A stretch of DNA of 43,327 bases from Thioalkalivibrio thiocyanoxidans ARh2 (GTDB lineage Bacteria; Pseudomonadota; Gammaproteobacteria; Ectothiorhodospirales; Ectothiorhodospiraceae). Made by a program: the position numbers and the translations under genes. Below, in pieces: positions 1-43,327 of the stretch. The notes under the pieces were generated by a model, which saw only the letters and a program-made list of their open reading frames with translations, was not told where the DNA came from and ran no database searches. The number at the start of each line of letters is the position of its first letter. Positions within the stretch are counted from its first letter, which is position 1. The stretch lies in NCBI RefSeq assembly GCF_000385215.1, contig NZ_ARQK01000031.1, forward strand, positions 1 through 43,327, written 5' to 3'.

Positions 1-136
1 GGGGTTGGCACCCCAGGTTCCCCGATCCTGCGTTGCGCCGCTTGCGGGTAGAACCACTACCCGCTGCACGACGCGCCTTGTCTCGGAAAACCTGGGGTGC
101 CAACGCGAGCGTGTGCATTAATCAGTGTTTCCCTAG
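1..136. repeat. Truncated copy 1 of palindromic interspersed element
   Basis: Noncoding. A perfect 16-bp stem (4-19 with 89-104) closes a hairpin. Inside it are a short paired CCGA/TCGG step (22-25 with 83-86), a conserved stretch containing GCGTTGCGCC (31-40 region) and CGCGCCTTGTCTCGG (72-86), and an apical hairpin GCGGGTAG-AACCA-CTACCCGC (44-64). The segment 105-136 then matches, with about ten substitutions, the right terminal repeat of the full copy at 38416-38447, and ends in the same CCCTAG. The left half of the element would lie before base 1. The ilvE stop codon (CTA on this strand, 133-135) is inside the last six bases of the element. The repeat identity is seen directly. Whether it is mobile or an RNA structure is inference. 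Confidence 0.8.
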
Positions 137-1053
137 AGGTAGGTCAGCCACCCGTCGTGCTGACGGTCGCGGCCCTGTACGACATCAAAATAGCGCGATT
201 GCAGGCGTTCGGTAATCGGTCCGCGGGTGCCGGAGCCGATCGGGCGATCGTCGACCTCGCGGATCGGGGTCACCTCGGCGGCGGTACCGGTGAAGAAGGC
301 CTCGTCGGCGATGTAGACCTCGTCGCGTGTGATGCGCTTCTCCACTACGCGCAGGCCTTCCTCCTCGGCCAGGGTAATGACCGTGCGGCGGGTGATGCCG
401 TCCAGCGCGGAGGTCAGATCCGGTGTGTAGAGCACACCGTCATGAACCAGGAAGATGTTCTCGCCACTGCCCTCGGCCACGTAGCCCTCGGTGTCCAGCA
501 GCATGGCCTCGTCATAGCCGCAGCGGGTCGCCTCCTGCAGGGCCATCATCGAGTTCATGTAGTTGCCGTTGGCCTTGGCCTTGCACATGGTCACGTTCAC
601 GTGGTGCCGGCTGTAGGACGAGGTGCGGATACGGATGCCCTTCTGGAGCCCCTCGTCGCCCAGATAGCTGCCCCAGTGCCAGGCCGCGACCATCGCGTGC
701 ACCTTCAGGTTGTCCGCGCGCAGGCCCATGCCCTCGGAACCAAGGAAACACATCGGGCGCAGGTAGGCGCTCTCCAGGCCGTTGTCGCGCACCGAGGCGA
801 TCTGCGCATCGTTCAGCTCGTCGGCCGAGTACGGGATGGTCATGCCAAGGATCTTGGCCGAGTTGAACAGGCGCCGGGTATGGTCCTGTAGCCGAAAGAT
901 CGCCGGACCGCGTTCGGTCTGGTAGGCGCGCACGCCCTCGAACACGCCCATGCCGTAGTGCAGGGTGTGGGTCAGTACGTGGGTCTGCGCCTCGCGCCAG
1001 GGCACCATCTGCCCGTCCAGCCAGATCACCCCGTCGCGGTCGGCCATCGACAT
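133..1053 (-). CDS. ilvE: Branched-chain amino acid aminotransferase
   Basis: Cytoplasmic PLP enzyme of fold type IV. It interconverts leucine, isoleucine and valine with their 2-oxo acids using glutamate/2-oxoglutarate. The 306 residues match the usual length (E. coli 309). The PLP lysine is K160 in CKAKANGNY. The C-terminal half carries the EGSGENIF and GTAAEVTP family motifs. An upstream GTG/ATG extension to 1113 is possible, but that would overlap glnE. I chose the ATG at 1053 because AGAGGGA precedes it at good spacing and the protein then begins MSMADRDGVIWLDG, as in homologues. It lies 13 bases after the glnE stop, so the two are co-transcribed, an order also known in pseudomonads. Its TAG stop falls inside the terminal bases of the palindromic repeat at 1-136. 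Confidence 0.96.
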   Translation of the reverse strand: MSMADRDGVIWLDGQMVPWREAQTHVLTHTLHYGMGVFEGVRAYQTERGPAIFRLQDHTRRLFNSAKILGMTIPYSADELNDAQIASVRDNGLESAYLRPMCFLGSEGMGLRADNLKVHAMVAAWHWGSYLGDEGLQKGIRIRTSSYSRHHVNVTMCKAKANGNYMNSMMALQEATRCGYDEAMLLDTEGYVAEGSGENIFLVHDGVLYTPDLTSALDGITRRTVITLAEEEGLRVVEKRITRDEVYIADEAFFTGTAAEVTPIREVDDRPIGSGTRGPITERLQSRYFDVVQGRDRQHDGWLTYL

Positions 1054-1066
1054 GTCTTGTATCCCT

Positions 1067-3994
1067 CTAGGCGTTCTTGTTGGCGACCGGATCCGGCGCG
1101 CCGAACAGGTCATTCCAGGTCTCGATTACGCGGTCCCGCACCGCCAGCAGCTCGTCGTCCGGCTCCTCGACCCGGGCGTCCCGGCCCGCCAGCGTCAGGC
1201 GGTGGATGCGGTTGCGCAAATCCCGATAGGCATCCGCCAGCGCCTCGCTCAAGTCCTCGCCGATCACGCCCTCGCGCCCGAGGGTCTCCAGCGTGCGGAT
1301 CTTGTCCGGCCAGTCACAGACGGCGGGATGGTCGTGGGCGGATACCAAAACCCAGTATTGAACCATGAATTCGATATCAGTGATACCGCCCCGGTCGCGC
1401 TTGAGATGGAAGCCCTGGCCCTTTTTCGAGGCATGCTCTGTCAGCATGCGCTGGCGCATCTCGACGACCTCGGCACACAGGGCATCGGCGTCGCGCTTGC
1501 GCGTCAGCACCTCGCGGCGCAGGTCATCGAACCGTTCCCCCAGCTCGGCATCGCCGGCGACGAAGCGGGCGCGTACCAGTGCCTGATGCTCCCAGGTCCA
1601 GGCGGACTCGTCCTGATAACGGCGGAAGGCCCGAAGCCCGCTGACCAGCAGACCGGACGTGCCGCTCGGGCGCAGCCGCGTATCCACCTCGTACAGCCTG
1701 CCGGCGGCGGTAAACGCCCCCAGAAGGTGAACCACACGCTGCGCGACCCGCGCGAAGAATTCGGTGTTGTCGATCGACTTGGGCCCGGCGGTTTGCGCAT
1801 CCTCGCCCTCGGAGTCATGCAGGAACACGACATCCAGGTCGGAGCCATAGCCCAGCTCAAAGCCGCCCAGCTTGCCGTAACCAATCACCGCGAAACGCGC
1901 CGGGCGCATGCCGGCGCCCTCGCCACAGCGCGGCTCACCATGACGTTCGATCAGCTTGTCCCAGGCCAGCTGGAGCACCCGTTCGAGCATCACCTCCGCC
2001 AGCCAGGTCAGGTGATCGGAAACCTTCATCAACGGCAGAAACCCCATGATGTCGGCCGCCGCCACGCGCAACGTCTGCACCTGCTTGAACTGGCGCAGGC
2101 GATCCAGCATCTGCTCGTGATCCTCGCCCGGGAACTGCGCAAGCTCGGCCTCCAGTTCTTCACGCAGCCCGTCCCGGTCCGGCGGGGCATACAGGGCACG
2201 CGGGTCGAGCAGCTCGTCCAGCAGCACGGGGAAGCGCGTCAGCTGCTCGCTGATCCAGGGACTGGCCGCGACCAGCTTGACCAGCTGTGACAGCGCCAGC
2301 GGATTCTCGACCAGCAACGACAGATACACCGAGCGCCGGGCGATGGTGCGCACCATCTGCAGGGCGCGGGGCAGCACCGTGTCCGGGGCATCCATCTCGG
2401 CCAGGGCCCCAATCAGCAGCGGCATCAGGCGGTCCAGTCGCTGGCGCCCGGTGGTGCTCATCGCACGCACGCCGGGGCTGTCGCGCAGGTCCACCAGCCC
2501 TACCAGGGCCGCTCCGGGGTCGTCGAAGCCGAGGGAGGACAGGGCCTCCCGTGCCACGTCATCGTCCAGCGAGCCCTGCCACAGGCGATGCGACTGCTGT
2601 TCGCGGTCCGCCTCGGGCGAGCTGTCCATGGACTCGGCGTCGTCACGCTGCGGGGCGGTAAACACCTGCTCGAAGTGCGCATGCACCCGGCGCTGCTCGC
2701 GTACCAGTGCCGCCTCGAACGTCACCTCGCTGTCGAATCCGAGTGACAGGGCAAGGCGGGTCCGGTCGCCAGTGGCACGCGGCAGCCGGTGCGTCTGCTG
2801 ATCATTGAGCATCTGCAGGCGATTCTCGATCCGGCGCAGGAAGCGATAGCCGCGCTCCAGCTGGTCGACCGCGTAGGCCGGCAGCAGCTCGCGCTCGCGC
2901 AACACCTCCATCACCCCCAGCAGGTCCCGCCGCTGCAGGGCCTGGTCACGTCCGCCACGAATCAGCTGGAACGACTGAGCAATGAACTCGATCTCGCGGA
3001 TCCCGCCCTCGCCGTGCTTCACGTCCTCGTAGCGCCCGCGCCGGGCGGACTCGTCGTTGATCATCTGCTTGAGCTCGCGCAGGTTCGCGAGCGTGCCGTA
3101 GTCCAGATAGCGGCGGTAGATGAACGGGCGCAGGCGCTTCATCAGCGCATCCCCCGCGGCCGCGTCCCCTGCCAGCGGGCGCGCCTTGATCAGGGCGTAG
3201 CGTTCCCATTCGCGGCCATGCGCCTGGTAGTAGTCCTCCATCGCATCGAAGTGCATCACCAGCGGGCCCGAGTCGCCGAACGGGCGCAGGCGCATGTCGA
3301 CGCGATAGCAAAAGCCATCCGCGGTTACCTCGGACAGCGCCGCGATCAGGGCACGCCCCAGCTTCTGAAAGTAGGCACCGTTGTCCAGCACCCGTTCGCC
3401 ATCGGTCTCGCCGGACTCGGCGTAGGCGAAGATCAGGTCGATATCGGAGGAGAAGTTGAGCTCGCCCCCGCCGAGCTTTCCCAGCCCCAGCACGACCAGC
3501 GACTGCGCTGCGCCGTTGGCTCCCCGCGGCTGCCCGTGGCGGCCCTGGTAGTGACGGTCGAGCCAGTCCAGTGCCCCCTGGATCAGGCCCTGGGCAAGAC
3601 GGCTGAGGTCGTGCATCACCTCGTCCAGGTCCGCCCGCCCCTCCAGGTCCCGCCAGGCGATGCGGATCATCTCGCGATGGCGGAGCTCGCGCAGCGCCTG
3701 CTTCAGTTGCTCTTCGCTGTCGACGTCCTGCAACGCGGTGCTCAGCATCGCGGCAAACGCGTCGTCGTCGCGCTCGGGCACGCGCCCCTCGTCATCCAGG
3801 GTATCGAGCAGATAGTCCGGATGCCGCCCCACCGTCTGGGCGAGGTAGTGGCTGAAGGCCAGCGGGCTGGCCGACTGGCCCGACAGGCTGCCGGGCCAGT
3901 CGGCCTTTTCGCCAAGGTCCTGCAACAGGTGCTCGACCTCCTCCTCCAGGAAGGGGGGCAGGGCTTCCGGGGTCTCGGGCAGGGGCTTGTCCAT
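1067..3994 (-). CDS. glnE: Glutamine synthetase adenylyltransferase/deadenylylase
   Basis: Bifunctional nitrogen regulator that adenylylates and deadenylylates glutamine synthetase in response to PII. At 975 residues it is a full-length GlnE (E. coli 946). Two nucleotidyltransferase domains are visible. The N-terminal deadenylylase half has GLGKLGGGELNFSSDIDLIF. The C-terminal adenylylase half has GYGKLGGFELGYGSDLDVVF. Both keep the GSD/SSD-x-D metal-binding pattern. Each is followed by a helical PII-sensor-like region (GEGGIREIEFIAQ and RGGITDIEFMVQ). The ATG at 3994 gives MDKPLPETPEALPPFLEEE. It is the first gene of a two-gene operon with ilvE and is divergent from fbpA. A sequence resembling the end of the palindromic element sits only 11 bases upstream of the start codon. 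Confidence 0.97.
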   Translation of the reverse strand: MDKPLPETPEALPPFLEEEVEHLLQDLGEKADWPGSLSGQSASPLAFSHYLAQTVGRHPDYLLDTLDDEGRVPERDDDAFAAMLSTALQDVDSEEQLKQALRELRHREMIRIAWRDLEGRADLDEVMHDLSRLAQGLIQGALDWLDRHYQGRHGQPRGANGAAQSLVVLGLGKLGGGELNFSSDIDLIFAYAESGETDGERVLDNGAYFQKLGRALIAALSEVTADGFCYRVDMRLRPFGDSGPLVMHFDAMEDYYQAHGREWERYALIKARPLAGDAAAGDALMKRLRPFIYRRYLDYGTLANLRELKQMINDESARRGRYEDVKHGEGGIREIEFIAQSFQLIRGGRDQALQRRDLLGVMEVLRERELLPAYAVDQLERGYRFLRRIENRLQMLNDQQTHRLPRATGDRTRLALSLGFDSEVTFEAALVREQRRVHAHFEQVFTAPQRDDAESMDSSPEADREQQSHRLWQGSLDDDVAREALSSLGFDDPGAALVGLVDLRDSPGVRAMSTTGRQRLDRLMPLLIGALAEMDAPDTVLPRALQMVRTIARRSVYLSLLVENPLALSQLVKLVAASPWISEQLTRFPVLLDELLDPRALYAPPDRDGLREELEAELAQFPGEDHEQMLDRLRQFKQVQTLRVAAADIMGFLPLMKVSDHLTWLAEVMLERVLQLAWDKLIERHGEPRCGEGAGMRPARFAVIGYGKLGGFELGYGSDLDVVFLHDSEGEDAQTAGPKSIDNTEFFARVAQRVVHLLGAFTAAGRLYEVDTRLRPSGTSGLLVSGLRAFRRYQDESAWTWEHQALVRARFVAGDAELGERFDDLRREVLTRKRDADALCAEVVEMRQRMLTEHASKKGQGFHLKRDRGGITDIEFMVQYWVLVSAHDHPAVCDWPDKIRTLETLGREGVIGEDLSEALADAYRDLRNRIHRLTLAGRDARVEEPDDELLAVRDRVIETWNDLFGAPDPVANKNA

Positions 3995-4005
3995 GGGCCA
4001 AGCTT

Positions 4006-4030
4006 AGGGAAACAGTGATCAATGTGCATA
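4006..4030. repeat. Solo sequence resembling the element terminal repeat
   Basis: Starting at AGGGAAACAGTGATCAATG, this stretch matches the reverse complement of the copy-1 end (111-135) at about 20 of 24 positions. It is also recognisably like the left terminal repeat at 38162. No hairpin core follows it to the right. It lies in the 5' leader of glnE, so the glnE-ilvE transcript would carry complementary copies at both ends. Chance similarity cannot be fully excluded. Confidence 0.45.
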
Positions 4031-4096
4031 CCGGCCCCGAACGTGACGCAAAGCCCCAAGGCCGCGGCCGGGAATCGTTGACACGGATGCGAACAC

Positions 4097-4116
4097 AAAT
4101 AACAATCGTTCTCGTC
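4097..4116 (+). promoter_or_regulatory. Fur-box-like site upstream of fbpA
   Basis: AATAACAATCGTTCTCGT lies about 25-45 bases before the fbpA start, in the only AT-rich part of the glnE-fbpA divergent gap. It contains an imperfect palindrome centred in AACAATCGTT and resembles known Fur sites (GATAATGATAATCATTATC family). The neighbouring genes are an iron importer, which makes iron repression the natural reading. The match is imperfect, so this is an inference. Confidence 0.5.
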
Positions 4117-4141
4117 TAATTAATCACATGGAAGATTCAGC

Positions 4142-5179
4142 ATGTCGTTTCGACCCCTTTCCTGGCTGGTGATGGCCGCCGCGGCCGTCGCCGTCTCCAT
4201 GCCCCTGGTCGGCTGCAGCCCGGCCGACGAAGACGAAGTCAACCTCTACTCGGCGCGGCAGGAAAACCTGATCCAGCCCCTGCTCGAGCAGTTCACCGAG
4301 GAGACGGGTATCCAGGTCAATCTGGTGACCGGCAGCGCGGACAGCCTGCTGCAGCGCCTGCGCCACGAGGGGCGCAACTCGCCGGCCGATGTACTGATCA
4401 CGGCCGACGCCGCCCGCCTGCACCAGGCGAAGCAAACGGGTGTGCTGCAGGCCATCGAATCCGATGTGCTCAACGAGAACATCCCCGAGCGCTACCGCGA
4501 CCCGGAGGGCGAATGGTACGGCCTGTCGCTGCGCGCGCGCCCGATCCTCTATCACAAGGACCGGGTCGACCCGGAGGACCTGTCCACCTACGGGGCCCTG
4601 ACCGACGAAAAATGGGAAGACCGCATTTGCGTGCGTTCCTCCGACAACGTCTACAACCAGTCGCTGGTGGCCGCGATGATCGCCACCGAGGGCGCGGAGG
4701 CCGCCGAGGCCTGGGCCGAGGGCATCGTGAACAACATGGCACGGCGCCCGCAGGGCGGCGACCGCGACCAGATTCGCGCGGTGGCGGACGGCGTGTGCGA
4801 TATCGCCATCGCCAACACGTACTATCTTGGCCTGATGCTGGACGGCGACGGCCGCGACCGCGAGGTCGCCGAACAGATTGGCGTCTTCTGGCCCAACCAG
4901 GACGACCGCGGCACGCATGTAAATATCAGCGGTGCCGGTGTCACCGCCCACGCCCCGAATCGCGAGAACGCCATCCGGCTGCTCGAGTTTCTGACCTCGC
5001 AGGAGGCGCAGCAGTGGTACGCCGAGGCCAACCAGGAATACCCGATCCGGGATGACGTGCCGGCCAGCGAGATCCTGCAGGGCTTTGGCGAGTTCGAATC
5101 CGACGACATCGAGCTGCACCTTCTGGGTGACAACAACAGCGAGGCCGTGCGGATCATGGACCGCGTCCGCTGGCGCTGA
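4142..5179 (+). CDS. fbpA: Ferric iron ABC transporter, substrate-binding lipoprotein
   Basis: Periplasmic ferric-ion-binding protein of the FbpA/FutA/AfuA family, delivering Fe3+ to the FbpBC complex. The 345 residues start with a signal peptide ending in the lipobox LVGC (C25), so it is probably a lipoprotein rather than freely soluble. The tandem tyrosines of the family are present at about residues 227-228 (IANTYYLG), with an upstream LYSARQ opening strand and SPADVLITADA. It heads an fbpABC cluster, but a strong hairpin and 116 bases separate it from fbpB, which would let the binding protein be made in excess. A Fur-like site lies just upstream. Other anions or metals are possible in this family, but the paired tyrosines favour ferric iron. 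Confidence 0.92.
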   Translation: MSFRPLSWLVMAAAAVAVSMPLVGCSPADEDEVNLYSARQENLIQPLLEQFTEETGIQVNLVTGSADSLLQRLRHEGRNSPADVLITADAARLHQAKQTGVLQAIESDVLNENIPERYRDPEGEWYGLSLRARPILYHKDRVDPEDLSTYGALTDEKWEDRICVRSSDNVYNQSLVAAMIATEGAEAAEAWAEGIVNNMARRPQGGDRDQIRAVADGVCDIAIANTYYLGLMLDGDGRDREVAEQIGVFWPNQDDRGTHVNISGAGVTAHAPNRENAIRLLEFLTSQEAQQWYAEANQEYPIRDDVPASEILQGFGEFESDDIELHLLGDNNSEAVRIMDRVRWR

Positions 5180-5192
5180 TGCCCTGGATTCA

Positions 5193-5226
5193 CGAGCCCC
5201 CGGCCTTGGCCGGGGGCTCGCTGTTT
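5193..5226 (+). terminator. Hairpin between fbpA and fbpB
   Basis: Thirteen perfectly paired bases (5193-5205 with 5208-5220) and a TT loop are followed by CTGTTT. The T tract is short, so partial termination or 3'-end protection of the fbpA message is more likely than a complete stop. Confidence 0.65.
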
Positions 5227-5295
5227 GTGCGAAGCCGGTAGCCAGGGAACGGTCTTGGTGGTATTCGAAACAAGAACCTTTATTATTCGCACTCC

Positions 5296-7065
5296 ATGAG
5301 CGCCCAGCCCTCCAACCCAGCCGCGCCCGGTACGCGCACCACTTCCCGGGGCAGGCCGCGACTGTCGTTCAGCCCGTGGTCCGTGGTGGCGATCACGGTG
5401 GCGCTGGTACTCGCGCTGCCGGTGCTGGTGATCTTCGGGCATGTATTCATTCCGGCGGGCGAAGTCTGGGAACACCTGCGCCAGACGGTACTGGCCGACT
5501 ACGTCACCAACTCCCTGGCGCTGGTGGTCGGCGTCGGCATCGGGGTGCTGCTGATCGGCGTCCCGGTCGCCTGGCTGGTCAGCATGTGCGAGTTCCCCGG
5601 ACGCGGGATCTTCCAGTGGGCGCTGATGCTGCCGCTGGCGATGCCGGCCTACATCATCGCCTACACCTATACCGGCATGCTGGACTTTTCCGGACCGGTG
5701 CAGAGCCTGATCCGCGAGCTGACCGGGCTGGGCTACGGGGAGTATTTTTTCCCCGAGATCCGATCGCTCGGTGGGGCGATGGTCATGCTGATGCTGGTGC
5801 TCTACCCGTATGTGTACCTGCTCAGCCGCGCGGCCTTTCTGGAGCAGTCGGTGTGTGTTCTGGAGGTCTCGCGCACGCTGGGCCAAGGGCCGTTCGGCGG
5901 GTTCCGCCGCGTGGCCCTGCCACTGGCCCGCCCGGCGATCATCGCCGGGCTGACCCTTGCGCTGATGGAGGTGCTCGCGGACTACGGCACGGTCGCCTAT
6001 TTCGGCATCAGCACCTTTACCACCGGGGTGTTCCGCACCTGGTACGGGCTGGGTGACCCGGCCGCCGCCGCGCAGCTATCGGCGGTACTGCTGACCTTTG
6101 TGTTCATCCTCATCGTGCTGGAGCGCTGGTCGCGCGCGAAGGCGCGCTTCCACCACACCAGCCGCCGCTATTCCACCCTGCCGCGCTACCGCCTGCAGGG
6201 CTGGAAGGCCGCGGCGGCGTTCACCGCCTGCCTGCTGCCGGTGGTGCTGGGGTTCCTGCTGCCCGCCGCACAACTCTCGATCTGGGCGGTCCAGACCACC
6301 GACCACTGGATGAATGCCCGCTTCGCCGAGCTGGTGTTCAACACCTTCTGGCTGGCCGTGGCCGCGGCCGTGATCGCCGTTGTCCTGGCGCTGGTGCTGG
6401 CCTATGCCAAACGCATGCAGGGCGGGACCTTTACCAACCTGGCCGTACGCGTGGCGGGCATGGGCTACGCGATCCCCGGCACGGTCATTGCGATTGGCGT
6501 GATGATCCCGTTCGCCGCCTTCGACAACGCGCTGGACGGCTTTATGCGCGACACCTTCGGGCTGTCGACCGGGCTGCTGCTGTCCGGCACCGTGTTCGCC
6601 CTGCTGTTCGCCTACGCGGTGCGCTTTCTCGCGGTTTCCCTGCAGACCGTGGAGGCGGGCCTCGGCAAGATCCAGCCGAGCATGGACGACGCCGCGCGAT
6701 CGCTGGGCATGCACCCGCTGCAGACGCTGACTCGCGTGCACCTGCCGATCATGCGCGGCACTCTGCTGACGGCGCTGTTGCTGGTCTTTGTCGATGTGCT
6801 CAAGGAACTGCCCGCCACGCTGATCCTGCGCCCGTTCGACTTCAACACCCTTGCGGTGCGTGCCTTCGAACTGGCGAGTGACGAGCGACTGGCCGAATCC
6901 TCCAGTGCCGCCCTGGCCATCGTGCTGGTCGGACTGGTTCCCGTTATCCTGCTGTCGATGACCATCGGCCGCTCGCGGCCCGGTCAGGGCGCGCCCAACC
7001 AGCGCCCGGACCCCGAGACTGACAAGCCGCAAAAGCCGCTCCCCATGCCCGCCGGTACGACCTGA
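5296..7065 (+). CDS. fbpB: Ferric iron ABC transporter, fused permease
   Basis: Inner-membrane permease with two fused MetI-like (BPD_transp_1) halves, each about six membrane helices, as in FbpB/SfuB/HitB. The 589 residues fit the family. The cytoplasmic EAA-type loops that dock on the ATPase are visible twice: around VSRTLGQGPFGGFRRVALPL in the first half and around DAARSLGMHPLQTLTRVHLP in the second. The first residues are a Pro/Arg-rich cytoplasmic tail. The start ATG at 5296 is only about nine bases after a TATTAT box and has no clear Shine-Dalgarno sequence. It is followed after one base by fbpC, so the two are translationally linked. Confidence 0.94.
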   Translation: MSAQPSNPAAPGTRTTSRGRPRLSFSPWSVVAITVALVLALPVLVIFGHVFIPAGEVWEHLRQTVLADYVTNSLALVVGVGIGVLLIGVPVAWLVSMCEFPGRGIFQWALMLPLAMPAYIIAYTYTGMLDFSGPVQSLIRELTGLGYGEYFFPEIRSLGGAMVMLMLVLYPYVYLLSRAAFLEQSVCVLEVSRTLGQGPFGGFRRVALPLARPAIIAGLTLALMEVLADYGTVAYFGISTFTTGVFRTWYGLGDPAAAAQLSAVLLTFVFILIVLERWSRAKARFHHTSRRYSTLPRYRLQGWKAAAAFTACLLPVVLGFLLPAAQLSIWAVQTTDHWMNARFAELVFNTFWLAVAAAVIAVVLALVLAYAKRMQGGTFTNLAVRVAGMGYAIPGTVIAIGVMIPFAAFDNALDGFMRDTFGLSTGLLLSGTVFALLFAYAVRFLAVSLQTVEAGLGKIQPSMDDAARSLGMHPLQTLTRVHLPIMRGTLLTALLLVFVDVLKELPATLILRPFDFNTLAVRAFELASDERLAESSSAALAIVLVGLVPVILLSMTIGRSRPGQGAPNQRPDPETDKPQKPLPMPAGTT

Positions 7066-7066
7066 C

Positions 7067-8182
7067 ATGACTCAAGCCGCCATCTCCACCGCCGCGATCC
7101 AGGTACCCCATACGCCGTTGCTGGAACTCGACGATATCGACATCGGCTACGACGGCAAGGCCGTGGTGCACGGGGTCTCGCTGGCCCTGCCCGAGGGGCA
7201 GATCGGCTGCCTGCTGGGCCCCTCCGGCTGCGGCAAGACCACGCTGCTGCGCGCGATCGCGGGATTCGAACCAGTGATGCGCGGGGCCATCCACCTGGGC
7301 GGGCGGGCCGTGAGCGAGCCCGGGCATACGGTGCCCCCGGAGCGCCGTGGCGTCGGCATGGTGTTTCAGGATTTTGCGCTGTTCCCGCACCTCAATGTCG
7401 CCGACAACATCGCCTTCGGTATCCGCGACTGGAGCCGCGACGCGCGCACCGATCGCGTCCGGACGCTGCTGAAGCTCGTCGGCCTGACCGGTTACGGCGA
7501 GGCCTATCCGCATGCCCTGTCCGGCGGCCAGCAGCAGCGCATCGCACTGGCACGCGCCCTGGCGCCGAAGCCGGCACTCCTGCTGCTGGACGAGCCCTTC
7601 TCCAGCATGGACGTAGAGCTGCGCGGCGACCTGGCCCGCGAGGTGCGGCGCATCCTGCGCGCGGAGCACACCACCGCGATCCTCGTGACCCACGACCAGC
7701 ACGAGGCCTTTGCCTTTGCCGACCGCATCGCGGTGATCCACCAGGGCCGCATTGCCCAGTGGGATACCGCGTACAACCTCTACCACCGCCCGGCCGACCG
7801 TTTTGTCGCGGACTTTGTCGGCGAGGGCACACTGATCCCCGGCATGGTCTGCACCGAAGACCGGGTCGACACGGCCTTTGGCGAGATCCAGGGTTCGATG
7901 TCCGAACAGCTCCCGCCGGGGACCGCGGTGGACGTGCTGGTACGCCCGGACGATATCGCCATCGACAACGAACAGGGCACGGTGCGCACCGAGATCCTCG
8001 ACAAGGCCTTCCGCGGGGCCGACTTCCTCTACACCCTGAAGCTCCCCGACGGAATCAACGTGTTGTGCATGGCGCCCAGCCACGACAACTTCGTGATCGG
8101 CGAGCATGTGCGCCTGCGCCTGGATTTCACACACCTGGTGGTGTTCTCGCGCGGGAGCGGAGTGGACTGCCCGGGCGCCTGA
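7067..8182 (+). CDS. fbpC: Ferric iron ABC transporter, ATPase
   Basis: Cytoplasmic ATPase driving FbpB. Walker A GPSGCGKTT is at residues 51-59, the ABC signature LSGGQQQ at 151-157, and Walker B LLLLDEP at 171-177. A switch histidine follows in ILVTHDQHEA. The last roughly 120 residues form a TOBE-like regulatory domain (VRPDDIAI). At 371 residues it is slightly longer than typical FbpC, mainly through a 20-residue N-terminal extension. The ATG at 7067 lies one base beyond the fbpB stop. No ORF follows for 111 bases, so the importer operon ends here. Confidence 0.95.
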   Translation: MTQAAISTAAIQVPHTPLLELDDIDIGYDGKAVVHGVSLALPEGQIGCLLGPSGCGKTTLLRAIAGFEPVMRGAIHLGGRAVSEPGHTVPPERRGVGMVFQDFALFPHLNVADNIAFGIRDWSRDARTDRVRTLLKLVGLTGYGEAYPHALSGGQQQRIALARALAPKPALLLLDEPFSSMDVELRGDLAREVRRILRAEHTTAILVTHDQHEAFAFADRIAVIHQGRIAQWDTAYNLYHRPADRFVADFVGEGTLIPGMVCTEDRVDTAFGEIQGSMSEQLPPGTAVDVLVRPDDIAIDNEQGTVRTEILDKAFRGADFLYTLKLPDGINVLCMAPSHDNFVIGEHVRLRLDFTHLVVFSRGSGVDCPGA

Positions 8183-8293
8183 GCCTGGGGGAGACACGGA
8201 CGCAGTCGTTGCCGGGAACTCACGTCCGCGGCAAGACACTGATAGGGACATCCCCTTTCCCGAAGCCCTGCGGCTACCCGCTATTATCGATCC

Positions 8294-10081
8294 ATGAGCC
8301 TTCTTCCTCGCCCGCATCCGTTTCCCCTGCTGCATGCGCACGCGGCTCGGCGGGCAAGCTGGATCGGGGTGCTCCTGGTGCTGCTGGCGTTTCCCCTGGC
8401 GGCCGACGAGGACAATGGCCCGGTACCGGGTCTGGTGCTCCAGGGCGGCACGGAGTTCCAGCGCGAAAACATCCGCAACAGCCTCAACCTGGCGCGCCAT
8501 CCCTGCGAGCTGCCCGGCTTTCGCGAGCGCCGCCTGCTGCGCGACTCTGAAGAACGCGCGCGCAACGCCCTGCGCGCCGTCGGCCACTACGACGCCGAAC
8601 TGGACCTGAGTCTGGAGCGCGACGATGCCTGCTGGGACCTGCACCTGAGCTTCGAGCCGGGTCCGCCCACCACGGTCGAGACCATCGATATCCAGGTCAC
8701 CGGCGAGGGGGTTGGCGATCTCGCCTTCGAGGCCGTGCTCAGCCAGACCGACATCCAGGAGGGCGATGTCCTGCGCCATGACCGCTATGACACCCTGCGC
8801 AATCGCATGACGCGGATTGCCGCGGATCGCGGCTATTTCGACGCGGACCTTCACACCCGCCGCCTGGAGGTCGACCGCGAGCACCGCACCGCGACCATCC
8901 GCCTGCACATGGACACGGGCGATCGCTACCGCATGGGGCGGGTTACACTGGACCAGGACATCCTGGCGCCGGAATTCGTCGAACGCATGATCCCGTTCGA
9001 GGAGGGCGATCCCTACAGCTCCTCGCAGATCATCGCGCTACAGCGGAACCTGAACGACTCGGGGTATTTTTCCGGCGTACGGGTGCGCCCCCTGCGCGAC
9101 CAGGCGGAGGACCGCCACGTGCCGATCGTGGCCGAGTTCGAGCCCCGCCGGCGGCACAGCTACGAGGCCGGCATCGGCTACTCCACCGATATCGGCCCGC
9201 GCCTGCGCTTTCGTTTCGAGAACCGCTATGCCAACAAGCGCGGTCACCGCTATCACGCGGAGCTGGAGGCCTCCCCGGTACGCTCCGGTGTGGGCTTCAA
9301 CTATGCGATCCCGCTGCGTGACCCGCTGCGCGAGCAGCTGAACCTGTTCACGACCTACCGCACCGAGGACACCGATTCCCAACAGTCGGACCGCTTCCAG
9401 ATCGGGGCAAACCGCGTGCTGCAGCGAACCGGGGGCTGGCAGACCACCGAGGGCCTGCGCTACGAATACGAGGACTACACCGTCGGCGACGAGACGGATC
9501 GCAGCCGCCTGCTGATCCCGTCCTATCGGGTCAGCCGGATGGAAGCGGACGACCCGATGACTCCGCGTCGCGGCTACCGCTTCGACGTCACCGTCCAGGG
9601 GGCCCAGGAAGAGCTCCTGTCCAGCACCTCGTTCGCGCAGGTACTGGCCAGCGGCAAGTTCGTGCGCGCGATGGGTCCCGGACGCGTGCTGGCCCGGGCG
9701 GATGCCGGGTTTACGGAGGTGGATTCGATCCACGAGCTGCCCAGCTCCCTGCGCTTCTTCGCCGGCGGGGACGCCAGCATCCGTGGCTATGGCTACCAGA
9801 AGGTCGGCCCGACCAACGAGGATGGTGACGTGATCGGCGGGCGCCACAAGGTGGTTGGCAGCCTGGAGTACGACATCCCGGTACGCGGCAACTGGAGCGC
9901 CGCCGCCTTTGTCGATGCAGGCAACGTCGTCAACGAATGGACCGAGTTCGATCCCGTCTACGGCGTGGGCGTGGGCGTGCGCTGGCGTTCTCCGGTGGGG
10001 CCGATCCGCGTCGATATCGCCCACGGCCCGGACTCGGACGACGACTTCCGCATCCACTTCTCCATGGGGCCGGACCTGTGA
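8294..10081 (+). CDS. tamA: Translocation and assembly module outer-membrane protein TamA
   Basis: Omp85-family protein that works with TamB in assembly of outer-membrane proteins and, by more recent work, lipid transport between membranes. The 595 residues comprise an N-terminal signal segment (hydrophobic stretch at about 22-37), three POTRA-like repeats to about residue 270, and a C-terminal 16-strand barrel. The conserved lid-lock motif appears as GGDASIRGYGY, and the last strand ends in FSMGPDL. The length agrees with E. coli TamA (577). tamB overlaps its stop codon by four bases. The start at 8294 has a TATTAT box only seven bases upstream. A leaderless message or a slightly later start cannot be excluded. 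Confidence 0.95.
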   Translation: MSLLPRPHPFPLLHAHAARRASWIGVLLVLLAFPLAADEDNGPVPGLVLQGGTEFQRENIRNSLNLARHPCELPGFRERRLLRDSEERARNALRAVGHYDAELDLSLERDDACWDLHLSFEPGPPTTVETIDIQVTGEGVGDLAFEAVLSQTDIQEGDVLRHDRYDTLRNRMTRIAADRGYFDADLHTRRLEVDREHRTATIRLHMDTGDRYRMGRVTLDQDILAPEFVERMIPFEEGDPYSSSQIIALQRNLNDSGYFSGVRVRPLRDQAEDRHVPIVAEFEPRRRHSYEAGIGYSTDIGPRLRFRFENRYANKRGHRYHAELEASPVRSGVGFNYAIPLRDPLREQLNLFTTYRTEDTDSQQSDRFQIGANRVLQRTGGWQTTEGLRYEYEDYTVGDETDRSRLLIPSYRVSRMEADDPMTPRRGYRFDVTVQGAQEELLSSTSFAQVLASGKFVRAMGPGRVLARADAGFTEVDSIHELPSSLRFFAGGDASIRGYGYQKVGPTNEDGDVIGGRHKVVGSLEYDIPVRGNWSAAAFVDAGNVVNEWTEFDPVYGVGVGVRWRSPVGPIRVDIAHGPDSDDDFRIHFSMGPDL

Positions 10082-13000
10082 GGCGTCTGGGCAAGGCACT
10101 GCTGTGGCTGATCGGCGGGGTCCTGCTGCTCCTGATCCTCGCGGCGGGATCCGTGATCGCGCTGTTGGCCTCCGAGAGCGGTACGCGCTGGCTGGCCGAA
10201 CAGGCCGAGCGGCACGCCCCGGTGGATCTGCGCATCGAACGAGTCCAGGGCACGCTGTTCACCGAGCTCGCAATCCACGGTCTCTACCTGTCCCTGCCGG
10301 ACGGCCCCCGCATCGAACTGGACGAAGGTCGCCTGGGCATCGACGCCCGCGCGGGACTGCGCGGCGAGCTGCGGATCCCGGTCGTTCATGCGACCGGGCT
10401 GCTGATCGACCTGCCACCCGAGGCGCTCGATGACGACGAGGAGCCCTTCGAACTGCCCGATGCGATCCGCCTCCCGCTGGCGGTGCAGCTGGAGGATGTC
10501 CTGCTGAGCGACCTGCGGGTGTACCGCGAAGGCACGCCCCTGGTCGCCATCACGCAGATCGCAGCCCGGGCGCGGGCCAGTGGTTCCCGAGTCGAACTCC
10601 AGCAGCTCGACTTGGACATGCCGGAGATCCGGGCGCAGTTGCAGGCGCGGGTCGAGACCGAAGATGACTACGCGGTGAACGCCGAGGGCACCTGGACCGC
10701 GCCCCTGCCGGACGCCGTGGCCGCAGGCCTCGATGCCAGCGAGGCCCAGGGGCGACTGGAGCTGGACGGACACCTGCGAGAACGCCTGCGGCTGCATCAT
10801 GTCCTGAGCGCTGGGGTGGATCTGACCCTGCAGGCCGAGGTGGTCAATGCGCTGGAGGACCCGCGCTTCGACGCCGAGATCACCTGGGGCCCGTTCGCCT
10901 ACCGGCTCGCCCCGGACCAGGCCGCGCATGTCGCCACGGGCCGGCTCCATGCCTCCGGCAAACCCGACTCCTGGTCGCTGGGCCTGGATGGCGGCGCCCG
11001 GCTGGACGACATGCCAGCAGTCGAACTCGTGCTGCAGGCCCATGGCGACCTGTCCATGGCCGAGATCGAGACACTGCGGCTGGATTCCGAGGCCGGACGG
11101 CTGGGGCTCGCCGGTCCCATCCGCTTCGACGAGGCCCTCGACTGGGATCTGCAACTGGCACTCGACGACCTCGACCCCGGCCCCCTGGGTCTGGAACTCG
11201 ACGCGGGCCTGGAACGGCTGCGGGCCACCCTGCGGGGCCGCCTCCCACTGGACACCGGACAGCCACCGCTCGCGGCACTGGAAGCGACCGTCGACATCGA
11301 CGAGCTGCGGGGACGCTTCGAGGACCATGTCCTGACCGGGCAGCTGGGCCTGACCCTAGCGGACGGCACGGCCCGCCTGCGCGACAGCGAACTCAAGGTC
11401 GACGAAGACGCCCTGACGGCCACCCTGAACGGCCAGGTCGCGGGGCTGGAGGGTGATCTTTCGGACCCGGGGCACGCGCTGGATCTCGCACTGGATCTGG
11501 CACTGGAGGCCCCGGATCTCGCCCGCCTGCATGAGGAGCTGGAGGGCCACCTGGAACAGCTACGGCTGGCCGCCAGCGGTCACTTCGCCCCCGCCTCGGG
11601 ACAGCTTCGGGCCCAGTTGAGACTGGACCCCCTGCGGGCCGAAAGCCATGGCATCGCCGTGACCGGCGACGGACGCATGGACCTGACCGAGACCGGAGCC
11701 CGGATCGATCGCCTGCGCCTGGCGATGGACGACGGCGGGAGTCTGGACCTGGCGGGGGACGTGGGCTGGGCCGAGGGTCTCGACTGGGACCTCGCGCTGC
11801 AGGCCGAGGCGCTGGACCCGGCCATCATCACACCCGAGGCGCCGGGGCATCTGGATCTCGCACTCACCACGCGCGGCCGGCAGGCCGAGGACGGCGTACT
11901 GCATCTGCAGGCCGAACTGGAACACCTGTCCGGTACCCTGCGCGAGCAGCCAGTCGAAGGGCGCGGCCGGGCCGAGCTGGAAGGCGACGCCCTGACCGTG
12001 GAACAACTGGAGCTGGCACTCGGCGCCAACACCCTGAGCGCTCAGGGCCACTGGACCGACGCGCTGGATTTCCGCCTGCGGGTGGATGCCCCGGAACTGC
12101 AGCAGCTATGGCCCGACCTCGCGGGACGCCTGAACCTGGATGCACACGTAACCGGATCGCCGGACGCGCCTCGGGTGGCCGCCGAGGGCGACGGTGCCGG
12201 ACTTCGGCTGGGGGACATCGCGCTGGGCCGGCTGGACCTGAGCGCCGAGGCCGGGCTGGCCGAGGATGCCCCCGCCCGGCTGGATCTGCGGCTCGAGGAT
12301 CTGGAGCCGGCCACAGGGGTTCACCTGGCCAGCCTGCGCCTGGGTGGCACGGGGACCATCGACGATCATCGCCTGGAGCTCGACGTGGACGGGCAGGAAC
12401 TGGGTACGCTGGCACTGGCGCTGGCCGGCGGCTTCGATCTCGAGACCACGCACTGGAGCGGCCAACTGACCCGACTGGACCTGACGCAGCCCCAGGCCGG
12501 CGACTGGTCACTGCCCGCCCCGGTCGCTCTGGAAGGGGGCCCGGAGTCCGCCCGCCTGGAGCGCCTGTGCCTGACCCGGGAAGGCGGGCGCGTGTGCGCG
12601 GACGGGCGCTGGGAGGCGGCGACTGGCGGCAACTTCAGTGCCTTGATGCAGGACCTCGAGCTTGGCTGGCTGGACCCCCTGCTGCCACCCGAGCTGGGCA
12701 TCGAGGGCCAGATCAATGCCGAGGCCAGCGGCCGTCTGGATGACCGGGGCCGCATCGAGGCCGATCTGGCCGTGCGCCCGACAGATGGGCGCCTGATGGT
12801 GCGCGACGAGGATGGCGAACTGCAGGATGTGCCCTATCGCGATGCCCATCTCGACGCGCGCGTACGCGACCGTGACGTGGATGTCGATTTTCGGCTCGGC
12901 TTTCTCGACGGCGGTATCGCACGGGCGGCGCTGGAACTGCGTCCGGATGGCGACGACATGCGGATCGACGGCGACTTCGAGGCGCGCCTGGATGACCTGT

Positions 13001-14226
13001 CCTGGATCGCGGCGGCAAGCCCCGACATCCAGCGCCTGCGCGGCGTGCTCGATACCCGGCTGACCTTCGGTGGGCACCTGGACGCCCCGCTGGTCGAGGG
13101 CGCCGTGCGCTTTAGTGACGGGGGTGTCCTGATCCCGGAGGCCGGGATCGACATCCTGATCCCCCAGATGACCGCCAACGTCGTCTCCGCGGAGGAGATG
13201 ACCCTGGACGGACGGCTCGAATCGGGCGATGGCGCGATCGATCTGACGGGTCGCGTAGACCTGGGCGGGGACGGCCCGCGCGCGGAGATGCAGATTCGTG
13301 GCGAAGACTTCCTCGCCGTGAACCGCGTCGATGCGGAAGCCACCATCACCCCCGACCTGGAACTGGTATTCATTCCCGAGGATGGCATCCGTGTGCGCGG
13401 CGAGGTGCTGCTGCCGTGGGCTCGACTCCGTCCGCCGGATCTCCCCCCGGGCGCGATCCGGGTATCCGGTGACGAGATCATCCTCGGCGAGGAACTGGAA
13501 GAGGCGCAGGCCCTGAAGACGGATATCCGCATCCGCATCCGTCTGGGCGATGACGTGCGCTTTGACGGTCACGGGCTCACCGCCCGCTTTGCCGGCGAGG
13601 TGGACGTGGAGGAGATCGCCGGGCACCCGACCCAGCTGTTTGGCGAGATCCGCATCCCCGAGGGCCGCTTCGATGCCTACGGCCAGGACCTGCGGGTGGA
13701 CCGGGGGGTGCTGCTGTTCCAGGGTCCCGCGGAAACACCGGAACTGGACCTGCGCGCCGTGCGTACGGTGCGCGAATACAACGTCACCGTCGGGCTCGAG
13801 ATCGGCGGCACCCCGGACAACCTGCGTTCCAGGGTGTTTTCGGACCCGGCAATGGACGAGACCGAGGCCATGGCGTTCCTGCTGACGGGGCGGCCCCTGT
13901 CAGGTGCAACGGAGTCGGACGGCAACCTGATCGCTTCCGCGGCGGCGGCCTACGGCCTGGAGCAGGGTGCACTGATCACCCAGCGGATCGGGACCGAACT
14001 GGGGCTGGACGAGGTGGCCATCGATACAGAGGGCGGCATTGAGGAGACCGCCCTGACCCTGGGGCTGTACCTGTCCCCGCGCCTGTTGCTGCGCTACTCG
14101 GTCGGCCTGTTCGACAACACCTCACGCGTACTGCTCAGCTATGAGCTCAGCCGACGTCTGACGCTGGAGACCTCCTCCGGAACCACCGAGCAGACCGTGG
14201 ACCTGATCTACCGGATCGAGCGCTGA
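10078..14226 (+). CDS. tamB: Translocation and assembly module inner-membrane protein TamB
   Basis: Very long AsmA-like/TamB protein of 1382 residues (E. coli 1259). It is anchored by one N-terminal membrane helix (LLWLIGGVLLLLILAAGSVI) and spans the periplasm as a beta-taco. Most of the chain is a monotonous series of acidic, leucine-rich beta segments of the type L-x-L-x-G/D. The last roughly 350 residues are the conserved TamB/DUF490 domain, with the signature region ending TVDLIYRIER. The GTG at 10078 overlaps the tamA TGA (GTGA), which is the start that places the membrane anchor at the very N terminus. A longer in-frame reading exists but lies inside tamA. Together with tamA it forms a two-gene unit. 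Confidence 0.95.
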   Translation: MRRLGKALLWLIGGVLLLLILAAGSVIALLASESGTRWLAEQAERHAPVDLRIERVQGTLFTELAIHGLYLSLPDGPRIELDEGRLGIDARAGLRGELRIPVVHATGLLIDLPPEALDDDEEPFELPDAIRLPLAVQLEDVLLSDLRVYREGTPLVAITQIAARARASGSRVELQQLDLDMPEIRAQLQARVETEDDYAVNAEGTWTAPLPDAVAAGLDASEAQGRLELDGHLRERLRLHHVLSAGVDLTLQAEVVNALEDPRFDAEITWGPFAYRLAPDQAAHVATGRLHASGKPDSWSLGLDGGARLDDMPAVELVLQAHGDLSMAEIETLRLDSEAGRLGLAGPIRFDEALDWDLQLALDDLDPGPLGLELDAGLERLRATLRGRLPLDTGQPPLAALEATVDIDELRGRFEDHVLTGQLGLTLADGTARLRDSELKVDEDALTATLNGQVAGLEGDLSDPGHALDLALDLALEAPDLARLHEELEGHLEQLRLAASGHFAPASGQLRAQLRLDPLRAESHGIAVTGDGRMDLTETGARIDRLRLAMDDGGSLDLAGDVGWAEGLDWDLALQAEALDPAIITPEAPGHLDLALTTRGRQAEDGVLHLQAELEHLSGTLREQPVEGRGRAELEGDALTVEQLELALGANTLSAQGHWTDALDFRLRVDAPELQQLWPDLAGRLNLDAHVTGSPDAPRVAAEGDGAGLRLGDIALGRLDLSAEAGLAEDAPARLDLRLEDLEPATGVHLASLRLGGTGTIDDHRLELDVDGQELGTLALALAGGFDLETTHWSGQLTRLDLTQPQAGDWSLPAPVALEGGPESARLERLCLTREGGRVCADGRWEAATGGNFSALMQDLELGWLDPLLPPELGIEGQINAEASGRLDDRGRIEADLAVRPTDGRLMVRDEDGELQDVPYRDAHLDARVRDRDVDVDFRLGFLDGGIARAALELRPDGDDMRIDGDFEARLDDLSWIAAASPDIQRLRGVLDTRLTFGGHLDAPLVEGAVRFSDGGVLIPEAGIDILIPQMTANVVSAEEMTLDGRLESGDGAIDLTGRVDLGGDGPRAEMQIRGEDFLAVNRVDAEATITPDLELVFIPEDGIRVRGEVLLPWARLRPPDLPPGAIRVSGDEIILGEELEEAQALKTDIRIRIRLGDDVRFDGHGLTARFAGEVDVEEIAGHPTQLFGEIRIPEGRFDAYGQDLRVDRGVLLFQGPAETPELDLRAVRTVREYNVTVGLEIGGTPDNLRSRVFSDPAMDETEAMAFLLTGRPLSGATESDGNLIASAAAAYGLEQGALITQRIGTELGLDEVAIDTEGGIEETALTLGLYLSPRLLLRYSVGLFDNTSRVLLSYELSRRLTLETSSGTTEQTVDLIYRIER

Positions 14227-14295
14227 GCCCGGGCCAAACTCCGGCGCACACAGGAGCGTTGGGGCTGCGCGGGTCCCGGCCTGGTGCGCATCTGC

Positions 14296-14796
14296 CTAGC
14301 TCGATTCCCCGTTGTCACGCAGAGCCCGCTGGATGCGCTGGCGAATCTGACTGCGATAGAGCTGCTCGTTGGGGATGCCGACCAGCGGCTCGCCCACCGG
14401 CTTCCCTTCGGCGTCAAAGGCCACGATCGTCGGTACGACACGGGCCCCGTAGGCACGCCCCAGCTCGTGACCACGGCGCACCTCGCCATCGAAGTCCCGC
14501 ACCTCTTCGCGGTCGAGCATGACCTTGCGGATATGGATGCCTTCGAAGTTCGCGTCTTCGCTCATCGGACCCAGGTGCTGGTTCTCCGCCCGATCGCAGT
14601 AGGGGCAGCTGTCGGAAGCGAACATGATCAGAGTCGGCTTGCCCTCTCCGTCCTGCACCAGAGACTGCAGGTCAGTGGCCCGTTCGATACCGTGCGCGGA
14701 GGCGGTACCGGACAGCCACAGCCCGCCGAGCATCAGAACCACTGCCAGGCCGGCCAGACGCATCCCCTTGCGCAGCTTGAGCGTATGCATCTTCAT
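14296..14796 (-). CDS. Exported thioredoxin-fold protein (CPYC)
   Basis: A 166-residue protein with an N-terminal signal segment (hydrophobic about 12-30, ending TASAHG) and a thioredoxin fold. The redox motif CPYC has C64 and C67 (ASDSCPYC), and the cis-proline loop is VVPTIVAF. It resembles the SoxW/thioredoxin-2-like periplasmic proteins found in sulfur oxidisers, which act as thiol reductants or disulfide handlers. The CPYC dipeptide is more glutaredoxin-like than the CGPC of cytoplasmic thioredoxin. It is convergent with tamB and stands alone. The ompA terminator lies about 108 bases upstream of its start. The physiological partner cannot be read from the sequence. Confidence 0.75.
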   Translation of the reverse strand: MKMHTLKLRKGMRLAGLAVVLMLGGLWLSGTASAHGIERATDLQSLVQDGEGKPTLIMFASDSCPYCDRAENQHLGPMSEDANFEGIHIRKVMLDREEVRDFDGEVRRGHELGRAYGARVVPTIVAFDAEGKPVGEPLVGIPNEQLYRSQIRQRIQRALRDNGESS

Positions 14797-14904
14797 GATC
14801 GTTACGGTCCTCTTGATTTTGGACTTAGGCTAGGACGGAAGGCTTAACCGAAGCTTAACGACCCCGAACCATGGTCACCTGGCCGAAGCTCCGGTGCCCT
14901 TCAT

Positions 14905-14932
14905 AAAAAAGGCCCCGCCGAGGCGGGGCCTT
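14905..14932 (-). terminator. Rho-independent terminator of the ompA-like gene
   Basis: GGCCCCGCC and GGCGGGGCC (14911-14919 and 14922-14930) pair perfectly and are followed, on the minus strand, by a run of six T (A6 at 14905-14910). It lies 50-80 bases after the ompA-like stop codon. Confidence 0.93.
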
Positions 14933-14983
14933 GGTCCCGGTCATCGGGCACGCCGATGGCCGGTTTCCGACAGGCGGAGGACC

Positions 14984-15631
14984 TTAGTCGACGCGCTGGC
15001 GCACGTCGGAGGTCACTTCCACGCGGCGGTTGGCCTCGCGGCCTTCGCGAGTGGCGTTGTCGGCGGTCGGACGTTCCTCACCGTGGCCCACGGTGCGGAT
15101 GTCGTCTTCACGCACGCCCTCGCTGGCCAGGAAGTCGGCCACGGACTGGGCACGACGCTCAGACAGGCCCTGGTTGTACTCGGCCGGACCGATGGTGCAG
15201 GTATGACCTTCGACCAGCACCGAGCTGTACTCGGCGTCATCGGCGGTCAGGCTGCGGGCCAGCTCACGCAGGGCGTCGCGGCCTTCCGGACGCAGTTCGG
15301 CGCTGTCGAAGTCGAACAGGGCCTGGGCGCTCAGCGTGGTGGTTTCGAACTCCGGCTCGGGCTCGGGCTCGGGCTCGGGAGCCGGATCCGGCTCGGGGGC
15401 CTCGACGGTCTCTTCGATGTAACCGGCGCACTGCGAATGCTTCACGTTTTCCGGGGCCCAGGAGCGGGTGCGGACGCACTCGCCGGAGCGATCCATCACG
15501 ACGTTGCCGCTACGGTCGGTGACATTGGCCGCCGGCGGTTCCTGAGCCATGGCCTGACTCGCGGTACCGATCAGCAGCGTGGCCACGGACGCGGCCAGAA
15601 GATTCTTAACCAGCTTGTGATTCATGTTCAT
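14984..15631 (-). CDS. OmpA-family peptidoglycan-binding protein
   Basis: A 215-residue exported protein. The signal peptide ends at about ASQAMAQ. A short Cys-containing region follows (DRSGECVRTRSW, and a second Cys in HSQC), then a Pro/Glu hinge ([10 protein letters not shown]). The C-terminal OmpA-like domain binds peptidoglycan, with the strand LFDFDSAELRPEG and the ligand-binding helix region NQGLSERRAQSVADFL. There is no N-terminal eight-stranded barrel, so it is not classical OmpA. The architecture matches the short OmpA proteins of purple sulfur bacteria. The start ATG at 15631 has the ribosome site AAGGAGG about eight bases upstream, one of the strongest in the window, so high expression is likely. 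It has its own terminator and a long leader. Confidence 0.85.
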   Translation of the reverse strand: MNMNHKLVKNLLAASVATLLIGTASQAMAQEPPAANVTDRSGNVVMDRSGECVRTRSWAPENVKHSQCAGYIEETVEAPEPDPAPEPEPEPEPEFETTTLSAQALFDFDSAELRPEGRDALRELARSLTADDAEYSSVLVEGHTCTIGPAEYNQGLSERRAQSVADFLASEGVREDDIRTVGHGEERPTADNATREGREANRRVEVTSDVRQRVD

Positions 15632-15978
15632 AGCCTCCTTGTAAAAACAAACGACGACTGATCAGAGACAAGCGCGTTGCCGAACGGTTGACTCCCGACC
15701 GGAATCTGGAGCAGCGAGCGCCAAGCCCTCTACAGCAGCTTGATAGTGGCACATGCTTTCCGGTTTTGCACGCATTCCAGCCAAGAATTGTATCGGCATC
15801 ACAACGTTGTCACATTAAGGAAACACCCGTCTGTGATCAGGCGACTCCCTTCTTTTGTCTGCGCAGGACCACTGCCAGCCGACAAGCACGCCATCCTCAC
15901 GAAAAACCTTGTTCCCTTAAGGACACACAGATTGCTTGTGGGTTCCGGTCTACAAGAACAGCCTGGCTCAATCCAGAC
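15632..15978. other. Long intergenic region upstream of ompA-like gene
   Basis: About 350 bases without a credible gene. It is less GC-rich than its neighbours, and the short reading frames here lack ribosome sites and family resemblance. It should hold the ompA-like promoter and a long 5' leader. The palindrome ACAACGTTGT (15801-15810), flanked by TC and CA, is the clearest symmetrical element and could be an operator. Reading on the minus strand, GTGACA and TACAAT at 15-base spacing overlap it, a possible but weak sigma-70 pair. Nothing else is recognisable. Confidence 0.5.
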
Positions 15979-16004
15979 AAAAAGACCCCGCCGAAGCGGG
16001 GTCT
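15979..16004 (-). terminator. Rho-independent terminator of groESL
   Basis: AGACCCCGC (15983-15991) pairs with GCGGGGTCT (15996-16004) around a four-base loop, with T5 on the minus strand (15979-15983). It lies about 36 bases beyond the groEL stop. Confidence 0.93.
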
Positions 16005-16039
16005 CGCCTGTGTCGGGCAAAATACAAAGGCCGAGCGGC

Positions 16040-18041
<2,002 letters not shown>

Positions 18042-18101
18042 GGTGCGAACTCCTTATATCGATGTTCTTAACAGGTTGGAGGATGTCGGGTAGGAGCCCT
18101 G

Positions 18102-18128
18102 TTAGCACCCACCCCGAACGAGTGCTAA
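18102..18128 (-). promoter_or_regulatory. CIRCE operator (HrcA site) of groESL
   Basis: TTAGCACCC-N9-GAGTGCTAA differs from the consensus CIRCE (TTAGCACTC-N9-GAGTGCTAA) at one base, with exact nine-base spacing. It starts at the end of the -10 box and covers the likely transcription start, the position where the HrcA repressor blocks heat-shock genes. Confidence 0.93.
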
Positions 18129-18155
18129 TAATAGGGACACACCAAGCCGAGTCAA
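18128..18155 (-). promoter_or_regulatory. groES promoter
   Basis: On the minus strand TTGACT (18150-18155), 16 bases, then TATTAT (18128-18133) form a good sigma-70 promoter. The same stretch read as CTTGACT-N13-CCCTATTA also resembles a heat-shock sigma-32 promoter, so dual recognition is possible. The CIRCE operator follows directly. Confidence 0.75.
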
Positions 18156-18177
18156 GGGCTGCGAGGAGGGAGAAATC

Positions 18178-18663
18178 TCAGCGGCGGTCGTCGTGGTCCA
18201 GGCGCTCGTCGGGGGCAGAGTCGTCACTGCCGTCGTGGCGACGAAACTCCCCCTCGATCGGGTCACCCGGCCCAGCCGCGCCGGAGCCCCTCGTCCGCGC
18301 CCGGATCATGCCCCGGCGCAGGATGCCCTCGGCCGCCCAGCGACGCAGGGGCGGCACCAGCAGCACAAAGCCGGCCGCATCGGTGAAAAACCCGGGCAGC
18401 AGCAACAGGACCGCCGCCGACATCAGCAGCCAGCCCTCGACCAGCCCACGCGCGGGCATCTCGCCGCGGGCCAGGCTCTGCTGTAGGCGCCGCCAGTGAT
18501 AGAACCCCTGCAGACGAAACAACAGAAGTCCCGCAGCGGCCGTCGCGACCACCAGCGCCACCGTGGCCAGCGCCCCGACGGCGTCACCCACCCAGGCGAA
18601 ACCGAAGATCTCGAGCAATACCAGCCCGAGAAAAACGAACAACGGGAGGAAGGGGCTGCGCAT
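18178..18663 (-). CDS. fxsA: FxsA family membrane protein
   Basis: Small inner-membrane protein. In E. coli, overproduced FxsA relieves F-plasmid exclusion of phage T7; its normal role is unknown. The 161 residues match the family (E. coli 158). The N-terminal half has hydrophobic segments (LFVFLGLVLLEIFGFAWVG and LATVALVVATAAAGLLLF), a third lies around WLLMSAAVLLLLPGFFTDAA, and a charged cytoplasmic tail follows. The conserved LPGF-TD motif is present. I chose the ATG at 18663 (MRSPFLPLFVF) rather than the far upstream start at 18876, because the extension is low-complexity and lacks family resemblance. It precedes groESL, as in enterobacteria. Confidence 0.9.
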   Translation of the reverse strand: MRSPFLPLFVFLGLVLLEIFGFAWVGDAVGALATVALVVATAAAGLLLFRLQGFYHWRRLQQSLARGEMPARGLVEGWLLMSAAVLLLLPGFFTDAAGFVLLVPPLRRWAAEGILRRGMIRARTRGSGAAGPGDPIEGEFRRHDGSDDSAPDERLDHDDRR

Positions 18664-18853
18664 GAATAACGGGTTCCAGAACAGGACGAAAAAGCCATTG
18701 GAACACGCCCCCACCCCCCTGTCGAACCGCCCTCCCAGCGGTATGCCGCCACGCTCGGACTCGCTCTCGTTTTCCTTGCATTCAGGAGGGAATTGAGGGA
18801 GGCTTCTGCCCGTCTTGTTTGTGAACGACTTCAGAATTCCGGAGCCCAGCCGC

Positions 18854-19408
18854 ATGACACCACGCCGTATCGTCACCCTGCTTCCCGCCCTGCTGGCTGC
18901 CCTGCTCCTGGTGCTCCCGGGGCTGGGCAGTGCCGTCGTGGAAGACCCGCGCGACCCTGACCATCACTTCTTCGATCCGACCTTTGGCGACTTCCAGGAA
19001 GAGCTGGATGAGGCCCGCGACGCCGGCAAGAAGGGCATCCTGCTGTTCTTCGAGATGGATGACTGCCCGTTCTGCCACCGCATGAAGAACCAGGTGCTGA
19101 ACCAGCCGGAGGTGCAGGAATATTTCAAGGACCGGTTCAGCATCTTTGCCGTGGACGTCGAGGGCGCAATCGAGGTGGTGACGTTCGAGGGCGAGACCAA
19201 GACGATGCGGGACTTCGCGACCCGCGATTTCCGCGTGCGTGCCACACCGGTGTTCCAGTTCTTCAACCTGGACGGCGAGCCCATTGCCCGATTCACCGGG
19301 GCCACCCGGGATGTCGACGAGTTCCTGCTACTGGGCGAGTTCGTCGCCGAGGGGCATTACGAAGACGGAAACTTCACCCGCTTCCGCCGCGAACACGCCG
19401 GACGATAG
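18854..19408 (+). CDS. Exported thioredoxin-fold protein (CPFC)
   Basis: A 184-residue protein with a signal peptide (hydrophobic about 5-26, ending GLGSA) and a thioredoxin_2/SoxW-type domain. The redox pair C71/C74 is in DDCPFC, and the cis-proline is in RATPVFQFF. The sequence around KNQVLNQPEVQEYFKDRF is typical of periplasmic thioredoxins that receive electrons from DsbD-like proteins. A DsbD homologue lies 2.6 kb downstream in the same run, so a redox partnership is plausible. I chose the ATG at 18854 because it gives a clean signal peptide and follows GGAG. It is divergent from fxsA and heads the six-gene cluster. Confidence 0.8.
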   Translation: MTPRRIVTLLPALLAALLLVLPGLGSAVVEDPRDPDHHFFDPTFGDFQEELDEARDAGKKGILLFFEMDDCPFCHRMKNQVLNQPEVQEYFKDRFSIFAVDVEGAIEVVTFEGETKTMRDFATRDFRVRATPVFQFFNLDGEPIARFTGATRDVDEFLLLGEFVAEGHYEDGNFTRFRREHAGR

Positions 19409-19416
19409 GTAGCCCA

Positions 19417-20811
19417 ATGCACCCAGGACATGCGACGCACCGGAACGGGCGGCGCCGAATCGCAGCGCCCATTCTGGCCAGCCTGATCACAACCGCCCTG
19501 CTACCTCTGCCAGTGATCACGGCCGCGCAGGACGTTCCGGCCGACGGGGTTGTCGATGCCGAACCGCTGCCCGAACCGCTGCGGCTGGAGAACGCGCTGA
19601 GCGCGGTCGACGCCCTTCATCCCCAGGTCCGGCGCGCCCGCGCGGAACGCGAGATCGCGGAACAGGAGCTCGCCGGGACCCAGGCCGAACGGGACGTGAC
19701 CGTCAACGCGCGGCTGGAGGCCCGCTGGGTCGAGCCGAACGACCTCGCACCGGACCAGAGCCGCAACGACTCCCGTGCCGCCATTGTCGCGCGCAAGCTG
19801 CTGAGCGACTTCGGCCAGTCCAGTGCCCGCGAGGCCGCCGGCACCCAGCGCCTCGAGGCCGCCCGGGAGATGGAGACCCTGGCGCACGCGCGGCACGCGC
19901 TTCACGTGATGGACCGCTACTTCAACGTCCTGCTCGCCGACCTTGGCTTCGCCCGCGACACCGAGGCGATGGCGGCCGCGTTCGTCACCAAGGAGCGTGC
20001 GGAAGAACGCGCCGAGCGCGGGCAGGTATCGGACATCGAGGTCTTTCGCCTGGAGTCGGAGTACCAGACCCTGCGCGTGCAGCGCCAGCGCGCCCTGCAG
20101 AATCAGCGCCGCGCGCGCGACGAACTGGCCGAGGCCCTGAACCGGCCCGGCGAGCGCATCCGCACCGTACTCGCCCCCGCCCTGCCGCTGGATCTGCCGG
20201 ACCTCCCGGATCTGGACGAACTGATGGCCGAGCTCGAAAGCGCCAATCCAACGCTCGCCGCCGAGCGCCTGCAGGTGGAGGCCGCCGCGCGCGGCGTGGA
20301 CGCGGCACGCGCCCAGCGACGCCCGCGTCTGTATGCGGAGGCGGAGACGGGCTACTGGAACCGCGAGTTCGGTGGCGATCGCAACCCGTTTGCGGCGGGC
20401 CTCGTGCTGGAGATCCCGCTGTACGAGGGGCGTCGTCAGGACAGCCGGGTCGGGCATGCCGTCGCGGCGCGCCAGCGCGCCGAGGCCGATATGGGACAGA
20501 CCCGGATCGAGGTCCGCAATCGCCTGCGCGAGCTCTATCACGAGGCCCAGGCCCTGCGCATGCAGCGCGACGAGGCCGAATGGCGCATGGACTATCGCCA
20601 GCTGTATATCGACCGCGCGCGCTACCTGTACGACATCGAGGACCAGGCCGATCTCGGCGACTCGATGGTGCAGCAAAGTGCCGCGGCCTACTTCAATGCC
20701 CAGACCGAACTCGAGCTGGCCATGGTCTACGAGCGCCTGGCCCTGCTGACCGGCCGTCGCGACCTCAGCCCCTTTCGCCTAGCCGGTACGGCCATGGCGG
20801 AATCGGAGTAA
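19417..20811 (+). CDS. TolC-family outer-membrane efflux protein
   Basis: Outer-membrane/periplasmic channel of the TolC family, 464 residues. A signal peptide ends near PVITAAQ. Two internally related halves of long alpha-helical hairpins with heptad-like Ala/Glu/Arg repeats follow (for example HPQVRRARAEREIAEQEL and NPTLAAERLQVEAAARGV), as in the OEP domain. It starts eight bases after the thioredoxin stop. The next gene is a HlyD-like adaptor, so the pair forms two thirds of a tripartite exporter. No inner-membrane pump (RND, ABC or MFS) is encoded in the cluster, so the channel must borrow one from elsewhere or serve a different role. Confidence 0.85.
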   Translation: MHPGHATHRNGRRRIAAPILASLITTALLPLPVITAAQDVPADGVVDAEPLPEPLRLENALSAVDALHPQVRRARAEREIAEQELAGTQAERDVTVNARLEARWVEPNDLAPDQSRNDSRAAIVARKLLSDFGQSSAREAAGTQRLEAAREMETLAHARHALHVMDRYFNVLLADLGFARDTEAMAAAFVTKERAEERAERGQVSDIEVFRLESEYQTLRVQRQRALQNQRRARDELAEALNRPGERIRTVLAPALPLDLPDLPDLDELMAELESANPTLAAERLQVEAAARGVDAARAQRRPRLYAEAETGYWNREFGGDRNPFAAGLVLEIPLYEGRRQDSRVGHAVAARQRAEADMGQTRIEVRNRLRELYHEAQALRMQRDEAEWRMDYRQLYIDRARYLYDIEDQADLGDSMVQQSAAAYFNAQTELELAMVYERLALLTGRRDLSPFRLAGTAMAESE

Positions 20812-20850
20812 CAAATATGCGTCCAAAGGCGCCCCAAGGGAGAACACCCG

Positions 20851-21678
20851 ATGTCCATTGATCGCCTGATGCCGGGCCGGCCCCGTCGCCGGCTGCTGCT
20901 CTCGGCCATCGCTTGCTGCACCCTGCTGTTGCTGATCCCCGCTGGATCGGCGGCCGAGGAAGACGGCACGCTGGAGGGTCAACTGGACTGGGGACAGACC
21001 TATCGCATTACGGCCCCGGTCGCCGGCAAGATCCAGTCAATCGAGGTCGGCCCGGGCGAGCACGTCGACCAGGACACCACCCTGTTCCGCCTGGATACCC
21101 GGCGCGTCGAGGCCGATCTGCGCGCGGCCCAGGCGGCGATCGATCGCCTGCAGCTGGAACTGGACGAGGCCGACCGGGAGGTCGAAAAGGCGGAGGACCT
21201 GTACGACCAGACCCTGATTGCCCTGCGCGAGGTGGAACTGGCCCGCATCGAACAGGCCACTGTGGCCGCGCGGCTGGCCGAGGCCCGCGCCCAGCGCGAC
21301 CGAGCGCGTGCCGACCGCGACGATGCCACCGTCCGCGCACCGGCCAGCGGCCGTGTCACGCGCATTGATGTCTCCCCCGGTCAGTTCGTAAACCCCGCAC
21401 TGGCGCCGGCGGTACTGGCGGTACTGGGGCACGGCGACACCATGCGCGCTCGCGCGCTGGTGGCGCCGGAGCGTGTCGCCTCTCTCAGCGAGGGGCAGGC
21501 GGTCACCATTACCGTTGGCGACGACGAGTTTTCCGGCACGATCGACAGGATCGGCTGGGAACTTGTGAGCGACAACGAGGATCAGGGGTACCGGGTCGAG
21601 GCCGAATTCTCGCCAGGCGACGATGCCGTGCTGCGCCCCGGCCAGCCGGCCCGGATCGAACTTCGCACAGACTCCTGA
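20851..21678 (+). CDS. HlyD-like periplasmic adaptor (membrane fusion protein)
   Basis: A 275-residue exported protein with a signal segment at about 13-35. It contains a split biotinyl-lipoyl domain (RITAPVAGKIQSIEVGPGEHV and ATVRAPASGRVTRIDVSPGQFV) separated by a coiled-coil hairpin of about 90 residues, then a beta-barrel domain (RALVAPERVASLSEGQAV). It is short for the family and lacks the usual membrane-proximal C-terminal extension. AAGGGAGA upstream sets the ATG at 20851. It lies between the TolC-like gene and cutA. The usual role is to bridge an inner-membrane transporter to TolC; the transporter is not in the window. Confidence 0.83.
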   Translation: MSIDRLMPGRPRRRLLLSAIACCTLLLLIPAGSAAEEDGTLEGQLDWGQTYRITAPVAGKIQSIEVGPGEHVDQDTTLFRLDTRRVEADLRAAQAAIDRLQLELDEADREVEKAEDLYDQTLIALREVELARIEQATVAARLAEARAQRDRARADRDDATVRAPASGRVTRIDVSPGQFVNPALAPAVLAVLGHGDTMRARALVAPERVASLSEGQAVTITVGDDEFSGTIDRIGWELVSDNEDQGYRVEAEFSPGDDAVLRPGQPARIELRTDS

Positions 21679-21694
21679 TGCCCAAGAACTGATC

Positions 21695-22039
21695 ATGCCG
21701 GAGAAGGAAACCGACAACACGAACGTGCGCGCCTGGCTGGTGCTCACCACCCTGGACGACGCCGCCGAGGCGGAGAGTCTGGCGGGTGATCTGGTTCAAC
21801 GCGGGCTTGCGGCCTGCGTGCACATCCTCCCTGCCGGACGCTCGGTTTATTTGTGGAAAGGGAATATCGAGACCGATCCCGAAGTCACATTGCTGATCAA
21901 GACCTCCGTCGATGCCCGCGATGACCTGCAGGCCCACCTGACGGAATACCACCCCTATGAAACCCCGGAGATCATTGCCGTGCCGATCACGCACGGATCC
22001 CCGGATTACCTGGACTGGATAACGCAATGCACCTCCTGA
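21695..22039 (+). CDS. cutA: CutA1 divalent-ion tolerance protein
   Basis: Trimeric small protein of 114 residues (E. coli 112) with a ferredoxin-like fold, linked to copper and divalent metal tolerance, though its biochemical role is unsettled. Family signatures are LAACVHILPAGRSVYLWKG and HPYETPEIIAVPI. The ATG at 21695 (MPEKETDN) removes an implausible N-terminal tail that would overlap the adaptor gene. It overlaps dsbD by 13 bases. cutA-dsbD adjacency is widely conserved in proteobacteria, including E. coli, and supports the call. Confidence 0.95.
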   Translation: MPEKETDNTNVRAWLVLTTLDDAAEAESLAGDLVQRGLAACVHILPAGRSVYLWKGNIETDPEVTLLIKTSVDARDDLQAHLTEYHPYETPEIIAVPITHGSPDYLDWITQCTS

Positions 22040-24402
22040 AACTGCGCAACTGGCTGGCGACCCTGCTGGTCGCATTCCTGCTGACCCCGGGGCTGGCACA
22101 TGCCATCTTCGATGACGATCTGCTGGACCCGGATGACGCGTTCAGCCTAAGCGCCGAGGCCATTGATGCCGACACGATCCGCCTGACCTGGGAGATCGCG
22201 GACGGCTACTACATGTATCGCGAGCAGTTCGAGTTCGAGCCCGAGAGCGAAGGGCTGGAACTCGGCGAACCGGACATCCCGGACGGCGAGAAGAAGACCG
22301 ACGAGTTCTTCGGCGAGGTCGAGACCTATCGCGACGAGGTCAGCATCGAGCTGCCCATCCTCGCGGCCGACAGCACCGAGATCGAACTGACCGCGCGCTC
22401 GCAGGGCTGTGCGGACATCGGCGTGTGCTACCCGCCGCACTTCCAGACGGTCTCGCTGGAGCTCCCGGGCCTGCCGGGCGAAAACGGCGAAGAGGCGGTC
22501 GAAGAGGAGGCCGCCGAAGACGAAGCGGTCGAAGAGGAACGCAGCGCCCTGGACGAGATGGGCGATCTGACCGGCGACCTGGGCGCGGCCGATGACCTGC
22601 TCGAACCGGAAGAGGCCTTTGCCGCTTCGCTCGAGGCGATCAGCCAGAATGCCGTGATCCTGCGCTTCGAGATCGCGGAGGACTACTACCTCTATCGCGA
22701 CCAGCTCGATGTCCGCATCGCCGAGGGCGACGGTATCGAGCTGGGCCCCGTCAATCCGCCCGAGGGCGAAATGCACGAGGACGAGTTCTTCGGGGAAACC
22801 GAGATCTACCGCGACGAGGTGGAGATCCTGGTCCCGGTGCTGCGCGACGAGGACGACGTCTCCGAAATCACGCTGGCGATCGACTACCAGGGCTGCTGGG
22901 ACGGAGGGGTGTGCTACCCCCCGCTGACCCAGGAGGTATCGGTCAGTTTCGCTGACGACCTGGCCGTCGAAGCCGACGAGGACGCACTGCCCGAGACCGG
23001 CGACGAGGCCCTGGACGAGATCGAGACCGCCCCGCCCGAAGAGGAGGTCGTCCCGGAGGAAGAAGATGAGGCCGCCCCTGTCACGCAGCAGGACCGCATC
23101 GCGGCCCAGCTGGCCGATGGCCAGATCTGGCTGGTGGCCCTGGCCTTCTTCGGCTTCGGGCTGCTGCTGACGTTCACCCCCTGCGTGTTCCCGATGATCC
23201 CGATCCTGTCGAACATCATCATCGGGCAGAAGAACCTGACCACGCGCAAGGCATTCCTGATCTCGCTGGTGTTCGTGCTGGCGATGGCGCTGACCTATAC
23301 CATCGCCGGGGTCTTCGCCGGGCTGGCCGGGGCCAACCTGCAGGCCGCGTTCCAGAACCCCTGGATCATCGGCACCTTCGTCGCGATTTTCATCGCACTG
23401 GCGATGTCGATGTTCGGCTTCTACGAACTGCAGATGCCGGCCGGCGTGCAGAGCAAGCTGTCGCAGATCAGCAACCGCCAGGAAGGCGGCACCTACATGG
23501 GCGCCGGGATCATGGGCTTCCTCTCGGCCCTGATTGTCGGCCCGTGCGTAACCGCACCGCTGATTGGCGCCCTGCTCTACATCAGCCACACCGGCGATGC
23601 GGTACTGGGCGGCATCGCCCTGTTCTCCCTGAGCATGGGCATGGGCGCCCCGCTGCTGGCGATCGGCACCTCGGCCGGCCGCCTGCTGCCGAAGGCCGGT
23701 CCGTGGATGGATACCATCAAGGCAGCATTCGGCGTCGGTCTGCTCGCGATCGGCATCTGGCTGCTGGAACGGGTGATCCCGGGCCAGGTGGCGATGTTCC
23801 TGTGGGCCACTCTGCTGATCGTCACCGCGATCTACATGGGCGCCCTGCGCTCGTTGCCGGAAGGCACCTCGGGCTGGTACAGCCTGTGGAAGGGGCTGGG
23901 CGTGGTGATCCTCATCTACGGCATCCTGCTGATGATCGGCGCGGCTACCGGCGGCAAGGACGTGTTCCGGCCGCTGGCCAGCCTGACCCAGCCCGCGGCT
24001 CCCCCCACGGCCGAGCAGGGCCCGACGGAGATGGAGTTCACCTACATCCACAGCCTTGAAGACCTCGAGCGCGAGGTCGACCGCGCGCGCGAAAACGGCC
24101 AGCCGGTGTTCGTGGACTTCTACGCCGACTGGTGCGTGGACTGCGTGCGGCTCGAACGCACTACGTTCCAGGACCAGCGCGTAATCAATGCCATGGCGGA
24201 TGTACACCTGCTCAAGGCGGACGTGACCGACAACACCTCGGAGCACCGCGAGCTGATGCGCCACTTCAATCTGTTCGGGCCGCCGGCCATGATCTTCTAC
24301 GACCGGGACGGCAACGAACTGCGCAACTATCGCAACGTGGGCTATCTGAACGCCGACCGCTTCCTGGCCCACGTCGAAAACGCAATCGGGGTAACGCCAT
24401 GA
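22027..24402 (+). CDS. dsbD: Thiol:disulfide interchange protein DsbD with duplicated N-terminal domain
   Basis: Moves reducing power from cytoplasmic thioredoxin across the inner membrane to periplasmic partners. It is unusually long at 791 residues (E. coli precursor 565). After a signal peptide come two DsbD-alpha domains: about 35-148 with QGCADIGVCYPP (C128/C134) and about 194-308 with QGCWDGGVCYPP (C290/C296). They are joined by Glu-rich linkers. Both also repeat the EFFGE-TE-YRDEV block. The eight-helix beta domain follows, with FTPCVFPM (C386) and GPCVTAPL (C507). The C-terminal thioredoxin gamma domain has DWCVDC (C703/C706). All redox cysteines are present in both alpha copies. It overlaps cutA at the start and tlpA at the stop (ATGA). 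Confidence 0.95.
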   Translation: MHLLKLRNWLATLLVAFLLTPGLAHAIFDDDLLDPDDAFSLSAEAIDADTIRLTWEIADGYYMYREQFEFEPESEGLELGEPDIPDGEKKTDEFFGEVETYRDEVSIELPILAADSTEIELTARSQGCADIGVCYPPHFQTVSLELPGLPGENGEEAVEEEAAEDEAVEEERSALDEMGDLTGDLGAADDLLEPEEAFAASLEAISQNAVILRFEIAEDYYLYRDQLDVRIAEGDGIELGPVNPPEGEMHEDEFFGETEIYRDEVEILVPVLRDEDDVSEITLAIDYQGCWDGGVCYPPLTQEVSVSFADDLAVEADEDALPETGDEALDEIETAPPEEEVVPEEEDEAAPVTQQDRIAAQLADGQIWLVALAFFGFGLLLTFTPCVFPMIPILSNIIIGQKNLTTRKAFLISLVFVLAMALTYTIAGVFAGLAGANLQAAFQNPWIIGTFVAIFIALAMSMFGFYELQMPAGVQSKLSQISNRQEGGTYMGAGIMGFLSALIVGPCVTAPLIGALLYISHTGDAVLGGIALFSLSMGMGAPLLAIGTSAGRLLPKAGPWMDTIKAAFGVGLLAIGIWLLERVIPGQVAMFLWATLLIVTAIYMGALRSLPEGTSGWYSLWKGLGVVILIYGILLMIGAATGGKDVFRPLASLTQPAAPPTAEQGPTEMEFTYIHSLEDLEREVDRARENGQPVFVDFYADWCVDCVRLERTTFQDQRVINAMADVHLLKADVTDNTSEHRELMRHFNLFGPPAMIFYDRDGNELRNYRNVGYLNADRFLAHVENAIGVTP

Positions 24403-24965
24403 AGCATCGTTCGCATCCGTTCGGCTGGGTCGCCCTCGTGGCGGCCAGCGCCCTTGTGCTGGCAGGCTGCGAGGAACCCACGCCCGAGATGGATACCGCC
24501 GGGGCCAACGGAAACGGGGCCACGGAAGCCGCCGCCGAGGATACCCAGGGTAACCGCCGCATCGACTTCACCCTGCCGGACCTCGAGGGCAACGAACGCC
24601 AGTTGAGCGAATGGGACGGCGACCTGGTCGTGCTGAATTTCTGGGCCACCTGGTGCCCACCGTGCAAGAAGGAAATGCCGCTGTTCCAGGAGACCTGGGA
24701 AGAACACCGCGACGATGGCTTCACCATCGTCGCGGTCGCCGTGGACGAACTCAGCGCGACCCAGCACTTCGTCGACGACTTCGGGATCGAATTTCCGATC
24801 CTGATCGGTCAGGACGAGGCCGTGGAAGTCGGTCGCGAGTACGGAAACCGCATCGGGGCGCTGCCCTACACGGTACTGATCGACCGCGACGGCATCATCC
24901 GCGACACCCATCGCGGCGAGGTCGAAGAAGAAGACCTGCAGGCCTGGCTGGACGATTACCTGTAA
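24399..24965 (+). CDS. TlpA/ResA-like thioredoxin lipoprotein
   Basis: A 188-residue periplasmic lipoprotein. The lipobox LAGC has C24, an acidic disordered linker follows to about residue 52, and then an AhpC/TSA-Redoxin (TlpA-like) domain. The active site WCPPC is at C86/C89, and the cis-proline is in GALPYTVLIDRDG. Such proteins reduce specific periplasmic disulfides, for example in cytochrome c maturation, with DsbD or CcdA as the electron donor. The gene overlaps dsbD by four bases (ATGA), which strongly suggests that DsbD supplies it. Its last ten bases overlap the end of the convergent pfkB-like gene, so both stop codons lie in the same segment. Confidence 0.92.
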   Translation: MKHRSHPFGWVALVAASALVLAGCEEPTPEMDTAGANGNGATEAAAEDTQGNRRIDFTLPDLEGNERQLSEWDGDLVVLNFWATWCPPCKKEMPLFQETWEEHRDDGFTIVAVAVDELSATQHFVDDFGIEFPILIGQDEAVEVGREYGNRIGALPYTVLIDRDGIIRDTHRGEVEEEDLQAWLDDYL

Positions 24966-25840
24966 GGGTGTGCGGCGTCAGCCGCTGCCAGGTCATTGAA
25001 TCCCGCCTGCTGGAGCTTGCGCTCCGCCAGGCGCACGGCCGCGACCAGCGCCTGCTCGGGGGGCTCACCCGAAACCAGCGCGTTAATCAGCCCGGCATTG
25101 AAAGTATCACCAGCGCCCACGCTGTCGACGACGCGCAAACCCGGGGTGGGGGCGCAGTACACCTGGTGGTTATCCTGGGCGAGCCAGGCACCCTCGGCCC
25201 CGGCCGTCACCGTGACAATACGCCCGGGGTAACGGCGCGCCAGCTCGGCCACAGCCTCTTCAGGGCGGGCGCCAACCCCCTCTGCCCAGTCCCGCGACAG
25301 CATAAGGACATCGGCCCACTCCAGACACGCCTCCAGCCCCGGACGTGGTTTCTCCAGTTCCAGCGAGATCGGCTGATCCGTCACGGCTTCGCGGACCCGG
25401 GGCAGGATCTCGCTCAGGGTCCCCGGCTGGCGCCCCTCGAAATGCAACCAGTCGTACTCCTCCCAGGCGATCCGGCGAAGCTCGGCCGCGCTCAGCTCGG
25501 GGAGGTCACGATGATGTACGATCGTGCGGCTGCCCGACGCGCGCGACCGCAGGATATGCGATGTCGGGGTCGCGCCCGGAGACCGCGGACAGGCACCGAT
25601 GTCGATGCCGGCGGCGACCAGCCGTTCGCGCAGCCAGTCACCCGCCCGATCCTCCGCAAGAACGGCCGCTAGCGCGACGCGGTGACCGAACTGCGCAAGG
25701 ATACGGGCGGTGTTGGTCGCGTTCCCCCCGGGCTGGGAGGAGCTGGCCAGCGCGCGAACCTCGTCGTCCTCGCACGGATAGCACTCGACGTCCAGGGTGT
25801 GATCAAGCGTTGCGATGCCCGTAGTCAGGATGCGCGCCAT
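24956..25840 (-). CDS. PfkB-family sugar kinase (ketohexokinase-like)
   Basis: Ribokinase-fold enzyme of about 294 residues. The N-terminal substrate-binding GG motif is GGNATNTARIL. The C-terminal ATP/anion-hole signature is DSVGAGDTFNAG, with D the catalytic base. The sequence ISLELEKPRPGLE and the short lid resemble ketohexokinase-like members, so a keto-sugar or sugar-nucleoside substrate is possible but not provable. The frame is open to 25855. I chose 25840 (MARILTTGIATLDHTLD) because GAGAG lies just upstream and homologues start here. It is divergent from the SnoaL pair and ends in a ten-base antisense overlap with tlpA. Confidence 0.85.
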   Translation of the reverse strand: MARILTTGIATLDHTLDVECYPCEDDEVRALASSSQPGGNATNTARILAQFGHRVALAAVLAEDRAGDWLRERLVAAGIDIGACPRSPGATPTSHILRSRASGSRTIVHHRDLPELSAAELRRIAWEEYDWLHFEGRQPGTLSEILPRVREAVTDQPISLELEKPRPGLEACLEWADVLMLSRDWAEGVGARPEEAVAELARRYPGRIVTVTAGAEGAWLAQDNHQVYCAPTPGLRVVDSVGAGDTFNAGLINALVSGEPPEQALVAAVRLAERKLQQAGFNDLAAADAAHPYR

Positions 25841-25958
25841 GGTTGCTCTCGTCATTCGACCGGGGGCGTATTGTGCTGGCCGCGACGCGCCGCGTCATCC
25901 GCGACATCCCTGCGACAGGCTGCGACAATGTGGCCTCACCCGAGCACGACGAGCGGTA

Positions 25959-26369
25959 ATGGCTACCTTCCCCTCTCCGGAAAGCGCCGAAGCGGCGTTC
26001 TACGAGGCCTTTCAGGCCGGCGACCCTGACGCCATGCGCGAGATCTGGCAGGACAGCCCCGAGTGCGTCTGCATACACCCCGGGGGCGAACGCCTGTTGG
26101 GCACCGACGTCATCCTCGAGAGCTGGGATGACATCCTGCCGAACATGCGCGGCGTGGTAATCCAGCGCACCGAGCTGAACGTGATCGCGGGGCAGGACCT
26201 GGTGATCCACACCCTGCGCGAAAACCTGTACGTCAGTGGCGAACGCCGTGGCGTCATGCTGGCCACGAACGGTTTCCGGCTCGAAGGGGACAGCTGGCGG
26301 ATGTTTCTGCACCACGCCAGCCCCGACCCGGATCCGCCGCCGGCCCGGGATGCGGGGCGGATTCACTGA
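25959..26369 (+). CDS. SnoaL/NTF2-like protein, first tandem copy
   Basis: A 136-residue cytoplasmic protein with the cone-shaped alpha+beta fold of the NTF2/SnoaL/DUF4440 superfamily. It opens with an AEAAFYEAFQAGDPDAM helix, and the strand VCIHPGGERLLG and the C-terminal strand WRMFLHHAS are the recognisable elements. No catalytic set can be assigned. The frame is open from 25815, but the ATG at 25959 follows GAGCGG, and the upstream part would run into the divergent pfkB-like promoter. Its stop overlaps the start of the next gene (TGATG), which encodes a paralogue. Confidence 0.85.
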   Translation: MATFPSPESAEAAFYEAFQAGDPDAMREIWQDSPECVCIHPGGERLLGTDVILESWDDILPNMRGVVIQRTELNVIAGQDLVIHTLRENLYVSGERRGVMLATNGFRLEGDSWRMFLHHASPDPDPPPARDAGRIH

Positions 26370-26806
26370 TGGGAAACACGAGTGACGAATGCATGGCGGC
26401 CTACTACAAGGCCTTTCGCGCCGCGGACATCGAACAGATGATGCGACTGTGGGCAGAACGTCCGGATATCGTCTGCGTCCACCCGGGCAGCCCGCGCGCT
26501 CATCGCGGGGTGGCCGAGGTGATGGAGAGCTGGCTGCTGGTATTCGCGCGCGAGCTGAATATCGGGATCGAGCCGCGCATCGTCGGGCGCCAGGAAACGG
26601 CCGATAGCCTGAGTCTCGTGATCGAGGAGGCGATTACCCGCCCTGGCGATGTGGCGGCCACCGGGACCATCCTGATCAGCCAGACCTGGCGCCGTAGCGA
26701 AGGGGGCTGGCGCCTGCAGTTTCACCACGCCTCGCACGGTCGCCGCGCCCCGCCCTCCCAGCAGGGAATGTTCGTGCCGGATGGGGGCGGCTCCACCCGG
26801 CACTGA
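26369..26806 (+). CDS. SnoaL/NTF2-like protein, second tandem copy
   Basis: A 145-residue paralogue of the preceding protein. It has the same helix opening (AAYYKAFRAADIEQM), the same VCVHPGSPRAHRG block and the same end WRLQFHHAS. The overlapping stop/start and shared landmarks mean the pair arose by tandem duplication, and they may form heterodimers. Function is unknown; single homologues are common in gammaproteobacteria as 'DUF4440/nuclear transport factor 2 family'. It is convergent with aroK, with only 27 bases between the stop codons. Confidence 0.83.
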   Translation: MGNTSDECMAAYYKAFRAADIEQMMRLWAERPDIVCVHPGSPRAHRGVAEVMESWLLVFARELNIGIEPRIVGRQETADSLSLVIEEAITRPGDVAATGTILISQTWRRSEGGWRLQFHHASHGRRAPPSQQGMFVPDGGGSTRH

Positions 26807-26833
26807 CGTGCAAGCGGTGCTGACGCCAGAAGT

Positions 26834-27376
26834 TCAACCCTCGGAACGGGGCTGGCACAGATCCGGACGCTGGACCTTGAGGGCATCACAGACCCCGCGA
26901 ACGGCATCGCGCACGCGTCGACCTCGTCCCTCCAGCGTCATACTCGAAACCTCCTGATACAGCGGATCACGGCGCTCGAACAACTCCTGCAGCTTGGCCC
27001 GCGGATCCGCCACCTCGTTCAGCAGCGGGCGCTTGCGATTGCGGCGCGTGCGCCGGAACTGCTCCTCCACCGGGACGCGCAGGTAGATCACGAAGTGTTG
27101 GCGCAAGAGGTCGCGGTTCTCCGGGCGCTCGACAATCCCGCCGCCCGTGGCGATCACCGCACCATCGCGCTCCAGCAGCGATTGCAGCATCGCAGACTCG
27201 CGCTTGCGAAATCCCGCCTCGCCCTCGAACTCGAAGATCGTGGGGATATCCACGCCGGTACGGCGCTGGATCTCCTGATCGGTATCGAAGAACGGCCGCC
27301 GCAGCAGCCCCGCCAGCCCGCGCCCGATTGTGCTCTTGCCGGCCCCCATGGGCCCTACCAGGACAATGTTCTGCAT
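26834..27376 (-). CDS. aroK: Shikimate kinase
   Basis: Phosphorylates shikimate to shikimate-3-phosphate with ATP in aromatic amino acid synthesis. At 180 residues it matches AroK (E. coli 173). It has a P-loop GPMGAGKST near the N terminus, DTDQEI for shikimate/Mg binding, the EFEGEAGFRKRE segment, GGGIV, and the lid arginine region RRTRRNRKRPLL. The frame extends to a GTG at 27442, but that part is unlike the family. The ATG at 27376 (MQNIVLVGPMG) is the family start. It follows pilQ as usual, yet aroB, its normal downstream neighbour, is 12 kb away on the other strand. Confidence 0.97.
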   Translation of the reverse strand: MQNIVLVGPMGAGKSTIGRGLAGLLRRPFFDTDQEIQRRTGVDIPTIFEFEGEAGFRKRESAMLQSLLERDGAVIATGGGIVERPENRDLLRQHFVIYLRVPVEEQFRRTRRNRKRPLLNEVADPRAKLQELFERRDPLYQEVSSMTLEGRGRRVRDAVRGVCDALKVQRPDLCQPRSEG

Positions 27377-27408
27377 GGCGGCAAGGCTACTGGCCCAGCC
27401 GGACAAAG

Positions 27409-27436
27409 AAAAGCCGGGGACAAGGCCCCAGCTTTT
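27409..27436 (-). terminator. Hairpin between pilQ and aroK
   Basis: Read on the minus strand, an 11-position stem with one mismatch and a six-base loop is flanked by A/T runs (27409-27412 and 27433-27437), followed by TTTTCTTTG. It lies about 50 bases after the pilQ stop and could end or attenuate the pil message before aroK. Confidence 0.55.
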
Positions 27437-27483
27437 TCGCACCTTGCTGCCGACCCATCCAAAGGCCGGTAGAGCACCCGCGC

Positions 27484-29565
27484 CTAGTCGAGCACGCGCG
27501 GGGTCACGAAGATCAGCAGCTCCGCCTTGGTATTCTCCGTGGAGCGGTTGCGGAACAGGTTGCCCAGGAACGGGATATCCCCAAAGAACGGGACCTTCTC
27601 CAAAGACGCGCTGCTCGTAATTTCGTAAACGCCACCCAGAACCACCGTCTCGCCATTGCCGACGAATACCTGGGTCTGCACCTCGCGCTTGTTGATTCCC
27701 GGCACACCCAGGACCTCGCGTTGACTGGGCTCGTCCTTGGTCACGTTGATATCCAGGATCACGTTGCCGTTCGGGGTAATCTGCGGGGTCACCTCCGTGG
27801 ACAACACCGCCTCGATGAACTGGGTGGAGGTCGCACCGGAGGCGGTAGCCTCCTGATACGGGATCTCCTCGCCCTGCCGGATTGAAGCCGTCTGGCCATT
27901 GGCGGTAATCACACGCGGACTGGAAATGATCTCGCCACGCCCTTCGACCTGCAGGGCCGACAGCTCCAGATCGAGCAGTACACCACTGCGCAAGATGCTG
28001 ATCCCGGCCTGACCGGCATTGCCGGCAGCCGGCAACGAACTGTTCAGACGGTCGCCAATGGCGACGCCACCCAAATCACCGGTTGCCCGGCCACGGGCAT
28101 CATCTGCGCCCTCAATCGAGCCCGCCCCGCCGACCTGGGTGCGGCGGTCACCACGCGTGCCACTGATGCCGAAACGGGCCCCCAGCTCGCGATTGAAGGT
28201 GTCTTCCGCAATCACGATGCGGGTCTCGATCAGCACCTGCTGCACGGGCACATCGAGGGTCTGCACCAGACGACGTACGTCCTCGATGCGACTCTGCGTG
28301 TCCTGCACCAGCAGCGTGTTGGTGCGGCTGTCGATGGTGATGCTGCCACGCTCGGACAGGAACTGGCCGGTCTCGTCACCGCGGATCAGCGAGGCGATCT
28401 GCTCCGCCTGAGCGAAATTGATCTGCACAAATTCGGTGCGCAGCGGTTCCAGTTCCTGGCGATCACGCTGTGCCTCCAGTTCCAGACGCTCGCGAGCCGC
28501 AATCTCGTCGCTCGGAGCGACGTAGATCACGTTGCCGTCCATGCGCTTATCGAGCCCGCGAGAGCGCAGGATGATGTCCAACGCCTGATCCCAGGGCACA
28601 TTGTTCAGCCGCAGCGTCATGTTGCCGTCAACGGTATCGCTCACGACAATGTTGAGGTCGGTGAAATCGGCCAGCAGCTGCAGGACCGAGCGTACCTCGA
28701 TGTCCTGGAAGTTCAGCGACAGGCGCTCGCCCTCGAACTGCTCTTCCTCGCGACGACGGGCCTCGCGCTCGGCTTCGGTAATCGGTGCCACCTCGAGCAC
28801 GAAGCGACGGTCGCTTTGGTAGGAGAGAACCTCGTATTCCCCGTGCGCGTCGACTTCCATACGCACACGCTCGCGCTCGGCAACGGTATCGACGGTACGA
28901 ACCGGTGTGGCGAAATCGAGCACGTCCAGACGCCGCTCGAGGGATTCGTCCACCCGGGCGCGCGGGAACGTCAGCTCGACCTTGCCCGCCTGCTCGCGCA
29001 CGTTGACCTCGGCCCCCGAGCGCGAGAGGTCGATCTCGACTCGCCCCTCGCCCTCGGAGCCGCGGCGAAAATCGATGCCCGTGATCTCGACCGGGCGCGC
29101 GCTGCGCGCGGTCCGCTCGGTCGGCTCGCCGACTCGCTCGGCCACCTGCTCCACGTCGGTGTCAGCCTCGGAGACCCCGCGCCCCAGGGTCAGGATCAGG
29201 TTGTTACCATCCACCCGGGTCTGATACTCGGAGGGCTGGGTAAGGTTCAGCACCACGCGGGTGCGGTCGCCCGACTCGACGGCGGTGGCGGTCAGCAACG
29301 GCCCGACGTTGAGATCCGTCTCGCGGCTGCGCAGTGCGTTCCCGGCGTCGGGGAGGTCGAGCGCGATCCGCGGCGGGGAGTCGATGGCGAAGGCCCGGAC
29401 ATCTTCAGGGGGCGTATCGGAGAAGCGCAGATTGACCTGCACCCGGTCACCACTGATGCTGGCCGCCCGAATCTCTTCCAGTTCGGTCGCCGCCACCCCC
29501 TGCGAAACCATGAACAGCAAACCCGCCATCACGGTGCCCGCCAGCGCGCGCATGGAAGAACCCAT
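27484..29565 (-). CDS. pilQ: Type IV pilus secretin PilQ
   Basis: Outer-membrane ring through which the type IV pilus emerges. From 29565 it has 693 residues (P. aeruginosa 714). A signal peptide ends GVAA. Two AMIN-type peptidoglycan-binding repeats follow (ELEEIRAASISGDRVQVNLRF and PVEITGIDFRRGSEGEGRVEI), then a secretin/TonB short N domain (LNFQDIEVRSVLQLLADFTD), N-domains, and the C-terminal secretin core with VPFFGDIPFLGNLFR. The frame can start at 29616. Both starts have purine-rich sites. I prefer 29565 (AGGGGA, six bases) because it gives a standard signal peptide. It is last of pilMNOPQ and follows pilP by about 70 bases. Confidence 0.95.
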   Translation of the reverse strand: MGSSMRALAGTVMAGLLFMVSQGVAATELEEIRAASISGDRVQVNLRFSDTPPEDVRAFAIDSPPRIALDLPDAGNALRSRETDLNVGPLLTATAVESGDRTRVVLNLTQPSEYQTRVDGNNLILTLGRGVSEADTDVEQVAERVGEPTERTARSARPVEITGIDFRRGSEGEGRVEIDLSRSGAEVNVREQAGKVELTFPRARVDESLERRLDVLDFATPVRTVDTVAERERVRMEVDAHGEYEVLSYQSDRRFVLEVAPITEAEREARRREEEQFEGERLSLNFQDIEVRSVLQLLADFTDLNIVVSDTVDGNMTLRLNNVPWDQALDIILRSRGLDKRMDGNVIYVAPSDEIAARERLELEAQRDRQELEPLRTEFVQINFAQAEQIASLIRGDETGQFLSERGSITIDSRTNTLLVQDTQSRIEDVRRLVQTLDVPVQQVLIETRIVIAEDTFNRELGARFGISGTRGDRRTQVGGAGSIEGADDARGRATGDLGGVAIGDRLNSSLPAAGNAGQAGISILRSGVLLDLELSALQVEGRGEIISSPRVITANGQTASIRQGEEIPYQEATASGATSTQFIEAVLSTEVTPQITPNGNVILDINVTKDEPSQREVLGVPGINKREVQTQVFVGNGETVVLGGVYEITSSASLEKVPFFGDIPFLGNLFRNRSTENTKAELLIFVTPRVLD

Positions 29566-29637
29566 GTGTAATCCCCTGTAGTTGTTGCCGGTATAGCGGC
29601 CCATTCGGTTCATCATCGTTATCGCTCCCCCCGACCG

Positions 29638-30180
29638 CTAGTCGGCCAGCGCCACGGAGTTTTCGCGTTCCACGTACCCACCGAAGGCATCCGGGACCAC
29701 CTCGACCAGCTTCACCCGGGTGGCGGTAATCTCGACGATCCGGCCGTGGTTCTCGCCCATGTAATTGCCAACGGTCACGCGCTGAATGCCCCGATCCGGC
29801 GTACGCACCAGGGCATAACGCACATCGTCCTGTTCCAACGAGCCCACCATCCGCAGCGAATCGAGCGGGAAGCTCTCGAGAAATTCACGCGGGCGATCGG
29901 GATCGATCTCGGCATCGCCGGGCTCGCCCTCGGCCACCGCCAGGTCGGGCTGCGCGATCACGGAGGAGTCGAACGGGGAGCGGGTATGCCCGGGGTACAG
30001 GAACGGCTCGTGCGGCTCCAGCGTCGGGATCGGATCGATGCCACTGCCCGGGCGCTCGTTGACCTCCGCGACGTAGTGTTCCAGGTCACTCTTGTCCGGG
30101 GCACAACCCGACAGGACAAGTGTGCCCAGCAGGCCGAGTGCGAGTGCCGCTCCCAGGGATCGCTGTGCAGGGTTCCGCAT
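29638..30180 (-). CDS. pilP: Type IV pilus assembly lipoprotein PilP
   Basis: Inner-membrane lipoprotein that links PilN/PilO to the PilQ secretin. It has 180 residues, with the lipobox LSGC in an N-terminal signal peptide. A Pro-rich linker follows, then a beta domain with LESFPLDSLRMVGSLEQDD and VGNYMGENHGRIVEI, both hallmarks of the family. The start overlaps the pilO stop by one base. Confidence 0.96.
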   Translation of the reverse strand: MRNPAQRSLGAALALGLLGTLVLSGCAPDKSDLEHYVAEVNERPGSGIDPIPTLEPHEPFLYPGHTRSPFDSSVIAQPDLAVAEGEPGDAEIDPDRPREFLESFPLDSLRMVGSLEQDDVRYALVRTPDRGIQRVTVGNYMGENHGRIVEITATRVKLVEVVPDAFGGYVERENSVALAD

Positions 30181-30761
30181 CAGTGGTCCTCCAGGTAGCG
30201 GTAAGTGCGCGCGGTGGCGTCCATCAGCAGGTCGTCATCGTTATCGCCCCGACGGATGTGCATATCATGCATGGTCACCACGCGCGGGAGGGCCGAGGTC
30301 CCGCTGACGAACTCGGCAAGCTCCTCGTAGTCGCCGCGTACCCGCAAGCGGATCGGGACCTCGGCGTAGAAGTCCCGGCGGTTTTCCCCACGCGGCTCGA
30401 ACAGTTCGATCTCGAGCCCGGCCTGCAAACCGGTCTGTGAAATATCCACCAGCAAACTGGGAATCTCGGCGCTGCTGGGCAACAGCTCCAGCAACGAGGC
30501 AAACATGCGTTCCATCTCCTCGAGCTGCTCCTCATAGGCCTCGAGGTTGGCGGCACGCTGTTGCTTCTCCTCGAACTCGGCGCGCAGCTGCTGCTCGCGA
30601 TTCTCCTCGCGTTCCAGCTCGGTACGCTGCTCGCCAATGAAGAAGTAATAGGACAGCCCCAGGATGAGCAGTACGATCACAACGAGGATCAGCGCCTTGA
30701 CACCCCCGGACGCCTCGCCAATGTTGTTGAGGTCGATTTCATTGAGTTCCTTGATATTCAT
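30180..30761 (-). CDS. pilO: Type IV pilus assembly protein PilO
   Basis: Bitopic inner-membrane protein of 193 residues, partner of PilN in the alignment subcomplex. A cytoplasmic N terminus (MNIKELNEIDLNNIG) precedes one membrane helix (ALILVVIVLLILGLSYYFF). A coiled coil with many Glu/Arg residues (about 50-90) follows, then a ferredoxin-like periplasmic domain. It has one-base overlaps with pilN and pilP. Confidence 0.96.
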   Translation of the reverse strand: MNIKELNEIDLNNIGEASGGVKALILVVIVLLILGLSYYFFIGEQRTELEREENREQQLRAEFEEKQQRAANLEAYEEQLEEMERMFASLLELLPSSAEIPSLLVDISQTGLQAGLEIELFEPRGENRRDFYAEVPIRLRVRGDYEELAEFVSGTSALPRVVTMHDMHIRRGDNDDDLLMDATARTYRYLEDH

Positions 30762-31324
30762 CAGGAATCCTCCTCGACATCCGCCGGCCGTGTCTGGGTG
30801 GCGTCGAGGCGGAAGTCACGTACCTGCAGGCGCCCCTCTTCGCGCCGCTCGATAATCTGCAGGTTGGAGTCAGCCAGCCACGGCGAGGCGTCGATACGAC
30901 GCATCAGAGCGGAGATCCGGGTATTGGATTCGGAACGCCCCGTCAGGCTGATGTGCTCGCTTTCCTGGCGCACCTCGTTGAGATACGTGCCATCCGGCAG
31001 CGTCTCGACCAGCTGATCGAACAGGTGCACGGCCTCCGGGCGGCGAGCCTGCAGCGTCTGGATGACCTCCATGCGCGCAATCAGGGCCTCGCGCTGCTCA
31101 TCCAGGTCGCGGATGCGGGCAATCTTGCGGTCCAGCTCGCGGATCTCGCTCTCCAGCATCTGGTTGCGCGACTGCTGGTGATCGATCAGCGCGCTCATGA
31201 AGGTATGCCCGCCGAACGCCAGCAGTATCCCGACCACGACTGCGCCGCCCACGGCACCAAAGAATTGCTTGCGTCGCTGCTCGCGAGCCCTCTCGCGCCA
31301 CGGGAGGAGATTGATGTGGATCAT
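30761..31324 (-). CDS. pilN: Type IV pilus assembly protein PilN
   Basis: Bitopic inner-membrane protein of 187 residues. The conserved cytoplasmic INLLPWRERAREQRRKQFF tail binds PilM. One membrane helix follows (about 23-44), then a coiled coil and a periplasmic domain (GTYLNEVRQESEHISLTGRS). It overlaps pilM by four bases and pilO by one. Confidence 0.96.
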   Translation of the reverse strand: MIHINLLPWRERAREQRRKQFFGAVGGAVVVGILLAFGGHTFMSALIDHQQSRNQMLESEIRELDRKIARIRDLDEQREALIARMEVIQTLQARRPEAVHLFDQLVETLPDGTYLNEVRQESEHISLTGRSESNTRISALMRRIDASPWLADSNLQIIERREEGRLQVRDFRLDATQTRPADVEEDS

Positions 31325-32388
31325 CCGGCGTACCCCCTGAGGGCCAGGCCACAGGCCGTAAGCAGCGCGGGGGCATCATTGGCGAAGCGCTGCTGATTCA
31401 CACGGCGGGAAAGCGCCATCCCGCGAAACGGATTGGCAATGGATACCGGCGTCCCGGAGCTTTCCTCGAGCATCTCGTCGACACCCGCGATCGCCGCGCA
31501 ACCGCCACCGAGCAGGATGTGGTCAATCGAATCCTGCGGGCGTGTCACGTAGAAGTACTGCAGCAGACGCTGGATCTGGTCCATCATCGTCTGCTTGAAG
31601 GGTTCGAGGATATTGCTGACATAGTCGGCCGGAAGGTCGCCGCTCATCTTGGCGGAACCGGCCTCCTGATAGTTCATGCTGTAGCGGCGCATGATCTCCT
31701 CGGTAAGCATACGCCCGCCGAAGTTCTGCTCGCGGGTGTAGACCACCCCCTCGGTCTGGCTGACGACATAGACCGCCGTCACCGAGGAACCGACGTCGAC
31801 GATGGCGACGACAGGCTTGTTCTCGCGATCGGGAATCTGCTCCATCAGACGTCCGGAGGCGTGCTCGATCGCGTAGGCCTCGACATCGACCAGCTCGGGG
31901 GTCAGCTTGGCGGATTCGGCGATCGCCACGCGCGAGTCGACATTCTCGCGCCGCGAGGCGACGACCAGGACGTCGACCAGCTGGGGGTTCTTTTCGTTCT
32001 TGCCAAGGACCTGGAAGTCCAGATTGACCTCTTCGAGCGTGTAGGGGATGTACTGGTCGGCCTCGACGAAGACCTGGCCCTCGAGCTCGGGGTCGCTGAG
32101 CGTGGCCGGCATCTGGATGGTCTTGGTGATGACCGCCGAGGACGGCACGGCCATTGCGCAGTGCTTGAGCTTTGTGCCGGAGCGTTTGACCGCGCGCGCG
32201 AGCGCGTTCCCCACCGCCTCGGTGTCCTGGCAGACCTTGTCCACCATCACACCGTCCGGCAGTGGCTCCACCGCAAAGGCTTCGACCCGGTAGCCCTTAC
32301 CCTGGCGGGCGAGCTCCAGCACCTTCACCGCGGCGGAACTGACATCCACACCCAGCAGTCCCTGCTTGCTCTTTCCGAGACTCAGCAC
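31321..32388 (-). CDS. pilM: Type IV pilus assembly ATPase-like protein PilM
   Basis: Cytoplasmic actin/FtsA-fold protein that recruits PilN and organises the pilus platform. At 355 residues it has the family length (P. aeruginosa 354). The phosphate-binding strands GVDVSSAAVKVLEL and VAIVDVGSSVTAVYVV and the adenine-site region ILLGGGCAAIAGVDEML are seen. It is the first gene of the pilMNOPQ run. Its divergent partner is ponA, the arrangement usual in gammaproteobacteria. Confidence 0.97.
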   Translation of the reverse strand: MLSLGKSKQGLLGVDVSSAAVKVLELARQGKGYRVEAFAVEPLPDGVMVDKVCQDTEAVGNALARAVKRSGTKLKHCAMAVPSSAVITKTIQMPATLSDPELEGQVFVEADQYIPYTLEEVNLDFQVLGKNEKNPQLVDVLVVASRRENVDSRVAIAESAKLTPELVDVEAYAIEHASGRLMEQIPDRENKPVVAIVDVGSSVTAVYVVSQTEGVVYTREQNFGGRMLTEEIMRRYSMNYQEAGSAKMSGDLPADYVSNILEPFKQTMMDQIQRLLQYFYVTRPQDSIDHILLGGGCAAIAGVDEMLEESSGTPVSIANPFRGMALSRRVNQQRFANDAPALLTACGLALRGYAG

Positions 32389-32531
32389 ACGTCCCCCTGT
32401 ATACCCCGATGAAAGTAACTGGTAGCGTTACAATCAAGTATGCTAGCTCGTTCACAATATACACTGCGAAATCCGGGTTGCAAGTTGCTTTGAAAGCTAC
32501 TTCTTACCTTGGCCCCACTTTTTTTACAGTC
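32389..32531. promoter_or_regulatory. Divergent promoter region pilM / ponA
   Basis: A 143-base AT-richer spacer between the divergent starts of pilM and the penicillin-binding protein. It contains T-rich and A-rich patches typical of promoters, but no -35/-10 pair stands out enough to be named. TTGCAA followed 17 bases later by TTCTTA is a weak candidate for the ponA direction. Confidence 0.5.
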
Positions 32532-34904
32532 ATGAAGCCGATTCTCAAGATTTTTGCGGCGTTACTGGCCCTGGTTCTGGCGGCCGGAATCGGCGTATCC
32601 GCGGCCATTGCGGCGCTCTACGTGCACTATGCCCCGACCCTCCCGGAGGCAGAGGCCGTACGTGATGTACGTCTGCAAACCCCGCTACAGGTCCGCACCG
32701 CCGATGGTCTGCTGATGGGCGAATTCGCAGAGGAACGCCGCATCCCGCTGCCAATCGACGAAATCCCCGAACGCGTCCGCCAGGCCTTCATCGCGGCCGA
32801 GGACGAGCGGTTCTACGATCATCCCGGGGTCGACATTGTTGGTCTGGCAAGGGCGGCGATCAACGAGATTTCCACGCGCGGCGACCGCAGTCAGGGGGGA
32901 TCCACGATCACCATGCAGCTGGCGCGCAATGTCTTTCTGACACGCGACCGTACCTATGAACGCAAGCTGCGCGAGATCTTCCTGGCCATTCGCATGGAAC
33001 AGGAGATGACGAAGGACGAGATCCTCGAGCTGTACCTCAACAAGATTTACCTGGGCCAGCGCGCCTACGGGATCGAGGCAGCCGCACGGGTCTACTTCGA
33101 CCGCTCGGTCGACGAGCTGGAGCTGGACGAGATCGCTGTCCTCGCGGCACTGCCCAAAGCCCCCTCCACGACCAACCCGGTCGCCAGCGCCCAGCGCGCC
33201 GAGATTCGTCGCAATTATGTGTTGCGGCGCATGCTGGATACTGGCGCGATCAGCGAGTCGGAATACGAGGAGGCAGTGGCCCGCCCGGTATCGTCCGAGC
33301 GGCACGTGGCCGCCACCGAGGTCGATGCCCACTGGGTGGCGGAGGCGGCCCGCCAGATTGTGTTTAACCTCTGGGGCGACGACGCCTACCGGCGCGGTCT
33401 GCAGGTGCATACCTCCATCGACTCCCGCTACCAGGAGGCCGCCAACCAGGCCTTGCGCGAGGGCCTGCTGCAATACGACGAACGCCACGGGTATCGCGGG
33501 CCGGAGGATCGACTGGGCGAGGAGAGCATGGCCGACGCCGAGTCGCGCATGCGCGCCCTGAAGGCGCGCGGCGTGCACGGGCGCCTGCTGTTCCCGGTGG
33601 TCGTCATGGAACGCGAAGGCGACGGCACGTTGCACGTCGACGGCGGCCAGATCGGCGAGCTCACCATCGAACCGCGCGACCAGGAATGGGCACGCAACCC
33701 CGAGTTCGAGGTGGGCGACGTGGTTCGCGTCCGCCCCTACACGGATGGGCGCTGGCGTCTGGCACAAAAACCGGAAGTAACCGGCGCAGTCATCGCCCAG
33801 TCGCCCGAGGATGGGGCCATTGTCGCCCTGGCCGGCGGTTTCGACTTCTTCGAGAACCGGTATGACCGCAGCACCCAGGCCCAGCGTCAGCCAGGCTCCG
33901 CGTTCAAGCCGCTGGTGTACGCGCTGGCGCTACAGGAAGGCTATCGCCCGGAAGGTATGCTGGTGGACGCGCCGATGGTCTTCGACGATCCCGCGCTGGG
34001 GGCCGAGTGGCGACCGCAGAACTACTCTCGCCAGTTCCAGGGCGAGATGAGCATGCGCGATGCCCTGGCCCAGTCGCGCAACCTGGCATCGATCCGCCTG
34101 CTCAACAGCCTCGGGCCGCAGCGCGTGCACGAACAATTGCCACGCTTCGGCCTGGACCCGGACCAGCACCCGAGCAACCTGTCAATGGTGCTCGGCACCG
34201 GCGGGGTTACACCCCTGCAACTGAACAATGCCTATAGCGTGTTCGCCTCCGGCGGCAAACTGCACAGCCCGTGGATGATCACGCGCATCGAGACGGGCGA
34301 CGGCGAACTGCTCTACAAGGCCCCAACGGAGCGGGCCTGCCCCGACCCCTGCGAGGACCCGCCCGGCCAGGATCTGTACCTGAACGCCAGCGGGGGCCCG
34401 CTGCAGTACACCGACCCGGCACAGGTCCTGGAGCCGGGTGCCGCCTGGCAAATGAGCAACATGCTGGGGCACGTGATCACCGCCGGCACCGGGCGCCAGG
34501 CGCAGCAGCTGGGGCGCTCGGACCTGGCAGGCAAGACAGGCACCACCAACAGCTATCGCGATGCGTGGTTCTCGGGCTTCAACGCCGACATCGTGGCCAC
34601 CGCCTGGGTCGGCTTCGACGACAACCGTGAACTGGGCCGGCGCGAGAGCGGTGGACGCACAGCGCTCCCGCTCTGGGTACGGTTCATGGACTCGGTCCTG
34701 ACCGACGCGCCGGAGCGACCGGTCGAGCGGCCGGATGACCTGCAGCGTGTAGCCATCCTGCCCGACGGCCGTCGCGCACCAAGCGAGGAGACCCCGGGAG
34801 CCAACATCCAGTGGCTGATCCCGCAACAGGTGCCGGAGCGCGGCCAGGCACCCTCGGGTCCCAGCGGGGAGAACGGCCAAAGCCCACCCGAATCGGTGTT
34901 CTGA
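32532..34904 (+). CDS. mrcA: Penicillin-binding protein 1A (bifunctional)
   Basis: Class A PBP that polymerises and cross-links peptidoglycan in the periplasm while anchored in the inner membrane. It has 790 residues (E. coli PBP1A 850). One membrane helix comes first (ILKIFAALLALVLAAGIGVSAAIAAL). The GT51 glycosyltransferase follows with the catalytic Glu in AAEDERFYDHPG and the GGSTITMQLARN motif. Next is an OB-like insert, then the transpeptidase with SAFK (active serine), SRN and KTGTT. The acidic C-terminal tail is Pro/Gly-rich. The frame begins at 32409, but MKPILKIF at 32532 gives the expected short cytoplasmic tail. It is divergent from pilM, and its TGA overlaps the next ATG. Confidence 0.96.
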   Translation: MKPILKIFAALLALVLAAGIGVSAAIAALYVHYAPTLPEAEAVRDVRLQTPLQVRTADGLLMGEFAEERRIPLPIDEIPERVRQAFIAAEDERFYDHPGVDIVGLARAAINEISTRGDRSQGGSTITMQLARNVFLTRDRTYERKLREIFLAIRMEQEMTKDEILELYLNKIYLGQRAYGIEAAARVYFDRSVDELELDEIAVLAALPKAPSTTNPVASAQRAEIRRNYVLRRMLDTGAISESEYEEAVARPVSSERHVAATEVDAHWVAEAARQIVFNLWGDDAYRRGLQVHTSIDSRYQEAANQALREGLLQYDERHGYRGPEDRLGEESMADAESRMRALKARGVHGRLLFPVVVMEREGDGTLHVDGGQIGELTIEPRDQEWARNPEFEVGDVVRVRPYTDGRWRLAQKPEVTGAVIAQSPEDGAIVALAGGFDFFENRYDRSTQAQRQPGSAFKPLVYALALQEGYRPEGMLVDAPMVFDDPALGAEWRPQNYSRQFQGEMSMRDALAQSRNLASIRLLNSLGPQRVHEQLPRFGLDPDQHPSNLSMVLGTGGVTPLQLNNAYSVFASGGKLHSPWMITRIETGDGELLYKAPTERACPDPCEDPPGQDLYLNASGGPLQYTDPAQVLEPGAAWQMSNMLGHVITAGTGRQAQQLGRSDLAGKTGTTNSYRDAWFSGFNADIVATAWVGFDDNRELGRRESGGRTALPLWVRFMDSVLTDAPERPVERPDDLQRVAILPDGRRAPSEETPGANIQWLIPQQVPERGQAPSGPSGENGQSPPESVF

Positions 34905-35533
34905 TGAATCCTTCTCGTATACGTCAGGAACTGGCCCAGGAGGCCGCCAGGATCCTGCTGGACGATGGGGTCCGGGACTTTGCGCTGGCCAAGCGCAAGG
35001 CGGCCGAGCATCTGGGTGTCGATTCCCGCCACGAGATGCCGCGCAACAGCGAGATCCAGGCGGCCGCGATCGAGCGCAGTCGCCTGTTCGCAACCGACGA
35101 CAGTCGTCAGGCCTATCGCGACCGCCTCGAGGCCGCTCGGATCGTGATGGAACGGCTGGCGGAGCTGGAACCGCGCCTGGTCGGGCCGCTACTGGACGGT
35201 ATCGTCGAGCGCCAGCCACTGGTCAATCTGCACGCGTTTGCGGAGACGGTGGAGGAGGTCATCCTCGATCTGGGCGAGCGCGGGATCCGGTGTCAGACCG
35301 GCGAACGCCGCTATCGCAGTCGCCAGGGGCGCGAACAGCGTGTGCCGTTTCTGAGCTTTCGCGGGCCACACGACACGGACATCGAACTGACCGTGTTCCC
35401 GCTGGACGGGCTGCGCCAGGCGCCGCCATCGCCGGTGGATGGCAAACCCATGCCCCGCGCCGGGCGCGCGGAGGTCGATCAGCTGCTGGCGGTCGCAAAC
35501 GCCGACGCACCCGCGACCGCCAGCGCGCCCTGA
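34904..35533 (+). CDS. Conserved hypothetical protein after PBP1A
   Basis: A 209-residue cytoplasmic-looking protein that I cannot name with certainty. The N-terminal part is helical and basic (ILLDDGVRDFALAKRKAAEHLGV). The middle part, RLVGPLLDGIVERQPLVNLHAFAETVEEVILDLGERGI, is well-ordered and resembles what databases call a nucleotidyltransferase-like conserved protein in gammaproteobacteria, but I see no full catalytic motif. No signal peptide or membrane helix is present. The ATG overlaps the ponA stop (TGATG), so it is co-translated with a cell-wall synthase. Its own TGA lies within a 14-bp perfect hairpin facing hemE. Confidence 0.8.
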   Translation: MNPSRIRQELAQEAARILLDDGVRDFALAKRKAAEHLGVDSRHEMPRNSEIQAAAIERSRLFATDDSRQAYRDRLEAARIVMERLAELEPRLVGPLLDGIVERQPLVNLHAFAETVEEVILDLGERGIRCQTGERRYRSRQGREQRVPFLSFRGPHDTDIELTVFPLDGLRQAPPSPVDGKPMPRAGRAEVDQLLAVANADAPATASAP

Positions 35534-35556
35534 TCAGGCCGCCCTGATCAGGGCGC
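35525..35556. terminator. Bidirectional hairpin between convergent genes
   Basis: GCGCCCTGATCAGG (35525-35538) and CCTGATCAGGGCGC (35543-35556) pair perfectly around CCGC. It sits between the hypothetical gene and hemE and contains the stop codon of the former. There is no T run, so intrinsic termination is unproven. CCCTGATCAGG is itself a direct repeat within the stem. Confidence 0.65.
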
Positions 35557-35579
35557 TCCAGGCTTGAGAATGCACTGAA

Positions 35580-36638
35580 TCAATCGCGCCGGTAGGAGGT
35601 GACGGTCTCGACCAGTGTCGCAACCCGATCCGGGTCGATGCCCGGATGAATCCCGTGCCCCAGGTTGAAGACATGCCCGGTATCGCGGTCGAACCCGTCC
35701 AGCACCCGCAGGGCCTCCTCCCGCACGACCGCATCCGGCGCGTACAGCACCGACGGATCCAGGTTGCCCTGCAGCGCCACGCGGTCGCCCACGCGGCGGC
35801 TCGCCTCGCCAATCTCGATCGTCCAGTCCAGCCCCAGCGCATCGGCGCCGGTCTCGACCTGCGCCTCGAGCCAGGCATCGCCACCCTTGGTGAACAGCGT
35901 GACCGGCACGCGGCGGCCGTCGTGGTCCCGGATCAGACCATCGACGATGCGCTGCATGTAGGCCAGCGAGAACTCGCGATAGCCACGCGGCGTCAGCGAG
36001 CCGCCCCAGGTATCGAAGACCATCACGGCCTGCGCACCGGCGCGAATCTGCGCGTTCAGATATTCGGTGACCGAGGAGGCGACCTTCTGCAGGAGCGCAT
36101 GCATCGCCTGCGGTTCGCCGTACATCAGCCGCTTGGTCTCGGCGAAGTCGCGCGAGCCCTGGCCCTCGACCATATAGGTGGCCAGCGTCCACGGACTGCC
36201 GGCAAAGCCGATCAGCGGCACCTCGCCATTCAGCTCGCGGCGGATCAGGCGCACCGCGTCCATTACGTAGCGCAACTCCTGCTCCGGATCCGGCACCGGC
36301 AGGTTCTCGATCGCCTCGAGCGAACGGACCGGGTCGCGGAAACGCGGCCCCTCGCCGGTCTCGAAGTACAGTCCCAGCCCCATTGCATCCGGGATGGTGA
36401 GGATGTCCGAGAACAGGATCGCCGCGTCCAGCGGGAACCGGCGCAGCGGCTGCATCGTGACTTCGCAGGCCAGCTCCGGGTTCTGACACAGGTTCATGAA
36501 GCTGCCGGCCTGGGCGCGGGTCTCGCGGTACTCCGGCAGGTAGCGGCCGGCCTGGCGCATGATCCAGATCGGTGGGCGATCCACGGGCTCGCGCAGCAAC
36601 GCACGCAGCAGACGGTCATTCTTCAGGGTCTGGGACAT
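35580..36638 (-). CDS. hemE: Uroporphyrinogen decarboxylase
   Basis: Cofactor-free cytoplasmic enzyme that decarboxylates uroporphyrinogen III to coproporphyrinogen III in heme synthesis. At 352 residues it matches the family (E. coli 354). The N-terminal signature is [17 protein letters not shown], with catalytic-cleft arginines, followed by [17 protein letters not shown] with the essential Asp. The tyrosine/Ser-bearing [15 protein letters not shown] and the C-terminal [12 protein letters not shown] histidine motif are intact. The frame can start with TTG at 36650. The ATG at 36638, eight bases past the gltD stop, is preferred. No strong ribosome site precedes it, so translation may depend on gltD. 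Confidence 0.96.
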
Positions 36639-36646
36639 CGAAAAGC

Positions 36647-38161
<1,515 letters not shown>

Positions 38162-38446
38162 AGGGTAACGCGGGTGAATGTACGCATTCGCGCTCGAGTC
38201 GATTTTGCCTGCTGACAAGGCGCGGTGAGCGCGGTGTAGCCGAGCTACATAAGCGAGCCGCAACGCCGTCAGCAGGCAAAATCGGCCGAGCCCCTTCGCC
38301 CAACAAAATGGTGGGGTTGGAGCTGCCTGTTCCCCGATACAGCGTTGCGCCACTTGCGGGTAGAACCACTACCCGCTGCACGACGCGCCTTGTCTCGGGA
38401 AACAGGCAGCACCAACGCGAATGCGTACATTCACCCGCGTTACCCT
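38162..38446. repeat. Complete palindromic element with 31-bp terminal inverted repeats
   Basis: Noncoding, 285 bases. Perfect 31-bp inverted repeats (38162-38192 and 38416-38446) enclose two long hairpins. Hairpin A (about 38200-38284) has a 17-bp outer stem (38200-38216 with 38268-38284). Hairpin B (38316-38416) has 15 of 16 outer positions paired (38316-38331 with 38401-38416) and an apical GCGGGTAG-AACCA-CTACCCGC. A and the reverse complement of B share GACAAGGCGCG near one side and CGCAACGC near the other, so they are related units in inverted orientation. Hairpin B closely matches the copy at 1-136. The right end overlaps the yqeY stop codon (TTA at 38440-38442). Together with the 110 bases before gltD this fills the gap. 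Confidence 0.9.
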
Positions 38447-38883
38447 AGCGCTGCACGGACCTTCTGGCTGACAACGCCCATGTCCGCGCGGCCGAAGACC
38501 CGGGGCTTGAGCACGCCCATTACCTTGCCCATGTCGCTGGGACCGGCGGCGCCGGTTTCGGCAATCGCCTCGCCAATCATCTGCTCCAGCTCGGCGTCGC
38601 CCAGCGGCTCGGGCATGTACGCCTCGATCACCGTGATCTCGGCGGCCTCGCGCTCGGCCAGGTCCTCGCGGCCACCCTTGCGGTACTGGTCGATGGAGTC
38701 GCGACGCTGCTTGAGCATCCGGTTGAGGATGGCCAGCACCGCGTCGTCGTCGGCCTCGCGCCGCTCGTCGACCTCGAACTGCGAGACCTCGGCCTGGATC
38801 AGGCGCAGCGCCGCAAGGCGTTCCTTCTCCCGGGCCCGCATGGCCTGCTTCACGTCATCCTGCAACCGGGCCTTGAGCGACAT
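38440..38883 (-). CDS. yqeY: GatB/YqeY domain protein
   Basis: A 147-residue helical protein of the YqeY family, related to the tail domain of the amidotransferase GatB. It is often placed with rpsU and implicated loosely in tRNA-dependent amidation; its function is unproven. MSLKARLQDDVKQAMRAREKERLAALRLIQAE, here abbreviated by its start MSLKARLQDDVKQAMRA, and AYMPEPLGDAELEQMI are characteristic. It follows rpsU by about 40 bases. dnaG and rpoD, which commonly continue this operon in proteobacteria, are absent. Instead the stop codon is formed inside the end of the palindromic element. Confidence 0.92.
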   Translation of the reverse strand: MSLKARLQDDVKQAMRAREKERLAALRLIQAEVSQFEVDERREADDDAVLAILNRMLKQRRDSIDQYRKGGREDLAEREAAEITVIEAYMPEPLGDAELEQMIGEAIAETGAAGPSDMGKVMGVLKPRVFGRADMGVVSQKVRAALG

Positions 38884-38926
38884 TGGAAGGGTCCTCGATC
38901 CGGGCCTGACGCCCGAAAGGCGATTC

Positions 38927-39142
38927 TTAGTACAGACGCACCCGACGGGTCATGTCGCGGGAGTTCTTCTTCAGCTGGCGCTTCACCGCTGCGGCGGCCT
39001 TGCGCTTGCGCTCGGTGGTCGGCTTCTCGTAGTACTCGCGGCGGCGGACTTCCGCGACCACGCCGGCCTTCTCACAGGTGCGCTTGAAACGGCGCAGGGC
39101 AACCTCGAAGGGCTCATTCTCGCGAACTCGTACGTGCGGCAT
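38927..39142 (-). CDS. rpsU: 30S ribosomal protein S21
   Basis: A 71-residue small-subunit protein, the same length as E. coli S21, needed for initiation on many mRNAs. [21 protein letters not shown], in parts [13 protein letters not shown] and [18 protein letters not shown], are nearly invariant in proteobacteria, and the basic C terminus ends RRVRLY. The open frame extends to 39238, but the ATG at 39142 ([12 protein letters not shown]) is the family start. It heads a short unit with yqeY and is divergent from aroB. Confidence 0.98.
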
Positions 39143-39318
39143 ACAATCTCCGGATGCGAATGCTGATTCGTCTACCAAAACAAAAACGCCACCCGAAACA
39201 CTCCGGGCAGCCATGCAGAACTCCCTATGGTAATCCAACCGGCGCCATTTGCAAAAGTCCGTGAAGCGATGCCCATCCTGACCGCGCGCACGCTTACGCC
39301 CAAAGCGGCACGCACGCT

Positions 39319-40443
39319 ATGATGCTCCTGATGAACGCACCCGGCACGCAAAACCTGAACGTCGAGCTGGGCGAGCGCAGCTACCCCATCCGGATCGGAC
39401 CGGGCCAGCTCGCCGCCGCCGACACCCTGCGCCCGGCGCTCGAGGGCCGCCGCGTGGCGGTGGTGACGAACACCACCGTGGGTCCGCTGTACGGCGAGGC
39501 CCTGCGCGAAACGCTCGGCCAGTGCGGGATCGCGGGCGAGCCCCTCTGGATCGAGCTGCCCGATGGCGAGGCCCACAAGACCCTGGCCACGGTGGAATCG
39601 ATCATCACCCGCCTGCTGGAGGCCCGGCTCGACCGAGGCAGCCGCATCGTCGCGCTGGGCGGGGGCGTGGTGGGCGATATCGCCGGCTTCGCCGCGGCGA
39701 TCTACCAGCGCGGGATCGACTTTGTGCAGGTGCCGACCACCCTGCTGGCCCAGGTCGACTCCTCGGTGGGCGGCAAGACCGGGGTCAACCACCCGCTGGG
39801 CAAGAACATGATCGGCGCCTTCCACCAGCCGCGCGCGGTGCTGATCGACACCGACACCCTGAAGACATTGCCCGAGCGCGAGCTGCAGGCCGGGCTCGCC
39901 GAGGTCATCAAGTACGGGCTGATCCGCGACGCCGAGTTCTTCGCCTGGCTGGAGGCGCATATCGACGAGCTGCGCGCCCTGGAGCCCGAGGCGCTGGCCC
40001 GGGCCATTCACCGCTCCTGCGCCTGCAAGGCCGAGATCGTCGCCGCCGACGAACGCGAAGGCGGCATCCGCGCCCTGCTGAACCTGGGCCATACCTTCGG
40101 CCACGCAATCGAGGCCGGCATGGGCTACGGCGAATGGCTGCACGGCGAGGCCGTGGGCACGGGTATGGCGATGGCCGCGCGCATGTCGGAGCGCATGGGC
40201 TGGCTGAGCACGGCCGAGCGCGAACGCGCCGAGGCCCTGATCCAGCGCGCCGGCCTGGCACTGGATCCGCCGGACCCCATGACCGCGGAGCGCTTCCGCG
40301 AGCTGATGGCGATCGACAAGAAGGTCGCCAGCGGCCGTCTGCGTCTGGTGCTGCTGCGGGGGATCGGCCAGGCCGAACTCACCGACCAGTTCGACGTGTC
40401 GGCGCTGGACGCGACCCTGCACGAGGGCACCCGTGTCGCCTGA
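39319..40443 (+). CDS. aroB: 3-dehydroquinate synthase
   Basis: NAD- and metal-dependent enzyme converting DAHP to 3-dehydroquinate, the second step of the shikimate pathway. It has 374 residues (E. coli 362). The signature [19 protein letters not shown] is followed by [20 protein letters not shown], and the zinc-ligand region includes [11 protein letters not shown] and HGEAVGTGM. The second in-frame ATG at 39331 ([19 protein letters not shown]) is an equally good start; neither has a clear ribosome site. dgt overlaps its end by 11 bases. In many gammaproteobacteria aroK is directly upstream; here rpsU is. Confidence 0.96.
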
Positions 40444-41623
40444 GGCCCTGGCCACCACACCCCGGGTCGACCGGGCCTCCGGGCTCGCGGCGTACGCCGC
40501 CGACCCCGCGGCCTCGCGCGGCCGGAACCACCCGGAAGCGCCGCCACGCCACCGTAGCGATTTCCAGCGCGATCGCGACCGCATCGTGCACTCCAGCGCG
40601 TTCCGCCGCCTGGAATACAAGACCCAGGTCTTCATCAGCCACGAGGGCGACCTGTTCCGCAACCGCCTGACCCACTCGCTGGAGGTCGCGCAGATCGGTC
40701 GCTCGATCGCCCGTGCCCTGCGCCTGAACGAGGACCTGGTCGAGGCCATCGCCCTGGCGCACGACCTCGGCCACACCCCGTTCGGCCATGCCGGCCAGCA
40801 TGCCCTGAACGACTGCATGAAGGCGTACGGCGGCTTCGAGCACAACCTGCAGTCGCTGCGCATCGTCGACCTGCTGGAGCGCCACTACGCGGAATTCGAC
40901 GGCCTCAACCTGACCTTCGAGACACGCGAGGGCATCCTCAAGCACTGCTCGCCGCAACGGGCGCTGGAATTGGGCGCAATCGGGCGGCGATTTCTCGAGA
41001 AGCAGCAGCCCTCGCTGGAGGCGCAGCTCGCCAACGTGGCCGACGAGATCGCCTACAACAACCACGATGTCGACGACGGCCTGCGCTCCGGACTGCTCGA
41101 CATGGACCAGCTGACCGAGGTGAGCCTGTTCCGCGAATGCCTGGAGGCAGTGCACGCACGCTACCCGGGCCTCGAGCCGCGACGGGTTCAGCACGAAACC
41201 GTTCGCCGCATGATCGACGCCCTGGTCTCCGACCTGATCGAGACCAGCCAGGCCGCGATTGATGATCAGCGGGTGCAAAGCCCGGACGATGTCCGTCAGG
41301 CTGGCCAGTCCCTGATCCGCTTCAGCCCGGAGATGGCGGACCAGGCGCACGAGCTGAAGGTCTTCCTGCGCGAGAACCTGTACCACCACCATCAGGTGCA
41401 CGCGGTGATGCACAAGGCACGCCAGCTGATTCAGGACCTGTTCGCCGCGTTCGACTCCGAGCAGCGGCTGATGCCGGAACGCTTCCAGCGGCACGCCGAA
41501 CAACTGGCGGGCACCGACCCGCATGCGCCGCAGCGCGCGATTGCCGACTACATCGCGGGCATGACCGACCGCCACGCCATCCGTGAACACCACCGCCTGT
41601 TCGATCTGGGCACGCTGACCTGA
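40433..41623 (+). CDS. dgt: dGTPase-like HD-domain protein
   Basis: Deoxyguanosinetriphosphate triphosphohydrolase-like protein of 396 residues. It hydrolyses dNTPs to nucleosides plus triphosphate in characterised members. The HD metal site is visible as [10 protein letters not shown] (first His) and [15 protein letters not shown] (HD pair). [22 protein letters not shown], in parts [11 protein letters not shown] and [12 protein letters not shown], is typical of the shorter dGTPase-like class rather than the 505-residue E. coli Dgt. The GTG start at 40433 overlaps aroB by 11 bases. An internal start would cut into an Ala/Pro-rich, probably disordered N terminus. damX follows after 11 bases, an order conserved with aroB. 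Confidence 0.93.
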
Positions 41624-41634
41624 GACTGAGACCC

Positions 41635-43327
<1,693 letters not shown>

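Follow-up and report, generated by a model that had tools for sequence, protein, structure and literature searches.

A dispersed 285-bp palindromic element in Thioalkalivibrio with IS5-like ends and a widespread paired 85-nt module

Architecture and dispersal of the element

What kind of sequence is the 285-bp palindrome that separates yqeY from a gene that we take to be gltD-like from its domains, both on the minus strand, in the window (the whole stretch of 43,327 nucleotides analysed here)? The first-pass annotation described perfect 31-bp terminal inverted repeats (TIRs) enclosing two related hairpins of opposite orientation, and this layout is confirmed. An inverted-repeat search of the window returned two 31-nt arms that are 100% complementary and 223 nt apart, the sole perfect pair among seven inverted pairs of at least 18 nt within 600 bp, and both hairpins prove to be copies of one 85-nt module (Table 1). 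The element was also said to hold no ORF; none of 100 aa or more lies inside it, although the right TIR takes in the end of yqeY.

Table 1. Positions of the element, its parts and a further copy in the window
Feature	Position	Strand	Basis or remark
Left TIR, 31 nt	38162–38192	+	Perfect complement of 38416–38446; variant (GGGTAAC..) of family end GGGAAACRCTGATYAATG, which an IS5-family insertion sequence shares
Module A, 85 nt	38200–38284	+	Covariance model R1, 88 bits (R1 itself partly built from A and B)
Spacer with small predicted hairpin	38285–38323		DNA fold; length 39 nt, against 21 nt in 14 of the 22 inverted pairs of other genomes
Module B, 85 nt	38324–38408	−	Covariance model R1, 94 bits (R1 itself partly built from A and B)
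Right TIR, 31 nt	38416–38446	−	Includes the yqeY stop codon, 38440–38442
Whole element with borders CCAG (left) and CTAG (right)	38160–38448		Relatives without the element: CCAG
Truncated further copy at contig end	1–134	−	Module 12–96, TIR end 121–134

The suggestion that the whole could fold into a three-way cruciform is borne out in part. The fold of positions 38152–38456 as DNA is strong (−119.7 kcal/mol against a shuffled mean of −58.2, z −14.7, equalled in 0 of 100 shuffles); however, the mini-hairpin predicted in the spacer makes the junction four-way rather than three-way. On the minus strand, 38440–38446 contains GGG TAA, the yqeY stop codon being supplied by the right TIR. Both TIR arms of the window copy carry the A-to-T change that creates this TAA, the family consensus being GGGAAAC. 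Some QMITE insertions in Coxiella likewise provide the stop codon of a gene, according to the part of that report available (PMC5896051).

The host genome (G000) is a 2.77-Mb draft of 61 contigs, in which a DNA search placed the element at at least 40 distinct places (42 rows, from the best 40 of 93 candidates scored), a count in which at least three pairs (L014/L015, L016/L017 and L019/L020) each represent one insertion at overlapping contig ends. TIR ends with at most one mismatch number 138, against 1 for the reversed control pattern. The same genome holds shorter forms of 161 and 191 bp, together with palindromes of 27 to 50 bp that consist almost only of ends; minimal palindromes of this size, with little beyond the two TIR ends, are seen at L197:2392–2442, near L203:2186 and at L205:2222–2249. 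Among 58 genomes searched at the DNA level, 18 gave a match, namely the host, 16 of 29 congeners and one member of another family (G051); the window element as query gave no match in plasmids. The element is dispersed, non-coding and multi-copy. The window contig starts inside a further copy (1–134), as do several other contigs of the assembly, so the repeat evidently breaks the assembly. A short tandem repeat, GAACCAGAGCCA many times over, occupies 42946–43215 within overlapping ORFs.

Insertion sites and a probable partner insertion sequence

Comparison with close strains revealed the empty sites that the first-pass annotation had proposed looking for. Several congeners lack the insertion at the window site and have plain CCAG in place of CCA–element–TAG. 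The insertion is shared with G001 (the same copy) and G026 (a decayed copy). At this site (L001, L031 and L172 against L166, L168 and L169) G000, G001 and the more distant G026 are occupied, yet the insertion is missing from G025, G005 and G029, near relatives of G000 at yqeY, a pattern that excision of the element or exchange between strains could have produced.

Counting orthologues, 154 copies have both flanks; A precedes the element in 144 of them and T follows it in 144. At eight sites the empty and filled states could both be read: CA to CA–element–TA at the window site (L001), TG to CA–element–TA (L004), GA to TA–element–TG (L007), CA to TA–element–TG (L024), CT to TA–element–TA (L009), TA to TA–element–TA (L030), GA to TA–element–TA (L142) and CA to TA–element–TC (L137). 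The net gain is 2 bp, with A always before and T always after the element; the target dinucleotide is TA in only one of the eight, whereas the filled flanks are mostly YTA–element–TAR. The relatives compared are up to 96% identical at the window site (its other copy, L031, being 99% identical), 92.7 to 95.6% at L004, L007 and L030 and 78 to 88% at L009, L024, L137 and L142, and the L009 site carries a TIR remnant in three further relatives. Outside the eight stand less clearly aligned sites (L006, L011, L012, L022, L032, L062, L123 and others), L011 reading ATA to CTG–element–CAG. The target duplication is not clean. A plain 4-bp YTAR duplication suits the CTAG and TTAA copies but is contradicted by CCAG/CTAG copies, that of the window included, and a 2-bp duplication rewritten by folding back fails where the target dinucleotide is absent from both flanks. 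We lean, short of proof, towards ends that bring their own flanking dinucleotides.

A transposase with matching ends was found, and it is a DDE enzyme. TIR pairs about 1.2 kb apart occur in G029, and matches to the DDE domain PF01609, obtained in an independent search, fall within them. Insertion sequences of 1171 to 1222 bp with the same ends as the element are present in G029 (three copies), G013, G011 and G022 (for the copy at L216 the ends were taken from TIR positions), and all four genomes also carry the element. Their ends are of the kind GGGAAACGCTGATCAATG.. and GGGAAACACTGATTTATT.., mostly flanked by CTA/TAG or similar, and the 321-aa transposase matches the NCBIfam model NF033581 (IS5) with 319.3 bits against a cut-off of 140. 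Of the two types of element end, type 1 resembles the left end of the insertion sequence and type 2 (consensus GGGAGACGCTGATTGAATCG..) the other.

The matching-end insertion sequence was confirmed in only four of the 17 Thioalkalivibrio carriers, most of them drafts, and not in the genome of the window. PF01609 has no match in eight of these 17, the window's own genome among them, and G021 has PF01609 matches with ends that could not be paired. Ends were also sought in four IS5 relatives on plasmids; only one showed the pattern, a relative of 63% identity from Burkholderia vietnamiensis with ends CTAGGGAA.C.CTGAT. For other TIR types no partner was found in four genomes and in viral contigs: a search of the four genomes for a AGRGCCTGTTMACAYT-type partner gave seven ends in three of them and no pair 1–2 kb apart, and four viral contigs with CTAGGGCCTGTTMACACTA contain pairs of MITE size (two contigs) or a lone end (the other two). 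Matches from a motif scan of viral contigs were mostly due to chance and were set aside.

The interior of the insertion sequence is a separate matter. One insertion sequence and four copies of the element have, beyond their ends, only 9-mers in common, and model R1 (described below) found no module inside seven insertion-sequence loci, the matches at L216 belonging to a neighbouring copy of the element. The interior is unrelated to the hairpins, and the core of the element is not derived from the insertion sequence. The element is nevertheless a non-autonomous transposable element, being dispersed, absent from orthologous sites and equipped with IS5-like ends and CTAG-type flanks. Its likeness to a MITE accordingly holds, on the strength of TIRs common with IS5-family insertion sequences, many dispersed copies and empty sites. 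Mobility of the IS5 type is well supported, and an IS5-type DDE transposase probably moves the element in trans.

The paired module and its fold

A gapless alignment of 85 nt unites hairpins A and B with those of G051, which has its own multi-copy family with the module inside a different TIR; 15 columns are invariant among 18 sequences. The conserved motifs are CAAGGC and AAC. The first-pass annotation had recommended a covariance-model search of the host and its relatives, and model R1, built from 18 of 20 diverse modules, found homologues in plenty, far more than the copies in the window. In a sample of the class Gammaproteobacteria it matched 122 of 369 genomes and 97 of 271 genera (E up to 1e-3, with rough E-values and strict filters; the matches in G000, G022 and G051 are partly by construction), and in a sample of the phylum 93 of 398 genomes (E up to 1e-4), some of them beyond Gammaproteobacteria. 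Four plasmid records have the module (two of Azotobacter chroococcum, one each of Halomonas sp. PA16-9 and Pseudomonas aeruginosa), paired in all three plasmid regions fetched. There was no match in an E. coli collection with 38203–38287 as query, nor in phage records when the element from a different genus served as query.

The paired layout is equally recurrent. One best locus was taken from each of 28 other genomes of the class scan, and in 22 a plus-strand module is followed by a minus-strand one, with starts 101–108 nt apart (exactly 106 in 14). L266 has two modules on one strand, and L270, L275, L281, L286 and L289 have a single strong module and no strong second match. In 22 of the 23 loci examined the two outer repeats of a copy match each other (longest perfect runs 13–35 nt); those of the remaining locus, L285, failed to align by the method used. 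The repeats themselves differ in type, GGGCCTGTT in 13 of the 23 and TAGTACTCTTTCAAGG, TAGGCTCTGTTGACG, TAGAGCCTGTCTGTG, AGGGGGTGTTAACAATT and more in others. The core thus consists of two opposed 85-nt modules with a fold that is met again across Pseudomonadota within several TIR types, and the module is spread far wider than the outer repeats of the window element. Its retention across different TIR types means that it is not bound to a single transposase.

The fold was examined in 71 modules, in an alignment fitted to R1 that includes some modules used in building R1. Pairing cells amount to 94.7% (58.6% when shuffled), and the covariation score of 0.871 compares with a shuffled mean of 0.201 (0 of 500 reach 0.871) and with 0.106–0.174 when the structure is slid by one to three columns. 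Changes on both sides occur in 26 of 27 pairs, little above chance (shuffled mean 23.4; 2 of 500 reach 26). Read on the CAAGGC strand, the pairs include 123 G.T and T.G against 9 A.C and C.A, an excess that is concentrated (44 of the 123 in one pair) and biased by a model structure chosen with G.U allowed. At fixed mirror pairs G.T outnumbers A.C-type oppositions by 84 to 11 (A), 197 to 6 (B) and 14 to 0 (G051), counts that come mostly from a few inherited positions such as 9–11. A corresponding strand claim for the outer TIR was dropped, 70 of its 98 G.T coming from two positions. An excess of G.T over A.C is not expected from template switching by itself; with these caveats, the bias points to selection on the module as a fold of one single strand. 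In columns 29–30 with 145–146 of alignment A2, adjacent G.A and A.G oppositions occur in 21 and 24 of the 71 modules, suggesting tandem sheared GA pairs. No curated RNA family matched: Rfam gave no match in the element up to E 1 (window positions 37000–39500, with one weak match outside the element), and at the gathering score only tRNAs in 17 loci.

The two TIR arms of one copy resemble each other more closely than expected from shuffled pairing. Among 105 distinct type-1 arm pairs the arms of one copy show 1.63 mismatches per 30 positions, compared with 4.22 when arms are shuffled between copies (never below 3.9 in 2000 shuffles), and among 16 distinct type-2 pairs 0.88 compared with 2.56; three of 124 distinct arm pairs belong to neither type, and four of the 155 copies, their orientation being unclear, were excluded here and from the mirror-pair counts. 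Rare deviations (in at most two copies) lie in both arms in 20 cases and in one arm in 26 for type 1, and in 1 and 7 for type 2. At orthologous sites (36 groups, 82 non-independent pairs, after groups without the element had been filtered out and six unalignable pairs skipped) one-arm changes number 103, paired changes 20 and swapped changes 6; the groups L071/L106/L125/L342/L344 and L089/L211 are perhaps not true orthologues. Length differs by at least 10 in 59 of the 82 pairs, the steps being often close to 15 nt; copies at a given site often measure about 268, 283, 298 or 313 bp, with spacer and loop segments exchanged (e.g. GCCCGTTGTTATCAAAAACGGGC). Inverted interiors were counted in seven pairs from two of the 36 groups; at one insertion site in L026/L319/L323/L325/L328, and likewise in L099/L202, the interior has opposite orientations in different strains, suggesting inversion in place. 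Template switching during replication would keep the arms similar and occasionally invert the interior, effects reported for switching between inverted repeats in the part available of a published account (PMC8604942). Copying between dispersed copies may contribute to the arm similarity.

Alternative explanations and significance

The explanation that best covers the whole, with a probability of about 0.7, is a MITE-like element mobilised by an IS5-type transposase, its core a widespread paired structured module. An ordinary MITE, derived within one lineage by internal deletion from an IS5-family insertion sequence and with inner palindromes that are incidental, would share its shortness, its lack of coding sequence and the ends and CTAG-type target that agree with the insertion sequence. 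Such an origin is nonetheless very improbable, as the core has no homology to the interior of the insertion sequence and the opposed module pair occurs class-wide, in many families across Pseudomonadota, with strong covariation and within other TIR types. The REP-unit mosaic of the first-pass annotation survives only as an analogy. Like BIMEs and REPINs, the element combines two related palindromes in opposite orientation with a high number of dispersed copies; however, its 85-nt modules with CAAGGC and AAC motifs and no conserved GTAG foot differ from a 20–40 bp unit with such a foot, and its ends agree with a DDE-type insertion sequence, making movement by a Y1 RAYT transposase barely credible.

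What the module does for the element is more finely balanced. It would act as a fold in a single strand that conserved machinery of the host recognises, and an RNA fold is the preferred version, at slightly short of even odds. Because the two copies are opposed, read-through from either side would place one module in the conserved orientation in the transcript, where it could end, process or insulate that transcript and so make insertions tolerable. Possible, though rather doubtful, is a mobility signal in single-stranded DNA that folds when strands are exposed, during replication or transposition, and serves as the recognition site of a recombinase or host protein, as with attC sites and IS200/IS605 ends. 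Integron attC sites resemble the module in conserving structure above sequence and in their conserved unpaired bases, and differ in motifs and layout. The strand-biased pairing, the presence of one conserved-orientation module near the 5′ end of each element strand and the agreement of the outer repeats in nearly all paired loci would suit such a signal, whereas the survival of the module through changes of TIR type, which unties it from any one transposase, speaks against it. Unlikely, in turn, is that the module began as a functional structured RNA or cis-regulator, was picked up and carried about by different insertion-sequence ends and is now partly domesticated by its hosts; the G.U-type tolerance on one strand and the five loci with a single strong module speak for it, but site occupancy varies between close strains.

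Comparable systems in the literature differ by description, judged from the parts of the sources available. QMITE1 and QMITE2 of Coxiella are also multi-copy structured MITEs, but have other direct repeats and no paired 85-nt module (PMC5896051). Short REPs have been described in Thioalkalivibrio (PMC3733652, PMC3116915, PMC2817692); the GTAG-1 and GTAG-5 REPs among them are palindromic repeats too, but short GTAG-tagged units rather than a 280-bp element (PMC3733652). Nothing like the paired module appears in the accessible portions of a MITE review (PMC10969869) or of work on Thiomargarita (PMC4853749), Coxiella (PMC5896051) and IS finding (PMC3852290). Searches with the module motif strings returned nothing relevant by title among the matches listed, and searches with TIR strings returned nothing. 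With no description among the matches listed, in a literature coverage outside which lie most subscription journals and ISfinder, the element and its module are provisionally regarded as previously undescribed.

MITEs are usually regarded as decayed, lineage-specific remnants of one insertion sequence. Here, in contrast, the inside recurs across many families and several end types and covaries like a folded strand. Being a common structured element without a match in the Rfam searches, it should be annotated, and its many orthologous copies form a natural data set on the maintenance of palindromes. It also offers a testable case of how the RNA or single-stranded DNA fold of a parasite deals with its host. 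A further step, taken tentatively and at a little less than an even chance, is that these elements constitute a new class of mobile element in Pseudomonadota, with a fixed chassis of opposed modules, ends that vary with lineage and a module that is a new RNA or single-stranded DNA motif with a partner in the host machinery. If this is true, the structured core, and not the transposase, would be the conserved identity of the element.
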